Below are positions 1 through 64,000 of a DNA stretch of 64,000 nt, in pieces. Numbering within the stretch: the first letter of the stretch is position 1; every line of letters begins with the position of its first letter. The stretch is taken from positions 4,580,001-4,644,000 of the forward strand of contig NZ_OX216966.1 in assembly GCF_945605565.1 (NCBI RefSeq), written 5' to 3'. The notes beneath the pieces were generated by a model that was not told the DNA's origin, did not search any database, and saw only the letters and a list, made by a program, of their open reading frames with translations. Position numbers and translations under genes: made by a program. This DNA is from Paenibacillus dendritiformis (GTDB lineage: Bacteria > Bacillota > Bacilli > Paenibacillales > Paenibacillaceae).

Positions 1-365
1 CCCGCCAGTGTCACAGCGCCCGCGCCATAAATATGGAAGGTGACGACCGAGCTCGTCACAATGCCTTCCTTGAAATTGAGCCGTACGATGGCTGGAAAAG
101 CCAACAATATGTATAAAGCCAGCACCCACAGATGAAAGCCGAGCAGTCCGAACAGAAGCGACGCCATAAGCAGTCCGACGAGCGAGGCGAAAAAGCGGGC
201 CGAGACGGTCTGGATGCTCCGCTTCCGCGTCACATCGACCCCCAAAATAGCCAACAGGCCCGCGCCGAGCGGGTTGGGGCTTCCAATCAACCCAGCTGCA
301 ACGATCGCGCAGATCGAGGCGATGGCCGTCTTGATGACACGAATGCCGACAAATCGGAAAATCAT
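1..365 (-). CDS. Aromatic acid exporter family membrane protein (partial, C-terminus beyond window)
   Basis: Reading leftward from ATG at 365 gives 121 open codons to the window edge. The N-terminus (MIFRFVGIRVIKTAIA...) is followed by two to three hydrophobic segments around residues 12-35 and 60-95. The motif 'SPNPLGAGLLAILGVDVTRK' is characteristic of the ArAE_1/DUF939 (YqjA-like) family of aromatic-acid or small-molecule exporters in the cytoplasmic membrane. The start is supported by AAGGAG about 9 nt upstream and by a sigma-A-like promoter further up. The substrate cannot be read from the sequence and the C-terminal domain is missing here. Confidence 0.7.
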   Translation of the reverse strand, partial: MIFRFVGIRVIKTAIASICAIVAAGLIGSPNPLGAGLLAILGVDVTRKRSIQTVSARFFASLVGLLMASLLFGLLGFHLWVLALYILLAFPAIVRLNFKEGIVTSSVVTFHIYGAGAVTLA

Positions 366-404
366 AGAAATGCTCCTTGCTGTAAAGGGATTAGGTAGAC
401 TTTC

Positions 405-434
405 ATTATAATCCACAATCCCCTTGCATACCAA
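405..434 (-). promoter_or_regulatory. Probable sigma-A promoter of the ArAE-type gene
   Basis: On the minus strand TTGGTA (434-429) is followed after 18 nt by a perfect TATAAT (410-405). This lies about 40 nt upstream of the ATG at 365. The -10 is perfect and the -35 is 4/6. Confidence 0.5.
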
Positions 435-466
435 ACATTTCGCGGCAATCGTACTCCCCGCCGGAG

Positions 467-504
467 AGGGCGGCAGCGTCGTTCCGCGCTCCACCTGCCG
501 CCCT
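467..504 (-). terminator. GC-rich hairpin after the ABC importer operon
   Basis: AGGGCGGCAG (467-476) and CTGCCGCCCT (495-504) form a perfect 10-bp stem just downstream of the permease stop at 510. There is no T-run on the minus strand, so it may be a 3' stabilising stem rather than a true intrinsic terminator. Confidence 0.4.
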
Positions 505-509
505 GCGGC

Positions 510-1349
510 TTATGATCGGTTCAACCATGCCCGTTCCAGATAAGCGACTCCCTGGTACATCAATGTCGCCACCACCGCGATAATGACCAAGGACGCCATC
601 ACCAGCGTGAAATTGAACACCTGGAAGCCGTAAATAATCAAATAGCCGAGCCCGATCTTGGATACGAGAAATTCCCCTACGATAACGCCGACCCAAGCCA
701 ATCCGACATTCACCTTCAGCGTCGATACGATCGCCGGGAAGGAGGCCGGCAGGACGACTTTGCGGAAAATGACGCTTTTGCCTCCACCGAATACCCGCAC
801 GACCTTAATATAATTCGGGTCGACCTCCCGGAAGCTGTTGTATACGACGATCGTCGTGATGATGACGGTGATCGATAATGTCGTGGCGACGATCGCCGCG
901 AAGCCGGCTCCGAAGCCGACGATGAAGAGCGGCCCGAGCGCCACCTTCGGCATGCTGTTGAAGACGACCATGTAAGGATCCAGCACCCGCGCCAGGAAGT
1001 CCGACCACCAGATCACGGCGGCCAGCAGCGTGCCGAACAACGTCCCCAACACAAATCCGGCAACCGTCTCCCCGACCGTCATCCCGAGATGCGGCCAGAT
1101 AGATCCGTCGGCGAAATCCTGCACAATCTGCTGCCATACTTTGCTTGGATAGCTGAACAGCAGCACGTCGATCCATTTCAGACGGCCGGCCAGCTCCCAC
1201 AGACCGACGCAAGCGATGAGAATGGCCGCTTGGGTGAGCGAGACGATCCAGGCCCTCTTCCGCCGGGCGGCCCGATAGCGCGAATATGTCCGTTCCAGCA
1301 ACTGGCGGGATTCCACCGCCGCTCTGTTCGTGTCAGTTCCGCTCTGCAT
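510..1349 (-). CDS. ABC transporter permease (SsuC/TauC/ThiX type)
   Basis: A 279-aa inner-membrane permease with about six hydrophobic segments. It has a BPD_transp_1 EAA-like loop near residues 185-210 (VRVFGGGKSVIFRKVVLPAS), which docks to the ATPase. This architecture is typical of the nitrate/sulfonate/taurine/thiamine-precursor importer class. The start at 1349 was chosen because GGAGG lies just upstream and the gene then overlaps the ATPase gene end by 17 nt, suggesting translational coupling. A longer open frame to 1433 lacks support. It is the last gene of the operon binding protein - ATPase - permease. The substrate is not determined. Confidence 0.87.
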   Translation of the reverse strand: MQSGTDTNRAAVESRQLLERTYSRYRAARRKRAWIVSLTQAAILIACVGLWELAGRLKWIDVLLFSYPSKVWQQIVQDFADGSIWPHLGMTVGETVAGFVLGTLFGTLLAAVIWWSDFLARVLDPYMVVFNSMPKVALGPLFIVGFGAGFAAIVATTLSITVIITTIVVYNSFREVDPNYIKVVRVFGGGKSVIFRKVVLPASFPAIVSTLKVNVGLAWVGVIVGEFLVSKIGLGYLIIYGFQVFNFTLVMASLVIIAVVATLMYQGVAYLERAWLNRS

Positions 1350-2130
1350 GTTCGCCCTCCTTTCCGTCCGATGCCTCCAGCTCTTTCCACAGCTCGTGGA
1401 ACATCTCGTTGAAGCCGGGCTGCTCTCTGGCATAGAAGGGCTGCGTTTCCCGTATCACATCCGGGATGGCGAAGGCTTTGCGCACGGTGCCGGGATCGCG
1501 ATCGAGCACGATCACCCGGTCGCTGACCGCGATGGCCTCCGACAGATCGTGCGTCACCAGCACGGCAGTCTTCCGCCGGGCCTTCAATGTATCGACGACC
1601 AGATCCTCCAGCTGCAGCTTCGTCTGATAATCGAGCGCGGAGAACGGTTCATCCAGCAGGAGCAGCTCAGGCGAGGTCGCCAGCGTCCGCACGAGCGCGA
1701 CCCGCTGCCGCATGCCGCCGGACAACTGATGCGGATACGATGCTTCCGTGCCGCCCAAGCCCATCCCGTTCAGCAGCTCCCGCACCCGCTCCTCGGATTC
1801 CCGGTTCCACTGCTTCGTCAGCTCCAGCCCGAGGCTCGCGTTTTCGATAATCGTGCGCCACGGATACAAATAGTCGCTCTGCAGCATATAGCCGACCCGC
1901 GGCGAAGGTCCCGTGACCGCATCGCCATAGACGCGGACGGTGCCGTGCGTCGGCTCCAGCAGCCCGGCAATAATGGAGAGGATCGTCGTCTTGCCGCAGC
2001 CGCTCGGCCCGACCAGACTGACGAATTCCCCCGGCATAATCGTGACGGACAACCGCTCAACCGCAAGCTTCGCTTCGCGTTCCGTCACATAGACGTGGGT
2101 GACTTGAGACATTTCTACCGCTGGGATCAC
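1333..2130 (-). CDS. ABC transporter ATP-binding protein (SsuB/TauB/ThiZ type)
   Basis: A 265-aa nucleotide-binding subunit that powers import through the adjacent permease. Walker A is GPSGCGKT (41-48), the Q-loop Gln is at about 84, the signature is LSGGM (136-140) and Walker B is LLLLDE (156-161), followed by the H-loop in 'LVTHD'. The start is GTG at 2130 with AAGGAGG about 7 nt upstream. The gap to the upstream binding-protein gene is 30 nt. All catalytic motifs look intact. Confidence 0.9.
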   Translation of the reverse strand: MIPAVEMSQVTHVYVTEREAKLAVERLSVTIMPGEFVSLVGPSGCGKTTILSIIAGLLEPTHGTVRVYGDAVTGPSPRVGYMLQSDYLYPWRTIIENASLGLELTKQWNRESEERVRELLNGMGLGGTEASYPHQLSGGMRQRVALVRTLATSPELLLLDEPFSALDYQTKLQLEDLVVDTLKARRKTAVLVTHDLSEAIAVSDRVIVLDRDPGTVRKAFAIPDVIRETQPFYAREQPGFNEMFHELWKELEASDGKEGEHAERN

Positions 2131-2160
2131 GCGTCCGCCTCCTTCTACTCTGTCCGCCGC

Positions 2161-3168
2161 TTACTTCACCTTCCGCTTGGCTTCCTCCGCAAATTCATTA
2201 TTAACGATCCGGCCATGCTCGATCCGTTCCTTCAATTCGCCGGCCGAGTCCAGCACATCAAGCAGATTGCTCCACTCCTTGTCGTCCAGCGCCGGATCGG
2301 TCGCGAAGGAGCCCTGTTCCTTATACCGCTTCACCGAGCTGACGACGATTTCCCGGTCCGTATCCTTGAAGAACGGCATGATGACATCGGCGATCGCTTC
2401 CGGCGATTCCGACTCTACCCACTTCTGCGCCTTATAGACCGCATTGGTGAACTTCTGAACCGCTTCCCTGTTCTTCGTCAGATAGCTTTGCTTCGTCATG
2501 AAGACCGTATAAGGCAGCAGTCCGCTCTCCACGCCGAACGAGGCGACGACCACCCCTTTGCCTTCTTTCTCGAAAATGGACGCCTGCGGCTCGAACAACT
2601 GCACGTACTCACCCGTCCCCGAAGCGAAGGCGGAGGCGACGTTGGCAAAATCAATATTTTGAATCAGCTCCAGATCGCCGTGCGGATCGATGCCATGCTT
2701 TTTCAGCGTGAACTCCCCGGCCATTTGCGGCATGCCGCCTTTACGCTGTCCAAGGAACACCTTGCCCTTCAGATCATTCCAATCGAATGTGCCTTCGGAA
2801 TGGCGAGCCATCAGGAACGTGCCATCCGTCTGCGTCAGCTGCGCGAAGTTGATCACCGGATCTTCCGCTCCTTGCTGCGCGACATAGACCGACGTCTCCG
2901 AGCCGACAAGCGCAACATCAATCGCTCCGGAGAGCAGGGCCGTCATCGTCTTGTCCCCGCCGAACGTCGTCTGCAGCTCCACCTCCAGTCCCTCTTCCTC
3001 GAAAAATCCTTTGCCCATCGCGACATATTCGGGCGCATAAAAGATCGACCGGGTCACTTCCCCGACCTTCACTTTCACTTTGCCGCTCTTGCCTCCGCAA
3101 GCCCCCAGCACTGCCGAGCACAGCAGCAGCACGGCAAGCACGGTCAAGCCAAGCCGTCTATGCTTCAT
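2161..3168 (-). CDS. ABC transporter substrate-binding lipoprotein (NMT1/SsuA-like)
   Basis: A 335-aa extracytoplasmic binding protein, first gene of the importer operon. The N-terminus is a lipoprotein signal with lipobox VLGAC (Cys about residue 23). The mature part has NMT1/SsuA-family features: 'YAPEYVAMGKGFFEEEGL', 'GGDKTMTALLSGAIDVALVG' and a 'DLKGKVFLGQRKGGMPQ' hinge region. The start at 3168 has GGAGG upstream; the frame is open further but runs into the leader. No TPP, SAM or S-box-like leader is visible, so pyrimidine, sulfonate or another aromatic/sulfur compound all remain possible ligands. Confidence 0.85.
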   Translation of the reverse strand: MKHRRLGLTVLAVLLLCSAVLGACGGKSGKVKVKVGEVTRSIFYAPEYVAMGKGFFEEEGLEVELQTTFGGDKTMTALLSGAIDVALVGSETSVYVAQQGAEDPVINFAQLTQTDGTFLMARHSEGTFDWNDLKGKVFLGQRKGGMPQMAGEFTLKKHGIDPHGDLELIQNIDFANVASAFASGTGEYVQLFEPQASIFEKEGKGVVVASFGVESGLLPYTVFMTKQSYLTKNREAVQKFTNAVYKAQKWVESESPEAIADVIMPFFKDTDREIVVSSVKRYKEQGSFATDPALDDKEWSNLLDVLDSAGELKERIEHGRIVNNEFAEEAKRKVK

Positions 3169-3321
3169 CGAATGAACCCTCCTCTGCGGGAAAATAAAAA
3201 CCGTTGCTCCGCTCCTGCTCCCGCTATCCTTCCAGCCGTGCCGGCCCGGCCGCCGGAGATCATGTTCACGGATATTGCATCGTATGCAGGCGGCGAAAAA
3301 ATGGTTATTCGCACAGCGCGA

Positions 3322-3360
3322 AGAGGCCGCATCATTCCCTTGCGGGATGACGCGGCCTCT
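3322..3360 (-). terminator. Hairpin downstream of the M32 carboxypeptidase gene
   Basis: AGAGGCCGC (3322-3330) pairs perfectly with GCGGCCTCT (3352-3360), with a further TCATTCCC/GGGATGA inner stem. It lies about 30 nt past the carboxypeptidase stop and separates it from the importer operon. The T-run is poor. Confidence 0.55.
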
Positions 3361-3388
3361 TGCGAACTCGTTACGTTTTCGTTTCCGT

Positions 3389-4906
3389 TTACAGACTATA
3401 GACATCCTTCATTTTGGCCGACAAGTAATCGACCAGATATTGCGGGTTCAACGCTTCCCCCGTCACCTGCATCACGATCTCGGCAGGCGTGAGCAGCTTG
3501 CCGTGCTGATAAATGCGCTCCGTCAGCCACTCCTTAATCGCCAGCAGCTCGCCGCGGGCGATCCGGTCTTCCACATCCGGCATGCCCTGACGCAGCGCAT
3601 GCATGAACTGAGCCGCATACATATTGCCGAGCGAATAAGACGGGAAGTAGCCGAATCCGCCGCCCGACCAATGGACATCCTGAAGCACGCCTTCTCCCGC
3701 ATGCTTCGGCCGAACGCCGAGATAAGATTCATACTTATCGTTCCATACATCCGGAAGATCGTCCACGGACAAGCCTTCGTTGAACAGCATTTTCTCCATT
3801 TCATAGCGGATAATGATATGTAGGTTATAAGTGACTTCGTCCGCTTCAATCCGGATCAGCGACGGCTCCACCCGGTTCACCGCCCGGTACACCATCTCGC
3901 TGGTCACCTGTCCGAGCTGGGACGGGAAGGTCTGCTGCACCTGTCCGTAGTATCTCGACCAGAAGGCGCGGCTCCGCCCAATCAGATTCTCCCAGAAGCG
4001 CGATTGGGATTCATGAATCCCCATCGAGGTACCGGATGCAAGCGGCGTGCCTGCATATTTTACGTTAATATTTTGCTCGTACAGCGCATGTCCGCCCTCG
4101 TGGAGCGAGCTGAATATCGCATCGGCCATATCATGCGTCTTGTAATGCGTCGTAATCCGCACATCGCCCGGGTTCAGCCCGATCGCGAACGGATGAACGC
4201 TCTCGTCGAGACGGCCGGCATCGAAATCATAGCCGATCTCCTTCAGCAAATAATGGCTGATCGCCTTTTGCCCTTCTATCGGGAATTCCTGGAAGAGGAA
4301 ATCCGCGGCCGGCTGCTTGCCCGAGGCCTGCACCGACTGTACGAGCGGAACGAGCTGATCCCGGAGCTGTCCGAATATCGAATCCAGCTTGGCTACCGTC
4401 ATATCCGGCTCATAGGCGTCCAGCAGCGTATCATAGCGCGTATCCTGCACTCCCCAGTAATCGATGAATTGCTGCGTCTTCGCTACGATGTCCCGCAAGT
4501 ACGGCTTGAACGACTCGTAATCACCATTTTTCTTCGCATCCTCCCACAGCGTCTCGGCATGAGAGGTCAGCACGACATACTCCTGATGAAGCTTCGGCGG
4601 GATCAGCCGGCTGCGGTTGTATTCTTTGCGGGCGTCCTTCACCATTTTGCGATCCGCCTGACTCAGCGACTCGAATACGCCAGGCTGCTCCAATTCGTCC
4701 AGACAGTTCCCCATCTCTGGAGAGACGGACAGTGAGAACAGATCCGCAGACAACGCGCCGATCGCGTGGGCCCGCTGCTCCGCCCCTTTGCGCGGGGCGC
4801 CTGTCCGCAGATCCCACTGCATCAGGCCCAATGCTTCCTCATAACTTTTCATTTTCGTCAACATATCGTGAAATTGCTGCAAAACCGGATGTACGTTTGT
4901 GCTCAT
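3389..4906 (-). CDS. Carboxypeptidase M32 (thermostable carboxypeptidase 1 family)
   Basis: A 505-aa cytosolic zinc metallocarboxypeptidase, the full usual length for family M32, removing C-terminal residues from peptides. The zinc site HEGGH lies at about residues 267-271 in 'SSLHEGGHALYEQN', and the family-specific HESQSRFWEN follows about 30 residues later. 'MQWDLRTGAP' near the N-terminus is also typical. The start at 4906 is preceded by AGGTGAG; the open frame to 5017 carries a non-conserved extension. It is monocistronic, bounded by a hairpin downstream. Confidence 0.92.
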   Translation of the reverse strand: MSTNVHPVLQQFHDMLTKMKSYEEALGLMQWDLRTGAPRKGAEQRAHAIGALSADLFSLSVSPEMGNCLDELEQPGVFESLSQADRKMVKDARKEYNRSRLIPPKLHQEYVVLTSHAETLWEDAKKNGDYESFKPYLRDIVAKTQQFIDYWGVQDTRYDTLLDAYEPDMTVAKLDSIFGQLRDQLVPLVQSVQASGKQPAADFLFQEFPIEGQKAISHYLLKEIGYDFDAGRLDESVHPFAIGLNPGDVRITTHYKTHDMADAIFSSLHEGGHALYEQNINVKYAGTPLASGTSMGIHESQSRFWENLIGRSRAFWSRYYGQVQQTFPSQLGQVTSEMVYRAVNRVEPSLIRIEADEVTYNLHIIIRYEMEKMLFNEGLSVDDLPDVWNDKYESYLGVRPKHAGEGVLQDVHWSGGGFGYFPSYSLGNMYAAQFMHALRQGMPDVEDRIARGELLAIKEWLTERIYQHGKLLTPAEIVMQVTGEALNPQYLVDYLSAKMKDVYSL

Positions 4907-5050
4907 TTGAGAACTCACCTCATTTTTCTTGATTCTACGGGCGCTCCTGCTGTCCTTTCCGCTCACCTCTTGATGATACGTGGTGTTCGGGATATAATCA
5001 ACTTTCAAAAGCGGCAATCCCGCTGCAGCTCTGAAGAAGGAGTGGGTACT

Positions 5051-5422
5051 ATGTCAGTCAGCATCGAAGTGACGCCGGGAGCAGAGGAGGCGTTGAGACG
5101 GAAGCTGGACGGGCCGTCCGGCGAAGCAGGCTATATCAAGCTCATCTATGATACGGACGGATGCGGGTGCGCGGTGAACGGGGTTCCCGCTCTGTGGCTG
5201 GTGAGGGAACGGGGCTCCTGCGATGAGGAACTGCCGAATAACGCAAGCCTGCCCATGCTGATCGACCGCCATCAGACTGTATTTTATGAAGAGCGCATGA
5301 AGCTCGATTCCGGAGCGATTGCCGGATCCTTCGTGCTCAGCAGTCCGCAGCAGATCTATTCGACGCATGTCATCTGCTCGGATCGCCGCACGGCTTCCGA
5401 GGCATTTTTAGAGGAGGAATAA
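5051..5422 (+). CDS. HesB/IscA-like iron-sulfur biosynthesis domain protein (YqkB-like)
   Basis: A 123-aa small protein of the HesB/YadR/YfhF group. 'EVTPGAEEALRRKL' near the start, 'LIYDTDGCGCAVNG' and a late Cys in 'HVICSDRRTASEAF' match the family pattern, although it is the divergent YqkB-like branch rather than a canonical A-type carrier with its CGC tail. The start ATG at 5051 has AAGGAG 9 nt upstream. Its stop overlaps the following carbonic anhydrase start by one base (TAATG), so the two are likely co-translated. The role in Fe-S assembly is inferred from the family. Confidence 0.72.
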   Translation: MSVSIEVTPGAEEALRRKLDGPSGEAGYIKLIYDTDGCGCAVNGVPALWLVRERGSCDEELPNNASLPMLIDRHQTVFYEERMKLDSGAIAGSFVLSSPQQIYSTHVICSDRRTASEAFLEEE

Positions 5423-6057
5423 TGATGAAGAACAACATGGAAACTATATTGGAATTCAACCAGCAATTCGTGGACAAGCGGGAATACGAGCAGTTTTTGA
5501 CGAACAAGTTCCCGGACAAAAAGATGGCCATTATCACCTGCATGGATACCCGTCTGGTCGAGCTGCTTCCCCGGGCGATGAATCTGCGCAACGGCGATGC
5601 CAAAATCATCAAAAACGCGGGCGCCATTATTTCACAGCCGTTCGGCAGCGTCGTGCGCAGTGTGCTCGTCGCCATCTATGAGCTGGGAGCGAATGAAGTC
5701 GTCGTCGTCGGCCATTATGGATGCGGCATGACCGGGCTGAATTCCGAAGGCATTATCGAGAAGGCGAAGGCAAGAGGCGTTCAGGATGTCGTCCTGGACA
5801 CGCTCACCAATTCGGGCATCAAGCTGCACCATTGGCTTCGCGGATTCGACAACGTCCACGAGGGCGTGCTGAACAGCGTGCGCATTTTGCGCAAGCATCC
5901 GCTGCTGCCGAACGATATCCCGGTGCACGGCATGGTCATTCATCCGGATACCGGCGCGCTCGAATGGATAGCGGACGGTTACCGTTACCTGGAGGATGTC
6001 CAATCCGATCCGGATTTGGCGGACAAGGAGACGCATACCCCTTCGGCAACCCGTTGA
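5422..6057 (+). CDS. Beta-class carbonic anhydrase
   Basis: A 211-aa enzyme interconverting CO2 and bicarbonate. The zinc ligands and the Asp/Arg dyad are all present: Cys40-x-Asp42-x-Arg44 (ITCMDTR) and His98-x2-Cys101 (GHYGCGM). 'KNAGAII' and 'VGHYGCGMTG' place it in the beta class. GAGGAGG lies at 5411-5417; the in-frame second ATG at 5425 has the better spacing, so the true start may be three bases later. A strong bidirectional hairpin follows. Confidence 0.93.
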   Translation: MMKNNMETILEFNQQFVDKREYEQFLTNKFPDKKMAIITCMDTRLVELLPRAMNLRNGDAKIIKNAGAIISQPFGSVVRSVLVAIYELGANEVVVVGHYGCGMTGLNSEGIIEKAKARGVQDVVLDTLTNSGIKLHHWLRGFDNVHEGVLNSVRILRKHPLLPNDIPVHGMVIHPDTGALEWIADGYRYLEDVQSDPDLADKETHTPSATR

Positions 6058-6065
6058 TCTAACGG

Positions 6066-6112
6066 CGAAAGCTCCTGGCTCAGAACATTCGGTTCTGCTC
6101 CAGGAGCTTTCG
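6066..6112. terminator. Bidirectional terminator between carbonic anhydrase and CobW-type GTPase
   Basis: CGAAAGCTCCTGG (6066-6078) pairs perfectly with CCAGGAGCTTTCG (6100-6112), with an inner AGAAC/GTTCT stem. It sits between two convergent genes, 8 nt from one stop and 4 nt from the other. Confidence 0.75.
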
Positions 6113-6115
6113 TGG

Positions 6116-7093
6116 TTATTGGCATATATCGCGGAAGGAGCGCTCCAGTTCGGCGACATCCATCTGTTCGCCGATCATGACGATGACATCCTCCACCTCG
6201 CCCTGCGGCATAATGGGAACGAACTCGGTCGCCCGGTACGCGTACTGGAACATATAGCGCTTCGTTGTATCGGTGAAGGTGACGATTCCCTTCGCCCGGT
6301 ATACGTTCGAGGGCTGTCCAAGCAACCAGCGTTCGAACCGCTCGCTATCGACCGCTTGCGGAATGGCTCGCGTCCATACCGTAACCGTCTCGTGCGCGTG
6401 ATGCCCTGACGCGCAGCCAGGCTTCGCCTCTTGCTCTGTCGGGGCATCCCCCGTCCGAAGCGCATCCAGCCATCGCGAACGGTCGATGGCGGCCCGCTCG
6501 GTGACGAGCATGTCGGCCTGGGCATTCCAGGCGCGGAGTTGGCGCTGCACCGCTTCCAACTGGGCTTCATTCACCCGATCGGCCTTGTTCACCAGAATGA
6601 GCTGAGCTGCGCGGACCTGCTCCTGCAGCAGATTCATCAGCTTGCGGTTCGGCTTCTCCCCTTCTTCCAGCATCGCGGCCAGATGAGAAGCATCGGCCAA
6701 GGTCACGATATGATTCAATATAACATCGGAATACAGCGATATCTCCGTAATCGAGTCGACCAGCTCCATCGGCTGGGCGATGCCGGTGCACTCCACATAG
6801 ATGATGTCGGGACGCTCGGACTGAACCAGTTCGTACAGCTTGAGACTGAAGTCGCCCCGCATCGAGCAGCAGATGCATCCGTTCAGCAGCTCGGTCATCG
6901 CCACATCCTCGGGCAGCAGCTGCCCGTCAAGATTCACCTCGCCCACCTCGTTCATGACGACAGCCGGCTTCATGCCCTCCTCGAGGCTCCATTGCAGCCA
7001 TTGCTGAAGGAGCGTCGTCTTGCCGCTCCCGAGGAAGCCCGCCAGGATGACGACGGGAATTTTTTGCGCGTTGTCTGATAATGCGTTCGTCAT
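6116..7093 (-). CDS. CobW/COG0523 family GTP-binding metallochaperone-like protein
   Basis: A 325-aa G3E-family P-loop GTPase. Walker A GFLGSGKT (19-26), the metal-binding CICC motif (73-76), 'NEVGEV' and 'ECTGIAQP' are in canonical order, followed by NKAD for guanine specificity and a CobW C-terminal domain. A short Cys/His stretch (GCASGHHAHE) near residue 236 could bind metal. COG0523 members deliver or insert zinc or other metals; the client cannot be read here. The start at 7093 has only a weak purine-rich site. It is divergent from the PadR gene, whose operator could also influence it. Confidence 0.85.
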   Translation of the reverse strand: MTNALSDNAQKIPVVILAGFLGSGKTTLLQQWLQWSLEEGMKPAVVMNEVGEVNLDGQLLPEDVAMTELLNGCICCSMRGDFSLKLYELVQSERPDIIYVECTGIAQPMELVDSITEISLYSDVILNHIVTLADASHLAAMLEEGEKPNRKLMNLLQEQVRAAQLILVNKADRVNEAQLEAVQRQLRAWNAQADMLVTERAAIDRSRWLDALRTGDAPTEQEAKPGCASGHHAHETVTVWTRAIPQAVDSERFERWLLGQPSNVYRAKGIVTFTDTTKRYMFQYAYRATEFVPIMPQGEVEDVIVMIGEQMDVAELERSFRDICQ

Positions 7094-7164
7094 TACGTAC
7101 TCTACCCCATTTCCACTTGCCTGAACTCGCAGCAACCGCATCGCGGGTTGATGATGAATAAAGC

Positions 7165-7193
7165 TTGCAAATATGTAATCAATTACATATAAT
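7165..7193 (+). promoter_or_regulatory. Sigma-A promoter with PadR operator in its spacer
   Basis: TTGCAA (7165-7170), a 17-nt spacer and a perfect TATAAT (7188-7193). The spacer carries ATGT-N8-ACAT (7173-7188), the known PadR recognition pattern, within a 9-2-9 inverted repeat (ATATGTAAT...ATTACATAT, 7171-7190). Binding would block RNA polymerase directly, which implies autorepression of the downstream padR-like gene. Confidence 0.8.
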
Positions 7194-7266
7194 GGAATAT
7201 GAAAAGGTCTGTCCGTTCTCCTTGAGGCGGGACGCAGACCCATTCCTGTATTGGAGGTTGTCCCCC

Positions 7267-7809
7267 GTGCTTAATACATTATCTTACGGACTACTCGGAC
7301 TTCTTGCAAGCGAGTCTTGCTCCGGCTATGATCTGATGCTCCGCATCCAGCCGTTCTGGCAGGCGAAGCACAGTCAGATCTACCCGCTGCTGGCCAAGCT
7401 GGAGCGGGAAGGTTACGTGCAATATGTGCGCATTGAACAGAAGGACAAGCCGGATAAGAAGGTCTATTCGCTGACGGAACAGGGAAAGCAGGCGGTGTTG
7501 GACTGGTTGGGCGAGCCGCCGGCGGAGCAGTTGTCCCGCGATGAGCTCAGCCTGAAGGCCAAATGCATCTGGATGATCGACCGTGAACTCTCCATTCCGT
7601 TGTTCTTGACACGCAAGAAGCAGCTGGAGACGAAAATCGCTTACCATGAAAAGCTGCTGCAGCGCATTCCCGAGGAAGAGCGCCATGTCCGCTCCAAAAA
7701 ATTCGGAAGCTACATTCTGCTGCATCGCGCGATCTCGCTCGCTACGGCACAGATCGAATGGTGCCGCTGGGTCGTCCGGATGCTGGAGGAAGAGGACTCG
7801 ACCTCCTGA
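7267..7809 (+). CDS. PadR family transcriptional regulator
   Basis: A 180-aa PadR-family repressor. It has an N-terminal winged helix ('LSYGLLGLLASESCSGYDLM', 'HSQIYPLLAKLEREGYV', beta-wing 'KPDKKVYSLTEQGK') and a C-terminal Vir_C helical dimerisation domain (about 95-175). The start is GTG at 7267 with GGAGG 9 nt upstream; an upstream ATG at 7165 would lie inside the promoter. The operator in its own promoter argues for autoregulation. No obvious target transporter is adjacent, but the divergent CobW-type gene shares the control region. Confidence 0.9.
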   Translation: MLNTLSYGLLGLLASESCSGYDLMLRIQPFWQAKHSQIYPLLAKLEREGYVQYVRIEQKDKPDKKVYSLTEQGKQAVLDWLGEPPAEQLSRDELSLKAKCIWMIDRELSIPLFLTRKKQLETKIAYHEKLLQRIPEEERHVRSKKFGSYILLHRAISLATAQIEWCRWVVRMLEEEDSTS

Positions 7810-7851
7810 GCCGATGCAGCCTGCATGCGCCTCCCCCGGCGGAACGGGATT

Positions 7852-8397
7852 CTACGGACGCCCCTGCTTCCGGTTCCGCCCCTTCTGGCGCTGGGCTGCC
7901 CTGCGCGCCGCAATGACTGGTTCGCGGTCTCTCAGCTTATGGCGATGGAGAATGCTCTCGTCTTGCTCGCTTCCCGTGCGGCACCACTGCCAACCCAAGG
8001 CCTGACAACGGGCTTCGCATTGAGCCGCCAGCTCCGGATCGGCAATGGGGAAGTTCCACTCGGCATATGTCCGCTCCGGCACAATCCCTTGATGATACGC
8101 CTCCACCCGCTCCGATAATTGGGCGATAAGCTCCTTGCCATCGATCCCCAGCTGCGCCCATGCAATCTCTGGAGCATGCGCCAGCGCGCTGCGCAGCATT
8201 TTGCCGGCCCCGGCCAGATTGCCTCTGCGCTCATGGTACAAGCCGACCGCGATCTGCACGAGCGTGAGCCACCAGAGTTTACGTTCAGCCGACGACTCCG
8301 CCTTCCACTGCTCCTCCATAATCTCGTGGCATTCGAACCAATCCCTCGTCCCGTGGAATTCCAGCATATAGTCGATGTACGCTGTCGGATAATCCAT
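7852..8397 (-). CDS. DUF309 domain protein
   Basis: A 181-aa soluble protein with the DUF309 signature 'FHGTRDWFECHEIMEEQWK' near the N-terminus and 'WWLTLVQIAVGLYHERRGN' after it. The His/Glu pattern in HEIMEE is conserved in the family, whose function is unknown. The C-terminus is a basic Arg/Gln-rich tail. The start at 8397 has GGGGGAG just upstream. It converges with the PadR gene with a 42-nt gap and no clear terminator. Confidence 0.8.
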   Translation of the reverse strand: MDYPTAYIDYMLEFHGTRDWFECHEIMEEQWKAESSAERKLWWLTLVQIAVGLYHERRGNLAGAGKMLRSALAHAPEIAWAQLGIDGKELIAQLSERVEAYHQGIVPERTYAEWNFPIADPELAAQCEARCQALGWQWCRTGSEQDESILHRHKLRDREPVIAARRAAQRQKGRNRKQGRP

Positions 8398-8532
8398 TCG
8401 GCTCCCCCTCTCATCTAACTGGATACGGTATATTCCCGTGAATGAAAAATAGTAAGAAATCCGTCTCAACGGACCCTGCTTTTTATGATTTGCGGCACAG
8501 ACAGTTTCATTGTAACAAGTTCAATATTTTTT

Positions 8533-8558
8533 TGAAACCTCTTTCGGGACGGCCCGTA
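8533..8558 (+). promoter_or_regulatory. ECF sigma-type promoter (TGAAAC-N16-CGTA)
   Basis: TGAAAC (8533-8538), a 16-nt spacer and CGTA (8555-8558) exactly match the consensus for Bacillus extracytoplasmic-function sigma factors such as SigW. The ribosome binding site of the membrane-protein gene is about 25 nt downstream of CGTA, giving a short leader. No sigma-A promoter was seen in the same gap. Confidence 0.65.
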
Positions 8559-8598
8559 TTAGTATCGGATACATCTAATCTACTGGAGGAGGCAGTTC

Positions 8599-9036
8599 AT
8601 GCGTAAATGGATTATCGTTATGATGGCGTTCCTGCTCGTGTTTGCGGTGACAACGCCATCGCTGGTGGATGCCAAGCGAGGGGGATCATTCCGTTCGGGC
8701 GTGAAGAAGTATCAACCCGCTCCGAAGAAAGCGGAGACGAACAATCAGGTGAATCGTTCGGACTCGACCGGCAACACCAAGACAACCGGCACGAACACGA
8801 CGGGGAACCGCGGATTTTTTAGCGGCGGCAGCTTCATGAAGGGCCTTATGATCGGCGGGCTGGCCGGTATGCTGTTCGGCGGATTGTTCGGCAACATGGG
8901 CTTTTTCGGAGAAATATTGGGATTGATGGTGAATCTCATGGCACTCTTCGCCCTGTTCATGCTCGTCGTCATGATCTTCCGCAAATTCAAGGATCGCCGC
9001 AAGCCGCCGCGGCCGGAAAGCGGGCGGTGGAACTAA
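8599..9036 (+). CDS. Signal-peptide-bearing glycine-rich membrane protein
   Basis: A 145-aa protein. A Sec signal (about 1-25, AVTTPSLVDA) leads into a Thr/Asn/Lys-rich linker (30-72). A Gly/Phe-rich segment (GGSFMKGLMIGGLAGMLFGG) resembles the N-terminal part of Tim44-like domain proteins, followed by a second hydrophobic helix (about 100-125) and a basic tail. The start has GGAGGAGG upstream. The next gene begins at the base after the stop. The ECF-type promoter suggests envelope-stress expression. Function is unknown. Confidence 0.75.
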   Translation: MRKWIIVMMAFLLVFAVTTPSLVDAKRGGSFRSGVKKYQPAPKKAETNNQVNRSDSTGNTKTTGTNTTGNRGFFSGGSFMKGLMIGGLAGMLFGGLFGNMGFFGEILGLMVNLMALFALFMLVVMIFRKFKDRRKPPRPESGRWN

Positions 9037-9327
9037 ATGCAGCTTCGCATTAGTATGGATGAGATCGTGAACGCCGTGTGCTTGCACCTGGCGATGCGCA
9101 GACAGGTTCAACCGACGGATATTGAAGTCGAGCTCTGTTGGGATGAGGAACACGGATTCACCGCCGAGGTATGGGTGAACGGGCGTCATCAATATTTGAT
9201 CGAGACGAACCTGCTGGAAGCGATCGAGCAATACGTCCACAAGGAATACGGGCAGCGTGCCTTCCGGCACCAGATTCGCCTGGAAGTGGATGATGAGATC
9301 TGGGCTCAAGTCGACACCAGCTTATAA
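9037..9327 (+). CDS. YxcD/DUF2653-like small protein
   Basis: A 96-aa acidic protein (MQLRISMDEIVNAVCLHLA...) resembling the DUF2653 (YxcD) family, with 'QPTDIEVELCWDEEHGFTAE' and 'EAIEQYVHKEYG'. It starts immediately after the TAA of the upstream membrane-protein gene, so the two form an operon behind the ECF-type promoter. No catalytic motif is evident. The family name is from recall of its sequence pattern. Confidence 0.65.
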   Translation: MQLRISMDEIVNAVCLHLAMRRQVQPTDIEVELCWDEEHGFTAEVWVNGRHQYLIETNLLEAIEQYVHKEYGQRAFRHQIRLEVDDEIWAQVDTSL

Positions 9328-9380
9328 TCGCTGCGGACAGGGGGGGCGTGCGAGATCTGCGCCTTCCCTGCCTCCGGCAT

Positions 9381-9417
9381 CACATTCATAGATGTAGTTC
9401 GCACATTCATACATGTA
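9381..9417. repeat. Two-copy direct repeat, 21-nt period
   Basis: CACATTCATAGATGTA (9381-9396) is repeated at 9402-9417 with one mismatch (CACATTCATACATGTA). The period of 21 nt is two helical turns. It lies in a 288-nt gap between the YxcD-like gene and a small hypothetical gene. Confidence 0.6.
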
Positions 9418-9539
9418 AGCGGCAGACAGGAAAACGAATACGGTTTTCACGTTTCGCCGTTTTTTTTCATCATTTTCTGCCTCCATTTCATGCCTTGGGT
9501 AACATTTTTTTTCGATTTGTAACAACATTGTCTTATGAT

Positions 9540-9581
9540 TTTAATGTTCATTTAATGTTCCTTTCGTAGAATGACTATAAC
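9540..9581 (+). promoter_or_regulatory. Putative activator-dependent promoter with 11-nt-period direct repeat
   Basis: TTTAATGTTC occurs exactly at 9540-9549 and 9551-9560. A TATAAC -10-like element follows at 9576-9581, and the position of a -35 (9553-9558) has no consensus and lies inside the second repeat copy. Tandem 11-nt-spaced repeats over a poor -35 are the arrangement recognised by OmpR/PhoP-type response regulators. The regulator is not identified. Confidence 0.4.
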
Positions 9582-9615
9582 GGAAATAATCAGAAGTTGA
9601 AGGAGGTCCGTTACG

Positions 9616-9849
9616 ATGAAAACTGTCTTTATCGATTTTCAGGAGCGTAAAATTCCCGTGTTTTGCACAAATATATCGCACAAAAATACATTCACATTGT
9701 TAATGGAAGCTTTGAACACGAAGGTGCGTACAGGCAAGAAAGCCATCAAGACCTGTCTCGAATCCTTGATCAGCATCGAGATCATCGGGTCAGAGGCGAT
9801 CCTGCACTCCAAGCGGGAAATGGATTCGCTCGCGCTGTCACTGTATTGA
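9616..9849 (+). CDS. Small hypothetical protein
   Basis: A 77-aa soluble protein with an excellent AAGGAGG site before ATG 9616 and a well-formed terminator after it, so it is probably a real monocistronic gene. The sequence (MKTVFIDFQERKIPVF...) has no recognised motif; the middle (LLMEALNTKVRTGKKAIKTCLESL) is likely helical. It does not look like a toxin or a DNA-binding protein. I do not recognise a family. Confidence 0.6.
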   Translation: MKTVFIDFQERKIPVFCTNISHKNTFTLLMEALNTKVRTGKKAIKTCLESLISIEIIGSEAILHSKREMDSLALSLY

Positions 9850-9910
9850 GCCGGACTGGACATGTCCTCCGCCTTGAATCGAATAGGGAACTTCGCCTGA
9901 ACCTGAACCG

Positions 9911-9946
9911 CGGCGTCTGTCCTCATATCGGACAGGCGCCGTTTTA
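9911..9946 (+). terminator. Rho-independent terminator
   Basis: CGGCGTCTGTCC (9911-9922) pairs with GGACAGGCGCCG (9930-9941) through 12 pairs with one T.G wobble, followed by TTTTAT. It is 60 nt downstream of the small hypothetical gene. Confidence 0.75.
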
Positions 9947-10028
9947 TGTCGGAACGCCCCTATCCTTCTCGGGCCGCGTGCTAGAGGCCGCACGCTTCCA
10001 CTTATTCCTATGAAAACGCATGTATAGA

Positions 10029-10058
10029 TTGTCATCATCTGACAACATTCGCTATAAT
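10029..10058 (+). promoter_or_regulatory. Sigma-A promoter of the response regulator
   Basis: TTGTCA (10029-10034), an 18-nt spacer and a perfect TATAAT (10053-10058). GGAGG follows at 10071, so the leader is very short. Confidence 0.7.
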
Positions 10059-10087
10059 GGGAAGAAGAGCGGAGGGGATGACCGGTA

Positions 10088-10789
10088 ATGAATGACGTAC
10101 GGATATTAATCGTTGATGACGAATGGGAAATCACCGAGCTTATCTCGTTATATTTGAGGCGTGAAGGGTATCAGGTCTTCGTGGCGGATAACGGATATTC
10201 TGCCTTGCACATGGTCAAGGAGACCAATCCGGATCTTATCATTCTCGATATTTTGCTGAAGTCGCTGGATGGCTACGAAGTGTGCAAGGAAATACGCAAA
10301 ACATCCACCGTCCCGATCCTGTTTATCAGCTGCAAAAGCGAGGACATGGATATTATTATGGGTCTGACTGTAGGCGGCGATGATTATATCACGAAGCCGT
10401 TCAGCCCCGGCCAACTGGTGGCCAGAGTCAAGGCTCACTTGCGCAGAACGTTGCAATCCTGCACCATCCTGCCTTCACCATCTGCCCACCAATTGCATTA
10501 TGGAGAACTGGAGATTAATCTGCTCAGCCACGACGTGAAGGTCGGCGGCAGAACGGTCTCTCTGTCTGCGAAGGAATTCGATTTATTGACCTATCTCGCC
10601 AAATCCCCGAACAAAGTATTCAAGCTCGAACAGTTGTACCAGCATATCTGGAATTCCGAGAGCTTCGGCGACACGCGCACGCTAATGGTGCACATTAGCA
10701 ATCTCCGGAAAAAAATCGAGCGCGATCCCGCCCACCCCCGATATATCGTCACCGTTCGAGGCGTAGGCTACAAGTTTCAATATGAATAA
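10088..10789 (+). CDS. OmpR/PhoB-type response regulator (orphan)
   Basis: A 233-aa two-component response regulator. The receiver domain (1-120) has the acidic pair Asp11/Asp12, phosphoacceptor Asp54 and Lys103 (ITKPF). The C-terminal winged helix (about 135-232) ends in 'RTLMVHISNLRKKIERDP...RGVGYKF'. No histidine kinase gene is adjacent on either side, so it is an orphan or is served by a distant kinase. The start has GGAGG about 12 nt upstream. Confidence 0.92.
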   Translation: MNDVRILIVDDEWEITELISLYLRREGYQVFVADNGYSALHMVKETNPDLIILDILLKSLDGYEVCKEIRKTSTVPILFISCKSEDMDIIMGLTVGGDDYITKPFSPGQLVARVKAHLRRTLQSCTILPSPSAHQLHYGELEINLLSHDVKVGGRTVSLSAKEFDLLTYLAKSPNKVFKLEQLYQHIWNSESFGDTRTLMVHISNLRKKIERDPAHPRYIVTVRGVGYKFQYE

Positions 10790-10795
10790 TACCGA

Positions 10796-10845
10796 TGCAA
10801 GTGCCCGTATGAAGCCGATGATGCCATGCGGGCATGTTTGCATGC
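10796..10845 (+). terminator. Imperfect hairpin after the response regulator gene
   Basis: TGCAAGTGCCCGTATG pairs imperfectly with CATGCGGGCATGTTTGCA about 12 nt later, just past the response regulator stop. The tail is not T-rich, so terminator function is uncertain. Confidence 0.4.
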
Positions 10846-10923
10846 GGATTTTCTGGCGCCCGCCGTTCGGTTATAGTACAATAACGCTTAGTGACTGAAG
10901 TCAGAAAGGAAGTAGTGCACGAT

Positions 10924-11787
10924 ATGTATATGGCAAATGATTGGCAAGATTACGAGGTCATCGATACCGGGAACGGCGAGAAATTGGAACGCTGGGGCGA
11001 TGTGATCCTGCGCCGCCCGGATCCGCAAATAATATGGCCTATCGAACGGGAGTCGAAGCATTGGCATCAGGTTCACGGCCACTACCACCGCAGCTCTTCG
11101 GGAGGCGGCAGCTGGGACATGAAGAAGCCGATTCCGGAACGCTGGTCGATACAGTACCGCGACTTGAAATTCCATATCCGCCCGACCAACTTCAAGCATA
11201 CCGGGCTGTTTCCGGAGCAAGCGGTGAACTGGGCCTGGATGATGGAGAAAATATCGCAGGCGAACCGCCCGATCAAAGTGCTGAATCTGTTCGCCTATAC
11301 GGGCGGCGCGACCGTCGCATGCGCTTATGCGGGTGCGGAAGTATGCCATGTGGACGCCGCCAAAGGAATGGTGCAGTGGGCCAAAGAAAATGTGCAGTTG
11401 TCCGGCCTCGCCTCCCGTCCGGTTCGCTTCATAACGGATGATGTGTTCAAATTCGTGCAGCGGGAGGAGCGCCGCGGCAACAAGTATGACGCCATTATTA
11501 TGGACCCTCCATCATATGGGAGAGGGCCTGGCGGTGAAACGTGGAAGCTGGAGCAGAGCTTGTATCCGTTCCTGGCCTCCTGCATGAAAATTATGTCGGA
11601 CAACCCGCTGTTCCTGCTTATCAACTCGTACACGACCGGGCTGTCCCCGTCCGTACTGAATAATATGCTGAGCATGACAATGAAGAAGCGGTACGGAGGA
11701 AAGATTACGAGCGGCGAGATCGGATTACCAATCACGCACTCCGGACTGGTGCTTCCATGCGGCATCCTGGGACGCTGGGAGTCGTGA
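10924..11787 (+). CDS. Class I SAM-dependent methyltransferase (RlmI/RlmK-like, Methyltrans_SAM)
   Basis: A 287-aa methyltransferase, probably acting on rRNA. The SAM-binding motif I is 'VLNLFAYTGGATVACAYAGA' around 120-140, and catalytic motif IV DPPSYGRGPGG lies around 193-203, the pattern of the RlmI/RlmK-like group. The start at 10924 is the first ATG downstream of AAAGGAAG. It overlaps the pseudouridine synthase gene at a GTGA, and this pairing of two RNA-modification genes supports an RNA target. The exact nucleotide is unknown. Confidence 0.82.
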   Translation: MYMANDWQDYEVIDTGNGEKLERWGDVILRRPDPQIIWPIERESKHWHQVHGHYHRSSSGGGSWDMKKPIPERWSIQYRDLKFHIRPTNFKHTGLFPEQAVNWAWMMEKISQANRPIKVLNLFAYTGGATVACAYAGAEVCHVDAAKGMVQWAKENVQLSGLASRPVRFITDDVFKFVQREERRGNKYDAIIMDPPSYGRGPGGETWKLEQSLYPFLASCMKIMSDNPLFLLINSYTTGLSPSVLNNMLSMTMKKRYGGKITSGEIGLPITHSGLVLPCGILGRWES

Positions 11788-12482
11788 ATCCGGTGCCGAA
11801 CATAGACGTCCTGTACGAAGACAATCATGTCATCGTCGCTGTGAAGCCGCCAAATCTCCTGTCTCAGGCCGATGATACCGGGGATATGGACATGCTTACG
11901 GCGATCAAGCAGGATTTGAAGATACGCCACAACAAGCCTGGCAATGTATACCTTGGCCTCATTCACCGGCTGGATCGCCCCGTCGGCGGCGCGATGGTGT
12001 TCGCGAAGACATCGAAGGCAGCCTCCCGGCTATCGGATACGGTCCGCAAGCGGGAGCTGGGCAAGGAGTATATCGCCGTCGTGCATGGCGTCCCCGCCTC
12101 CCGGCACGGCACTTTGAAGCATACGCTCCTCAAGGATGCCCGGACCAATACCGTCCGCGTCGTGCCGCCCGGCACGGCGGGAGGCAAGGAAGCGGTGCTC
12201 GACTATGATGTGCTCGGAAGCGCCGAAGGCATGTCGCTTGTCCGGATTGCGCTGCACACCGGGAGACCGCACCAGATCCGCGTCCAGATGAAGCAGTTGG
12301 GCTGCCCGCTGTACGGAGATCAAAAGTACGGGGCCGAGTTGAATCGGCCGGGGCAGCAGCTTGCGCTATGGTCGCGGCGGTTGACCTTTCCCCATCCGGT
12401 TACAAAGACGGAGATGGAGTTCTATTCCACCCCGCCTCATGAATACCCTTGGACCATATGGAAGGACAGCATCCTTGGATGA
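11784..12482 (+). CDS. RluA-family RNA pseudouridine synthase
   Basis: A 232-aa single-domain RluA-family synthase (no S4 domain), isomerising uridine in rRNA or tRNA. The catalytic Asp64 is in the diagnostic HRLDRPVGG motif. 'LHTGRPHQIRVQ' and 'CPLYGDQKYG' are later family signatures. I chose GTG 11784, which overlaps the upstream TGA as GTGA and has GGGAG upstream. An ATG at 11757 is in frame but lacks a ribosome binding site. Confidence 0.87.
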   Translation: MNPVPNIDVLYEDNHVIVAVKPPNLLSQADDTGDMDMLTAIKQDLKIRHNKPGNVYLGLIHRLDRPVGGAMVFAKTSKAASRLSDTVRKRELGKEYIAVVHGVPASRHGTLKHTLLKDARTNTVRVVPPGTAGGKEAVLDYDVLGSAEGMSLVRIALHTGRPHQIRVQMKQLGCPLYGDQKYGAELNRPGQQLALWSRRLTFPHPVTKTEMEFYSTPPHEYPWTIWKDSILG

Positions 12483-12518
12483 TGCTGCCTCCGTCTTAAG
12501 GGAAGGGAGTGGCATATT

Positions 12519-13835
12519 ATGAATAAGTTTCGATTCAAAGTTGGCAAGAGATTTATTTATGCAATGCTGGTCATCCTGCTGTTGACCGCCTGCGGATCCC
12601 TCGCCCCCAATCCTCATGCGCATCAGGGGCAGGCGGCCGCGCTGGAGGCCGGAGAGGAGAACGAGACGGACCCGAACACAGCTGAGGAAGCGGTACCTTC
12701 GTCGACAGATGAGACTGGCGCCGCCGTGCAAGCCGGAGAGCCCCCCGCTGAAGCCGAACCGTATACGCTGAGCGGGAGGCTCCTGGCCGTAGGCGATATT
12801 ATGATGCATTCGCCGCAGTTTCCGGCATATCTGAATCCGAAGACAGGGAAGTATGATTTTCGCGGGTTCTTCACGAACGTGAAGCCGATGCTGCAGGAAG
12901 CCGACTGGTGCTGGGCAAATCTCGAGACTCCCTTGCTCGGGGGCGAGAAGGTGTATACGGGCTACCCGATGTTCAATGCGCCACCCGAGTTGGCCGACGC
13001 GCTGAAGGACGCCGGCTTCAACATCGTCACCGCCGCGAATAATCATACATTGGACCGGTGGGAACGCGGGGCGCTGCGAACGAGAGAAGTGCTCAAGGAT
13101 CGCGGCCTCGTCACGAAGGGCATCTCGGCTTCCCTATGGGAATCCAAGCAGCCGACACTGATGGAGAAGAACGGGATATCGATGGGGATTCTTGCTTATA
13201 CATACGGGACGAACGGAATCCCGCTTCCCAAGGATAAGCCGTACCTCGTCTCTCTCATTGACGAAAAGCGCATGATCAAAGATATTCAGAAGACCCGCTC
13301 GGCGGGAGCCGATGTCGTGGTCATCGCCCTGCATTTCGGCACCGAGTACGAGCCGAATCCGAACAAAGAGCAGATCCGGCTGGCGCGCAAGCTCGTCCAA
13401 GCCGGAGCAGACATCATTCTTGGCTCGCACCCGCATGTGCTTCAGCCTTATGAGCGCTTGACCGTCAAGGATAAGCACGGCCAGACGCGGGATGGACTTA
13501 TTATTTATTCATTGGGCAACTTTATATCGAATCAACGAGGAGACGGCAAAGATGTCGGTGTCATCTTCGGTGTCACGATTGAGAAGCATATGCCGGAAGG
13601 AATAATTGAGCTGAAGGAAGTTTCGGCTGAGCCGACATGGGTGTACGTTAACGGGCCGCATGAAAAACGCAAGTACAACGTCATTCCTCTATCCTCTGTC
13701 TTGAAGGATAAGACGGATACACGATTCACCAAGCAGCAGCGGCAGCAGATGTCCAACATGAAGCAGCGGGCAGCCAGCCATGTCTCCTCCATGTCCGAGG
13801 TGCCGGTGCTTCTGCAGGCACTGCCGGCTCGCTAG
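12519..13835 (+). CDS. CapA-family lipoprotein (PGA_cap metallophosphatase-like)
   Basis: A 438-aa membrane-anchored lipoprotein: lipobox LLTAC (Cys25) after a hydrophobic signal, then an acidic Glu/Ala/Pro linker to about residue 85, then a CapA domain. Metal-site motifs of the calcineurin-like fold are visible: 'VGDIMMHS', 'NLETPL', 'AANNHTLDRW', 'LHFGTEYEP' and 'GSHPHVLQP'. CapA homologues act in poly-gamma-glutamate export or as wall-associated phosphoesterases. No capB/capC genes are nearby, so a capsule role is not supported here. Confidence 0.85.
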   Translation: MNKFRFKVGKRFIYAMLVILLLTACGSLAPNPHAHQGQAAALEAGEENETDPNTAEEAVPSSTDETGAAVQAGEPPAEAEPYTLSGRLLAVGDIMMHSPQFPAYLNPKTGKYDFRGFFTNVKPMLQEADWCWANLETPLLGGEKVYTGYPMFNAPPELADALKDAGFNIVTAANNHTLDRWERGALRTREVLKDRGLVTKGISASLWESKQPTLMEKNGISMGILAYTYGTNGIPLPKDKPYLVSLIDEKRMIKDIQKTRSAGADVVVIALHFGTEYEPNPNKEQIRLARKLVQAGADIILGSHPHVLQPYERLTVKDKHGQTRDGLIIYSLGNFISNQRGDGKDVGVIFGVTIEKHMPEGIIELKEVSAEPTWVYVNGPHEKRKYNVIPLSSVLKDKTDTRFTKQQRQQMSNMKQRAASHVSSMSEVPVLLQALPAR

Positions 13836-13870
13836 CGCGAACGGCGTGGCGCTTCCAGCATCACGGAAGA

Positions 13871-14329
13871 TCATTGCTTCGTACCGGCCGCTACCGCCTC
13901 CGGATCGGGTGCGGGGGCGGCCGGCTTGTTCGCCAGCTTGCCCAGCAGCAGAATGAGCAGCTGCTGGTTATGGGTGGAGATGCGATGCAGCGTATCATTC
14001 CAATACGATTCCCGAATCTCGATGCCGCGCCGCATCTCCTGTTCTCCGAACGGGGTAGCCTGAATCCACACGATTCGCCGATCGACTGAGTCGCGTTCAC
14101 GCATGATGAGCGCATTCTTCTCCATCCGATCGAGCAATGTCGTTATTGCTGCAGGAGTCGTCGCCAGATGCGGCAGCAGGTCGGAAGGCTTCACCTTGCC
14201 GTACTCCGCCACCAGCTCAAGCACGACGAGCTGGCTTTCCGTCAGACTAGGCGCCAGCGCTTCATCCATAACCCCCTTGTAATCCTTCGACAACTTCGAC
14301 CATAGCTTGGCAAATTCGGTTGCATGCAT
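13871..14329 (-). CDS. MarR family transcriptional regulator
   Basis: A 152-aa winged-helix regulator with 'LTESQLVVLELVAEYGKVKPSDL' and the recognition region 'TTPAAITTLLDRMEKNALI' followed by the wing 'RERDSVDRRIVWIQATPFG' (about 75-100). A Pro/Ala-rich tail ends the protein. The start at 14329 has a G-rich site about 12 nt upstream and a promoter further back. No co-directional target gene is adjacent. Confidence 0.85.
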   Translation of the reverse strand: MHATEFAKLWSKLSKDYKGVMDEALAPSLTESQLVVLELVAEYGKVKPSDLLPHLATTPAAITTLLDRMEKNALIMRERDSVDRRIVWIQATPFGEQEMRRGIEIRESYWNDTLHRISTHNQQLLILLLGKLANKPAAPAPDPEAVAAGTKQ

Positions 14330-14398
14330 GTCCGCTGCTTCCCCCTTTTCTCCGTGCCGAGATCAATTACGCGAATATCGATTCCCAAAAACAAGTAA

Positions 14399-14427
14399 AT
14401 TATACCACATGATCCACGCGCGGTCAT
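14399..14427 (-). promoter_or_regulatory. Probable sigma-A promoter of the MarR gene
   Basis: On the minus strand ATGACC (14427-14422), a 17-nt spacer and a perfect TATAAT (14404-14399), about 70 nt upstream of the MarR start. Confidence 0.5.
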
Positions 14428-14573
14428 CATTTCAGCCACGCTCGCGTCCATTCTGCCCCTCCGCTAACGCGGTTCCGGGCCGGATTCGGCACGCTGCGGG
14501 CCCGGTGCGCATAAGATAAAACATGGGCGAATGTCCCGCCTGATTCCATTCCGAATGGCGAGGAGGAATGCTG

Positions 14574-14744
14574 ATGAAGTTCACCGATGACGAGCTTATC
14601 TACAAGGCCGTGAAGGCCGGATTCCTGCAGCAAGACCCGCAGTGGGTCGACCGGCTCGATGAACCGGTGCCCCTGCGGGTCCTGTTAGAATGGATAATCC
14701 GAATGCATGATGATCTGCATCCTCCGCACAAGCCGTTTGACTAA
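14574..14744 (+). CDS. 56-aa hypothetical protein
   Basis: ATG 14574 (or in-frame ATG 14568) follows AGGAGG at 14561-14566 with good spacing for 14574. The frame encodes [20 protein letters not shown]..., ending HPPHKPFD, and its TAA overlaps the parC stop region on the other strand by 4 nt. It is acidic at the start and His/Pro-rich at the end with no membrane segment. The strong ribosome binding site and sensible composition suggest a genuine small gene of unknown function. Confidence 0.55.
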
Positions 14745-17188
14745 TCGCCGCGCGGGCCGATCACGACCGCCGCTGCGATCTCCTCCCCTTTGTCCATTGG
14801 TACGAGGGAGCGGCCTTGCGCCTTCCGGTCCATCAATGGCGCCTGTTCGGTCAACAGCGTATGGGCATGTCCCGCATCGGTAATGAACGTAATCGGATAG
14901 GCGGTCTTGCTGAAGAAGGCGCCGATCAGACGGGAACCATTCGGCTTCACCCGCTTGCCCTCTTTGAACTCGAAGGTGGCGATCCCTTTGCCGCCGCGTC
15001 CTTGGGTCGGATAGTCAAGCAGCAAGGAACGCTTGCCCCATCCAAGATCCGACATGACCGTAATTTCTCCTTCGTCTCCCATGACTTGAAGCGCCGCGGC
15101 GATATCATCGTCTTCCTTCAGCTGGATGCCGCGCACGCCGCCAGCTGCCCGTCCCATCAAGCTGACCTCTTCTTCAGCGAAGCGGATCGACATCCCGAGC
15201 TTCGTCACGAGCATGAGATCATGCGAGCCGTCGCTCGGCAGTACCGTCAGGACTTCGTCGGAGTTCGCTACCTTGCAAGCCGCGATTGCTCCGGAACGAT
15301 TCGTCTCATACTCCTTGAGCAAGGTTCGCTTCACCTGGCCGCGCCGGGTGACGAACAACAAGGAGGAGTGCTCATCGGCGAACGATTTGACAGGAATGAC
15401 GCTGACGATGCGATCTTCCTTCCCGATCGGAATCACATTCACGATCGCGGTGCCGTTGTCCTTCCATTTGAATTCGGGCAGCAGATGAACCGGCAGGGAG
15501 AAATATTGCCCCCGCTGCGTGAACAGCAGCAGCCGATCCAGCGTATTGACCTCGAACACATGGCGGATATAGTCGCCTTCCTTCACGCCGGAGCCTTCCC
15601 ACTCCCCGCCCGAACGGGTGAACGAGAGCAGGCTCGTCCGCTTGATGTAGCCTTCGTTCGAGAGCGTCACGATGACATCCTCGGCATTGACGATCACTTC
15701 CAGGTTGACCTTGATCTCCTCGACCTCGCCCTGGATGACCGAACGTCTGTCGATGCCGTATTTATTGCGGATCTCATTCAGTTCCTTCTTGATAACGGAG
15801 AACAGCTTGCGCTCATTATCCAGAATCGCGCGGAAATCCGTAATCTTTTTCTGGATTTCGTCAAGCTCCTTCGTCAGGGCCGTCAGCTCCAGATTGGTCA
15901 GACGGTATAATTGCAAGGTCAGGATCGCATCAGCCTGCCGCTCTGTGAAGCCGTACTTGTCCATCAGATTGGCTTGCGCATCCTGGCGGTTCTTGGAGCC
16001 CTTAATCGTCGCGATGACGTCGTCCAAAATATCCAGCGCTTTGACCAAGCCTTCAAGCACATGGGCCCGGTCTTCCAATTTATTCAGATCGTAACGGGTG
16101 CGGTTCGTAACGACTTCCTTCTGATGGCTGATGTACTGCTCCAGCATCGGCTTGAGGCCGAGCTGCTGCGGCGCCTTGTTCACAATCGCGACCATATTGA
16201 AGTTGTAGACGATTTGAAGATCCGTCTTTTTCAGCAAATAATTCAGAATTCCGGTCGCATCCGCTTCCTTCTTCAGCTCGACGACGATACGCAGGCCGTC
16301 GCGGCCGCTCTCGTCCCGAACCTCGGCAATGCCGTCCACCTTCTTTTCCAGCCGGATGTTCTCCATCGACGTGACGAGCCGCGCTTTGACGACTTGATAC
16401 GGAATCTCGGTAATGACGATCTGCTGCTTGCCGCCGCGGATGTCTTCGATTTCCGTCTTCGCCCGAATGTAAATCCGGCCCTTGCCGGTCCGATAAGCAT
16501 CGCGAATACCGTCTTCCCCCATAATAATCCCGCCTGTCGGGAAGTCCGGTCCGTGCACGATCTGCATCAGATCGTCCAGCTCCATCGCCGGCTTGTCGAT
16601 CAACGCGGTGCAAGCATCGATGATCTCGCGCAAATTGTGGGTAGGAATCTCGGTTGCGAAGCCGGAAGAAATCCCGCTGACCCCGTTCACAAGCAAATTC
16701 GGAAAGCGCGCGGGCAGTACGGTAGGCTCCTTATCCGTATTGTCGAAGTTCGGACGGAACTGGACCGTATCCTTCTCAATATCTCTCAGCAGCTCCATCG
16801 CTATTGGAGACAGCCGGGCTTCCGTATACCGCATCGCCGCTGCCGGATCGTCATCCTGCGAGCCCCAGTTGCCGTGCCCGTCTACAAGCACATGCCCCAT
16901 CTTCCAAGGCTGGGCCATGCGCACCATGCCGTCATAAATCGACGCATCCCCGTGCGGATGGTAGTTCCCCATCACGTCCCCGACAGTCTTCGCCGACTTC
17001 CGGTACGGCTTGTCCGGCGTATTGCCGGATTCATACATCGCATACAGAATGCGGCGCTGGACCGGCTTGAGGCCGTCCCTGACATCGGGAATCGCACGAT
17101 CCTGGATTATATATTTGGAGTACCGGCCGAACCGGTCGCCGACGACATCTTCCAGAAACGCTGGTTTGAATTGTTCCGATACGCTCAT
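14741..17188 (-). CDS. parC: DNA topoisomerase IV subunit A
   Basis: An 815-aa type IIA topoisomerase breakage-reunion subunit that decatenates daughter chromosomes with ParE. The catalytic Tyr is Tyr121 (AMRYTEARL). The N-terminal winged helix contains the quinolone region [13 protein letters not shown] (77-89). A C-terminal beta-propeller of repeated 'V..ITDLG'-type blades follows from about 500. It starts 15 nt after parE with AAAGGTGAG upstream. The residue normally Ser in the quinolone region (Ser80 of GrlA) is Ala82 here. ParC rather than GyrA is supported by adjacency to parE and by the lack of a clear GyrA box. Confidence 0.93.
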
Positions 17189-17203
17189 CAGTTTCTCACC
17201 TTT

Positions 17204-19195
17204 CTATTCCTCGAACTCCGCAAAATCCACATTCTCCACGATCCAGCGCTTGCGTGGCTCCACCTTGTCGCCCATCAGCGTCGACACTCTGCGCTCCGCC
17301 TTGGCTGCATCCTCGATGCGAACCTGCAGCAGCGTGCGGGTCTCCGGATCCATGGTCGTCTCCCAGAGCTGCTCCGGATTCATTTCCCCGAGCCCTTTGT
17401 ACCGCTGAATCTCGGCGCTCGATCCGAGCTGCTTCATATAGTTGCTTAACTGCTCATCGGACCAAGCGTAGCGTACCGACACATGCTTCCCTTTTTTATG
17501 CGTAATTTTATATAAAGGAGGCTGCGCAATATACACTTTGCCTTGATCGATCAGCGGCTTCATATAGCGGTAGAAGAACGTCAGCAGCAGTACCTGAATG
17601 TGCGCGCCGTCGGTGTCGGCATCGGTCATGATGATGATCTTGGCGTAGTTGCTTTCTTCCGCCTCGAATTCCGTGCCGACGCCCGCTCCGATCGCGTGAA
17701 TGATCGTGCGGTACTCGTCGTTCTTCAAGATGTCCGCCAGCTTGGCTTTTTCCGGATTCAACGGCTTGCCCTTCAGCGGCAATATCGCTTGGAAGCGCGA
17801 ATCCCTTCCCTGCTTCGCCGATCCGCCCGCCGAGTCCCCTTCGACGATGAAGAGCTCATTGCGCGTATAATCCTTCGACTGGGCCGGCGTCAGCTTCCCG
17901 TTCAGGTTCGAGCTCTCGCTTCGCTTCTTGCCGCTGCGCACCTCTTCTCTCGCCTTGCGCGCCGCCTCGCGCGCCTTGGAAGCCTGGAGCGCCTTCTTGA
18001 CGAGCATTTGGGCGACTTGCGGATTTTCCTCCAGGAAAATGCTCATATGCTCGGACACGACCGTATCGACCGCGCTGCGCGCAGACGCGCTGCCCAGTTG
18101 ATCCTTCGTCTGTCCGACGAACTCGACATCGGACATTTTCACGTTGATGACGGCCATCATGCCTTCGCGCAGGTCGTTGCCGTCGAGATTTTTGTCCTTC
18201 TCCTTCAGCAGGTTATTCTTGCGGGCATATTCATTCATCACGCGCGTGTAAGCGGTCTTGAAGCCCGTCTCGTGCGTGCCGCCGCCGCGTGTCGGAATCG
18301 AGTTGACGAACGAAGCGATCGTCTCCGTATAGCCATCATTGTACTGGAGTGCGACCTCCACTTCCGTCTCGTCCTTCTCGGCCGCGAAATGAACGACTTC
18401 ATTCAGCACGCTCTTGCCTTCATTCAAAAAGCGGACAAATTCGCTTGCCCCGCCTTCATAGCAGAAGGTGTCCTCCTTGCCGGTCCGTTCATCCTTCAGA
18501 ATGACCTTCAAGCCTGAATTGAGGAAGGCGATCTCCTGCAGCCGCTCCGCCAGATTGTCATAGCTCAAATGAATGTTGCCATGGAACACTTTCGCATCCG
18601 GCTTGAAGGTCACCTTCGTGCCGGTCTTGTTCGTATTCCCGATAATCTCGAGACCGGTCACCGGTTCCCCGACATGCTCCGTCCCGTTCTCATCCGTCCA
18701 CGATTCGAAGCGCTGTCTGTGAATATGCCCGTCCCGGTAAATCTCGACCACGAGCCACTCCGAGAGCGCGTTCGTCACCGAAGCGCCGACCCCGTGCAAG
18801 CCGCCTGATTTCTTATAGCCCGCGCCGCCGAACTTGCCGCCCGCGTGCAGCACCGTATAGACGACCTGCGGCGTCGGAACGCCTGTCTTATGCATGCCTG
18901 TCGGAATGCCGCGCCCGTTGTCACGGACCGTCACCGACTGATCCTTATGAATCGTTACATCGATCTGGGAGCAAAACTTGGCCAAATGCTCGTCCACGGC
19001 ATTATCCACGATCTCCCATACCAGATGATGCAGACCCGAGGAACTCGTACTGCCTATGTACATGCCCGGCCGCTTGCGAACTGCGACAAGCCCTTCCAGG
19101 ACCTGTATATCGTCCGCTCCATATTCCCCGTTCCGGTTCTCCGATGCTCCCTCGTTGCCCGGCAGCTGTTTGAACAAATCGATTTGCTCGACCAT
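17204..19195 (-). CDS. parE: DNA topoisomerase IV subunit B
   Basis: A 663-aa GHKL ATPase subunit. N-terminal motifs are 'VRKRPGMYIGST', 'WEIVDNAVDEHLA' (Bergerat Asn/Asp), 'VRDNGRGIPTG' and 'KKSGGLHGVGASVTNALS'. The TOPRIM motifs EGDSAGGSAKQGRD and 'MTDADTDGAHI' lie near residues 435 and 515. The length is typical of ParE. The start has GGAGGAG closely upstream. It precedes parC in a two-gene operon. Confidence 0.93.
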   Translation of the reverse strand: MVEQIDLFKQLPGNEGASENRNGEYGADDIQVLEGLVAVRKRPGMYIGSTSSSGLHHLVWEIVDNAVDEHLAKFCSQIDVTIHKDQSVTVRDNGRGIPTGMHKTGVPTPQVVYTVLHAGGKFGGAGYKKSGGLHGVGASVTNALSEWLVVEIYRDGHIHRQRFESWTDENGTEHVGEPVTGLEIIGNTNKTGTKVTFKPDAKVFHGNIHLSYDNLAERLQEIAFLNSGLKVILKDERTGKEDTFCYEGGASEFVRFLNEGKSVLNEVVHFAAEKDETEVEVALQYNDGYTETIASFVNSIPTRGGGTHETGFKTAYTRVMNEYARKNNLLKEKDKNLDGNDLREGMMAVINVKMSDVEFVGQTKDQLGSASARSAVDTVVSEHMSIFLEENPQVAQMLVKKALQASKAREAARKAREEVRSGKKRSESSNLNGKLTPAQSKDYTRNELFIVEGDSAGGSAKQGRDSRFQAILPLKGKPLNPEKAKLADILKNDEYRTIIHAIGAGVGTEFEAEESNYAKIIIMTDADTDGAHIQVLLLTFFYRYMKPLIDQGKVYIAQPPLYKITHKKGKHVSVRYAWSDEQLSNYMKQLGSSAEIQRYKGLGEMNPEQLWETTMDPETRTLLQVRIEDAAKAERRVSTLMGDKVEPRKRWIVENVDFAEFEE

Positions 19196-19381
19196 TCCAG
19201 CTCCTCCTTCAATCCTTCATTCAAATGTATCTGTTCATAATCAAAAGAAAATCTGTCGCACCCGTAGGAAAGGAGAACACTCCCACCATGTATATCGTCC
19301 GGATGCAAACAGATGTTTCGCATTCTTGATAAGTTTGTCCGAAAATCTTTAACGAACAAGGAAAACAAGTACTTGTATATT

Positions 19382-20371
19382 CTAATTCAATATATCCTGT
19401 TTCGTAAAGACACGGAATGCGACAATCAATCCGGCAGCCCCCCATACCGTTAAAACGGCGAGGGAGAACGGCAGCGTCATCCCTTCCACGGGAGCCGGCG
19501 TTCCCGCCAAATAATCCGTCAGCTTCAGGTTGATCATAAATAAATATTTCGCTGTCGGCCAGGAAGAGGCCATGTTGTATAGAATCGACCCGGCGATCAA
19601 GGTCGCCATCAGCGTCACGATGCTGGCTGCCGTACTGCGGACCAGCACCGATATCATGAAGCCGAGCGCGGCGACGACAAGGCTCGAGAACCAGACAAGC
19701 CCGAGTTGCATCAGCAGGTAGAGCCAGGAAGGCACTGTATGCACTGCCTCGAAATTGACATCCGTTCCGGTCAAGGAGAAGCCGGTAAAGATCGGATAGG
19801 TCCAGCCGCCGTAACCGAAGACAAGCCCGGAGATAAGATACGACAGCAGCGCTGTCAGTAATACGATGATTCCGGTGAACATCATGAGCACAATCCATTT
19901 GCTGAGCAGCACCTTCCAGCGCCGGATCGGCCGGGTCAGCAGCATCTTGATCGTGCCCGTCGAACGCTCCGAGGACACGATATCGCTCGCGATCGCCATG
20001 ACGAGCAGCGGAATGAACAGCGTAACGGCATTATCCAAAAAGGTGCGCGTAAAGGTAACCCCGTTCGGATCGCTCGGATTGATATCGTGATCGAGATTAT
20101 ATTGAAGCTGCTGCAGTACGATGCGCCGATACTTCTTCCATTCCTCCGGAACCCGGTCGCTGCCGAGCGAGTTCTGGATGTCCGTAATCCGCTGCTGCAG
20201 CTCCAGACGCCAGTCTTGCTTGAATTTTTCGCGGTTGTTGTCCGCGATTTTCATTTGCGCGTAGGTGAAGACCGGAATAATAATGATGAGGATAAGCAGG
20301 ATGACATAAAAGCGGTTTTTCCTCAACACTTTGATCGTCTCGTTCTGAATCAAAGGCAACAGGCTACTCAA
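19382..20371 (-). CDS. ABC-2 type transporter permease
   Basis: A 329-aa membrane subunit with a TM helix at about 20-40, a large extracytoplasmic loop (45-110) and five further hydrophobic segments to the C-terminus, as in NatB-like and antibiotic-efflux ABC-2 permeases. 'SSERSTGTIKMLLTRPIRRW' is the typical cytoplasmic coupling segment. The start is TTG at 20371 with GGAGGGGGAG upstream and overlaps the ATPase stop by 8 nt. It is the last gene of a three-gene operon. The substrate is unknown. Confidence 0.85.
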   Translation of the reverse strand: MSSLLPLIQNETIKVLRKNRFYVILLILIIIIPVFTYAQMKIADNNREKFKQDWRLELQQRITDIQNSLGSDRVPEEWKKYRRIVLQQLQYNLDHDINPSDPNGVTFTRTFLDNAVTLFIPLLVMAIASDIVSSERSTGTIKMLLTRPIRRWKVLLSKWIVLMMFTGIIVLLTALLSYLISGLVFGYGGWTYPIFTGFSLTGTDVNFEAVHTVPSWLYLLMQLGLVWFSSLVVAALGFMISVLVRSTAASIVTLMATLIAGSILYNMASSWPTAKYLFMINLKLTDYLAGTPAPVEGMTLPFSLAVLTVWGAAGLIVAFRVFTKQDILN

Positions 20372-21329
20372 TGCGCTCCCCCTCCGTTATCTCCAAAAAT
20401 AGCTGTTCCAGGGTCGGCATGATGCGTTGGATTCCTTCCACCTCGATGCCCGCATCCAGCAAGCTTCGATTCAGCCCCGCAATCCGTTCCGGAGCCGTCT
20501 CCGTCAAAATCGCGTCCTCCGGCAGCCCGACGAGCGCCGCGGCGTCGATGACGCCCTCTTCCCGGCTGTAGAACCGGACCGCGCCGCTGCGTTCCAGTAT
20601 CTCCCTCGCCTTGGCTGCCGGCTGCGCCTGCCAGATGACGAATTGATTCCTTCCGGTGAGCAGCCGTTCGACATCATCGACAGCCAGCACCTTCCCGCGG
20701 CTAATAATCGCGACGCGATCGCACATCAGCTGAATCTCGCTCAGCAGATGGCTGGAGACGAACACGGCCATGCCGCTGTCGGCCAGCTCGCGAATGAAGG
20801 CCCGTAGCTCCTTGATGCCGAGCGGGTCCAGCCCGTTCGTCGGCTCATCCAGAATAAGGAGCTTCGGCCGCCCAAGCAGCGCCTGCGCGATGCCGAGACG
20901 CTGCCTCATGCCGAGAGAATAGGTCTTGACCCGATCATGGATCCGGTTAGACAGGCCAACGATGTCGACGACCTCCTGAATTCGTTCGGGTCCCAGCTCC
21001 GGCATCATGCGGGCGAAATGTTCTAAATTTTCCCATCCGGTCAAAAAGTTATACATCTCCGGGTTCTCGACAATGGATCCGACATAGCGCAAGGCCCGCT
21101 CCGGCTCGCGGTTCACATCGAATCCGCACACTTGAATGCGCCCGGATGTCGGCTTAATGAGATCGACCAGCATGCGAATCGTCGTCGTCTTGCCCGACCC
21201 GTTCGGGCCGAGGAAACCGAATATTTCCCCCGCCCGCACCTCGAGAGTGACATCGTTAATGATTGACTTGCGGCCGATCCGCTTCACGACCTGCTGCACC
21301 GACAGGACGATGGATGAATCCATGCTCAT
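20364..21329 (-). CDS. ABC-2 type transporter ATP-binding protein
   Basis: A 321-aa ATPase of the DRR/CcmA-like exporter class. Walker A is GPNGSGKT (about 41-48), the signature is 'YSLGMRQRL' (SLGMR in place of LSGGQ, usual for this class), Walker B is 'LLILDEPTNGLDP' and there is an 'SSHLLSEI' H-loop. A C-terminal extension of about 100 residues is typical. GGAGGAAG precedes the start. It partners the permease overlapping its 3' end. Confidence 0.89.
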   Translation of the reverse strand: MSMDSSIVLSVQQVVKRIGRKSIINDVTLEVRAGEIFGFLGPNGSGKTTTIRMLVDLIKPTSGRIQVCGFDVNREPERALRYVGSIVENPEMYNFLTGWENLEHFARMMPELGPERIQEVVDIVGLSNRIHDRVKTYSLGMRQRLGIAQALLGRPKLLILDEPTNGLDPLGIKELRAFIRELADSGMAVFVSSHLLSEIQLMCDRVAIISRGKVLAVDDVERLLTGRNQFVIWQAQPAAKAREILERSGAVRFYSREEGVIDAAALVGLPEDAILTETAPERIAGLNRSLLDAGIEVEGIQRIMPTLEQLFLEITEGERIE

Positions 21330-21353
21330 AAGCTTCCTCCTCTCACGCGCTCC

Positions 21354-22169
21354 TTACCGGATACTCTGGACGATGCGCTCCGCGATCGCCTGATAGCCTT
21401 CCCCGTTCGGGTGAAAATGATCCGAAGACAAATAACTTCCGATATTGTGCTGGAACAAGTCGGACGTCGGCACGAGCAGCATGTTCTCGTCCTGGTTGAT
21501 GAAGCGGAACGCCTCATCATTCCATTTCTGCACGACCATATTCCCGATCTGCCTCATTTCCTTCAGATCCGCGAAGGGATTGTAGAGCCCGACATAGACG
21601 ATAAGCGCATCCTGATTCCAACGGCGAATGCCCTCCAAAATCCGCTTCAGATCGGCAGTCCCCTTCTCCGTCTTCGCCAGCAGCGCACGCTCATCCATCG
21701 CGGATGGGCTCATCTGCTCGCTCTGGGCACTCTGGAACAGATCGTTGCCGCCAATCGTCAGCAGAATGACATTCGCCTTCTTCAGCACATAACCGATGCT
21801 CTCCTGCTCAACCCGTTCGGCTAACTGCTCTGCCCTCAACCCGTTGATCCCCATATTATTAAGAAGCGTGACCGGCTTATCCGTACCTTCCTTCAGCAAA
21901 GACACCGTCCGGCGAACGTAACCCTCTCCCGTACCATCACCGGTGCCTCTCGTCAGCGAATCGCCCAGCGACGCAATCAGCAGCTCCTTCGATCGGCTCG
22001 TCTCCTCCACAGGAGGCAGCTTCATCTCCGGCTTATCCGTGAACGGCACGGACGCCGGCCGCAAAATATCCGCTACCCCAAAGCCAAAACCGATGATCAG
22101 CAGAACCGTAGACAAACATCCGAATATAACAATCCAGCTCCATAATTGCGAGATCGGTCTGCGCTGCAT
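21354..22169 (-). CDS. GDSL-type esterase/lipase, membrane-anchored (YpmR-like)
   Basis: A 271-aa SGNH hydrolase with an N-terminal membrane anchor (about 11-32). The nucleophile block is 'ASLGDSLTRGTGDG' (Ser71), the oxyanion Gly/Asn are in 'NNMGINGL' and 'TIGGNDLF', and the catalytic Asp/His are in 'SSDHFHPNGEGY'. It likely hydrolyses lipid or acyl esters at the outer face of the membrane. It leads the operon with the ABC-2 transporter genes 24 nt downstream. GGGGGAGG precedes the start. Confidence 0.88.
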   Translation of the reverse strand: MQRRPISQLWSWIVIFGCLSTVLLIIGFGFGVADILRPASVPFTDKPEMKLPPVEETSRSKELLIASLGDSLTRGTGDGTGEGYVRRTVSLLKEGTDKPVTLLNNMGINGLRAEQLAERVEQESIGYVLKKANVILLTIGGNDLFQSAQSEQMSPSAMDERALLAKTEKGTADLKRILEGIRRWNQDALIVYVGLYNPFADLKEMRQIGNMVVQKWNDEAFRFINQDENMLLVPTSDLFQHNIGSYLSSDHFHPNGEGYQAIAERIVQSIR

Positions 22170-22329
22170 ATCTATCCTCCCCCAACATCATTGCCCGGGT
22201 ATCCGGAACTCCCTCTAAAAATGGCCGACTTGTTACGTATACTGCCATGCGACTGACAATACATGCTATATTTTATTAGAATACCTGTTCGCGTAGCGAT
22301 TTGCAAACGAGCCCCCTTCCGATCTGCAG

Positions 22330-22350
22330 AAAAAAGCCCCTCTCCGGGGC
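22330..22350 (-). terminator. Rho-independent terminator (minus strand)
   Basis: GCCCC-TCTCC-GGGGC (22336-22350) is followed on the minus strand by six T residues (22335-22330). It would insulate the GDSL operon promoter from transcription entering from the repeat island. Confidence 0.7.
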
Positions 22351-22405
22351 AGTTTGATTGATGCGCCGCTCTCCGTTCCCGCCTGCCTGCTAGTCTTCCG
22401 CTGTT

Positions 22406-22607
22406 CTTTTCACCATTCTCCCTTTCGCTCAGGATCCTCCCCTCTCCAGGTGTCCTTTGATGCATTCTCCCAACCGGTCAGGACTTCCTACGACTATCCT
22501 TTGAGGCATTCTCCCTTCTGGTCAGGACGATCTGTTCTCTTTGACGCGCTCTCCCTTCTAATCAGGTCGCGTCCTGTCTCTTTGACGCGCTCTCCCTTCT
22601 AATCAGG
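22406..22607. repeat. Degenerate tandem repeat A, about five copies, period 40-48 nt
   Basis: The core CTTTGA-N4-CTCTCCCTTCT-N3-TCAGG recurs with cores starting near 22406, 22455, 22499, 22539 and 22580. The last two copies are nearly identical over about 35 nt; the earlier ones are more diverged. A related single copy lies at about 56285-56314. Confidence 0.75.
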
Positions 22608-22690
22608 TTTTTCTACGGAGAGACGAGATCCACCACATAAAAAATGAAGTGCCAAGAATTCCCGTGGGACTTTCTCGACGGCCTGATTTA
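22608..22690. repeat. Repeat B, copy 1
   Basis: Begins TTTTTCTACGGAGAGACGAG and continues through CACCACATAAAAA and ACTTTCTC to GCCTGA. A second direct copy starts 582 nt further on. The first 35 nt are nearly identical and the rest is diverged. Confidence 0.75.
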
Positions 22691-22775
22691 CGGGATCCAA
22701 GAGACCTCGTCGGATCCTGGGGGCATCATCGCCTTCTGGAAGCATCGTTGCCTCCTGGGACTTGAACGTGAGGAG

Positions 22776-23107
22776 GGAATTGCTGCCATTTTACAGGAAT
22801 TTAGGCTCAATGAGTCCACATCCCGAGGAATTGCTGCATATCTACATCATTTTAGGCCCTTTTGCTTCAAGTCGAAGCGAAACGGGTGAAATTCCTGCAG
22901 TTTTGCAGGATTCCCTTTCTGGTGAAGTCGTCCATATCGAATTGCTGTATTCGTGCAGGATTTCGCTTACCGAATAGGCGTGTCTGGAGAAATCGTGAAG
23001 TTTTGCGGATTTCGCCTACAGGATAGATGTGTCTAGGGAAATCGTGCAGTTTTGCGGATTTCGCCTACCGGATAGATGTGTCTAGGGAAATTGTGCAATT
23101 TTCAGGC
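22776..23107. repeat. Tandem repeat array C, seven degenerate copies of about 50 nt
   Basis: Units beginning GAAATYGTGC or GGAATTGCTGC start near 22776, 22827, 22888, 22939, 22989, 23038 and 23087 (periods 51, 61, 51, 50, 49, 49). Copies five and six differ at only a few positions over 49 nt. Each unit centres on a short inverted repeat, best seen in copy three as CCTGCA-GTTT-TGCAGG. The gradient from diverged to near-identical copies suggests recent expansion at the right end. Confidence 0.75.
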
Positions 23108-23189
23108 CGTTGGAAACCCCTGTTTTTTACGAAGGGGTGGAGATGTCCATTTTTCTACTCAAAACTTAGCTCAGAGCGTTTTAAGTCGA

Positions 23190-23272
23190 TTTTTCTACGG
23201 AGAGACGAGATTCACCACATAAAAATGGGGTTCCAAACACTCCCACTTACTTTCTCAACAGCCTGAATAACA
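23190..23272. repeat. Repeat B, copy 2
   Basis: Second direct copy of the element that starts TTTTTCTACGGAGAGACGAG. Together with copy 1 it flanks the 50-nt array C. Confidence 0.75.
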
Positions 23273-23534
23273 CTGGACTTTCAGGAGAATGGCCGTATGG
23301 AGCCCACCATTCTGAGCAATGGGGAGAATATGTATAAGACGTTCAGCACAGACTTATTCCACCTTCATTTTCTATGTACACTGCACTGCACTTCCATCTT
23401 CACCTGCACCTGACTGGATGGGAGATTGCTTGTAAGCAGCTTCTTGCACCAAAAAAACTCCATCCGCGGAACCTCCCCAACCCGCTTGCGCGGTCCAGGT
23501 TGATTCCGAACGAATGGAGCCAACTTTCTTCAAC

Positions 23535-25397
23535 TTACATATATTTGTATTGGGCGGCGACAAGGCCGTAGTACGTTCCTTGCTTCGCCATCAGTTCTTG
23601 ATGGGTGCCCTGCTCCTGAATCACCCCGTGATCCAGGACGATGATGTTATCGCAGTGGCGAATCGTCGACAGCCTGTGAGCAATGATGAACGAAGTCCGG
23701 CCCTGCAGCAGTGTCTTCAGCGCCTCCTGGATCTTCAGCTCGGTCTCGGTGTCGATGCTGGCCGTCGCCTCATCCAGAATGAGAATGCGCGGATTCGCCA
23801 GCAGCGCCCGAGCGAACGAGAGCAATTGCCGCTGCCCCATGGAGAGCAGATTGCCCCGCTCCTGCACCTCGGTGTCATACCCGTCCTTCAATTTGACGAT
23901 GAAGTCATGCGCGAACACCGCCTTGGCGGCCGCTTCGACTTCCGCATCCGTCGCATCAAGCCGTCCGAAGCGGATATTGTCGCGAATCGTGCCCGAGAAG
24001 ATGAACGTATCCTGCAGCACGATGCCGATCTGGGAGCGAAGACTTTCCAGCGTCACATCCCGGATATCGATACCGTCAACGAGCACGCGACCTTCCGTCG
24101 GATCGTAGAACCGGCTGAGCAGGCTGATGATCGTGCTTTTCCCGGAGCCGGTATGGCCGACGAGAGCAATCGATTCGCCCGCTCTGGCGGACAGCGAGAT
24201 GTTGCGCAGCGCCGGGCGGCCTTTCTCGTATTCGAACACAATGTTTTCGAAGCTCACATCGCCACGCACTTCCGGCATCTTCCGCGCATGCTCCTTCTCC
24301 GCGATGGTCGGGCGCTCATCCATGAATTCGAAGATGCGCTCCGACGAAGCCATCGCGATCAGCATCTGCGAATACATCTGGCCGAGCCGGTTGATCGGCT
24401 CCCAGAAGTTCCCGATATACTGTGCAAAGGCGAAGAGAATACCGACCGTAATCGCCTCGGTCTGCACGAGATGCGAACCGAGCATGAACAGGATGAACGC
24501 TCCGATAGCACTCGTAATCTCGATGACCGGGCCGAATGTCTGGTTCATGGCGGATGCCCGATCCCATGATTTCTTGTTGACCTGGTTCATGTGATCGAAA
24601 TATTCCATATTCGCTTGCTCTTGCGTGTAAGCCTGCGTTACCCGGATGCCTTGAATCGCTTCGTTCAAGTGGGAGTTGATGCGCGACTGCTTAATGCGCA
24701 CATCCTGCCAGGCGAACCGGATCTTTTTGCGCAGCTTGGTCGAGATCAGGAACATGATTGGGACCGTAATCATGACGGCGACCGCCAGCTGCACGTTCAG
24801 GAACAGCAAAATGATAATGATGCCAAGCAGCTGCAAGCAGTCAACGAGCGTATTAACGGCGCCATTCGTGAATAGATCCTGCAGCGAGTTGACGTCGTTG
24901 GTGATCCGTACGAGGACGGAACCCGCCGGACGCTTGTCATAGAAATGAAAGGACAGCTTCTGAATATGCTTGAACAGGTCGGCCCTCAAATCGTAAATGA
25001 TCCGCTGCCCGATCACGTTCATGAACTTGATGCGGAACGCGTTGGCCGCCCACTGCACCAGGTACAGCCCGAATACCGTTCCGGCGATAATATAGAGCAG
25101 CCGTGTCGACGGATCCCCGACCGCCGGCTGTATTGCATGGTCAATCGCGTAGCTGATGAGGAACGGGATCGCCAGCTTCGTAATGGTGCCCAGCACCATC
25201 ATGATGATGAGCACCGGCAGCAGCTGCTTGCGGTATGGCTTCATATAGACGAGCAAGCGGCGCATCTGGGCCCAGTTGAACGGCTTCTCGATGATCTCGT
25301 CATCCTGATAGACGAACCGGGATCGCTTCTGTGATGTATCCTGCGAATCCTCCCGCCCCTTCCGGCCGGCGGCAGCCGCTTCGTTCATCGCGCTCAT
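23535..25397 (-). CDS. Heterodimeric ABC exporter subunit, catalytic-Glu half (BmrD/YheH-like)
   Basis: A 620-aa fused membrane-ATPase subunit: cytoplasmic N-terminal extension (1-50), six TM helices (about 55-340) and an NBD (about 380-620). Walker A is GHTGSGKS. The signature is altered (LLSMGQRQ) while Walker B ends in the catalytic Glu (LILDEATASID). This pairing with a partner carrying the opposite changes defines an asymmetric exporter of the BmrCD/LmrCD/TmrAB type, usually drug or lipid-like substrate efflux. It starts within ATGA of the upstream gene's stop. The substrate is not known. Confidence 0.9.
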   Translation of the reverse strand: MSAMNEAAAAGRKGREDSQDTSQKRSRFVYQDDEIIEKPFNWAQMRRLLVYMKPYRKQLLPVLIIMMVLGTITKLAIPFLISYAIDHAIQPAVGDPSTRLLYIIAGTVFGLYLVQWAANAFRIKFMNVIGQRIIYDLRADLFKHIQKLSFHFYDKRPAGSVLVRITNDVNSLQDLFTNGAVNTLVDCLQLLGIIIILLFLNVQLAVAVMITVPIMFLISTKLRKKIRFAWQDVRIKQSRINSHLNEAIQGIRVTQAYTQEQANMEYFDHMNQVNKKSWDRASAMNQTFGPVIEITSAIGAFILFMLGSHLVQTEAITVGILFAFAQYIGNFWEPINRLGQMYSQMLIAMASSERIFEFMDERPTIAEKEHARKMPEVRGDVSFENIVFEYEKGRPALRNISLSARAGESIALVGHTGSGKSTIISLLSRFYDPTEGRVLVDGIDIRDVTLESLRSQIGIVLQDTFIFSGTIRDNIRFGRLDATDAEVEAAAKAVFAHDFIVKLKDGYDTEVQERGNLLSMGQRQLLSFARALLANPRILILDEATASIDTETELKIQEALKTLLQGRTSFIIAHRLSTIRHCDNIIVLDHGVIQEQGTHQELMAKQGTYYGLVAAQYKYM

Positions 25398-27166
25398 GCT
25401 CTCACCTGCTCTCTCATGCCTGCAGCAGCGCCCTGCAGCTGGTCTGCATATTGAATATGATAGATATCCTGATAAGTGCCCGGCACCTGAATCAACTCGT
25501 CATGCGTGCCGCGTTGAGTAACCTCGCCTTTGTCGAGGACGATAATCTCATCCGCGTGGCGCAGAGACGAAATGCGGTGCGCAATGATGAAGACCGTGCG
25601 CCCCTTCATCACCTCTTGGAAGCCGGCCTGAATCTCATGCTCGGTCTCCATGTCTACCGCGCTGGTCGCATCGTCCAAAATAAGCACCTTCGGATCCTTC
25701 AGCAGCGCGCGAGCGATCGCGATCCGCTGCTTCTGGCCCCCGGAGAGGCCGAGTCCGCGTTCCCCGACAATCGTATCGTAGCCGAGCGGAAGCTCCATGA
25801 TGAAGTCATGCGCCTTGGACAGCTTGGCTACCCGAATGACATCCTCCATCGTCACGTCATCGCGCCCGTAGGCGATATTATTATAGATGGAAGAAGAGAA
25901 CAGGAACGTCTCCTGGAAGACGGCCGCCATCTGGCTCCGCAGGCTTTGAATGTCCAGATTGCGGATATCCTGTCCATCCAACGTAATGCTGCCCTGCTTC
26001 ACATCATAGGCACGCATCAGCAGCTGGATAATCGTGGTTTTCCCGGAACCGGTTCCACCGAGCAGGCCGATGACCTTGCCAGGCTCCGCATCGATCGTCA
26101 CATTGCGGATGGCGTCAACATCGCCTTCATAGCGGAATGTCACGTCATTGAACTGGACGTGGCCCGTGACCTGGCTGTCATCGAGCACAATCGCATCCTT
26201 CCGGTTCTCAACGTCAACCGGCGTGTCCAGCAGTTCCAGAACCCGTTCGCCGGATGCTTTCGACTGCGTATAGTTGTTGATGTGGAAGCCTACGCCCCAC
26301 ATTGGCCCGATAATGTACCAGATCATGCTGAAGAACGATACCAATTCGCCGAGAGACATCGAATGGTTGATCACCTTCGTTCCCCCAACCGCGATGAGGA
26401 GAACGATACAGAAGCAAGCTAGCATTTCCATCAGCGGAAAATAACGTCCCCACAAGGTCGATGCATAGATTTGGTTGGCCTTGTACGCTTCGTTCCGGTC
26501 GGAGAACTTGTCGACTTCATGGCTCTCGCGCGCGAACGATTTGACGGTACGCACCCCGGTGATATTCTCCTGAACCGCTGTCGTCAATTGGCTGAAGGCA
26601 ATCCGCATTTCCCGGAAAGCCGGGTGAATCTTGGATTCGAAGCGGAAGGCAACGAATACGAGCAACGGAATGGAGACTAGGGTCGTTAGCGTTAACCCCC
26701 AATCGATCGTGAACATCATCGCCGCGCCGAATACCACCATCAGCACCATGTTCAAAATCTGAGCGAACCCGAACCCGATGAAGTTGCGAATCGCTTCCAA
26801 ATCGGCGGTCAGGCGAGACATCAGGTCGCCCGTTCTTGCCTTGTCATAATAGCGGAATGATAAAAATTGAAGCTTGCGATAGCAGGCGCCTCTCATTTCA
26901 TAGGCCACATGATTTCCCAGGCGTCCGCCAAAAAATCCGTGTAAAAATTGCAAAGTGCCTTTGATACTGACAACGACGACTACCGTTATTGCCAGCCAAG
27001 GCACCGATTCGAACCGCTTTTTTGCTATCACGTCGTCGATGAGAATGCGCAGCAGATTGGGATAAACCAATCCGAGCGCCGTCGCAACAATCAAGCAAAG
27101 CACCGATGCGAACAGCAGGCCTCGTTTGGGCCAGTAGAACGAGCCGAGCTGTTTGAAGACGTTCAT
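25394..27166 (-). CDS. Heterodimeric ABC exporter subunit, degenerate-site half (BmrC/YheI-like)
   Basis: A 590-aa half-transporter with six TM helices in the first 320 residues and an NBD with Walker A GGTGSGKT and a canonical signature LGLSGGQKQR. Walker B is followed by Asp instead of the catalytic Glu (LILDDATSAVD). Its Walker motifs would therefore form the non-hydrolysing site with the partner's altered signature, and its intact signature would complete the active site. GGGGAGGAG precedes ATG 27166. The 4-nt overlap with the next gene supports one-to-one assembly. Confidence 0.9.
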   Translation of the reverse strand: MNVFKQLGSFYWPKRGLLFASVLCLIVATALGLVYPNLLRILIDDVIAKKRFESVPWLAITVVVVVSIKGTLQFLHGFFGGRLGNHVAYEMRGACYRKLQFLSFRYYDKARTGDLMSRLTADLEAIRNFIGFGFAQILNMVLMVVFGAAMMFTIDWGLTLTTLVSIPLLVFVAFRFESKIHPAFREMRIAFSQLTTAVQENITGVRTVKSFARESHEVDKFSDRNEAYKANQIYASTLWGRYFPLMEMLACFCIVLLIAVGGTKVINHSMSLGELVSFFSMIWYIIGPMWGVGFHINNYTQSKASGERVLELLDTPVDVENRKDAIVLDDSQVTGHVQFNDVTFRYEGDVDAIRNVTIDAEPGKVIGLLGGTGSGKTTIIQLLMRAYDVKQGSITLDGQDIRNLDIQSLRSQMAAVFQETFLFSSSIYNNIAYGRDDVTMEDVIRVAKLSKAHDFIMELPLGYDTIVGERGLGLSGGQKQRIAIARALLKDPKVLILDDATSAVDMETEHEIQAGFQEVMKGRTVFIIAHRISSLRHADEIIVLDKGEVTQRGTHDELIQVPGTYQDIYHIQYADQLQGAAAGMREQVRA

Positions 27167-27517
27167 CGGACTTCTCCTCCCCTAAGTGTCTTTCGTGGTG
27201 GCTGCTCAAATCATCTGTCCCCGCCGACGCGGCACACCGGAACGAATCGGAAGGCAAACATTTTGAACGCGCACTCATTAGATGTATTGCAGTTTATCAT
27301 CGGCCCCATCCAACGGCAAAACGGCAATTCGCTCATAATTCCGGTTATGACTTCCTATTTCGAGAATTCAGAGAACGAATCCGATGATCTCTTTTAAATC
27401 ATCTGATTTCCTTCGTTCCTAGCCGCTATAGACACAATAACGCTTACCCCGTTCATACGTGGTAAGCGTTATCTTCGAATTGATGCCTTTTTGATATAGA
27501 AAGCCGTTCAACTCATC
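27167..27517. other. Intergenic region between dynA end and ABC exporter start
   Basis: These 351 nt contain no supported gene. They hold the dynA downstream hairpin at 27437-27472 and, nearer 27300, the presumed exporter promoter, for which only a weak TTGCCG-N17-TAAACT candidate is visible on the minus strand. Confidence 0.6.
27437..27472 (-). terminator. Hairpin downstream of dynA
   Basis: ATAACGCTTACC (27437-27448) and GGTAAGCGTTAT (27461-27472) form a perfect 12-bp stem with a 12-nt loop about 45 nt past the dynA stop. The tail on the minus strand is TTGTGTC, so the T-run is weak. Confidence 0.55.
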
Positions 27518-30500
27518 TCATTCCAGCGTGCGCCGCACCGCCTCGATCGCTTCGCGCAGCGGCTCTGCGTCATAGTCCGTCCGCGATGCTTCATCAAGGC
27601 GCGCGGCATGGGTGCGCAGCGCATCCTCCCATTGTCCGCGCAGCAGCTGGACGGTCTGGCCCATCTGCTGCAGGGCATGTTCCGCGAAGGCATCGCGATG
27701 GGCGCGCACCGTCAATTGAATCGCCTGCGACGCTTTTTCTTCGAGCGCCTGACGCAGCGCCTCGCGGCCACCTCCTTCGAAGAAGGCTTTGGCGTTGCGG
27801 AAATAGGAGCGCAGCCAACGGACCGACACGTCTGCCGGTTCGGCCGGCTCCTCTACCTCCGGCGTTGGCCATGACTCCAGCGGTTCCGCCGCCAAGGCGA
27901 AGCCGGGAAGCTGCTGCTCGCAATATTCGAGCAGACGCGCACGCTGTCCCTGCACGATTCGCTTGGCTGTCTGCTCCAACCGAAGCGACGTCGCGTACAG
28001 CTCATTGGACAGCTCCTTGCGGAACAGACGCAGCCATTCGCGATAGCACCGCTCCAGCGCGGCGTCACCGCCGCGCTCATCCTGACGCAGGGAGGCCGGA
28101 TTGAACGCGTACGCGAAGCTGTCATTGAACCGGAACAGCATCCGCTGCCGAACGTGGTACAGCAGCTCGTCGGCTTCCTGCTCCAGGCGGGCGCGCTCGC
28201 CGGCATGCAGCCATTCGCAGGCCTGCGTCTCGCATTCGGCAGCCGCCTGCTTGATGTGCTCCGCCTGGCGGGCCCGCTCCGATGCGTCCGCATGAGCAGC
28301 ATCCCACATCGCCAGGAGCTGCGACAGCACCCGCCGCAGCTCCTGGCGGGATACTTCCGCGCTCAGGCCGGCCAGATCCTCCGAGGCGAAGCGCAGGAAC
28401 TGCTCTTCGAAGGCGGCAAGCCCGGAAGCCTGCCACTCCTCCGTATTCCCCGACAGCCGGGCTTCCAGTCCCCGCAAGCTTGATACCGGGAACAAGCGCG
28501 GACGGCGGATGCCGAATTCCGTCAGCCGATCCGAGACGTAGCTTACGACTCCCTCCAGCTCCTCCCCGGACGCCGCCAGATCCGCGGCGTTGACGAGGAA
28601 GAACATCTTATCCAGCTCGAAGGCGTCCTTCACGCGGCCGAGCTGGGTCAAGAACTGGCGATCCGCCTGGGAGAAGGCGTGGTTGTAATAGGTCACGAAC
28701 AGAATCATATCCGCATTTTTCATGTAATTGAAGGTAACGCCGGTATGGCGGGCATTGATGGAATCTGCGCCCGGCGTATCGACGAGCACGAACCCTTCCC
28801 GGGTCAGCGGGCTGTCCAGGTGCAGATCGATCCGCTCGACGAACGCAGACTTCCATTCATCCTTGACGTAGGCGCGGTATTCCTCCCAGCCGACATCGAG
28901 CGCCGCCCCGAGATGCGGGCGCGCATCGTCATATCCCCGCTTGACCGCCTGGATGAAGCTATAGTGCGGACGCCCGGTCGGGTGCAGCGTCTCCGGCGAA
29001 TGCCGGTCCAGCGCCTTCAGCACCTCATCCATGTCCATAGCGGCGGCCCCGCGCTCGCCCATGCTCTCCAGCGCGAAGCGGACATCGTCGAGCAGCTTGG
29101 CCGCGCTCTTCATCGTAATGCGCGCCGTGCCATGCGGATGTTCCTCCGTCGGCGCTGCGATCGTATTGATGGCGGCGGTCGTCGGATTCGGCGAGACCGG
29201 GAGCGCGTCCTGGCCCATCAGGGCGTTGGCGAACGACGATTTTCCAGCGCTGAACGCCCCGAACAAGGCGACTGTGAACCGGTTCGCCTCAAGCCGCGCG
29301 GCCTTGTCGCGCAGTCCTTGCGCGAGCGGGCGCATCGCCGGCAGCGGCTCCAGCGCCTGCGCGGCCTGCGTCAGCCGCTGCGCCGCATCGCGCAGCAGCC
29401 GGCGCGCCCCGGCCGCTTGCACGGGTGCGCCCGCCGGCGCTTCCGCTGCGGCCAGCCGCGGTCCGCGCAGCGCAGGCGGCGGTGCTTCCGCCGCGCCGGT
29501 GTCCTGCGCCGGCATGAGGCGCGTCTGAGGCCGCTCCACTGGCGGCAGCAAGCGCTGCGGGTCGTCCGCTTCAATGGAACGGACGGCCTCCCACGAGGCG
29601 AGCAAAGCAGCGCGCTGTTCCGCAATAGCGCGCTCCTGCGCGGCCAGCCGCTCGTCTTCCGCCAGCTCGGCGCTCAGCTCGCCAGCCTGCGCCCGCAGCG
29701 CAGCGGCCTCCCGCTCCAGCCGGGCACGCTGCGCAGCCAGGTACGGCTCCGCCTGAGCCAGGACGGCGCGGCGAATCAGCGATCGCGCCTCGTCGCCGAG
29801 CGCGCGGCAATAATTGAGTGTATACTCCGAAGGGGCCCCTGCCCCAGGCTGAACCGCTTGCGCCAGCCACGGGCCATCCAGCGCCGGCAGCGCCGCTTCC
29901 ATCTCTGCGGCCGCCTTCGCCTCGTCCATTCCGGCAGCACGGGCCGCTTCCCGGATCATGCGCAGCACATGGACCTCCACATTGGCGCGGATTCCTTCCC
30001 GCCAAGCATCCGCGAAGGTAGCCAGGCGCCGCTCGCGCTCCTGCTCCGTCTTCGCGCCGGAGAAGAGCAATCCGACCCGGAAGCCGGGCATTCGCGCCTC
30101 CAAATACGACTGGGCCAGGTCGCGCGTCGCCGCCGGCGTAATATTCGCATCCCGCAACAGCTTCTGCAGCGCCTCCTGGAAGGCAGAAGACACGGATTGC
30201 GCTTCGGCCTCCGCGGCGCGCACGGCCGCCTGCTGCGCCTCCCAGCGCTGCCGAAGCGCCTGTGCCGCTTCCGTCCCGCCCAACGCTTCCATCCACGCCT
30301 GCCGCGCCTGCTCGATCGGCGCGGTGCGCATCGCGATATGGGAGACGGCCAGTTCCCTCGCTGCCCGCTCCACACCGAACCGGACCAGCGCCTCCTTGTC
30401 TTCAACAATGCGGCGCATATAGCGCTCCAGCGTTGTCCATTCGTTAAGCGGATGATCCGGCTCTTTCAAGCTGACATAGAATATGGCAGCCGGCTTGAGC

Positions 30501-31207
30501 TGCCAGGCGTCCAACGCCCGCTTCACGTCGTCCCGGTAGACGTCGAACGCGATCTCGCGCTCCCGGTGCTTGTCTATCTGGTTCACGATCCAGATGAGCG
30601 GCTTGCCGGCATCGGCCACTTCCTTCGCGAACGCAAAATTATATTCGGATTGAACATGGTTGTAATCAGTAACATAGAACACGACATCGGCCAAGTGCAT
30701 AGCCGCTTCGGTCGCTTCCCGATGGGCCGGATCGGCCGAATCCACTCCGGGCGTATCGAGCAGGGCAGCCCCTTCCTTCAGCCAGTCGGCTTCATTGTAC
30801 AGATAGACCCGTTCCACGGCCGCCCCGTCACGGCATACCTCCGCCAGCTGTTCAATCGGCACGGAGACGACGCTCGCTTGCTCCCCGTCCCTGCGCATGA
30901 TTTCGGCGCGCCGCTTGCCGTAGCGAACGGTGACCACGTTCGCGCTCGTCGGGATGGGACTGGACGGCAGCAGCTCCGCTCCGCACAGCCGATTGATAAC
31001 CGTCGATTTGCCGGCAGAGAAATGCCCGCAAAACGCCAAAATAATTGTGCCGTCCCGCCATTTGCCGAGCAAATCAAGCATTTGCCGGCTCCGGCCGAGA
31101 TCGCCTGTCTCGCGGAATTGATCCGCCGTATGTTCGAGCCACGCTTCCATGGAGCTAATTCCTGCTGTCGTTTCTGCGGCCGTTTGCTTTGCATTCAAGT
31201 CCAGCAT
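27518..31207 (-). CDS. dynA: Double-headed bacterial dynamin (DynA type)
   Basis: A 1229-aa protein with two dynamin-like GTPase modules in tandem, the arrangement of Bacillus DynA (YpbR), which tethers and fuses membranes and aids membrane repair. First G1 is GHFSAGKST (about 61-69) with DTPG in 'LLDTPGVDSADP'; second G1 is GAFSAGKSS (about 650) with 'VDTPGADSINARH' near 810. Long Ala/Glu/Arg-rich helical stalks follow each head, and the inter-head linker is very GC- and Ala-rich. I chose the ATG at 31207 because GGAGG is 8 nt upstream; the ATG at 31213 is only 2 nt from it. Confidence 0.9.
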   Translation of the reverse strand: MLDLNAKQTAAETTAGISSMEAWLEHTADQFRETGDLGRSRQMLDLLGKWRDGTIILAFCGHFSAGKSTVINRLCGAELLPSSPIPTSANVVTVRYGKRRAEIMRRDGEQASVVSVPIEQLAEVCRDGAAVERVYLYNEADWLKEGAALLDTPGVDSADPAHREATEAAMHLADVVFYVTDYNHVQSEYNFAFAKEVADAGKPLIWIVNQIDKHREREIAFDVYRDDVKRALDAWQLKPAAIFYVSLKEPDHPLNEWTTLERYMRRIVEDKEALVRFGVERAARELAVSHIAMRTAPIEQARQAWMEALGGTEAAQALRQRWEAQQAAVRAAEAEAQSVSSAFQEALQKLLRDANITPAATRDLAQSYLEARMPGFRVGLLFSGAKTEQERERRLATFADAWREGIRANVEVHVLRMIREAARAAGMDEAKAAAEMEAALPALDGPWLAQAVQPGAGAPSEYTLNYCRALGDEARSLIRRAVLAQAEPYLAAQRARLEREAAALRAQAGELSAELAEDERLAAQERAIAEQRAALLASWEAVRSIEADDPQRLLPPVERPQTRLMPAQDTGAAEAPPPALRGPRLAAAEAPAGAPVQAAGARRLLRDAAQRLTQAAQALEPLPAMRPLAQGLRDKAARLEANRFTVALFGAFSAGKSSFANALMGQDALPVSPNPTTAAINTIAAPTEEHPHGTARITMKSAAKLLDDVRFALESMGERGAAAMDMDEVLKALDRHSPETLHPTGRPHYSFIQAVKRGYDDARPHLGAALDVGWEEYRAYVKDEWKSAFVERIDLHLDSPLTREGFVLVDTPGADSINARHTGVTFNYMKNADMILFVTYYNHAFSQADRQFLTQLGRVKDAFELDKMFFLVNAADLAASGEELEGVVSYVSDRLTEFGIRRPRLFPVSSLRGLEARLSGNTEEWQASGLAAFEEQFLRFASEDLAGLSAEVSRQELRRVLSQLLAMWDAAHADASERARQAEHIKQAAAECETQACEWLHAGERARLEQEADELLYHVRQRMLFRFNDSFAYAFNPASLRQDERGGDAALERCYREWLRLFRKELSNELYATSLRLEQTAKRIVQGQRARLLEYCEQQLPGFALAAEPLESWPTPEVEEPAEPADVSVRWLRSYFRNAKAFFEGGGREALRQALEEKASQAIQLTVRAHRDAFAEHALQQMGQTVQLLRGQWEDALRTHAARLDEASRTDYDAEPLREAIEAVRRTLE

Positions 31208-31249
31208 CTTCATGTCCTCCGGTCTAGGAAAATAAGGCCTGATATAATG

Positions 31250-31289
31250 AAAACCGAGCCTTGGCGTGCATCCGCCTTAGACTCGGTTT
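31250..31289 (-). terminator. Hairpin between the small upstream gene and dynA
   Basis: AAACCGAG and CTCGGTTT form the outer stem, with TGGCG/CGCC inner pairing, and the minus-strand tail is TTTTCATTATA. It ends the transcript of the 85-aa gene and suggests dynA has its own start. Confidence 0.6.
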
Positions 31290-31304
31290 CTAGTTTACCA
31301 TATT

Positions 31305-31562
31305 TTATTGTTCCGGGAGGATAATTTCAAATTGCTCGCCGTGCTGCAAAATGGTGATGCCCAAATCCTTCACCTTCATCACGACGACCCCCCGCTTCTG
31401 GCGCATGCGATCCACATATTGCGCAGGCACCTCGCCGGCTCCGTATATCGTGACGCCTTCGACTTCTTTCTCTTCATCCTCCTGCAGCGGAGTCTGAATG
31501 ATAGCCTCGTAGATATCGGAAAACTGCTCAAAATCATTCGTATAGACAGAAATGCATTTCAT
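31305..31562 (-). CDS. 85-aa hypothetical protein
   Basis: A small acidic protein (MKCISVYTNDFEQFSDIYEAI...) with 'EGVTIYGAGEVPAQYVDRMRQKRGVVVMKVKD'. This reads as an alpha/beta domain, without signal peptide or membrane segment. GAGGAG is 8 nt before ATG 31562. It lies 22 nt downstream of nth on the same strand and is followed by a terminator, so it is probably co-transcribed with nth. I do not recognise the family. Confidence 0.7.
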   Translation of the reverse strand: MKCISVYTNDFEQFSDIYEAIIQTPLQEDEEKEVEGVTIYGAGEVPAQYVDRMRQKRGVVVMKVKDLGITILQHGEQFEIILPEQ

Positions 31563-31584
31563 CGCGACCGCTCCTCACGTTCTT

Positions 31585-32253
31585 TTATTTTCCAGTCTTT
31601 CTTGGTTTGGTCGCTTTCATACGTGCTTTTCCCACGCGGCAGCAATCGATGAGAGGACAAATCTCGCACCGGGGCGACTGCGCTTTGCAATGATAACGTC
31701 CAAAAAATATAAGCCGGTGATGCGTAAGCGTCCATTCGTCCCGCGGAACTTTGCGCATCAGCTTCTTCTCCACTTCCAGCACGCTGTCCTGTTCATCGGC
31801 CAGCTTCAAGCGCTTGGCTACCCGTTCCACATGCGTATCGACCGCGATCGCCGGCACGCCGAACGCATTGGAGACGACGACATTCGCCGTCTTGCGACCG
31901 ACGCCGGGAAGCTCGGTTAATTGGGCATGTTCCCGGGGCACCTCACCGTCATACTTGTCGAGCAGCATGCGGCACAGCTTCTGGATATTGCTTGCCTTGT
32001 TGCGGTACAGCCCGATGCGCCGGATGTCCGCCTGCAGTTCCTCCAGCGGCACCGACAAATAATCCTCGGGACGCTTATACTTCCGGAACAAGTCCGCGGT
32101 TACCTTATTGACGGTCTCGTCCGTGCATTGGGCCGACAACAGAACGGCAATCGTCAATTCGAACGGATTGGAATGGATCAACTCGCAATGCGCATCCGGA
32201 TACATGCTGGCGATCGTGTCCAATATTCGGCGTACACGTGCACTGGTTGCCAA
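31585..32253 (-). CDS. nth: Endonuclease III (DNA glycosylase/AP lyase)
   Basis: A 222-aa base-excision repair enzyme removing oxidised pyrimidines. The helix-hairpin-helix LPGVGRKTANVV carries the catalytic Lys, 'AVDTHVERVAKRL' carries the catalytic Asp, and the C-terminal 4Fe-4S loop has the C-x6-C-x2-C-x5-C spacing (CKAQSPRCEICPLIDCC). The start is TTG at 32253 with GGAGG 7 nt upstream. In Bacillus nth follows dnaD; here dnaD-asnS lie about 26 kb away and nth sits near dynA. Confidence 0.94.
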   Translation of the reverse strand: MATSARVRRILDTIASMYPDAHCELIHSNPFELTIAVLLSAQCTDETVNKVTADLFRKYKRPEDYLSVPLEELQADIRRIGLYRNKASNIQKLCRMLLDKYDGEVPREHAQLTELPGVGRKTANVVVSNAFGVPAIAVDTHVERVAKRLKLADEQDSVLEVEKKLMRKVPRDEWTLTHHRLIFFGRYHCKAQSPRCEICPLIDCCRVGKARMKATKPRKTGK

Positions 32254-32275
32254 TTCTTTCCCTCCATTCCTTAGG

Positions 32276-32313
32276 TAAAAACCGTCTCATCCCTGAACAG
32301 GAATGAGACGGTC
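32276..32313 (-). terminator. Strong rho-independent terminator of the SLH protein gene
   Basis: ACCGTCTCATTCCTG pairs with CAGGGATGAGACGGT on the minus strand with one bulge, followed by TTTTTA. It lies 20 nt past the SLH gene stop and upstream of nth. Confidence 0.85.
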
Positions 32314-32333
32314 TAATACAACCCTATTGTATT

Positions 32334-35093
32334 TTAAGACAATCTTTCGATTTCAACAACCTTGTTTTTCACGATATAGAGCATAATTTCAGTGTCTTCC
32401 TTAATGGTGGACAATGAAATTTTGTCGCCTTTGGAATGAACATACACATTTGGCGCCATGTTGAAGATATAGTTGCTCTCCGCAAGCGAACGCTTCACGT
32501 ACAGCTCATCTCCGCTTACTCTCCAGAAGCTCCGCTTCGTGCCGGTAATCAGATTGACGGTGGTCAGACCGTCCACGTTCTTGCGGACAAAGACCCGATC
32601 GCCGGTTTTGAGCGCATTTATACTGCCTGTGGAAGACTCGTCCACTTGAATTACCGGATTTTTGCCGAGCTGATGCACCGACGCGCCGCCATCATTATCA
32701 CGAACCGTCATCACCCCGGTAGAGGCGTCAATCGATTCGATACGCCCAAAGGTCACTTGCACCTTGCTTGCTTCGACGAAGTTGCGGCCGTCCATCACCA
32801 CATTGAGGTACTCGTTCGGTTTGATATCGGCCAGTTTGATGGTTTTGCGTTCAATATCATAAAGTGCAGCTCCGCCAGCATAAAATTCTTCGACGGTCGA
32901 GCCGGATGTGCGGAGACGGATCCGGTTCCGTGATGTATCAACGGCTTGAACCTCGAACTGTTCGATCGATCGCAGCGCCAGAGAGTTGATGGTCGTCTGA
33001 TCGTCCGTCAAGTAGGCCACGATATGATCGCCGCTATGGAGATCGGCCACCGTCGCGCTCGCCTTATCGAATCTCTCCACGTTCAATGTTGTGTTCCGGT
33101 AAGGCAGGGTAACCGACATGCCGTTCTCCAGCTTCATCGTCACCGTCTTGGCGGTGCTGCTTGCCGAAATGAACGTACCTTCGAACTTGTTGACGAATTG
33201 GACCAGCAGCGCTTGATTGGCGGTATGCTGAATATTCGCTTTCTTCTTGCCCTCCCGCAGTTCGCTTGCCATATCATCAAGATACACTCTGTCGCCGTTG
33301 CGTTCGAAGCGGGTCTCGTTGGTCAATTTCAAGGCATAAGGAACTTTGTTCGCGTCCATTACGGTCAACAGATTGTTCGTTTTGTCATAGTTGATCACCG
33401 TGACCCCGATCAGCGTCTCCAGCTTGCGGTCGAGCACTTTAATTTTCGTAACCAGATCATCGCTGTTCAACGTCAGCTCCACCCGATCGCCGAATTCTCC
33501 GGCAACCAGATCGTCGAACGTCGGAACCTTGATGCCTTCCATAATGATTTCCACGTTCGGCGCAAGCATCTTCGCTTCCAGCTTGTCATTCTCCTTGCGG
33601 ATCGTCAAGCTCGTCTTCGCCGCGCCCTTCTCGTACAGACGGCCTGTCACCGTCATCTCCGTCAGCTGCGTCAGTTCAATCGACTGCACGATGCTGTTCT
33701 TGACCACGTAGGAGATTGCCGAATCCGGCTTCAAATCTTTGATGCCGTTCATCAGTTGATCCTTGTAGCGCACAACCGAGTCCTCAGCAACGGTAAAGGT
33801 ATCCTGGCTTCCGCTCTCCGACTTAATCGTAATGGAACGGTTGGTCGCGTCAACGGCGACAACAGTTCCTTTGTCCGATTTGTTGACAGGGCCGGACTTC
33901 ACTTGAATCTCGATCACTTTGCGATCGGAGGTGAAGGTTTCCCGCTTAATCTCCAGCACGCTGTCCTCCGTCAGCTCCGAAGCCTGGATCGAATTGCCGT
34001 TTGCGTCTTTGAGTACTGTCGACGAATCATAGAAAATTTCACTCAAATCTGCTGTGCCGTCACGTTTCACGTACAGCTTATTCTCCGAGCCGACAGCGTA
34101 TTTCAGCGTCGCCTGAGAGGTTTCCACCTGCGGCGTGCTGTCCAGCAGCTCGACGAAGGCGCCAGCCCCGCCGCTGCCAAGGACGCGCACCTTCGTGTAC
34201 AGCGCCAGATCGGATGCCTTGATCGCTTTCTCCGAATCGGCCTGGTAATACAGCGTCTTGTCGTCGAGACGGAATGTCGAAGCCTGGCCATCCTCCCCGT
34301 ACAGGCGGATTTCCTTATCTGTCAAGGCCATAATATATCCGATCGACTCATTCTCGCGCTTGACGTCCGCTATCTTCTCCCCGCGGCTGAAAAAGGTCGC
34401 AAGCTGCGCGCGAGTGACCTTGCCCTGCGGGTCGAATTTGTTGCCGTTCAGGCCGGCTGCCAGCTTCAAATCGACGGCAGTGTTGACATAACCGAGCGCA
34501 GACGAGGAAATCTTGCTGTTATCGGCGAAAGAAGTCTGCTTGTTCTTCGCCTGCTTGGCATCCTCTTCCTTGCCGACGGCACGCACGAGAATTTTTGTAA
34601 TCCATTCACGCGTCGCCTTCTTCTCGCCCCAGCTGTTCTTCGGATCCGGATTTGCCATCTCCTCGTTCTTGTCGATAAGCCCCTTCTGGAAGGCAAGCAC
34701 GACGTACGGCTTGAAAATGTTGCCGACCTTGAAATCAGCTGGCAGAGCGACCGAATCGGAAGAGTTCAGTTCTCCCTGCAGCCCCATGAAGCGGATCGCC
34801 ATCGTAATCGCCTCTTGCTGGGTGACGTCATCATTCGGGCGGAATTTGCCGTTGTTCCCCTTCAAAATATCCAAAGCTGCGAGCTTATGTATATGCTTCT
34901 CAGCCCAGAATCCCAAATTAACATCGCTGAACATCGGGCTTACTCCCGCGGACGCAGACTGATTCTGCGCCGTCTGTCCGGACTCTGCCGCCAAGACTGC
35001 CATTGGCGCGGAAGTGAGCGTCAGCGTGACGGCAAGCAGTGCGCTGCCAAGTGTATGGAACTTGCGCTTTGGTTGTGTATCATTCGATTGCAT
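32334..35093 (-). CDS. S-layer homology (SLH) domain surface protein
   Basis: A 919-aa exported protein. The signal peptide ends near residue 35 (AVLAAES). Three SLH modules occupy about 54-240: 'MFSDVNLGFWAEKHIHKLAALDILKGNNGKFRPND', a second ending in 'TREWITKILVRA' and a third ending in 'GKVTRAQLATFFSRGE'. These bind pyruvylated secondary wall polymer. The remaining about 680 residues are beta-rich repeats without a recognised catalytic domain. GGGGAAGGGG precedes ATG. It is flanked by terminator-like stems, so probably monocistronic and possibly highly expressed. Confidence 0.88.
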   Translation of the reverse strand: MQSNDTQPKRKFHTLGSALLAVTLTLTSAPMAVLAAESGQTAQNQSASAGVSPMFSDVNLGFWAEKHIHKLAALDILKGNNGKFRPNDDVTQQEAITMAIRFMGLQGELNSSDSVALPADFKVGNIFKPYVVLAFQKGLIDKNEEMANPDPKNSWGEKKATREWITKILVRAVGKEEDAKQAKNKQTSFADNSKISSSALGYVNTAVDLKLAAGLNGNKFDPQGKVTRAQLATFFSRGEKIADVKRENESIGYIMALTDKEIRLYGEDGQASTFRLDDKTLYYQADSEKAIKASDLALYTKVRVLGSGGAGAFVELLDSTPQVETSQATLKYAVGSENKLYVKRDGTADLSEIFYDSSTVLKDANGNSIQASELTEDSVLEIKRETFTSDRKVIEIQVKSGPVNKSDKGTVVAVDATNRSITIKSESGSQDTFTVAEDSVVRYKDQLMNGIKDLKPDSAISYVVKNSIVQSIELTQLTEMTVTGRLYEKGAAKTSLTIRKENDKLEAKMLAPNVEIIMEGIKVPTFDDLVAGEFGDRVELTLNSDDLVTKIKVLDRKLETLIGVTVINYDKTNNLLTVMDANKVPYALKLTNETRFERNGDRVYLDDMASELREGKKKANIQHTANQALLVQFVNKFEGTFISASSTAKTVTMKLENGMSVTLPYRNTTLNVERFDKASATVADLHSGDHIVAYLTDDQTTINSLALRSIEQFEVQAVDTSRNRIRLRTSGSTVEEFYAGGAALYDIERKTIKLADIKPNEYLNVVMDGRNFVEASKVQVTFGRIESIDASTGVMTVRDNDGGASVHQLGKNPVIQVDESSTGSINALKTGDRVFVRKNVDGLTTVNLITGTKRSFWRVSGDELYVKRSLAESNYIFNMAPNVYVHSKGDKISLSTIKEDTEIMLYIVKNKVVEIERLS

Positions 35094-35155
35094 ATGTAAA
35101 TCCCCTTCCCCAAATAGTCCATAAAAATTGCTATAAGTAGTTCCATTTCGACAAG

Positions 35156-35180
35156 AACAGGGGCAATTCCTGCCCCTGTT
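35156..35180 (-). terminator. Hairpin between the GerMN lipoprotein and SLH genes
   Basis: AACAGGGGCA (35156-35165) and TGCCCCTGTT (35171-35180) form a perfect 10-bp stem with a 5-nt loop just downstream of the GerMN gene stop. The T-run is weak. Confidence 0.55.
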
Positions 35181-35195
35181 CCCAAAAAGTTCGTA

Positions 35196-35807
35196 TTATT
35201 CTCGGTGGATCGGATGCTCCAGCGTGACATGCCCCATCATGCTCTCCTCAGCTTGGCCGTCTACGAGCACATCAATCGCTTTGATCTCGTCGAATTGGAA
35301 CAGTGTCTTCGTCAACGCTTCGATGGCGAACGATTCGCCACCGGCGCCGAGACGGGCATCGTCCGGAATATGGATATCAACGGTCAATGTCCCGTCGCTC
35401 AGCTTCACTGACTTGAATTCGATTTTTTTCCATAACGGAGTGTCTTCCGGATTGTCAGACGTCTGGAGCGCCTTCAGCGCTTCTTTATACTTTTCTTCAT
35501 CATCCGCGAATTGAATCTTGGCGGAGTACGATTTCAATTCCATCAGATCGCTATCGGACACATAAGCCGTAATCGACTGCTCCTGCTTCTCTGGCTCTTG
35601 GTTCACGGGCTCTTCCTTCTCCGGTTCCTGCTGATTCGCTTCCTGCTGGTCCTCGCCCGGGTTCTGAACGGCCCCGTTATCCGGCTGCGTCTCGGTCGGA
35701 GGCACCTCCGGCTGACCGGCATTCGTCGTCGGCTTGGCGCCGCATGCAGTAACCAAAGAGATCGACAGGACAAGCACAGCCAATCCCCACCACTTTTTAT
35801 TTTTCAT
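35196..35807 (-). CDS. GerMN-domain lipoprotein
   Basis: A 203-aa lipoprotein with lipobox LVTAC (Cys22), a Gln/Glu/Pro-rich linker (25-75) containing repeated EPEK/NQEPEKQE, and a GerMN domain (about 78-195: 'ITAYVSDSDLMELKSYSAKI' to 'EIKAIDVLVDGQAEE'). GerM-type proteins act in sporulation and germination, and related ones accompany wall amidases. AAAGGAGG precedes the start. It lies 64 nt downstream of an amidase gene, fitting a cell-wall role. Confidence 0.82.
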   Translation of the reverse strand: MKNKKWWGLAVLVLSISLVTACGAKPTTNAGQPEVPPTETQPDNGAVQNPGEDQQEANQQEPEKEEPVNQEPEKQEQSITAYVSDSDLMELKSYSAKIQFADDEEKYKEALKALQTSDNPEDTPLWKKIEFKSVKLSDGTLTVDIHIPDDARLGAGGESFAIEALTKTLFQFDEIKAIDVLVDGQAEESMMGHVTLEHPIHRE

Positions 35808-35835
35808 CAGTAATGACCTCCTTTACACCGTTCCT

Positions 35836-35863
35836 AACGCAACATGAAGCAAAAAGTTGCGTT
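35836..35863 (-). terminator. Short inverted repeat after the amidase gene
   Basis: AACGCAAC (35836-35843) and GTTGCGTT (35856-35863) form an 8-bp stem 9 nt past the amidase stop. The T-run is on the plus-strand side, so orientation is ambiguous. Confidence 0.4.
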
Positions 35864-35871
35864 TTTCATCC

Positions 35872-37356
35872 TCAGGACAAGCCCAAATAGTCAAGAATCC
35901 CCTTGACGATGTTGTCTGCGACGCGCTGTTGGAACTGTTCGTCAAAAAGCTGGGCTTCTTCGGCGGCATTGGTCAAAAACCCGACTTCAAGCAAAATGGC
36001 CGGCATTTTCGTCTCTCTCGTGACATGATGATTCCCCTGGCGGACACCGCGGTCTTTGAATTGCGTTCCTTCCATCAGATGCTTGTGCATCGTCTCCGCG
36101 AACGCCTTGCTCTCCCCGCGCCAGTAGTATGTCTCCGTGCCCGACACAGAAGGTTTATTGTCAACGCTGTTCGCATGAATCGACACGAACAGATCAGCAT
36201 TCAGACTGTTCGCCAGCTGCGCCCGTTCACTTAACTCCAGGAACGTGTCGTCCTCGCGTGACAGCACCGTGTTGAACCGGTCGTCTTGACTCAAAATCTC
36301 GCCAACCTTCAGAGCAAGCGACAGATTGAAGTCCTTCTCGTACCGCTTTTTCACGCTGACGGCCCCGGAATCGTGATCGCCGTGTCCGGCGTCGATAACG
36401 ACCGTATACTTGCCGTCCGTCTTAATCGGAGGCTTCGGTTCAGAGGTATCTTTGCCCGGAACAAGCTCGACCGTTGTCAGTCCCGATTCACTATAGGTAA
36501 TCTTCCCGTGATTCGGGCTGTTCAAGTCAACGACGAACCGGACCGTATTCGGCTTGTCGCTGAACATCGCGAAGCGGATTCGCTGCACGTCAGGGTAGTC
36601 CGTAATCTCCACTTCCCCCTGACTGCCGATACTGAAACCGAATTTCTCCATAAATTCATCGGAAAATACTGCCTTCGGGAAGTCGATAACGACCCGATCC
36701 GGGGAGTCCATCGTCATAATGCTCGGAATGACGTTGCTGGAAGCAGCGATATGTAACTGGTTATCGAAGAATGAAAAATCAGAGATTAGGGCATCCCCTT
36801 CTTGAGGGGTCACTTCACCGCTAACGTTGCCTTGAGAATTCCCGTCGTCCGGATTCAAGCCGCTTCCATTCGCATCCTCGCCGCTCGGAGTACCCGGCGT
36901 TGGCGGGACAACTTCGGATGACTCGTCAGCCGTGAACAGATAGACCGATTTGGTCTCCTTGTCCCAATCTACCGTTAATCCCATATTCTCCCCGATGAAT
37001 CGCAGCGGCACAAGCGTGGTGCCCTTCTGAAGCATCGGCGCTACGTCCAGCTTGACTTCCTTGTCATTTACCGTTGCCGTCTTCTGATCGACGGTCATTG
37101 TCAATCGTTTGCTGTCATTATATATGGCTACCGTCTTCGCCTTCGGGTCCCAATCCACCTTATACCCCAACTGTTCCGACACGACGCGAACCGGAATCAT
37201 AGTGACCGAATGAACTAACGTAATCTTCTCCGGCAATGAAATGGAATTGCCATCCAGGTACAAGGCCCCCGTCGGAGCGGCTTGTCCCAATTGAGGAAAC
37301 AGCATGAACAACCACATGAGCATCAGAGCTACACCAATTTTTTTTCCTTTTTTCAT
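35872..37356 (-). CDS. N-acetylmuramoyl-L-alanine amidase with copper-amine-oxidase-like and AMIN domains
   Basis: A 494-aa secreted wall hydrolase. Order: signal peptide (about 1-27), copper amine oxidase N1-like domain (about 32-143, two 'VPLRFIGENMG' / 'IPVRVVSEQLG' repeats), acidic linker, AMIN domain (about 190-290) and Amidase_3 (about 318-494). Amidase_3 zinc and catalytic motifs are 'VVIDAGHGDHDSGA', 'SIHANS' and 'AILLEVGFLTN'. The CuAO-like/Amidase_3 fusion is common in Paenibacillus. GTG 37362 is an alternative start; ATG 37356 follows GAGGTGA. Confidence 0.9.
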   Translation of the reverse strand: MKKGKKIGVALMLMWLFMLFPQLGQAAPTGALYLDGNSISLPEKITLVHSVTMIPVRVVSEQLGYKVDWDPKAKTVAIYNDSKRLTMTVDQKTATVNDKEVKLDVAPMLQKGTTLVPLRFIGENMGLTVDWDKETKSVYLFTADESSEVVPPTPGTPSGEDANGSGLNPDDGNSQGNVSGEVTPQEGDALISDFSFFDNQLHIAASSNVIPSIMTMDSPDRVVIDFPKAVFSDEFMEKFGFSIGSQGEVEITDYPDVQRIRFAMFSDKPNTVRFVVDLNSPNHGKITYSESGLTTVELVPGKDTSEPKPPIKTDGKYTVVIDAGHGDHDSGAVSVKKRYEKDFNLSLALKVGEILSQDDRFNTVLSREDDTFLELSERAQLANSLNADLFVSIHANSVDNKPSVSGTETYYWRGESKAFAETMHKHLMEGTQFKDRGVRQGNHHVTRETKMPAILLEVGFLTNAAEEAQLFDEQFQQRVADNIVKGILDYLGLS

Positions 37357-37540
37357 CTTCACCTCTACATCCTTTCATATTGTTCCGGCCTATCTGTCTA
37401 TGTGTTCAGACCGGACGATATATTAGACGGAAAACATAAACAAAAGTTGCGTGATTTCAACATTTTTCGGGTATATTTTTCCTTACTTATTAAGGTAATA
37501 GAACCGGGATGCCGTGGCAAGAAAAACTTTTAAAAAAAGG

Positions 37541-37600
37541 TTGACGCCATCTAATCAGAGGAATATACTATGAATTGCTTTTATTTTAGTTAGTAAACTA
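37541..37600 (+). promoter_or_regulatory. Sigma-A promoter and MarR-type operator for marR-MFS operon
   Basis: TTGACG (37541-37546), a 17-nt spacer and TATACT (37564-37569) form a strong promoter. Immediately downstream, TAGTT-AGTA-AACTA (37587-37600) is an inverted repeat covering roughly +11 to +24, a place where a MarR repressor would block elongation or open-complex formation. Confidence 0.65.
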
Positions 37601-37657
37601 TTTAACTTGTATACATTATAATTTGTATAAATTATATCAACTAAAGGAGGTTGGATA

Positions 37658-38110
37658 ATGGCGGGAGATGAGGATCTCATTCAGTTCGAGCGGCTGTTCT
37701 GGCGAGTATCCCGCAAGATTCAGTGCTTGCGCAAGAAGAAGTTCAACGATCGCTTGTCGGATTCGCAGACTTATATTCTCGTGAAGCTGGCGACCGAAGG
37801 TCCGCAGAAGGTGTCTGGCCTGGCGGAGTCGATCGGCATTACGCCTGGCGGTGTCACCAGCATTTCCGATAAGCTGATCGCGAGCGGGTATGCGCAGCGC
37901 AAGCGCGACGAGGAGGATCGCAGGGTTGTCTTTCTGGAGATTACCGACAAAGGCATGGACATTTTGAAGGAGCTTCATCAGGAGCGGCTGGAGATCATCC
38001 GTTATTTGTTCAGTAATCTGCCGGAAGACGAACTGCGCCATCTCAACCGGACCTATGAGAAGCTGCTGGAGAACCTGGACCAATATGAGGAAGAAATGCT
38101 GGAAGAGTAA
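37658..38110 (+). CDS. MarR family regulator of the adjacent exporter
   Basis: A 150-aa winged-helix repressor: 'LSDSQTYILVKLATEGPQKVSGLAESI', recognition helix region 'ITPGGVTSISDKLIASGY' and wing 'RKRDEEDRRVVFLEITDKG'. AAAGGAGG precedes ATG. It lies 24 nt upstream of an MFS exporter, and an inverted repeat sits just after the promoter, the usual layout for a drug- or phenolic-sensing repressor that controls itself and its pump. Confidence 0.92.
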   Translation: MAGDEDLIQFERLFWRVSRKIQCLRKKKFNDRLSDSQTYILVKLATEGPQKVSGLAESIGITPGGVTSISDKLIASGYAQRKRDEEDRRVVFLEITDKGMDILKELHQERLEIIRYLFSNLPEDELRHLNRTYEKLLENLDQYEEEMLEE

Positions 38111-38134
38111 TGGAGTAAGACAAGGAGTGGATTT

Positions 38135-39784
38135 ATGGAACATTTATCAGAAAAACGAAAATTAACGATCATGATCGCGATTATGGCGGCGATGTTCTTC
38201 TCAGCCATCAATCAGACGATCATCGGCGTCGCCATGCCGCGCATTATCGCGAAGCTTGGCGGGATGGACTATTATACATGGGCAATTACAATCTATCTGC
38301 TGACCTCGACAGTCGCTACCGTGCTGGTTGGCAAATTATCTGATATTTACGGGCGGAAGCCTTTTATTTTGGCTGGTATCGCGCTGTTCATGCTGGGCGC
38401 ATTCCTGAGCGGCTTTTCCGCCGATATTTTTCAACTGATTGCGTTCCGCGGCATTCAGGGAATGGGCGCCGGCATTATTATGTCTACCGCATTCACAGCC
38501 GTTGGCGATCTGTATGCGCCGCGGGAGCGGGCGAAATGGATGGGCGTCATGAGCGGCGTGTTCGGCCTGTCCAGCGTGCTGGGGCCGCCGCTTGGGGGCT
38601 ATCTGGTCGACCATCTTGATTGGAGATGGGTATTCTGGATGTTCCTGCCGCTTGGCATTGTCGCCTTCTTTATGATTATCTCCCTGTTCCCGAAAGTGGA
38701 GCGCAAAGTTGGAGAATCGATCGACTATTGGGGCTCGATATTCCTGACGACGACTATTGTGCCGCTGCTGCTCGCCTTCTCCTGGGCGGGAGACGGCGCA
38801 GGCAAATACGCTTGGGGTTCATGGCAAATTATCGGCCTGTTCTCGGCAACCGTCGTTTCCCTCATTATTTTCATTTTGGTGGAAATGAAGGTCAAATCTC
38901 CGGTACTGCCGCTGTCGCTGTTCCGCAACGGCATCGTCACCGTGTCGAACCTGGCCGGATTCGTATTGAATGCCGGCATGATGGGGGCCATCATTTATGT
39001 TCCCTTCTTTGTTCAAGGGGTTAAGGGCATCTCCCCGACCTATTCGGGTTATGTCACCATGCCGATGTCCGTCGTTATGATTCTGTGCACGGCATTTATC
39101 GGACAGTTCATCTCGAAGACGGGAAAATATAAAAAAATGGCCATCGGCGGCCTGCTCATTATGACGTTCGGCATGGTGCTCCTGCACTTCATGACTCCGG
39201 ATACGGCGATTTATATTACCGTTATTTATATGTGCATCGTCGGTCTCGGTCTCGGGATCAGCATGCCTGTATTCTCCCTGACGATTCAGAATGCGGTAGA
39301 GCCGCAGCAGCTCGGCGTGGCGACCGCATCCTCGCAGCTGTTCCGCTCCTTGGGCGGAACGATCGGCATCGCAGTGATGGGAACCGTCATGAACTCTCAC
39401 ATGACCAGCAAAATGACCGAACTCGGCGCAGCATCCGGCGCTGCCGGCGGACAAATGCAAATCGATCCGAAATACGCGGAGTCGATCAAGGATGTGATGA
39501 ATCCGCAGACGCTGCTCGATCAGCCTAAGCTGGAAAGCATCATGAGCCAGCTTCCGCCTGAACTGCAGACGATGGTCGACAATCTCGTTCATATGGTGCG
39601 CGAAGCGCTTAGCTACGGCGTGACCAGTACCTTCCTGACAGGAGCCATCGTCACGGCGGTAGCCGTCGTCCTGACCTTCTTCCTGAAGGAAATCCCGCTT
39701 CGCTCCGCGAAGGATGTCAAGGTGAAGCAAGGCGACCATGCAGGAGAAGCGAGACAGCAAGTCTTCGTCAATTCCAAATCTTAA
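38135..39784 (+). CDS. DHA2-type MFS multidrug transporter (EmrB/QacA family)
   Basis: A 549-aa, 14-TM proton-coupled exporter. Motif A is GKLSDIYGRK, motif C-like 'GVFGLSSVLGPPLGGYL' is in TM5, and the DHA2-typical large loop is near 430-500. The first helix has 'NQTIIGVAMPRI', with Asn where many members have Asp. AAGGAG precedes ATG. It is the second gene behind the MarR gene, followed by a strong terminator. The substrate is not predictable. Confidence 0.92.
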   Translation: MEHLSEKRKLTIMIAIMAAMFFSAINQTIIGVAMPRIIAKLGGMDYYTWAITIYLLTSTVATVLVGKLSDIYGRKPFILAGIALFMLGAFLSGFSADIFQLIAFRGIQGMGAGIIMSTAFTAVGDLYAPRERAKWMGVMSGVFGLSSVLGPPLGGYLVDHLDWRWVFWMFLPLGIVAFFMIISLFPKVERKVGESIDYWGSIFLTTTIVPLLLAFSWAGDGAGKYAWGSWQIIGLFSATVVSLIIFILVEMKVKSPVLPLSLFRNGIVTVSNLAGFVLNAGMMGAIIYVPFFVQGVKGISPTYSGYVTMPMSVVMILCTAFIGQFISKTGKYKKMAIGGLLIMTFGMVLLHFMTPDTAIYITVIYMCIVGLGLGISMPVFSLTIQNAVEPQQLGVATASSQLFRSLGGTIGIAVMGTVMNSHMTSKMTELGAASGAAGGQMQIDPKYAESIKDVMNPQTLLDQPKLESIMSQLPPELQTMVDNLVHMVREALSYGVTSTFLTGAIVTAVAVVLTFFLKEIPLRSAKDVKVKQGDHAGEARQQVFVNSKS

Positions 39785-39800
39785 TATGCTTATCAAAACG

Positions 39801-39830
39801 AACCGCCTTATCCCTTCGGATAAGGCGGTT
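39801..39830 (+). terminator. Terminator of the marR-MFS operon
   Basis: AACCGCCTTATCC (39801-39813) and GGATAAGGCGGTT (39818-39830) make a perfect 13-bp stem with a CTTC loop, followed by ATTTAT, 17 nt after the exporter stop. Confidence 0.8.
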
Positions 39831-39867
39831 ATTTATAAGGGAATCATTAGTAAAGGGGGCGCTAACT

Positions 39868-40164
39868 ATGTACATCCGCATCCTATGGGGACTGATCATC
39901 ATAGGAGTAACGGGAATCTATACGTTGGTTACGAGTAATCTGTACCACATGTTCCTCATCAACGGCTTCGTCGGTCTCGGACTATGGGCATTCGCCGGCT
40001 TGCTGTCCGGCACGTTCAGGGATCAGAGACATTGGCAATTCAATTATACACACAACTCGGAGGATGATACGCGCAGGCAGACAAGCTTCAGCGCTACGCT
40101 GCTCTTGCTCGGTCTGCCAAGCGTGCTTGCTTCGCTGCTTCTCTACATATTCGTATATCGTTAA
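39868..40164 (+). CDS. Small two-TM membrane protein (DUF5316-like)
   Basis: A 98-aa protein with N-terminal hydrophobic segments (about 5-50), a polar stretch 'FRDQRHWQFNYTHNSEDDTRRQ' and a C-terminal helix (about 75-96). The 'F.T.SEDD.RR' plus 'LLLLGLPSVLASLLL' pattern resembles the DUF5316 family of unknown function, recalled rather than searched. AAAGGGGG precedes ATG 39868. It stands alone after the operon terminator. Confidence 0.62.
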   Translation: MYIRILWGLIIIGVTGIYTLVTSNLYHMFLINGFVGLGLWAFAGLLSGTFRDQRHWQFNYTHNSEDDTRRQTSFSATLLLLGLPSVLASLLLYIFVYR

Positions 40165-40187
40165 CCGGTATTCTGCTATTTTGCCGT

Positions 40188-40772
40188 TCATCCGGGCGTA
40201 TCTGCATCGCTGGCCGGAGCAGCCAGTCCCAGCGTCATCGTCTCCGCCATCATTTCTACCGCTTGCTGCAGCGTACAGGACGAGCGCATCAAGAATTCAG
40301 GATCGAACAAGGCGGCCGAGGCTCCGATCATCATCTGCACGACGCTCGGTACATGGACAGACCGTATTTCCCCGGCGGCAATGCCTTCTTCAATAATATT
40401 GGTTACGGTAGACCACCCGCATTCTTCCTGCAAATAATTGTTGATTTTATTCCATTCATTCGGAGCAAGCCGCTTCATCTCCGCCAGCAGCCGCTGATCG
40501 CTCAGCTTCAGCCCGCTCGGTACGATGGAGAGGACCCGCTTCAGCTTCTCCAGACTGCTCCATTGCGGATTCTCATAAATCCCTCTCTCAAGCTGGATAA
40601 CTTCATCGATCGATTGGTCAACGATTGAGCCGATCAACTCCTCCTTCGAGGAGAAATGCTCATAAATGGTTCGTTTGCTTATCCCCATCTCCCCGGCCAG
40701 ATCGCTCATCGTAAATTTGAGTCCCTGGATCGACATCAAGTCCAAGGCCGCCTGCATCAGCCGCTCTCTCAT
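40188..40772 (-). CDS. TetR/AcrR family transcriptional regulator
   Basis: A 194-aa repressor with an N-terminal TetR helix-turn-helix (about 5-50: 'RLMQAALDLMSIQGLKFTMSDLA', 'GISKRTIYEHFSSKEEL'). The ligand-binding helical domain shows no recognised subfamily motif. The N-terminus is unusually short before helix 1. GAGGGGG precedes ATG 40772. No divergently transcribed target lies beside it; the nearest neighbours are a small membrane protein and a C39-type lipoprotein. Confidence 0.87.
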   Translation of the reverse strand: MRERLMQAALDLMSIQGLKFTMSDLAGEMGISKRTIYEHFSSKEELIGSIVDQSIDEVIQLERGIYENPQWSSLEKLKRVLSIVPSGLKLSDQRLLAEMKRLAPNEWNKINNYLQEECGWSTVTNIIEEGIAAGEIRSVHVPSVVQMMIGASAALFDPEFLMRSSCTLQQAVEMMAETMTLGLAAPASDADTPG

Positions 40773-40930
40773 GTAACTTCCCCCTCTTGACCAACAAGGT
40801 AAGCACTTCGCATCATGCGTATCATCATGCCGAGTATATGTCCTTACTCAAATGGCGTCAAGGAGAGAATATATTGGGCTTCGATACACGTTTGCTCATG
40901 AGGATGAAGCGCCGAAGCGAGGCCGATGTA

Positions 40931-41782
40931 TCATTCATATGACAACGCCTGAGATCCTAGCGCATGCCAGGACTCGATAAATTGCTTCTTTTTTACTTTG
41001 ACTGCCTTGCGGGCGGAGAGCGGATCATTGAGATATACATAGTTCGGATCATAGCCCGCCAACACGACTGCATGGAGATCCAACGGGGTCGTAATTTGTT
41101 CGTTTCCATGCTTCCACGATTCCCAGCGATCAGGTAATTTATAATCGCCAGTAGTCCAGGTTACGACAGGCTTTCCTGTGCTTACGTGCCGCAGTATCTT
41201 CTCGAACGATTGCCCCGTCAAATTGACCGTACGTCCCGGCAAATACTTCTTCATCAGATCTTCGAGCGGTTCGGCATAGATCGCGTAACCTTTCTCTTTC
41301 CCCGTTATATCTCCCACAAATCCTTCATTCGGATCGCCCCAATGGGTGATATCGCCCGCCTTGCCTGTCTTTATGTCATCCGGCTCCTTTTTTACTTCAT
41401 CTGCCAGTTCCATTTTTCCTACCCGAATTCCGGCATATTTCAATATCATGGCTAAGCTTGTTACTTCGCAACCGTTTTTCAATTCAGGATTTTGCGCGAC
41501 GAGCGGAACGTCCAACAGTATTTTTTCTTTGCGCGCAGGTCGAGGCTCTTGAGAGAGCGATTGACCCTGCTTGCTTGGATGGCTTTGATTGGTTGGATTG
41601 CTTTGCACATCATTGGGAGCCTCACCTTCTGAACTCGATGCATTGAGTCTGTTCCGGTCAAACTCACGCTGGACTGGGGCATCGGGGGCTGGTTGCCGTT
41701 GAGCTTGTTGTGTGCAGCCTGGGGCGATGGCCAGCAGGACAATAACAAGGACATGGATCGTCACACGATTAATCATTGCCAA
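40931..41782 (-). CDS. C39-family peptidase-like lipoprotein
   Basis: A 283-aa exported protein with a lipoprotein-type signal (IAPGC, Cys about 23), a low-complexity Gln/Ser/Asn/Pro linker (25-88) and a papain-fold C39-like (Peptidase_C39_2) domain. The catalytic Cys is in 'LKNGCEVTSLAMIL', His in 'DLHAVVLAGYD' and the following polar residue in 'YLNDPL'. The start is TTG 41782 with AAGGAG 7 nt upstream; ATG 41776 is the alternative. It probably acts on wall or surface peptides. No partner is adjacent. Confidence 0.82.
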   Translation of the reverse strand: MAMINRVTIHVLVIVLLAIAPGCTQQAQRQPAPDAPVQREFDRNRLNASSSEGEAPNDVQSNPTNQSHPSKQGQSLSQEPRPARKEKILLDVPLVAQNPELKNGCEVTSLAMILKYAGIRVGKMELADEVKKEPDDIKTGKAGDITHWGDPNEGFVGDITGKEKGYAIYAEPLEDLMKKYLPGRTVNLTGQSFEKILRHVSTGKPVVTWTTGDYKLPDRWESWKHGNEQITTPLDLHAVVLAGYDPNYVYLNDPLSARKAVKVKKKQFIESWHALGSQALSYE

Positions 41783-41916
41783 TTCCCCACTCCTTCAAAA
41801 ATATTTACAGTCCTATTGTTCCGGCATGTCCCATAAATATTCTGCAAAGCCCGCTCCCTTTAGGTAGCATAACCACTTTAGACGGTTCTTCCGTCTGGTG
41901 CTGACAGCATGTTCAC

Positions 41917-41955
41917 AAAAAAACCCTGCTCCGAAGGCTAAGCTTCGGGACAGGG
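41917..41955 (-). terminator. Terminator of the leuCD operon
   Basis: CCCTG...CCGAAG / CTTCGG...CAGGG (41924-41955) followed on the minus strand by seven T residues (41923-41917), 18 nt past the leuD stop. Confidence 0.88.
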
Positions 41956-41972
41956 AGTCTTCGCGTCAGGAT

Positions 41973-42584
41973 TCAGGATGCGGAAGCGGCCAGGCGCTCT
42001 GCATGCTTCGCCTCATACGCGGCAATCGCATCCTCATGCTGGAGGGTCAACCCGATATCATCGAGCCCCTGCAGCAAAAATTGGCGGCGGTGCTCATCCA
42101 GATCGAACGAACAGGACAAGCCGTAATCATCGGTTAACTGCTTGTTCTCCAGGTCGATATGGAGCTTGTAGCCTGAATGGTGCGCCGTCCGCTGGAACAG
42201 ATCCTCCACCTGCTCCTCCGACAGCTTGATAGGCAGAATGCCATTTTTGAAGCAGTTGTTATAGAAAATATCCGCAAAGGATGGAGCGATCACACAGCGG
42301 AATCCATAGTCGAGAATCGCCCACGGCGCGTGTTCCCGGGAGGAGCCGCAGCCGAAGTTGGCCCGCGAGATCAGCACGCTCGCTCCGCTGTATTGCGGCT
42401 GATTAAGCGAGAAGGACGGAATTTCCTTCCCTTCCTCATCAAAACGCCATTCGTAAAACAGGAATTGCCCGAACCCGCTCCGCTCGATACGCTTCAAAAA
42501 TTGCTTCGGAATGATGGCGTCCGTATCTACGTTCACGCGATCGACCGGCGCCACCAATCCCGTCATTGTTGTAAATGGTTGCAT
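41973..42584 (-). CDS. leuD: 3-isopropylmalate dehydratase small subunit
   Basis: A 203-aa swivelling subunit that with LeuC isomerises 2- to 3-isopropylmalate in leucine synthesis. The substrate-binding core '[20 protein letters not shown]' (about 77-96) and '[12 protein letters not shown]' near the N-terminus are diagnostic. It begins 13 nt after leuC and ends at a strong terminator. leuA and leuB are not in this window. Confidence 0.95.
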
Positions 42585-42597
42585 CGTCCGTTCCCTC

Positions 42598-44022
42598 CTA
42601 GTTCAATACTTCCGACTTGAATTCCCAATTGCGCACATCGACGAAATGCCCCTTAATGGCTGCAGCCGCAGCCATCGCCGGTGAGACGAGGTGGGTGCGT
42701 CCTCCGCGGCCCTGGCGCCCTTCGAAGTTCCGGTTCGAAGTCGATGCACAGCGTTGGCCCGGCTGCAATACGTCCGGATTCATCGCGAGGCACATGCTGC
42801 ATCCGGCGTCGCGCCATTCGAAGCCCGCTTGCTTGAACACGGCGTCAAGCCCTTCGGACTCGGCCTGCAATTTGACGCGGCCCGATCCAGGCACGACGAT
42901 CGCAGTGACCTTGTCGCTTACTTTATGCCCTTTGGCCACTTCAGCAGCGGCGCGCAAATCTTCAATCCGTCCGTTCGTGCATGATCCGATGAACACGTAA
43001 TCGATGCCAATCTCGGTCATCGGCGTTCCCGGCGTAAGCCCCATATATTCAATCGCCTTCTCCGCGGCTTTGCGCTCATTCTCGGTCTTGAAATCTGCCG
43101 GATTCGGCACCGCAGCCGTAATATCCGTTCCCATGCCAGGGCTTGTGCCCCAGGTCACCTGCGGAATGAGGCTGTCCATATCGACTTCCACGACCAGATC
43201 ATAGGAGGCCCCTTCATCCGTGGCAAGCTGCTTCCAGCGTTCGATCGCCTTGTTGAAGGCTTCGCCCTGAGGAACATACTGGCGTCCGCGCAAATATTCG
43301 AATGTCGTCTCGTCCGGTGCGATCAGCCCGGCACGCGCTCCCGCTTCAATCGACATGTTGCATACTGTCATCCGCTCTTCCATCGTCAGCTCGCGAATCG
43401 CTTCGCCCGTATATTCGATAACATAGCCGGTCGCGAAGTCCGTTCCGTATTGGGCGATGAATCCGAGAATCATGTCCTTGGCCGTAACGCCCGGCTTCCG
43501 CTTGCCGACGAACCGCACTTCCATCGTCTTCGATTTGGCTTGCTGCAGGCATTGAGTAGCCAGCACATGCTCGACTTCGCTCGTCCCGATACCGAAGGCA
43601 AGCGCTCCGAATGCCCCGTGGGTAGACGTATGGCTGTCTCCGCATACAATCGTCTTCCCCGGATGGGTCAGGCCGAGCTCAGGGCCCATGACGTGCACGA
43701 CCCCTTGATCGATGCTGTTCAGATCGAACAGCGTCACGCCGAATTCCTCGCAGTTTTTGGACAGCGTGTCGATCTGCTGCTTCGAGATCGGATCAGTAAT
43801 ATTGAAGCGATCCTTCGTCGGCACGTTGTGATCCATCGTGGCGAACGTCAATTCCGGTCTGCGCACCTTGCGGCCGCTCATGCGCAGCCCTTCGAACGCC
43901 TGCGGCGATGTGACCTCATGCACCAGGTGCAGGTCAATGTACAAGATCCCCGGCTTTCCTTCCTCTTGAACGATAACGTGATCATCCCAAATTTTTTCAT
44001 ACATCGTTTTCTTTGCAGCCAT
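42598..44022 (-). CDS. leuC: 3-isopropylmalate dehydratase large subunit
   Basis: A 474-aa aconitase-family 4Fe-4S enzyme. Cluster ligands are Cys in '[12 protein letters not shown]' and the CSMC pair in '[12 protein letters not shown]'. '[10 protein letters not shown]' and '[20 protein letters not shown]' are substrate and nucleation motifs. The start at 44022 has GAGAGGTGA upstream; the frame extends to 44043 without better support. First gene of leuCD, divergent from a LysR regulator. Confidence 0.95.
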
Positions 44023-44065
44023 TCGTTCTTCACCTCTCCGCATAATGCGCTGTACTATTAGAATG

Positions 44066-44095
44066 AATATAGCATTTGCTTCTTCATTGATCCAA
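44066..44095 (-). promoter_or_regulatory. Sigma-A promoter of leuCD
   Basis: On the minus strand TTGGAT (44095-44090), an 18-nt spacer and TATATT (44071-44066), about 45 nt upstream of the leuC start. Confidence 0.6.
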
Positions 44096-44131
44096 GATAT
44101 AATATCTATAACAATGATAGGTTCAACCTAT
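44095..44131. promoter_or_regulatory. Two palindromes, probable LysR-type binding sites
   Basis: AGATAT-A-ATATCT (44095-44107) and ATAGGTT-C-AACCTAT (44117-44131) are perfect palindromes between the divergent leuC and lysR-type genes. The second contains the T-N11-A LysR box core. Relative to the leuC promoter they cover about -35 to -75, the classical activator footprint. Confidence 0.6.
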
Positions 44132-44187
44132 AACTCTAATTGTATATCAGGGCGTTAGCTATATTCTTTCATTTGGAGGACATACCT

Positions 44188-45117
44188 ATGGAATTTCGGC
44201 AACTACAATATGCGGTGCAGATTGCGCAGGAACGCAATTTCTCGCGGGCAGCCGAGAAGCTGCATATCGCCCAGCCCTCGCTCAGCCAGCAGCTGTCCAA
44301 GCTGGAGAAGGAAATCGGGGTGCTGCTGTTCCGCCGCACCACCAACTCGGTCGAGCTGACGCATGCCGGCGAGATCTTCGTCGATCGCGCTCAGAAAATA
44401 TGGGATGCGATGGAGCAATTAAAAAGCGAGATGGCCGATATCAGCCAGACGAAAAAAGGAAAGGTCGTCATCGGGACAATGCCGATTACGGGCTCTCACC
44501 TGCTCCCTCACGTGCTTCCTTCGTTCCATTCCATCTACCCGGATATCGATCTCGTGCTCGTGGAGGATACGTCTACGTCCAATCTCGAGCGGATGACGGC
44601 GCAAGGAAAAAACGATCTTTGCCTGCTCTCGCTGCCGCTGACCGATCCGGCCCTGACCTGGGAGCCGCTCGTCGATGAGGAGATTCTGCTCGCCGTCCCA
44701 AGCCAGCATCCACTCCTGCCGCAGAACGGAGCTCCTGTCGAGGAGGTTCCGCTCGCTTCCTTGCAGGATGAGCCGTTCATCCTGCTGAAGCGAGGACAGG
44801 GCTTCCGGCAGCTGACGATGGATCTGTGCGAACAGGCCGGCTTCCGGCCCAATGTCGTATTCGAGAGCAGCAATATCGAGACCGTGCAATCGCTCGTCGC
44901 CGCAGGAATGGGGGTCGCGCTCGTCCCCGCGTTCATCGCGCGGGCGCCGCGCATCGAATTCGTCCCCGCCTACTTGCCGCTGGCCGGACGCCCCGCCCGT
45001 ACCCTCGTCATCGCCTACCGCGAAGGCCGTTATATGTCTCATGCGGCATCGGCGTTCATGCAGACCTTGAAGAGCATGGTTGCAGAGCGGTTCGGCGGCC
45101 GGGCCGGAACCCCTTAA
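44188..45117 (+). CDS. LysR family transcriptional regulator
   Basis: A 309-aa LysR-type regulator with an N-terminal winged helix (1-60: 'MEFRQLQYAVQIAQERNFSRAAEKLHIAQPSLSQQLSKLE') and a periplasmic-binding-like effector domain (about 90-300). GGAGG precedes ATG 44188. It is divergent from leuCD with palindromic sites between them, so it is a plausible regulator of leucine synthesis, by inference from position only. A stem-loop follows the stop. Confidence 0.9.
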   Translation: MEFRQLQYAVQIAQERNFSRAAEKLHIAQPSLSQQLSKLEKEIGVLLFRRTTNSVELTHAGEIFVDRAQKIWDAMEQLKSEMADISQTKKGKVVIGTMPITGSHLLPHVLPSFHSIYPDIDLVLVEDTSTSNLERMTAQGKNDLCLLSLPLTDPALTWEPLVDEEILLAVPSQHPLLPQNGAPVEEVPLASLQDEPFILLKRGQGFRQLTMDLCEQAGFRPNVVFESSNIETVQSLVAAGMGVALVPAFIARAPRIEFVPAYLPLAGRPARTLVIAYREGRYMSHAASAFMQTLKSMVAERFGGRAGTP

Positions 45118-45124
45118 ATGAAGA

Positions 45125-45160
45125 ACAGCCCCGAGACCGCTTATGACGGTTCGGGGCTGT
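45125..45160. terminator. Bidirectional hairpin between lysR-type and nagZ-like genes
   Basis: ACAGCCCCGA (45125-45134) and TCGGGGCTGT (45151-45160) form a perfect 10-bp stem with further inner pairing (GACCG/CGGT). It lies between two convergent genes, 7 nt after one stop and 8 nt before the other. Confidence 0.75.
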
Positions 45161-45168
45161 ATGTCTGT

Positions 45169-47052
45169 CTATGGAAGCGCGACCGGCAGCTTGCCTGCGG
45201 GCGGTTCGGCAGAGAAGAGCGCCTTGACGCCGGCGCGGAGGTTACTGGACGTCGTCCCGTAGACGGCAATGCCGAGCGGGATATCGGGCAGTTCGGCGAT
45301 ATCGTACGGTGTTCCGACGGATAGCACCGCAGCCGCAACGTCCTGCTCCGCTGCGGCCTGGAACCAGCTTATCACCGTCTCCGCGCTGCTGCGATCATGA
45401 TGCAGGTCTTGCGTCACCCAGACCGCGATGGCCCCGGACGGCCATTGCCGGGGGGATGGGACCTCCGCTGGAGTCCGCGCTTCGACCTGAATGCTCCCCC
45501 CGGCCGCAGCGGAAGCGGCCCCTTCGATCTCGCGCTGTACGCGCTCCAGTACCGTCCGCTGATCCCCGATGAGGATGACGCGGCGGCCATCCCCGCGAAG
45601 CAGCGGCAACTTCGTCTTCACTCCGGTTCCCCATACGGTGGCCGCTTCGGCCGCGATGCGGTCGGCCGTCTGCTCCGCCGAGCCTGACTGAAAATATGCC
45701 TCGGCTCCCTGGATTGCATCTTCCAGCGGCACGGGCGGGGAGGCCGTGTCCGGCAGCAGGCCGTACTTCCGCTTCATCCGCAGTATTCTGCGGACGCTGT
45801 CGTCAATCCGGGCGGCCTCAATCTCGCCGGCATCCACCGCCCGGTGTATCGCGCTCACCGCCGCGGCCGGCTCCGGCGGCATCAGAAGCATGTCCGCCCC
45901 TGCCTTCACCGCCATGACCGCCGCTTCCTCGCTCCCGAAGTGATCGGCGATGGCCTTCATATTGAGCGCATCCGTCACGATGACCCCCTGGAAGCCAAGC
46001 TGTTCGCGCAGCACGCCGGTCAGCAGATGCGGCGACAACGTCGCCGGAAGCGTAATCGGCTTCCCGTCCAGCTTCGAGACGGCCGTCGCCGGTTCCAGCT
46101 GCGGCACTTGAATATGCGCGCTCATGATCGCATCGACGCCTTCCGCGATGGCGGCCCTGAACGGCACCCATTCGATGGATTCGAAGCGAGAGAGCTCGTA
46201 ATCGAGCTTCGGAAGCCCAATATGCGAATCGGTCGCCGTGTCGCCATGCCCGGGGAAATGCTTGGCCACCGCAGGCAGCCCGGCGGCATGCATGCCGACG
46301 ATGAACGACTTGACGAAGTCTGCCACCTGCTCCGGATCCGATCCGTACGAGCGGAGGCCGATAACCGGATTGTCCGGATTGCTGTTGATGTCGGCGACCG
46401 GCGCGAAGTCCAGATTGATCTCCAGCTTGGCGAGCATCTGGCCGAGCACTTCCCCCGTCTCGGCGGCCGCTCCCGGGCGCCCCGTCGCGCCGATCGCCAT
46501 ATTGCCGTTCATCGCCGAGGCGAAGGGCAGCCGTGTGACGATGCCGCCCTCCTGATCGGTGCTCATCCATAACGGAATGGCAGCCGTCTGCTGCAAGCGG
46601 CGATTCAGCGTCAAAACCGAGCGGATATCCGGAATATCGCCTCGGAACAGGACGACCCCGCCGGGGCGGAGCTTCTGCATCGCTTCCTCCAGCTGGACGC
46701 CACCGGCTTCCTGGGCGACTGCCTCCAAATCGACCATCAGCATTTGACTGATCCGCTCATCGAGCGACATGCCAGACAGCGTCTGTTCAATGAACGCCTT
46801 CTCCTTCTCCTTCTCCTTCTCCTGTTTGGCGATCGCTCCATCGTTCCCTGCCGGTGTCCCGCCCGGTGACGCAAGGCCGCTACCGGCGCCTGTTCCGGGA
46901 CCTTCCGCCGGTCCTGCCTGAGGCTGGAGGGCGATCCAGGCGCCGAGGCCAACGGCCGCGACAAGCAGCACCAAGGCCAGGATGATGAACTTCCGCCGGG
47001 CTCCGCCTCGCCGTGTCCGGCCGTGCCGGTTCGAACGCGGAGGCGTGCTCAT
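45169..47052 (-). CDS. Glycoside hydrolase family 3 beta-N-acetylhexosaminidase (NagZ-like), membrane-anchored
   Basis: A 627-aa protein: Arg-rich start, TM anchor (about 24-43), Gly/Pro/Ala linker, a KEKEKEKE tract (about 77-85) encoded by a hexanucleotide microsatellite, then a GH3 domain. The NagZ hallmark is 'KHFPGHGDTATDSHIGLP' with the mobile-loop Asp-His pair; 'STDQEGGIVTRLP' and 'VIVTDALNMKAI' (nucleophile Asp) follow. A GH3 C-terminal domain ends it. It likely trims GlcNAc from wall muropeptides. Start 47052 overlaps the amidase-like gene stop as ATGA. Confidence 0.88.
   Translation of the reverse strand: MSTPPRSNRHGRTRRGGARRKFIILALVLLVAAVGLGAWIALQPQAGPAEGPGTGAGSGLASPGGTPAGNDGAIAKQEKEKEKEKAFIEQTLSGMSLDERISQMLMVDLEAVAQEAGGVQLEEAMQKLRPGGVVLFRGDIPDIRSVLTLNRRLQQTAAIPLWMSTDQEGGIVTRLPFASAMNGNMAIGATGRPGAAAETGEVLGQMLAKLEINLDFAPVADINSNPDNPVIGLRSYGSDPEQVADFVKSFIVGMHAAGLPAVAKHFPGHGDTATDSHIGLPKLDYELSRFESIEWVPFRAAIAEGVDAIMSAHIQVPQLEPATAVSKLDGKPITLPATLSPHLLTGVLREQLGFQGVIVTDALNMKAIADHFGSEEAAVMAVKAGADMLLMPPEPAAAVSAIHRAVDAGEIEAARIDDSVRRILRMKRKYGLLPDTASPPVPLEDAIQGAEAYFQSGSAEQTADRIAAEAATVWGTGVKTKLPLLRGDGRRVILIGDQRTVLERVQREIEGAASAAAGGSIQVEARTPAEVPSPRQWPSGAIAVWVTQDLHHDRSSAETVISWFQAAAEQDVAAAVLSVGTPYDIAELPDIPLGIAVYGTTSSNLRAGVKALFSAEPPAGKLPVALP
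46797..46823. repeat. In-frame hexanucleotide microsatellite
   Basis: CTTCTC-type units recur about 4.5 times inside the NagZ-like gene and encode alternating Lys-Glu in the linker between membrane anchor and enzyme. Slippage would change linker length without a frameshift. Confidence 0.75.
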
Positions 47053-47903
47053 GCCCGCTCCTGGGCGGATACGGGCTTCCCGATCCCGCGGTACAACGCT
47101 TCCCGCCGATCCGCAAATACAGGAATCCGGCTGCGAACCTCCTGGACGGATGATAGCGGGATATCCGCGTAAATATCCGTTTCTTCTTCTTCCGCCCCCG
47201 CGATGGTCTCTCCCCAAGGATCAAGCACGACCGAATGGCCGAAGAAGGCGGACGCGGTTCCGTCCGCTCCTACGCTTGTGCCAACCCGATTGCAGGCAGC
47301 GATGAACATCTGATTCTCGATGGCCCGGGCCGTCAGCAGCGTGCGCCAGTGGTGAAGGCGCGGATGCGGCCACTGGGCCGGCACGAACAGCACCTCGGCC
47401 CCGTCAAGGGCCAGCGTGCGCGCCAGCTCCGGGAAGCGCAAATCATAGCATATGATGGCCCCGCACGCCACGCCATCCAGTTCAAAGCGTCCCAGCAAGT
47501 CTCCCGCAGTCAAATACGAATGCTCATCCATCAACCGGAACAGATGAGTCTTATCATATTGAGCCGCAATCCGTCCCTGGCGATCCGTCACATACAAGCG
47601 GTTATAGAAGCGGCTTCCTTCACGCACCGATACCGATCCGCCGATAATATTCACTCCATATCGGGCGGAAAGCGCCGACAGCAGCTCCCGCGCCGCTTCC
47701 CCTCCGGGATCTGCCAATTGATCGAGCTTTTCCAGCGCATAGCCCGTATTCCACATCTCCGGTAGCACAATGACGTCAGGCCGGGCACCCGGACTGTCCA
47801 TCACTTGCTCAATGCGGCGCTTTACGCGGTCCGCGTTGCGATCCGGCTCTCCGATGCTGACATCCATTTGAATCAGGCATATTCTCCATGCTTCCGGCTT
47901 CAT
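47049..47903 (-). CDS. mtnU: Carbon-nitrogen hydrolase (MtnU-like omega-amidase)
   Basis: A 284-aa nitrilase-superfamily amidase. The catalytic triad is visible: Glu in 'VLPEMWNTGYAL', Lys in 'YDKTHLFRLMDEH' and Cys in 'AIICYDLRFPELAR'. It resembles Bacillus YkrU/MtnU, linked to methionine salvage, and it lies about 750 nt from divergent mtnE. Its product would deamidate alpha-keto-glutaramate-like acids formed by transamination with glutamine. ATG 47903 fits the family N-terminus (AAGGAG 12 nt upstream); ATG 47954 is possible. The symbol is inferred from similarity and context. Confidence 0.78.
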   Translation of the reverse strand: MKPEAWRICLIQMDVSIGEPDRNADRVKRRIEQVMDSPGARPDVIVLPEMWNTGYALEKLDQLADPGGEAARELLSALSARYGVNIIGGSVSVREGSRFYNRLYVTDRQGRIAAQYDKTHLFRLMDEHSYLTAGDLLGRFELDGVACGAIICYDLRFPELARTLALDGAEVLFVPAQWPHPRLHHWRTLLTARAIENQMFIAACNRVGTSVGADGTASAFFGHSVVLDPWGETIAGAEEEETDIYADIPLSSVQEVRSRIPVFADRREALYRGIGKPVSAQERA

Positions 47904-48035
47904 TCGATTGACACGCTCCTTCGTTCTGTCCAGTTTTTCCACACTTTCCTTCATGATACCTTTTCATGGAATGGAGTCAAGCCGGACACACTATAGAAGG
48001 TCTATTACCGCACCGAAAAGAAAGGAGTTTTCCTT

Positions 48036-48536
48036 ATGATAAGACAAGCAATTCGAGCTGCGGCTGCCGCGCTGCTGATCGGGGCCTTCGCTTGGGCCGG
48101 CGTCTCCGGCGCATTCCCTGCGGAATTCGAGACCGGGAATACCGCCCCGTCGTCGAAGGTTCCTCCCGTTCAGCTGTTCGACATGCAGCAGGAACGCATT
48201 ATTAAGACGATTCCGAACCAGGAAGAACATCAGGCTGCCGCCCGGGAATGGCTTCAATCCGTTACCGGTCTCGCTCCCCAGTTGACGATCGACAGCCGCT
48301 GCGGCTATATCGTCCGCATCCCGCTCGAGGCGCCCGTAGAGATCAAGCTCCCTTCGGCTGAATTGAAGACGAAGGATGTGTTCTTAATCTACTGTCCGGA
48401 CAGGGATCCGTTGCTCCTGGTCTTCTCCGAGCAGCGCAAGCCGTTCCTGCTGCGCATCTCGTCGAACGTGAAGCCGTTCATGCAGAAGCTGCTGGCACCG
48501 GCCTCCCCTCGGCAAGTGACGCCTTCCAGCAACTGA
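48036..48536 (+). CDS. Exported hypothetical protein
   Basis: A 166-aa protein with a Sec-type signal (about 1-25: AAAALLIGAFAWAGVSGA) and a mature region without recognised motif ('HQAAAREWLQSVTGLAPQLTIDSRCGYIVRIPLEAP...'). A repeated 'I.SR.GYIVRIPL' / 'FLIYCPDRDPLLLVFSE' pattern suggests a beta-sandwich. AAAGGAG is 8 nt before ATG. It lies between mtnU and mtnE. I do not recognise the family. Confidence 0.7.
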   Translation: MIRQAIRAAAAALLIGAFAWAGVSGAFPAEFETGNTAPSSKVPPVQLFDMQQERIIKTIPNQEEHQAAAREWLQSVTGLAPQLTIDSRCGYIVRIPLEAPVEIKLPSAELKTKDVFLIYCPDRDPLLLVFSEQRKPFLLRISSNVKPFMQKLLAPASPRQVTPSSN

Positions 48537-48655
48537 CTATCGGGACGGCTGCTTCCTTCTCATCGTATGAAAAAGAGGTATACACTTCCGGCAAAACATG
48601 CTAAATTATCGTTAATCTTCGCGCTTGGCGATATTTGTGTCTGGAGTGAATTACG

Positions 48656-49846
48656 ATGAAGCCTACTATACCTACAATCGTGCCGGCCGATCGGATGAAC
48701 GGTCTGCCGAAGCAGTTCTTCGCCGCTCTGGTAGCGCGGGCCCAGGCGAGAGTCGCGGCCGGTCACGACGTGATTAATCTCGGGCAGGGCAATCCCGATC
48801 TGCCGACGGCTCCGCATATCGTCGCCGCCCTGCAGGAAGCGGCTGCGAATCCGTTATACCACCGCTATCCCCCGTTCCAGGGCTACCGCTTCCTCAAGGA
48901 GGCCGTCGCTGAGCGGTACATGGCCGATTACGGCGTCGAGCTGGATCCGGATACCGAAGTCGCCGTTCTCTTCGGCGGCAAGACCGGGCTCGTGGAGATA
49001 AGCCAAGTCTTGCTGAACCCGGGCGACGTATGTCTCGTTCCGGATCCCGGCTATCCTGATTACTGGTCCGGCGTCGCATTGGCCGGCGCCGAGATGGTCA
49101 TGATGCCGCTGCATGAGGCGAACGGCTATTTGCCGGATTATGAGCGGATTGACGCCGCATGTCTGGCACGGGCGAAGCTGATGTTCCTCAATTATCCGAA
49201 CAATCCGACATCGGCCGTCGCGGATCGCCCGTTCTACGAGGAGACGATTCGCTTCGCTGAACGGAACGGCATTGTCGTGGCGAGCGATTTCGCTTACGGC
49301 GCCATCGGCTTCGACGGCCACCGTCCGATCAGCTTCCTGGAGCTTCCGGGAGCGAAGGAAGTTGGCGTCGAGTTCTATACGATGTCCAAAACCTACAATA
49401 TGGCCGGCTGGCGCGTCGCCTTCGCCGTGGGCAACGCCGAGATCATCCGGCTCATCAATCTGATGCAGGACCATATGTACGTCAGCCTGTTCGGCGCGGT
49501 GCAGGCCGCGGCGGCGGCCGCGCTCACCGGACCGCAGGAATGCGTCCGGGAGCTGTGCGCGGTCTATGAGTCACGGCGCAATGCACTCTATGCGGAGCTC
49601 CACCGCATCGGCTGGAACGCACAGCCGCCGGCCGGCTCCTTCTTCGGCTGGCTTCCGGTTCCTGCCGGATTTACGTCCGCGTCCTTCGCCGATCTGCTGC
49701 TGGAGCAGGCGAATGTGGTGACGGCGCCGGGCATCGGATTCGGCGAACACGGCCAAGGCTATGTCCGGCTCGGCCTGCTCGCGCCGGAGGAGCGGCTGAT
49801 CGAGGCGGCGGAACGCATCGGAGCGCTCGGTCTGTTCGGCGGCTGA
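48656..49846 (+). CDS. mtnE: Methionine salvage aminotransferase
   Basis: A 396-aa fold-type I PLP aminotransferase that converts 2-keto-4-methylthiobutyrate to methionine, closely resembling Bacillus MtnE (YkrV): 'ARVAAGHDVINLGQGNPDLPT', 'EVAVLFGGKTGLVE', 'PDPGYPDYWSGV', 'FLNYPNNPTSAVA', the PLP Lys in 'YTMSKTYNMAGWRVAFAVGN', and a C-terminal 'APGIGFGEHGQGYVRLGLL'. GGAG precedes ATG 48656. No S-box (SAM riboswitch) consensus is visible in the 119 nt upstream. It ends about 70 nt before the proline operon promoter. Confidence 0.92.
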   Translation: MKPTIPTIVPADRMNGLPKQFFAALVARAQARVAAGHDVINLGQGNPDLPTAPHIVAALQEAAANPLYHRYPPFQGYRFLKEAVAERYMADYGVELDPDTEVAVLFGGKTGLVEISQVLLNPGDVCLVPDPGYPDYWSGVALAGAEMVMMPLHEANGYLPDYERIDAACLARAKLMFLNYPNNPTSAVADRPFYEETIRFAERNGIVVASDFAYGAIGFDGHRPISFLELPGAKEVGVEFYTMSKTYNMAGWRVAFAVGNAEIIRLINLMQDHMYVSLFGAVQAAAAAALTGPQECVRELCAVYESRRNALYAELHRIGWNAQPPAGSFFGWLPVPAGFTSASFADLLLEQANVVTAPGIGFGEHGQGYVRLGLLAPEERLIEAAERIGALGLFGG

Positions 49847-49915
49847 CATGGCATCCGATCTGCCGTGAATGGACAAAACTCCGTCCAGCAGTGACAATCC
49901 ATCTCTAGCCGCCGC

Positions 49916-49945
49916 TTTACACGTCTCCGAATCGCATGGTATTCT
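49916..49945 (+). promoter_or_regulatory. Sigma-A promoter of the pro-mtn operon
   Basis: TTTACA (49916-49921), an 18-nt spacer and TATTCT (49940-49945), about 55 nt upstream of the T-box Stem I. Confidence 0.6.
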
Positions 49946-49999
49946 AATGGTAACCGCGCCGCCGCATGGAACGGCAGGCGCCGGATACATGGAACGCGA

Positions 50000-50297
50000 T
50001 GACAGGACCAGTACGCAACCAAGTCATGCCCAGAGAGCGGATGCCCCGGCTGCAAGCACCGCCGTTGAACGTTGCGGAACCTATCCTTGAGCGGTCAGCG
50101 TAAGCGATGAGTCGCGAAGCTGAACGGCAGCCCCGTTATCGGCAGGAAGCAGGAAGCGGAGAAATCCCGCGGAAGGCCGTTGATCATCGGCAGCAACATG
50201 CTGCAATGGCCGGCAGACGCAGGAGTTATGTCCGTCTTCAACAAAGGTGGTACCGCGGAAGAACAACTTTCGTCCTTTATAGGACGAAAGTTTTTTT
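50000..50297 (+). ncRNA. T-box riboswitch, proline (CCU) specifier
   Basis: A complete T-box leader. Stem I base pairs AGGA (50004-50007)/TCCT (50084-50087) and GCAAC (50015-50019)/GTTGC (50071-50075). Between them lies a specifier loop with the loop-E AGTA (50010-50013) opposite GGAA (50076-50079). The specifier is CCT (50080-50082), a proline codon, followed by A. The apical GGCTGCAAGC motif is at about 50058. The T-box AAAGGTGGTACCGCGG is at 50243-50258. The terminator stem is AACTTTCGTCCT/AGGACGAAAGTT (50265-50292) with seven T. Uncharged tRNA-Pro would allow read-through into proB. Confidence 0.92.
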
Positions 50298-50350
50298 ATA
50301 TTCCGCAACAAGTATAGAAGCACGCAGTATAACGGCAGGAAGTGATTGAA

Positions 50351-51451
50351 TTGCAACGCATCGTAATGAAAATCGGAAGCAGTTCCCTTACGTCGGACAA
50401 TGGCGGCCTCGATCGCGATCGGGTCTCCTTTTATGTCCGGGAAATGATCTCCTTGCGCCAACGCGGCGCCCAGGTGGTGCTGGTCACCTCCGGAGCGGTT
50501 GCGGCCGGCTTCCGGCATATCGGCTACCGGGAACGGCCCAAGCAGCTGCACGAGAAGCAGGCGGCCGCCGCGGTCGGGCAGGCTCTGCTAATGCAGGCGT
50601 ACCAGGAGGAGCTACAGCTGCACGGAGTGCCCGCGGCTCAAATTTTGCTCACCCGTTCCGACTTCGCGAACCGCCGCCGGGGCCATAACGCGTATATGAC
50701 GCTGCAGGAGCTGCTCGCCCGGGATGTCGTCCCGATTATTAATGAGAATGATACCGTCTCGGTCGAGGAACTGAAATTCGGCGATAACGACACGCTCTCG
50801 GCGCTCGTCGCCAATCTGGTTCATGCGAACCGGCTTATTATCGTCACCGATACGGACGGCTTGTATACGGCCGATCCGCGGACGAATCCCGAGGCGATCC
50901 GCTTCGAGCGCGTCGAGCAGATCGACGAGGATCTGTATGCATATGCCGGAGGGGCAGGCTCCTCCGTAGGTACGGGCGGCATGAGGTCGAAGCTGGACGC
51001 GGCGCGCATCGCCATGCGCGGGGGCGTCCCCGCCTTCGTCGGCAAGGTTAATGAACCGGGCGATCTCCTGCACGCGGTGGACGGCGATGGAAAAGGCACC
51101 TATTTCGACACCCACTTTCATGCGCTGCCGATGAAGAAGCAGTGGCTCGGCTTCCATTCGACGGCTCATGGGCGCATCGGCGTCGATGCCGGGGCGGAGC
51201 AGGCCCTGCTGGAGAAAGGCTCCAGCCTGCTGCCCGCCGGCGTCCGTTCGATCGAGGGAGAATTCCATTCCGGCGACGTGGTCGAAGTCATCGGACCCGA
51301 TGAGCGGCTTATCGGCAGAGGCATCGTTAATTATGATTCGGATCAGCTGCGCACAGCGGCCGGCTGGTCGAGCGATGAAGTGATGAAGCGGATGGAGGTG
51401 CACCGGATTGAAGTCATTCACCGGGACGAATGGGTAACCCTGCGTTCCTGA
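50351..51451 (+). CDS. proB: Glutamate 5-kinase
   Basis: A 366-aa amino-acid kinase plus PUA domain, phosphorylating glutamate in the first step of proline synthesis. 'RIVMKIGSSSLTSDNGGL' opens the kinase; 'VTSGAVAAGF', 'NENDTVSVEELKFGDNDTLSA' and 'TDTDGLYTADPRTNP' follow; 'GTGGMRSKLDAARIA' ends it and the PUA domain covers about 275-355. I chose TTG 50351 because GGAAGTGAT is 8 nt upstream and it matches the family N-terminus; GTG 50342 is in frame but inside that site. First gene after the proline T-box. Confidence 0.94.
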   Translation: MQRIVMKIGSSSLTSDNGGLDRDRVSFYVREMISLRQRGAQVVLVTSGAVAAGFRHIGYRERPKQLHEKQAAAAVGQALLMQAYQEELQLHGVPAAQILLTRSDFANRRRGHNAYMTLQELLARDVVPIINENDTVSVEELKFGDNDTLSALVANLVHANRLIIVTDTDGLYTADPRTNPEAIRFERVEQIDEDLYAYAGGAGSSVGTGGMRSKLDAARIAMRGGVPAFVGKVNEPGDLLHAVDGDGKGTYFDTHFHALPMKKQWLGFHSTAHGRIGVDAGAEQALLEKGSSLLPAGVRSIEGEFHSGDVVEVIGPDERLIGRGIVNYDSDQLRTAAGWSSDEVMKRMEVHRIEVIHRDEWVTLRS

Positions 51452-51490
51452 TGTTTCGGCAAAAAATAGATTTTACAAGGAGGAACTACG

Positions 51491-52738
51491 ATGAGTGAAG
51501 TGCGTAACAAATCCGGTCTGGCGAAGCAAGCGGCCCAGATCATGAACCGGTTGACCACGGAGGAGAAAAATGCCGCCCTCCTGCAAATGGCGGATAAGCT
51601 GCTGGAGCAAGAACGCTCCATTATCGAAGCGAATGCGCAGGACTTGGAGAACGGCCGGCAGCAAGGCACCTCCCCTTCCCTGCTCGATCGGCTGGCCCTG
51701 AACAGCGCCCGCATCGAAGCGATGGCGGAAGGTCTGCGCCAGATTGCCGAACTGCCCGATCCGGTGGGCGACGTGCTCGAGACATTCACCCGTCCAAATC
51801 GCCTGCGGGTCGAGAAGATCCGGGTCCCGCTCGGCGTTATCGGCATGATCTATGAAGCCCGGCCCAATGTCACCGTCGACGCGGCCGGACTCTGCCTGAA
51901 GACCGGGAATGCGGTCGTCCTGCGGGGCGGCTCGGCCGCGATGGAATCGAACAAGCGCATCATTGCCGTGCTGCACGAGGCGCTGGCCGGGACGGCGCTT
52001 CCGGCGGACGCGCTGCAATTGATCGAAAATCCGGACCGCTCCTCGGTCGATGAAATGCTGAAGCTGAACGGATTGCTCGACGTCGTCATCCCGCGCGGGG
52101 GCGCTTCGCTGATTCAGAATGTCGTGCAAAATGCCACCGTTCCGGTGATTGAGACGGGTGCCGGCATTTGCCATACGTACATCGATGAATCGGCCCGTCC
52201 GGCGATGGCGGAAGCGATTGCCGTCAATGCCAAGGCTCAGCGCCCATCGGTCTGCAACGCCATGGAGACGCTGCTCGTGCATAAGGCATATGCGGCGCAG
52301 CATCTGCATGCGCTGCTTGAGCAGTTGCGCGTCCGGGATGTCGAGCTTCGCGGCTGCGAGCAGACGCGGGCGCTTGATCCGTCGGTGGCGCCAGCCGCCG
52401 AAGCGGATTATGCGACCGAGTACAACGATTACATCCTCAACGTGCGCATCGTTGATTCGCTCGATGCCGCGCTGGAGCATATTGCGCGTTACGGCACGAT
52501 GCATTCGGAGTGCATCGTCACCGAGAATGCTCAGCATGCCGAGCGCTTCCTGCAGGAGGTTGACGCCGCGGCCGTCTATCACAACGCATCGACCCGCTTC
52601 ACGGACGGATTCGAATTCGGCTTCGGCGCCGAGATCGGCATCAGCACCCAGAAGCTGCATGCGCGCGGCCCGATGGGACTGCCGGCTCTCACCTCAAGCA
52701 AGTACCGAATCTACGGAACAGGACAAATTCGTTCTTAA
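51491..52738 (+). CDS. proA: Glutamate-5-semialdehyde dehydrogenase
   Basis: A 415-aa NADPH-dependent reductase of gamma-glutamyl phosphate, second step of proline synthesis. The catalytic Cys is in 'KAQRPSVCNAMETLL'. 'GVIGMIYEARPNVTVDAAGL' and 'VIETGAGICHTYID' are diagnostic of ProA. AAGGAGG precedes ATG. It lies 39 nt after proB with no terminator between. Confidence 0.95.
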   Translation: MSEVRNKSGLAKQAAQIMNRLTTEEKNAALLQMADKLLEQERSIIEANAQDLENGRQQGTSPSLLDRLALNSARIEAMAEGLRQIAELPDPVGDVLETFTRPNRLRVEKIRVPLGVIGMIYEARPNVTVDAAGLCLKTGNAVVLRGGSAAMESNKRIIAVLHEALAGTALPADALQLIENPDRSSVDEMLKLNGLLDVVIPRGGASLIQNVVQNATVPVIETGAGICHTYIDESARPAMAEAIAVNAKAQRPSVCNAMETLLVHKAYAAQHLHALLEQLRVRDVELRGCEQTRALDPSVAPAAEADYATEYNDYILNVRIVDSLDAALEHIARYGTMHSECIVTENAQHAERFLQEVDAAAVYHNASTRFTDGFEFGFGAEIGISTQKLHARGPMGLPALTSSKYRIYGTGQIRS

Positions 52739-52782
52739 AAAAGAGAAGCTTAGCGAATCGATATGGATAGGAAGAGAGAGGA

Positions 52783-53664
52783 ATGATACTGATGGACAAT
52801 CGACATGCACATATAACCGACTCGTTCCGCTCGCTTCGCATCGGCATCTACGGAGCCGGTTCCATGGCGGAAGCGATTATTCGCGGCCTGACGGAGAAGC
52901 GGCTGATCGCGCCGGACCGGATCGCGGTCGTGAACCGGAGCAATACCGAACGGCTGGAGGAACTGCAGCGGCGCTACGGCGTCGCCGCCGACAATTCTCC
53001 GCAAGGCAAAGTGCAGCTGCTGCAGGCCGCCGATATCGTCCTCATCGCCGTCAAGCCGAAAGATGCGGCAGGCGCGCTCGCCGAGCTGAAGACCTGCCTG
53101 CGGCCGGGTGCACTCCTGCTCTCGGTCGTCGCGGGGCTCTCGATCGCCACGATGCAGCGCATTGCAGGCCCGGTTCCCGTCGTGCGCACGATGCCGAATA
53201 CATCCAGTTCAATCGGCCTCGGCGCCACCGGCGTCTGCTGGTCGGACGAGACAACCGTGGACCAGCAGGAAGCCGCACTGCATCTGCTGCAGGCCGTAGG
53301 CTACGCAACCGTGGTCGCCGAGCATGATCTAAATATGATTACCGGACTATCCGGAAGCGGTCCGGCATATGTATACTATTTGATGGAAGCGATGATCGCG
53401 GCGGGCATCGACGGCGGGCTCTCCGCGGAGCAGGCCCGCGAGTTGACCGTGCAGACCGTCCGGGGCGCGGCCGAGATGGTCCGTCTGACCGGAGAAGAGC
53501 CGGGCGAGCTTCGGCGCAAGGTGACCTCTCCCGGAGGGACGACTGCTGCCGCGATCGAGACGCTGGAGCAGTACCAATTCCAGCAGGCGCTTCGTTCCGC
53601 CATACACCGCGCGGAAGCCCGCGCGCAAGAGATGGGTGAACAAATTGGGAGGGTGACATTTTGA
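52783..53664 (+). CDS. proC: Pyrroline-5-carboxylate reductase
   Basis: A 293-aa enzyme for the last step of proline synthesis. The N-terminal Rossmann motif GIYGAGSMAEAIIRGL (about 20-35) binds NAD(P)H, 'VRTMPNTSSSIGLG' and the C-terminal 'GLSGSGPAYVYYLMEAM' and 'KVTSPGGTTAAAIETLE' are ProC signatures. AGGAAG is 8 nt before ATG 52783. Its stop overlaps the mtnW start as TTGA, which couples proline synthesis to methionine salvage translation. Confidence 0.94.
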   Translation: MILMDNRHAHITDSFRSLRIGIYGAGSMAEAIIRGLTEKRLIAPDRIAVVNRSNTERLEELQRRYGVAADNSPQGKVQLLQAADIVLIAVKPKDAAGALAELKTCLRPGALLLSVVAGLSIATMQRIAGPVPVVRTMPNTSSSIGLGATGVCWSDETTVDQQEAALHLLQAVGYATVVAEHDLNMITGLSGSGPAYVYYLMEAMIAAGIDGGLSAEQARELTVQTVRGAAEMVRLTGEEPGELRRKVTSPGGTTAAAIETLEQYQFQQALRSAIHRAEARAQEMGEQIGRVTF

Positions 53665-54878
53665 AAGCACATTGCACCGCCACGTATCGCATTTATGACG
53701 ATCGCGCCGACTTCGCCAGCAAAGCGGAAGGCATCGCTGTCGGCATGACGGTCGGCAGCTGGACCGAGCTGCCGGAAGCGCAAAAAGCGGATATGGCCAA
53801 GCATCTGGGACAAGTCCTCTCTGTCGTGCCTGTCGAATCCGACATCCCGGGCGAGCGGTATGCGGATATTACGATCGCCTATCCCGACGTCAATTACAGC
53901 CGGGATCTGCCGGCGCTGCTCGTGACGATGTTCGGGAAGCTGTCCATGGATGGACGCATCAGGCTGATGGACATCGAATGGTCCGATGCGTTCAAGCAAG
54001 CGTTCCCCGGACCGAAGTTCGGCCTGGACGGGGTGCGGAAGCTGGTCGATGTGCATGACCGGCCGCTGCTGATGAGCATTTTCAAATCCGTCATCGGCTA
54101 CGATCTGCCGGCTCTTGCCGAACAATTCCGGCAGCAGGCCCTGGGCGGAGTCCATATCATTAAAGACGACGAAATTCTGTTCGAAAATCCGCTCACCCCG
54201 ATCGAGCGCCGGGTGAAGGCCTGCATCGAGACGGCCGATGCCGTCAGCGAGCAGACCGGCCGGAAGCTGCTGTATGCGGTCAACCTGACAGGCCCGACGT
54301 TCAAGCTGCGCGATCAGGCGCTGCGCGCGATCGAAGCCGGTGCCAATGCCTTCCTGTTCAATGTGCTGGCCTATGGCTTCGATGTGCTGCACGCGCTCAG
54401 CTCGGATCCGGATATATCGGTGCCAATCGCGGCGCATCCGGCGATGGCCGGCAGCATGTATCCGTCGCCCCATCACGGCATCGCGGCCCAGCTGCTGCTC
54501 GGCAAGCTGATGCGACTCGCCGGAGCGGATCTGGTGCTGTTCCCGTCACCATACGGCTCCGTAACGATGCCGGCCGAGGATACCTTCGCCATCCGCGATG
54601 CGCTTACCAGGCAGGATATGGCGCTGCAGCGCAGCTTCCCGGTGCCGTCCGCCGGCATCCATCCGGGCATCGTGCCGCTTATCATTCGCGATTTCGGCAC
54701 CGATGTCATTGTCAATGCGGGAGGCGGCATCCATGGGCATCCGCTCGGTACCGCTGCCGGAGGGCGCGCATTCGTGCAAGCAATCGACGCGGTCATGCAG
54801 GGCAAGACCCTGGAGAGCTGCGCGGCCGATCAGGAAGAGCTCCGGGCCGCGATTCAAGCATGGGGGGTGAAGCAGTGA
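53661..54878 (+). CDS. mtnW: 2,3-diketo-5-methylthiopentyl-1-phosphate enolase (RuBisCO-like protein)
   Basis: A 405-aa RuBisCO-like enolase of the methionine salvage pathway. The active-site segment GGVHIIKDDE (about 166-175) carries the carbamylated Lys and metal-binding Asp/Glu, the RuBisCO loop 'KDDE' pattern. 'GPKFGLDGVRKLVDVHDRPLL' and 'PSAGIHPGIVPLIIRDFG' match MtnW rather than true RuBisCO. The start is TTG 53661 with GGGAGGGTG upstream, overlapping the proC stop. It is followed by mtnX at a GTGA overlap. Confidence 0.93.
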   Translation: MKAHCTATYRIYDDRADFASKAEGIAVGMTVGSWTELPEAQKADMAKHLGQVLSVVPVESDIPGERYADITIAYPDVNYSRDLPALLVTMFGKLSMDGRIRLMDIEWSDAFKQAFPGPKFGLDGVRKLVDVHDRPLLMSIFKSVIGYDLPALAEQFRQQALGGVHIIKDDEILFENPLTPIERRVKACIETADAVSEQTGRKLLYAVNLTGPTFKLRDQALRAIEAGANAFLFNVLAYGFDVLHALSSDPDISVPIAAHPAMAGSMYPSPHHGIAAQLLLGKLMRLAGADLVLFPSPYGSVTMPAEDTFAIRDALTRQDMALQRSFPVPSAGIHPGIVPLIIRDFGTDVIVNAGGGIHGHPLGTAAGGRAFVQAIDAVMQGKTLESCAADQEELRAAIQAWGVKQ

Positions 54879-55540
54879 GCCGAAGCCAACGACGGGTCAT
54901 CTTCTGCGATTTCGATGGTACGATTACCGTGAATGACAATATAATCGCCATTATCCGCCACTTCAACCCGCCGGGCTGGGAACCGATTGTCCAGGACGTC
55001 CTGGAGGAACGCATTTCCATCTCCGAAGGCGTCGGGCAAATGTTCGCGCTGCTGCCATCGTCGATGCGGGATGAAGTCATCCGGTTCGCGCTCGGACAAG
55101 CGGTGATCCGGCCGGGATTCGAGGAATTCGTCCGCTTCTGCCGCGACAGCGATATCGAACTGTACGTCACTAGCGGCGGCATCGATTTCTTCGTCTATCC
55201 GCTGCTTGAGCCGTTCGGCATTCCTTCGGATCATATCTATTGCAACGGCAGCGACTTCAGCGGTGAGTCGATTCGGATTACCTGGCCGCATCCTTGCCAG
55301 GATCCGTGCCGGAACAAATGCGGCATGTGCAAGGCAACCATTGTGCGCCGTTTTCCGCCGGAACAATACGAGCGGATCGTGATCGGGGACAGCGTGACGG
55401 ATTTCGCGGCGGCGAAGCTGGTCGAGTTCGTCTATGCGCGTGCCCAGCTCATAAGCAAATGCGAAGAGCTGCACCTTCCTTATGCGCCGTTCGAGTCATT
55501 TTACGATATTATCGAGCATTTGGGAGGGCGGCTTCAATGA
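54875..55540 (+). CDS. mtnX: 2-hydroxy-3-keto-5-methylthiopentenyl-1-phosphate phosphatase
   Basis: A 221-aa HAD phosphatase. The nucleophile motif is IFCDFDGTIT, the second Ser/Gly block is 'YVTSGGIDFFVYPLL' and the Asp block 'IVIGDSVTDFAAAKL'. A Cys cluster (C-x3-C-x3-C-x2-C in 'HPCQDPCRNKCGMCK') is shared with Bacillus MtnX. GTG 54875 overlaps the mtnW TGA; ATG 54860 is an upstream in-frame alternative. It ends overlapping the mtnB start as ATGA. Confidence 0.92.
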   Translation: MSRSQRRVIFCDFDGTITVNDNIIAIIRHFNPPGWEPIVQDVLEERISISEGVGQMFALLPSSMRDEVIRFALGQAVIRPGFEEFVRFCRDSDIELYVTSGGIDFFVYPLLEPFGIPSDHIYCNGSDFSGESIRITWPHPCQDPCRNKCGMCKATIVRRFPPEQYERIVIGDSVTDFAAAKLVEFVYARAQLISKCEELHLPYAPFESFYDIIEHLGGRLQ

Positions 55541-56181
55541 CTGATATTAAGTCGACTTTGGAGGAAAGACAGCGCACGCTGGCCGAGCTGCGCAGCATCA
55601 AAGAGCAATTCGCTGCCCGCCATTGGTTCCCCGGGACGAGCGGCAATCTGTCCGTTCGCGCAGGAGACATCAAGGAGGGGCGGTTTCAATTCGCGATCAC
55701 GGCGAGCGGCAAGGACAAGTCCGTACATACGCCAGAGGACTTCCTTTTCGTGGATGAAGCCGGACAGCCTTGTGAGGCGACCCGGCTGCGGCCAAGCGCG
55801 GAGACGCTCATCCATTGCGAGATTTACCGCTTAACCGGAGCTGGAGCCATTTTTCACATTCATACCGTATTCAACAATATCGTGTCCGAGCTCTATGGGG
55901 ATGAAGGCTATATTCCCGTCCAAGGCGTGGAGCTTATCAAAGCATTCAACATCTGGGAGGAAAATGCGCGGATCGACATCCCCGTCGTTCCGAACTACGC
56001 TCATATTCCGAGCATCGTTCCCTGCATTACGGACAAGCTCAATCCGGCCATTCCGGGCATCGTGCTGCGCAACCACGGCATTTACGCCTGGGGTGCCAAC
56101 TGCTTCGAGGCGAAGCGCCATCTCGAGGCGTTCGAATTTCTGTTCGAGCATGTCTATCGGATGAAGGCGCTGGGACGATAG
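55537..56181 (+). CDS. mtnB: Methylthioribulose-1-phosphate dehydratase
   Basis: A 214-aa class II aldolase/adducin-family dehydratase. 'ARHWFPGTSGNLSVR' is the substrate-phosphate loop, the zinc His pair is in 'IFHIHTVFNNI' with a third His in 'VLRNHGIYAWG'. GGAGG is 10 nt before ATG 55537. It is the last gene of pro-mtn. mtnA, mtnK and the mtnD dioxygenase are not in this window, so the pathway is completed elsewhere. Confidence 0.93.
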   Translation: MTDIKSTLEERQRTLAELRSIKEQFAARHWFPGTSGNLSVRAGDIKEGRFQFAITASGKDKSVHTPEDFLFVDEAGQPCEATRLRPSAETLIHCEIYRLTGAGAIFHIHTVFNNIVSELYGDEGYIPVQGVELIKAFNIWEENARIDIPVVPNYAHIPSIVPCITDKLNPAIPGIVLRNHGIYAWGANCFEAKRHLEAFEFLFEHVYRMKALGR

Positions 56182-56192
56182 CACTTCACCTG

Positions 56193-56234
56193 CGATCGCT
56201 TTGGAAGAACGTTCTTCCAAGCGATCGTTTTTTT
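56193..56234 (+). terminator. Strong terminator of the pro-mtn operon
   Basis: CGATCGCTTTGGAAGAAC (56193-56210) pairs with GTTCTTCCAAGCGATCG (56211-56227) with one bulge, followed by seven T (56228-56234), 11 nt after the mtnB stop. Confidence 0.92.
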
Positions 56235-56767
56235 ATCCGGATGCCGATGCGGAGGTACTCCTCAAGAGATGGCCGGGTCCCGGCCCTTTGCTCCATTCTC
56301 CCCTTCCGTCAGGTGCCAATCGGAGACTTTCTTTTCATCCATCCCCTTCTCATGAAAAGCTCCCTTGCCCCATACCCGAAACGCGGTCCACCTGTCAAAA
56401 TGATAGCGTTATTCGTGTTATATGACGATCTCTTGTTTGGTACGGCTGTTTTTTGAAACCGGCCGAAGCTTCACCTCCGGCATCCCTGCTTGCTTGCGGC
56501 TTGCGATCAAGATCCCATTGTCTGCCGGACTCTGAGCCTCGGGGAGAGTATGCATAAGCGCTCTACAACAGATAGACACGGATAGGAGCACTTAGAAAAG
56601 CATGAACCGTGAAGCGCATACACGAACCTGGCAGTTCGATGCAAATATTCACCAAGCCCTTTTACTTGCCCTGCCCCCTTTACTTTTCTCATCCAACTCT
56701 GTATCATAAAGCGGCTGCCGGTGTCCATTGGCCGACGGTGCGCCGACATTTGGGCGATAAGCGGAAT
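56235..56767. other. Intergenic region between mtnB terminator and TetR gene
   Basis: No supported gene in 533 nt. It contains a perfect palindrome GGCCGGG-T-CCCGGCC (56271-56285) and a single copy of repeat A related to the array at 22.4-22.6 kb. No convincing promoter for the TetR gene was recognised. Confidence 0.6.
56285..56314. repeat. Solitary copy of repeat A
   Basis: CCTTTGCTCCATTCTCCCC followed by TTCCGTCAGGTGCC matches the core of the tandem array at 22406-22607 (CTTTGA..CATTCTCCCTTC..GTCAGG). It shows that the repeat family is dispersed. Confidence 0.55.
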
Positions 56768-57436
56768 ATGGTGGAGCTGCTGACGGAGGATGCGGGAACG
56801 AGAGATGCGGAGCGGACGAAGCCGGAGACGCGACAACGCATCCTGGATAGCGCCCGTCACATATTTGCCGAGCACGGATATGCCGCAGCGAACCTCGACA
56901 GCATCGCAGCGGAAGCAGGCTTGACGAAGGGAGCTGTCTATTGGCATTTCAGCAGCAAGCAGGATCTGTTCTTCGACCTGCTCCAATCCGAGCTGGAACG
57001 GATGCAAGCGCTTCTTCCGCGCGAAGCCCGGCAATTGACGGACATGACCAGCGATCCGGCGGATGCGGCTGCCCGGATGCTGCGGTCCCGCTTTCCCGCC
57101 CAAGGAAGCGATACCGGTTCGGCGTACCTGTTCTTTGAATTCCTGACCGTGTCTCGAGATCCGGAGGTGAAGAAGCAGCTGCAAACTGCATATGCGCGAA
57201 TCTGGGAGCTCGCGGAAGCCCAGATCACCCAGCTTCAGGAATCTGGAATCATCGGGTCTGATGTCCAACCGGAGAAGCTAGCGATTATGATCCAGTCGCT
57301 AATCCATGGGATGATGGTCTCCTGGATCATCGATCCGAAGCGAATTGATTTTGACCGGATCGTGCCCGGCATTGCTCGCATATTATGGTATGGCATCGGC
57401 AGATCAGACCCGGGACAAGGAGGAGCACAGGCATGA
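56768..57436 (+). CDS. TetR family transcriptional regulator
   Basis: A 222-aa repressor with the TetR helix-turn-helix at about 22-66 ('RQRILDSARHIFAEHGYAAANLDSIAAEAGLTKGAVYWHFSSKQDL') and an AcrR-like C-terminal domain (about 85-215). ATG 56768 is chosen as the natural family N-terminus; the ribosome binding site is weak. It overlaps the alpha/beta hydrolase gene as ATGA, so the two form an operon. The hydrolase may be its target or may modify its inducer. Confidence 0.86.
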   Translation: MVELLTEDAGTRDAERTKPETRQRILDSARHIFAEHGYAAANLDSIAAEAGLTKGAVYWHFSSKQDLFFDLLQSELERMQALLPREARQLTDMTSDPADAAARMLRSRFPAQGSDTGSAYLFFEFLTVSRDPEVKKQLQTAYARIWELAEAQITQLQESGIIGSDVQPEKLAIMIQSLIHGMMVSWIIDPKRIDFDRIVPGIARILWYGIGRSDPGQGGAQA

Positions 57437-58317
57437 CGATGGCGGTGTATCGTTCGGCTCCGATCTATAACGTCTTGAATGTAAATGGCATGAAGACGCA
57501 CTACCGGAGAGAAGGCAGCGGCCGCCCCGTCATCCTGCTTCACGGCGGCATATTGTCGCTCCATGACTATGATGCCTCAGTTCCGCTGCTGAGCGAACGG
57601 TATGACGTGATCGGGCTGGATCGCCCGGGCTACGGTTATAGCGAACGGGATGCCGGGCAGGTGATGACGCCGGAGCGGCAGTCGGAATGGCTTCATCAGG
57701 TGCTCACGGCCCTGCGGGTCGAGAAGCCAATCATTGTGGGCCATTCCTGGAGCGGTCTGATGGCGCTCGCCTATGCCCTGAACCATCCCGGCGAAGCGGC
57801 CGGCCTCGTGCTTCTCGCCCCGGCGGCCTATGGCGGGAGGGCCTATCCGGCTGGCAGGCTAGACGCGCTCCTGTACCGGGGAATCCGCTCCTCCGTCTTA
57901 GGCCCTCACCTCATGCGCGAGCTGCTGATGCCCCTCGCCCGGCCGCTCGCGGCTATGTCGGTGAAGGGAGCCTTCGCGCCTGCGCCTGTTCCCGCGGCCT
58001 ATATGGAACGAGCGTACGAGCTGTGGTGCCGTCCGTCACAGATTCGCGCCAATCGCGAGGATGTCTACTATTTCTCGCAGGCTGCCGAACAGCTTAGCCC
58101 CCGGTATCCGGCCCTGTCCGTTCCGACCGTCATCGCTGTCGGAGACAAGGAGCCGTACCGGCCGGAGCTGAAGTCGCTGCGCTTGCACCGCGACATCCCA
58201 CACTCGACGCTCCTGACTGTGCGGGATGCGTATCATATGCTGCCGGTGACCCATCCCGAAGCGGTCGCGGAAGCGCTCGCACTGCTGGAGGAGCGGACAG
58301 ACATTCGCCATCACTAG
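57433..58317 (+). CDS. Alpha/beta hydrolase
   Basis: A 294-aa alpha/beta-hydrolase fold enzyme. The oxyanion HGG is in 'VILLHGGILS', the nucleophile Ser is in GHSWSG (about 101-106), and the C-terminal His is in 'DAYHMLPVTHPEAV' with Asp in 'VIAVGDKEPY'. AAGGAGGAG precedes ATG 57433. It is translationally coupled to the TetR gene. The substrate is not evident. Confidence 0.86.
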   Translation: MTMAVYRSAPIYNVLNVNGMKTHYRREGSGRPVILLHGGILSLHDYDASVPLLSERYDVIGLDRPGYGYSERDAGQVMTPERQSEWLHQVLTALRVEKPIIVGHSWSGLMALAYALNHPGEAAGLVLLAPAAYGGRAYPAGRLDALLYRGIRSSVLGPHLMRELLMPLARPLAAMSVKGAFAPAPVPAAYMERAYELWCRPSQIRANREDVYYFSQAAEQLSPRYPALSVPTVIAVGDKEPYRPELKSLRLHRDIPHSTLLTVRDAYHMLPVTHPEAVAEALALLEERTDIRHH

Positions 58318-58346
58318 TCCGAAGCTGCCGCTCCGCCAACAAGAAT

Positions 58347-58388
58347 ACCCCCGGCCACGATGAGTCTCTCTCATTCGCGCCGGGGGGT
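58347..58388. terminator. Bidirectional hairpin between the alpha/beta hydrolase and dnaD
   Basis: ACCCCCGGC pairs with GCCGGGGGGT, with an inner GATGAG/CTCATT stem. It lies between convergent genes, about 30 nt from each stop. Confidence 0.65.
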
Positions 58389-58413
58389 TCCGGTGGAGCT
58401 ATTCGGTTCATGC

Positions 58414-59115
58414 TCAATTGTCGGAAGGAATGCGCAGCTTGCCGCTGGAACGGAACCGCTGCGTATACGCCTTGGCGTCCTCAATCGTGCGGACGCGGTT
58501 GCGGCTCCATTCGAGCAATATCCGATCGATGTAGCGGAAATACACTTTGCCGGCGAATACCGCTTCCTTCAGCGCCAGCAAAATCAGCTCTTCCGGATAC
58601 CGGTCTTCGTCGATCCAGCCGGCGATCGTCTCGCACTCCATCGGGGAGAGGGGCCGTCCGAATTCCTTCTCGAATATATTGAACAGATTCGGCGGCTCCG
58701 CGTCGGACAGCGGGGCCGCCGCCCGGAGCCGCTGCCGTTCCGCCCGGATTTCCTCGGCGGCGGCCAAGGCGAGCTTTTCCCACAATCCGGTCAAATTGTA
58801 CTGCTCGTACTGGACATCCGTCGTCGGATCGATATTGTCGTCTATGCTCAAAAAACCTTCTTTCATCAGCTTCTGCAGCGATTTGATAACCGCATCAGGA
58901 GCTGCTCCCATTCGTTCCTGCAGTTCGTCGATTGTCGGGAACTCCTTCATCTCCTGTTGCTTGAAGCCGATGAGGTGAATGAGCAGCATCACATCCGAAT
59001 CGCTCAACTTCCATTGCTTATAGTAACGCAGCAAATGATACGGCACGCTAATGCTGCCCGATTGCAGGCCAAGCGCCAACCCTTTGGCGAAGGTCCGGAA
59101 TCCGTCTACACTCAC
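58414..59115 (-). CDS. dnaD: DNA replication initiation protein DnaD
   Basis: A 233-aa primosome remodelling protein with an N-terminal winged-helix DDBH1 domain (about 1-115) and a C-terminal DnaB_2/DDBH2 domain (about 135-215: 'FEKEFGRPLSPMECETIAGWIDED' and 'YIDRILLEWSRNRVRT'). The start is GTG 59115 with GGAGG 7 nt upstream. It follows asnS as in Bacillus, but nth, which usually comes next, is elsewhere in the window. Confidence 0.88.
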   Translation of the reverse strand: MSVDGFRTFAKGLALGLQSGSISVPYHLLRYYKQWKLSDSDVMLLIHLIGFKQQEMKEFPTIDELQERMGAAPDAVIKSLQKLMKEGFLSIDDNIDPTTDVQYEQYNLTGLWEKLALAAAEEIRAERQRLRAAAPLSDAEPPNLFNIFEKEFGRPLSPMECETIAGWIDEDRYPEELILLALKEAVFAGKVYFRYIDRILLEWSRNRVRTIEDAKAYTQRFRSSGKLRIPSDN

Positions 59116-59227
59116 CAAGGTACCTCCTCTTCCCAACATACTCTCCTTATTGTCGCACAAACGAACGTGTTTGGTAAGGCTTACATTGATAATGTTTCCA
59201 AAAAATTCATGAACTTGTGTAAGAGTA

Positions 59228-59255
59228 ATCCCGTATCACCGAAGCGATACGGGAT
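59228..59255 (-). terminator. Hairpin downstream of asnS
   Basis: ATCCCGTATC (59228-59237) and GATACGGGAT (59246-59255) make a perfect 10-bp stem with an 8-nt loop between asnS and dnaD. The tail is TACTCTTACAC on the minus strand, so termination may be partial. Confidence 0.5.
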
Positions 59256-59277
59256 AATGTGCTAGCTATCAGGCCGT

Positions 59278-59297
59278 GCCTCGCGGCGCCGCGAGGC
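59278..59297. repeat. Perfect 20-bp palindrome without loop
   Basis: GCCTCGCGGC|GCCGCGAGGC, 21 nt after the asnS stop. It could extrude as a cruciform or bind a symmetric protein; as RNA it would need to open a loop. Confidence 0.6.
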
Positions 59298-59317
59298 GCT
59301 GCGCATATTACAGGCCA

Positions 59318-60616
59318 TTATGGATACAGACGGTACAACAGCCGCGGGAACGGAATCGTCTCCCGAACGTGCTCAAGCCCGCAAATCCACGCCACCGTTC
59401 GCTCCAGTCCAAGACCGAAGCCGGAATGAGGCACGGAACCGTATTTTCTCAAGTCAAGATACCACTGGTACGCTTCGTCGGAGAGCTCATGCTCGCGGAA
59501 GCGCTCCTCCATCAGCTCCGGATCGTCGATCCGCTGCGAACCGCCGATAATCTCGCCATAGCCTTCCGGCGCGATCATGTCGGCGCAGAGCACGACTTCC
59601 GGACGGTTCGGATCCGGCTTCATGTAGAACGCCTTGATCGATGTCGGGTAATGAGTAATGAATACCGGCGTCTCGTATTTCTCGGCAATCGCCGTTTCAT
59701 GCGGCGCCCCGAAGTCTTCACCCCACGGAATGTCGTGGCCTTGCTCCTGCAAAAACTGAATCGCTTCGTCATACGTGATGCGCGGGAACGGAGCAGTCAC
59801 CTTCTCCAGCTTCGAGACATCCCGTCCCAGCGTATCGAGCTCGGCGCGGCAGTTCTTCAGCACGGACTGCACGATATGGGCTACGAATTGCTCCTGCACC
59901 CGCAGGTTCTCTTCATGATCGACGAAGGCCATCTCCGGCTCGATCATCCAGAACTCGATCAGGTGGCGCCGAGTCTTCGATTTCTCCGCACGGAACGTCG
60001 GGCCGAACGAGTACACCTTGTTCAGCGCCATCGCCGCAGCTTCCATATAGAGCTGCCCGCTCTGCGTCAGGAACGCGTCTTCTTCAAAATATTTCGTATG
60101 GAACAACTCCGTCGTGCCTTCACAAGAGGAAGGCGTCAAGATCGGAGGATCGACCAGCGTAAAGCCATGCTCGTCGAAAAATTGCTGCACCGCGCGAATA
60201 ATCTCGGCGCGAATCGTCAGGATAGCGCGCTGTCTTGGCGCCCGCAGCCACAAATGGCGGTGATCCATCAGGAAGTCGACCCCATGCTCCTTCGGCGTAA
60301 TCGGATAGTCCTCCGTTAACTGGATGATCTCGACTCCGGTTACCGTCATTTCATAGCCGGATTTGGAGCGCGGCTCTTCCCGAACGATCCCGGTAAAATA
60401 TAAAGAGCTCTCCTGCGTCAAGCTCTTGGCCGCTTCCCATACCTCTTCCGGCACTTCGCTCTTCACGACGACACCTTGGATGAACCCGGTGCCGTCCCGC
60501 AGCTGCAGAAATTGAATCTTGCCGCTGGAGCGTTTGTTATGCAGCCAGCCGCCGATGCGGACTTCTTCGCCCACATGGCGGTTGACATCACGGATGACAC
60601 ATGTGGTCGTCATCAT
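59318..60616 (-). CDS. asnS: Asparaginyl-tRNA synthetase
   Basis: A 432-aa class IIb synthetase. The N-terminal OB-fold anticodon domain (about 1-105: '[32 protein letters not shown]') is followed by the class II core with motif 2 '[20 protein letters not shown]' and motif 3 '[16 protein letters not shown]'. GGGAG precedes the tandem ATGATG. It lies 11 nt after ackA and has no T-box leader of its own. Confidence 0.94.
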
Positions 60617-60627
60617 TCGTCTCTCCC

Positions 60628-61839
60628 TTACGATTGTTTGGATTGTTGAACCAATCGATACGTATCGCGGGCAATCATCAGCTCTTCATTGGTCGGAATG
60701 ACGAATACGTCCACCTTCGAATTCGGCGTCGAGATGCGGCGCGGTTCCTTCGAACGCACCTTGTTCAGTTCCCGGTCAATTTCTACGCCGAGGAACGTCA
60801 GCTTCTCGCATACATGCTGGCGAATGACGACCGAGTTCTCGCCTACGCCGGCGGTAAATACGATCGCATCGACACCGTCCATCGCAGCCGCATAGGACCC
60901 GATATACTTGCGCATACGGTAAGTATACATCTCGAACGCCAGCGTCGAATTCGGTTCGCCTGCTTCCATTCCGTCCGTAATCTCGCGCATATCGCTGGAT
61001 ACGCCGGAGATCGCGAGCAGCCCGCTATGCTTGTTCAGCATCGAATTGACTTCATTGACCGTCAGATCTTCCTTCATCATCGTGAACGGAACGACCGCAG
61101 GGTCCAGGTCGCCGCTGCGCGTACCCATCATCAGGCCTTCAAGCGGCGTCATCCCCATCGACGTGTCGACCGAGATGCCTCCGTCGACCGCCGTCAGGCT
61201 GGCCCCGTTCCCGATATGGCACGTAATGATTTTCAGCTCTTCGATCGGGCGATCCATCAGTTCGGCCGCGCGCTTGCTGACATAATCATGCGATGTGCCG
61301 TGGAAGCCGTAGCGGCGGATTTTATGCTTTTTGTACAGCACTTTTGGAATGGCGTACATATACGCTTTCTCTGGCATCGTCTGGTGGAAAGCCGTATCGA
61401 ACACAACGGATTGCGGCACGTTCGGCATATTCGCCTCCACTGCCTTGATCCCCATCATATGGGCCGGATTATGCAGCGGCGCCAGATCGAACAAGCGACG
61501 AATCTCGGATTTGACCTCCGAATCGACCAGTACCGAATTTTTGAACGATTCGCCGCCATGCACGACGCGATGGCCGACCGCATCGATCTCGCCGGTCGAC
61601 TTCAGGACGCCGACTTCGGCGTCGGTCAGCTTGTCCAAGACTTTGCGGATGGCCGTCGTATGGTCCAGAATCTCGCTGACTTCCGTGATCTCTTCCGTAT
61701 GGTGCGGCTCATGCACGAGGATGGAAGAATCCATCCCGATGCGCTCTACCCGGCCTGCCGCCAACACCGACTCGTCCGTCATATCGTACAGTTGGTATTT
61801 AAGCGAGGAGCTTCCCGCGTTGATTACGAGTATTTTCAT
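60628..61839 (-). CDS. ackA: Acetate kinase
   Basis: A 403-aa ASKHA-fold kinase interconverting acetate and acetyl phosphate. '[20 protein letters not shown]' opens it, and 'VVHGGESF', '[16 protein letters not shown]', '[16 protein letters not shown]' and '[13 protein letters not shown]' are diagnostic. AAGGATGGGG precedes ATG. Its start overlaps the dehydrogenase stop as ATGA. Confidence 0.95.
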
Positions 61840-62708
61840 AGTCGATCCCCATCCTTATCATACTTGAAAAATCCGACGCCCGTCTTCACACCAAGGTGGC
61901 CGGCTCGCACCATCTTTTTCAACAATACGGACGGACGATATTTGATATCGCCGAACTCGCGGAACATGCGTTCCAAGGCCGCCAATACCGAATCCAGACC
62001 GAAGCGGTCCGCCATTTCCAAAGGCCCATACTGGAAATTGTAGCCGATACGCATCGCGTTGTCGATATCTTCTGCCGAAGCGACCCCTTCCTGCAGCACA
62101 TGAAGAGCCTCGTTGATGAGAATGCAGCTAATGCGCGTCGTCACGAATCCCGGGGATTCATAGACCATAACGCCTTTCTTCTGCACAACCTCTTCGACGA
62201 AGCGCTTCGTTTCGTTAAATGTAGCGTCCGAAGTCTTCAGCCCGCGGATAATCTCCACAAGCTCGACCTTCGCGACGGGATAAATAAAGTGCATGCCAAT
62301 GACCCGATCCGGATATTTCGTCGAGCTGGCCAGTTCGGTTAAAGACAACGTGGATGTATTGCTTGCCAAAATAATATTGCTTGGGCAAACCCGATCCAGT
62401 TCCGCAAATACTTGCTTTTTCGCTTCCAAATCCTCCGAGATCGTCTCGATGACCAATTCGCATGCTCCCAGTTCCGCCAAATGCGTCACCTTATGTATGC
62501 GGGAGAGGATCAGTTTTTTCTCCGCCTGGGTGATTGCCCATTTCTCCAATTGTTTGTCCAGACTCGCTTCAATCATCGAGTAGGCATGATCCAGCTTCTC
62601 TGTCGACTTTTCCACCAACAGCACGTCCAAGCCTTTGACAGCAAGCATTTCCGCAATGCCTTGGCCCATTGTACCGCCGCCGATGACGCCGATTTTCTTG
62701 AAAAACAT
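61836..62708 (-). CDS. 3-hydroxybutyryl-CoA (3-hydroxyacyl-CoA) dehydrogenase
   Basis: A 290-aa NAD-dependent dehydrogenase. The N-terminal Rossmann motif is IGVIGGGTMGQGIAEM (about 6-21), the catalytic His-Glu region is 'VIGMHFIYPVAKVELVEII', and the C-terminal 3HCDH domain includes 'GFVTTRISCILINEALHVLQEG' and 'NFQYGPLEMADRFGLD'. The start at 62708 follows AAGGTGG; the frame continues upstream. First gene of a leftward operon with ackA, asnS and probably dnaD. It fits fatty-acid or butyrate-type metabolism (MmgB/Hbd-like). Confidence 0.9.
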   Translation of the reverse strand: MFFKKIGVIGGGTMGQGIAEMLAVKGLDVLLVEKSTEKLDHAYSMIEASLDKQLEKWAITQAEKKLILSRIHKVTHLAELGACELVIETISEDLEAKKQVFAELDRVCPSNIILASNTSTLSLTELASSTKYPDRVIGMHFIYPVAKVELVEIIRGLKTSDATFNETKRFVEEVVQKKGVMVYESPGFVTTRISCILINEALHVLQEGVASAEDIDNAMRIGYNFQYGPLEMADRFGLDSVLAALERMFREFGDIKYRPSVLLKKMVRAGHLGVKTGVGFFKYDKDGDRL

Positions 62709-62814
62709 GGTTACTTCCACCTTTCCTCCATCTATGCTCTGTATAGTGTACCCGATAACAGGCATTCGTTATCAGTGCACAGGGATCTTAATCTATCATA
62801 ACATGAATCCTGAA

Positions 62815-62850
62815 AATAAAAAGAAAAACCCAGCGTGTTTTCACGCTGGG
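62815..62850 (-). terminator. Strong terminator of the FtsH-like gene
   Basis: CCCAGCGTG (62829-62837) and CACGCTGGG (62842-62850) form a perfect 9-bp stem with a 4-nt loop. On the minus strand it is followed by TTTTTCTTTTTATTTTC. The stop codon of the protease gene lies inside the loop side of the stem. Confidence 0.88.
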
Positions 62851-64000
62851 AATTCCTGACTGTCACATAATAGACACCGAAATTGCTCTCCGCTCAAGTT
62901 TTCCTCACGCAGAAGCTGGTGCAAAATGCGCTCGAATGAAGGCTTGCGCTCGCCCAGCAGCGCGTGCGTACGCTCGAAGAGCTGCTCCATGATGACTTGC
63001 GTCTGCCGGGTCAAGGCTTCCGGCGGCAGCTGCTTCAAGCGGACGATGCCCAGCTCCGTCAGGCCGGCATTGATCATCGTGTCGACGATGTTCAGCGCCT
63101 GATCGAAGTCGCCCTGCGAGCCAGTGCTGCGGTTGCCGTAAAAGATCTCCTCGGCCGCCGCTCCGCCGAGCGCAATCATAATCTGTTCCTCCAGGAACGG
63201 CTTCGTGTACAGATAACGCTCTTCCAGCGGCTGATGGCGGACATACCCGAGCGCCTGCCCCCTTGGGCTGAGCGCCACCTGGGATACGCTCCCGGGACGG
63301 ACCACTTCCGCCATAATCGCATGCCCAAGCTCGTGGATCGCGACACGCCGGCGTTCTTCCTGATTCGTCTCCCGGTCGATCTTCTCGCCCATCATCACTT
63401 TATCAATCGCTTGCGACAAATGGTTCGTCGTAATGACATCCGACTCATCCCGCATCGCATAGATCGCGCCTTCGTTCAATACGCTCTCCAGCTGCGCGCC
63501 GGAGAAGCTGAACGTCTCGTCGGCGATCCGCTCCAGATCGACGTCATCCGCCAGCGGCTTGTTGTCGGCGTGCAGCTTCAAAATATGAAGCCGCCCTTTT
63601 TTATCGGGGAGGTCGACCTGAATATGTCGGTCGAACCGTCCAGGGCGCAGGAGGGCGCTATCCAGCATCTCCTTGCGGTTCGTCGCGGCCATGACGAGAA
63701 TGCGCGGACTCATGTCGGCATACAGCCCGTCCATCTCCGTCAGCAGCTGGTTCAACGTCTGATCGTATTCCCGCTGCTGTCCGCCTTCCCGCTTGCCGCC
63801 GATAACATCGATCTCATCGATGAAGATGACGGCGTTCTGCTTTTTCTCTTTGGCTGCGCGCTGCCGCGCCTGCTTGAACAGCTCGCGTACGCGGCCGGCT
63901 CCGACGCCGACGAACATCTCCACGAACTCGCTGCCCGCGACGCCGATGAAGACGGCATCGGCATAATGCGCAGCCGCTTTGGCCATCAGCGTCTTCCCTG
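62841..64000 (-). CDS. FtsH-like AAA+ zinc metalloprotease (partial, N-terminus beyond window)
   Basis: A fragment of at least 386 aa. It begins within Walker A (GKTLMAKAAAHY) at the edge; Walker B is VIFIDEID, the arginine-finger region is LLRPGRFDRH and the second region of homology is present. The zinc motif is HELGH (HEAGH in most FtsH) with the third ligand region 'TGSQGDFDQALNIVDTMI'. The C-terminus ends soon after the peptidase domain with a CLLC pair. It resembles the shorter FtsH paralogues of Paenibacillus rather than the main membrane FtsH, but the missing N-terminus leaves this open. Confidence 0.85.
   Translation of the reverse strand, partial: GKTLMAKAAAHYADAVFIGVAGSEFVEMFVGVGAGRVRELFKQARQRAAKEKKQNAVIFIDEIDVIGGKREGGQQREYDQTLNQLLTEMDGLYADMSPRILVMAATNRKEMLDSALLRPGRFDRHIQVDLPDKKGRLHILKLHADNKPLADDVDLERIADETFSFSGAQLESVLNEGAIYAMRDESDVITTNHLSQAIDKVMMGEKIDRETNQEERRRVAIHELGHAIMAEVVRPGSVSQVALSPRGQALGYVRHQPLEERYLYTKPFLEEQIMIALGGAAAEEIFYGNRSTGSQGDFDQALNIVDTMINAGLTELGIVRLKQLPPEALTRQTQVIMEQLFERTHALLGERKPSFERILHQLLREENLSGEQFRCLLCDSQEFPA

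Follow-up and report, generated by a model that had tools for sequence, protein, structure and literature searches.

mtnWXB at the end of a proBAC unit behind a predicted proline T-box in Paenibacillus dendritiformis and other Paenibacillaceae

We consider it probable that the methionine salvage genes mtnW, mtnX, and mtnB of Paenibacillus dendritiformis form the end of one unit headed by proBAC behind a proline T-box, with transcription predicted to run through this leader, mainly when tRNA-Pro is uncharged. Because mtnWXB lie behind a proline T-box where most of the other bacteria examined carry an S-box, recycling is predicted to rise in proline, not methionine, shortage. The evidence comes from the window, a 64,000-nucleotide stretch of P. 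dendritiformis DNA, and from comparison with relatives.

The leader and the genes behind it

Genes were named with NCBIfam; ProB, ProA, ProC, MtnW, MtnX, and MtnB each exceeded the cut-off set for one or more models of the same name. The features of the unit and its upstream flank were as follows.

47049..47954, - strand: carbon-nitrogen hydrolase, mtnU-like; NCBIfam amidohydrolase/nitrilase matches all below cut-off; outside the unit
48656..49846, + strand: mtnE-like aminotransferase; NF005977 transaminase, 629 bits, cut-off 494; outside the unit
49916..49945, + strand: sigma-A-like promoter, TTTACA-18-TATTCT, extended -10 with TG in front
49990..50280, + strand: T-box leader, RF00230; cmscan 81.7 bits, E 6.3e-17, model positions 1-219 (full length), below the gathering score of 93
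50080..50082, + strand: specifier codon CCU (proline), right after the GAA of the specifier loop, read directly
50246..50257, + strand: T-box core GGUGGUACCGCG; UGGU bulge, whose U would face the discriminator A of tRNA-Pro
50265..50299, + strand: intrinsic terminator of the leader; stem 50265-50292, then a T run
50342..51451, + strand: proB, glutamate 5-kinase; TIGR01027, 451.1 bits, cut-off 186
51491..52738, + strand: proA, glutamate-5-semialdehyde dehydrogenase; NF001221, 615.5 bits, cut-off 289
52783..53664, + strand: proC, pyrroline-5-carboxylate reductase; TIGR00112, 257.8 bits, cut-off 196.75
53661..54878, + strand: mtnW, 2,3-diketo-5-methylthiopentyl-1-phosphate enolase; NF007095, 624.8 bits, cut-off 409
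54875..55540, + strand: mtnX phosphatase; NF007103, 326.6 bits, cut-off 292 (longer ORF from 54860)
55537..56181, + strand: mtnB, methylthioribulose 1-phosphate dehydratase; TIGR03328, 193.2 bits, cut-off 137.05
56193..56234, + strand: terminator of the proBAC-mtnWXB unit; sequence reading and simple scan

An earlier note on this DNA had described a T-box with a CCU specifier ahead of proB-proA-proC and no visible S-box for mtnW, and had proposed a covariance-model scan. Confirming both statements, the scan matched RF00230 over its whole length at 49990-50280, with CCT at 50080-50082, and, with E values up to 10 admitted, it returned no S-box from 47000-57000. As the leader scores below the Rfam gathering score, which is a database threshold and not a biological feature, a default scan of the 64-kb window shows no T-box. 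Direct reading of the sequence placed AGTA at 50010-50013 and the T-box core GGTGGTACCGCG at 50246-50257. In the RF00230 model the 5' arm of the leader terminator pairs with this core as a putative antiterminator, giving the competing pair of structures expected in such leaders. A free fold of the leader formed the terminator, while stem I of the model was absent; it is uninformative for stem I. The specifier names the amino acid that the downstream proBAC genes make, and the UGGU bulge agrees with a tRNA-Pro ending in ...CCCG-A-CCA. All four tRNA-Pro genes found in the genome (by a pattern search that may have missed others, with the sequence read for two) carry the anticodon UGG; CCU would pair with it normally at two positions and set U against U at the wobble.

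Behind this one leader proB, proA, and proC lie adjacent, as in a proline biosynthesis operon, and mtnW, mtnX, and mtnB continue through 4-base overlaps: TTGA between proC and mtnW (53661), GTGA between mtnW and mtnX (54875), and ATGA between mtnX and mtnB (55537). These overlaps, like the single terminator at the end, are as the earlier note had given them. A simple scan of the + strand gave no promoter-like sites past 49945, and from 50834 to 56199 it gave no terminator-like ones either. The T-box promoter is immediately preceded by the transaminase gene that we take to be mtnE; the hydrolase gene at 47049..47954, presumably mtnU from its position, is kept beside mtnE in relatives. With these two genes just upstream, proBAC sits within an mtn cluster.

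Conservation and origin of the arrangement

The family sample comprised 394 Paenibacillaceae genomes, 282 with and 112 without MtnW at the cut-off used. Following the comparison of gene order that the earlier note had suggested, we found pro genes directly upstream of mtnW in all 81 of the other loci fetched, which rules out a recent local fusion; the full proB-A-C-mtnW-X-B order was visible in 79 of these 81 relatives, spanning 16 genera. Such recurrence points to more than chance. The exceptions were a contig that ends before proB (G078) and a genome that has lost proC (G275), in which mtnWXB still follow T-box-proBA. Over the first 40 loci, the proC stop and the mtnW hit were separated by between -4 and 46 nt; the second 40 gave hit-to-hit distances only, of up to 94 nt, and the mtnX-mtnB gaps of L084, L087, and L093, spurious because reading ended at the first stop, were left unused. 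Synteny of the flanks was poor, the downstream TetR gene being present in only 2/40 loci. The head of the unit also persists alone: T-box-proB-A-C was retained in 17/17 MtnW-less loci fetched, and in 7 of these 17 no mtn gene at all stood behind proC.

Counting the window, 81 loci show proB, and the leader of every one (81/81) has a proline codon (CCN). These codons were picked by a regular expression that favours CC candidates; five leaders (L109, L132, L143, L148, and L152) were inspected by eye, and in L158 we used the second candidate. At a relaxed threshold the T-box model matched in 8/8 relatives scanned, with E values from 1e-6 to 2e-17. Together with the match in the window and the conserved proline codons, these matches exclude a chance T-box. 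All nine leaders, ours and those of the eight relatives, scored below the Rfam cut-off of 93 (45.1 to 86.5), so surveys relying on that cut-off may undercount proline control in the family.

No SAM aptamer precedes mtnW. The genome carries three S-boxes, none close to mtnW, mtnA, mtnK, or mtnD. Across 41 family genomes the covariance-model scan, run with stricter filters that may have lost weak S-boxes, found 85; on shared contigs none lay within 19.7 kb of mtnW (whose contig holds no S-box at all in 20 of the 41) or within 45 kb of mtnA, and in 22 genomes none lay within 55 kb of mtnK or 91 kb of mtnD. Neither the junction of proC with mtnW nor the region ahead of mtnE yielded an S-box, in the window as in the relatives' scans. 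By contrast, among 19 Bacilli of other families an S-box stands just before mtnW in 15, mtnE precedes mtnW in 14, and pro genes lie upstream of mtnW in none.

MtnW proteins from the linked genomes form one clade (support 100/100, 42 rows). Given the family-wide linkage, the outgroup S-boxes without pro genes, and this single clade, the probable origin is a single insertion that placed the T-box-proBAC block after mtnE and ahead of mtnW. The "opportunistic operon fusion" of the earlier note fits this origin, refined to one old event common to the sampled family. The outgroup family closest to Paenibacillaceae, represented by two genomes (support 86/67), has mtnE adjoining mtnW with no S-box between them, suggesting that loss of the S-box may predate the insertion.

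The sequence of events that we propose begins with one family ancestor that would have received the block at the place where 15/19 of the other Bacilli examined hold their S-box; descendants that kept mtnW would also have kept the pro genes in front. SAM would no longer act on the mtn genes through an S-box. Instead, binding of uncharged tRNA-Pro would let polymerase past the leader terminator, and read-through would raise proline synthesis and three methionine salvage steps together.

Only part of the pathway was captured, since mtnK, mtnA, and mtnD are located outside the unit, mtnD 83 kb away in this genome; of the four genes of an mtnWXBD operon only W, X, and B are present. No other riboswitch or Rfam leader matched at mtnA in five loci (four relatives and our own) or at mtnD in the two short loci scanned. 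The earlier claim that uncharged tRNA-Pro induces methylthioribose recycling consequently went too far, because only three steps would be induced; the part concerning mtnWXB stands by inference from conservation and from the missing promoter-like site described below.

Transcription of mtnWXB and competing explanations

We scanned for sigma-A-like promoter sites (score 9 or more) and compared the counts with shuffled sequences. A site stood before the T-box in 79/81 loci, and the 200 nt in front of mtnW held none in any of 82 loci (shuffles, 5%); this difference makes it likely that uncharged tRNA-Pro controls mtnWXB. The earlier note had reasoned that a promoter or S-box for mtnW within proC would speak against its reading, and neither an S-box nor such a nearby site appeared. 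We regard as unlikely the view that mtnWXB start inside proC, perhaps through another sigma factor or an activator, independently of proline. A score-9 site did occur somewhere in the 900 nt before mtnW in 18/82 loci, but these were weak, none reaching 10, and scattered in position, and on these grounds a sigma-A-like promoter in proC was rejected. Codon conservation in proC, 0.455 overall, rises to 0.60 over the final 20 codons and to 0.57 around codons 183-211, which would fit an internal start (the first window, at 0.65, rests on 13 rows); however, a permutation test (p 0.24) puts these rises within chance, on which ground a regulatory element hidden in proC was rejected, and the last raised window contains the likely ribosome-binding site of mtnW. 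Elsewhere in the unit, 24% of the 82 loci have a site ahead of mtnB and 20% have one ahead of proA, against 13% in shuffles for both; in some relatives mtnB may thus be transcribed from a start of its own. Less probable still, in our judgment, are transcripts that begin at an mtnE promoter and span the whole cluster, placing mtnWXB under the signals of mtnE. Sites before mtnE are common (88% of 80 loci; shuffles, 21%), and in the window the simple scan gave no terminator-like site separating mtnE from the T-box, but such transcripts must still pass the T-box terminator, and in some relatives (L104 and L148) a hairpin with a T run seems, by eye, to come after mtnE.

The remaining alternative accepts the leader and disputes its benefit: the block landed once, mtnWXB live on as much read-through as the leader permits, and inheritance together with translational coupling preserves the layout, proline control bringing no gain. 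This comes close to an even prospect. It accords with the position of mtnK, mtnA, and mtnD outside the unit, with the lack of an Rfam leader at those mtnA and mtnD loci that were scanned, and with the ability of mtnW to vanish while T-box-proB-A-C stays. It sits less easily with a downstream flank that breaks readily while the mtnWXB linkage stays and no promoter-like site arises within 200 nt before mtnW, with the lack of S-boxes near mtnW in 41 genomes, and with the genome that lost proC and kept mtnWXB in place; none of these points proves selection. A speculative benefit would be that charged tRNA-Pro reports the supply of peptides, which bring methionine too. That the whole family moved the enolase, phosphatase, and dehydratase from SAM to tRNA-Pro sensing by one insertion, kept because proline charging stands in for outside amino-acid supply, is a reading we hold tentatively, at somewhat less than an even chance. 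Both the nutrient proxy and a fusion without benefit fit the data.

Comparison with known systems

T-boxes and S-boxes usually match the pathway that they control. If the proline T-box does govern mtnWXB, an RNA switch has captured a foreign pathway and changed the signal to which it listens; the pathway seems to have been switched to the signal of an unrelated amino acid by operon insertion, apparently once, in a layout lasting across the 16 genera sampled. Methionine T-boxes are found at methionine genes in Lactobacillales. There, as here, a T-box takes the place of the S-box of other Firmicutes, but the Lactobacillales T-box reads methionine, whereas that of Paenibacillaceae is predicted to read another amino acid, by way of an inserted foreign operon head. 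Expansion of the Lactobacillales methionine T-box regulon is mentioned in one study (PMC3766115).

In the open-licence literature we recognised no paper, by title or abstract, on the proBAC-mtnWXB unit. An RNA-seq study of P. riograndensis reports T-boxes for serA and valS as well as a SAM switch for metA, and the passages of its running text consulted do not mention proB or mtn (PMC5670726).

Bacillus subtilis has proline-responsive T-box leaders at proBA and proI (PMC9245794). The likeness is a proline T-box before proline-synthesis genes; in B. subtilis, however, proBA and proI are described as separate units, whereas in Paenibacillaceae proB-A-C and mtnW-X-B share one leader. An S-box (SAM riboswitch) controls mtnWXBD (ykrWXYZ) and mtnKA (ykrTS) in B. 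subtilis (PMC2743287). The order mtnW-mtnX-mtnB is the same in both, but in Paenibacillaceae mtnD lies outside the unit, no S-box lies near the mtn genes (mtnW and mtnA in 41 genomes, mtnK and mtnD in 22), and the predicted signal is tRNA-Pro rather than SAM.

Layout of the unit and its leader

The genome (6.72 Mb) encodes an MtnW that is 98% identical to those of Paenibacillus dendritiformis and Paenibacillus sp. 2.1. Between 47 and 56.3 kb of the window, the following features were found:

First gene, minus strand: carbon-nitrogen hydrolase gene, presumably mtnU by its position
48036-48536: 166-codon gene, between the mtnU-like gene and mtnE
Between the 166-codon gene and the promoter-like site: aminotransferase gene, which we take to be mtnE
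49916-49945: promoter-like site, upstream of the leader
49990-50280: T-box leader (RF00230, cmscan)
After the leader, in this order: proB, proA, proC, mtnW, mtnX, mtnB
56193-56234: terminator, after mtnB

The earlier observation of a proline T-box followed by proBAC, mtnWXB, and a terminator was thus confirmed: the leader covers the whole Rfam T-box model (81.7 bits, E 6.3e-17), with the core GGUGGUACCGCG and a CCU specifier preceded by GAA. With the mtnU-like gene and mtnE upstream and mtnW-X-B downstream, the proline genes sit within an mtn cluster, a point that the earlier note does not make. The 166-codon gene, which begins like a signal peptide (by eye) and has no NCBIfam match, is present in 27 of 40 loci in the second batch of family neighbourhoods.

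A search pattern with a free wobble position found four tRNA-Pro genes, all with anticodon UGG, which pairs fully with the CCU specifier at two positions only; discriminator A, present in both genes whose sequence was inspected (2 of 4), fits the UGGU bulge. Because the leader's score does not reach Rfam's gathering threshold of 93, scanning the window with default Rfam settings yields no hit. When the threshold was relaxed, a T-box appeared in the mtnE-proB gap of each of the eight relatives scanned (L075, L083, L086, L088, L089, L093, L104, and L106; 45.1-86.5 bits, E 1e-6 to 2e-17); all nine leaders, the window's included, fall short of 93, so default annotation misses these proline T-boxes. 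At every one of the 81 loci where proB is visible (80 of the 81 fetched, plus the window), the specifier is a proline codon, as read by a regular expression favouring candidates that start with CC, with five loci read by eye and the second candidate used at one (L158). One locus, L132, has the variant core GGTGGTATCGCG. Another, L184 (genome G054), has two core motifs by regular expression in a single proline operon, one before proB and one between proB and proA (oriented positions 4315-4326 and 5890-5901).

Linkage and probable co-transcription across the Paenibacillaceae

MtnW is encoded in 282 of 394 family genomes searched (E 1e-60 or better). A scan of the family for the same gene order, as the earlier note had proposed, was run on 81 neighbourhoods from 16 genera, fetched in batches of 40, 1, and 40 from the better-scoring MtnW matches listed: pro genes immediately precede mtnW in all 81, and the whole order from proB to mtnB was seen in 79. 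The variants include G275 (L145), which lacks proC (T-box-proB-proA-mtnW-mtnX-mtnB); G078, whose contig ends before proB and in which 1.5 kb separates mtnX from mtnB; G286, with 1.6 kb between proA and proC; and G258, whose mtnW has a premature stop. Except in G004 and the cut-off G078, mtnE lies 5' of the T-box in all fetched family loci. The window's TetR gene, which follows mtnB, recurs in only 2 of the first 40 loci, indicating that the linkage is not merely general synteny.

The earlier note held that a separate mtnW promoter would count against control by the T-box. Using a sigma-A consensus score with a threshold of 9, we found no such site in the 200 nt before mtnW at any of 82 loci (shuffled sequence, 5%); within 900 nt a score of 9 was reached in 18 of 82, at scattered positions, and a score of 10 in none. 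Sites were found before the T-box in 79 of 81 regions (shuffles 12%), before mtnE in 88% of 80 loci (21%), before mtnB in 24% (13%), and before proA in 20% of 82 loci (13%). Measured from the stop codon of proC, the mtnW match begins after -4 to 46 nt in the first batch of 40 family loci, the maximum belonging to G258 with its interrupted mtnW; in the second 40, the match-to-match distance is -3 to 94 nt. In 18 same-genus loci, proC codon conservation (0.455 overall) peaks in the last 20 codons (0.60), which contain the likely ribosome-binding site of mtnW, and in codons 183-211 (0.57), neither above chance (p 0.24). Given the short gaps and the lack of a sigma-A site within 200 nt, the simplest reading is that proBAC and mtnWXB are co-transcribed behind the T-box, and from these sequence comparisons we consider it probable that mtnWXB is under proline T-box control.

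Salvage genes and S-boxes elsewhere

The proposal that uncharged tRNA-Pro would induce methylthioribose recycling holds, as a prediction, for mtnW, mtnX, and mtnB only; mtnA (1.88 Mb in this genome; G000:C1:1881344), mtnD (4.55 Mb), and mtnK (5.57 Mb; G000:C1:5565693), the last distant from mtnA, are located elsewhere, leaving only three enzymes whose level the T-box would control. No Rfam match was found at the genome's own mtnA locus, at two short mtnD loci, or, at E 0.01, at four relatives' mtnA loci; mtnK adjoins mtnA in all three relatives' loci where it was sought. Some other genomes of the genus (G271, G274, G259) have two mtnK copies, one adjoining mtnA.

None of 85 S-boxes in 41 family genomes lies near mtnW or mtnA, under stricter filters able to lose weak matches. 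The nearest on a shared contig is 19.7 kb from mtnW and 45 kb from mtnA, 20 genomes having no S-box on the mtnW contig and 13 none on the mtnA contig; for mtnK and mtnD, checked in 22 of the searched genomes, the closest S-box is 55 kb and 91 kb away, respectively. By reading of translations, two of the genome's own three S-boxes lie at methionine-transporter-like operons and the third near a homoserine O-succinyltransferase-like gene.

Of the 112 family genomes in which no MtnW reached the cut-off, we fetched the proA region for 17. All 17 retain the T-box core, proB, proA, and proC, and in 10 (L175-L184) a gene resembling mtnB or mtnX remains 3' of proC; all four such proteins checked pass one mtnB or mtnX model cut-off. 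Among four MtnW-less genomes searched, mtnK was not found and mtnD gave at best partial matches of ~50-70 residues. This pattern suggests decay of the mtn genes at the unit's end while the proline part persists, the remaining mtnB/mtnX-like genes possibly being decaying relics.

Origin of the layout and known systems

In 19 Bacilli of other families, no proB, proA, or proC was found before mtnW in the 9.5-10.5 kb upstream; mtnE lies 5' of mtnW in 14, and an S-box directly precedes mtnW in 15. An S-box in front of mtnW is absent from the remaining four, G482, G420, and the pair G474 and G431 of the nearest outgroup family (f19). By regular expression only, T-box cores precede proB-proA-proC in G420 and proB-proA in G482, giving an inserted block a plausible source. 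A c-di-GMP-I riboswitch lies on the minus strand ~4 kb upstream of mtnE in G474 (L110, 5053-5139). In an MtnW tree of 62 rows (42 family rows, being every second one plus the window, and 20 others), the family rows form one clade (support 100/100), with the f19 pair as its sister (86/67). A single insertion of a T-box-pro block would explain both this clade and the linkage; given that f19 has no S-box there, the insertion may have replaced the S-box or followed its earlier loss.

No paper uniting a proline T-box with mtnWXB was found in the open-licence full text searched, nor is the union mentioned in the portions seen of PMC3766115, PMC2494555, PMC12452182, PMC5670726, and PMC7793946. The individual parts are ordinary: S-box control of mtnWXBD is already known (PMC2743287), and PMC9245794 places proline T-boxes at proBA and proI of B. 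subtilis, as at the family's proBAC. What sets the unit apart as a variant on known systems is how the parts are joined, how old the arrangement seems to be, and the predicted switch of signal.
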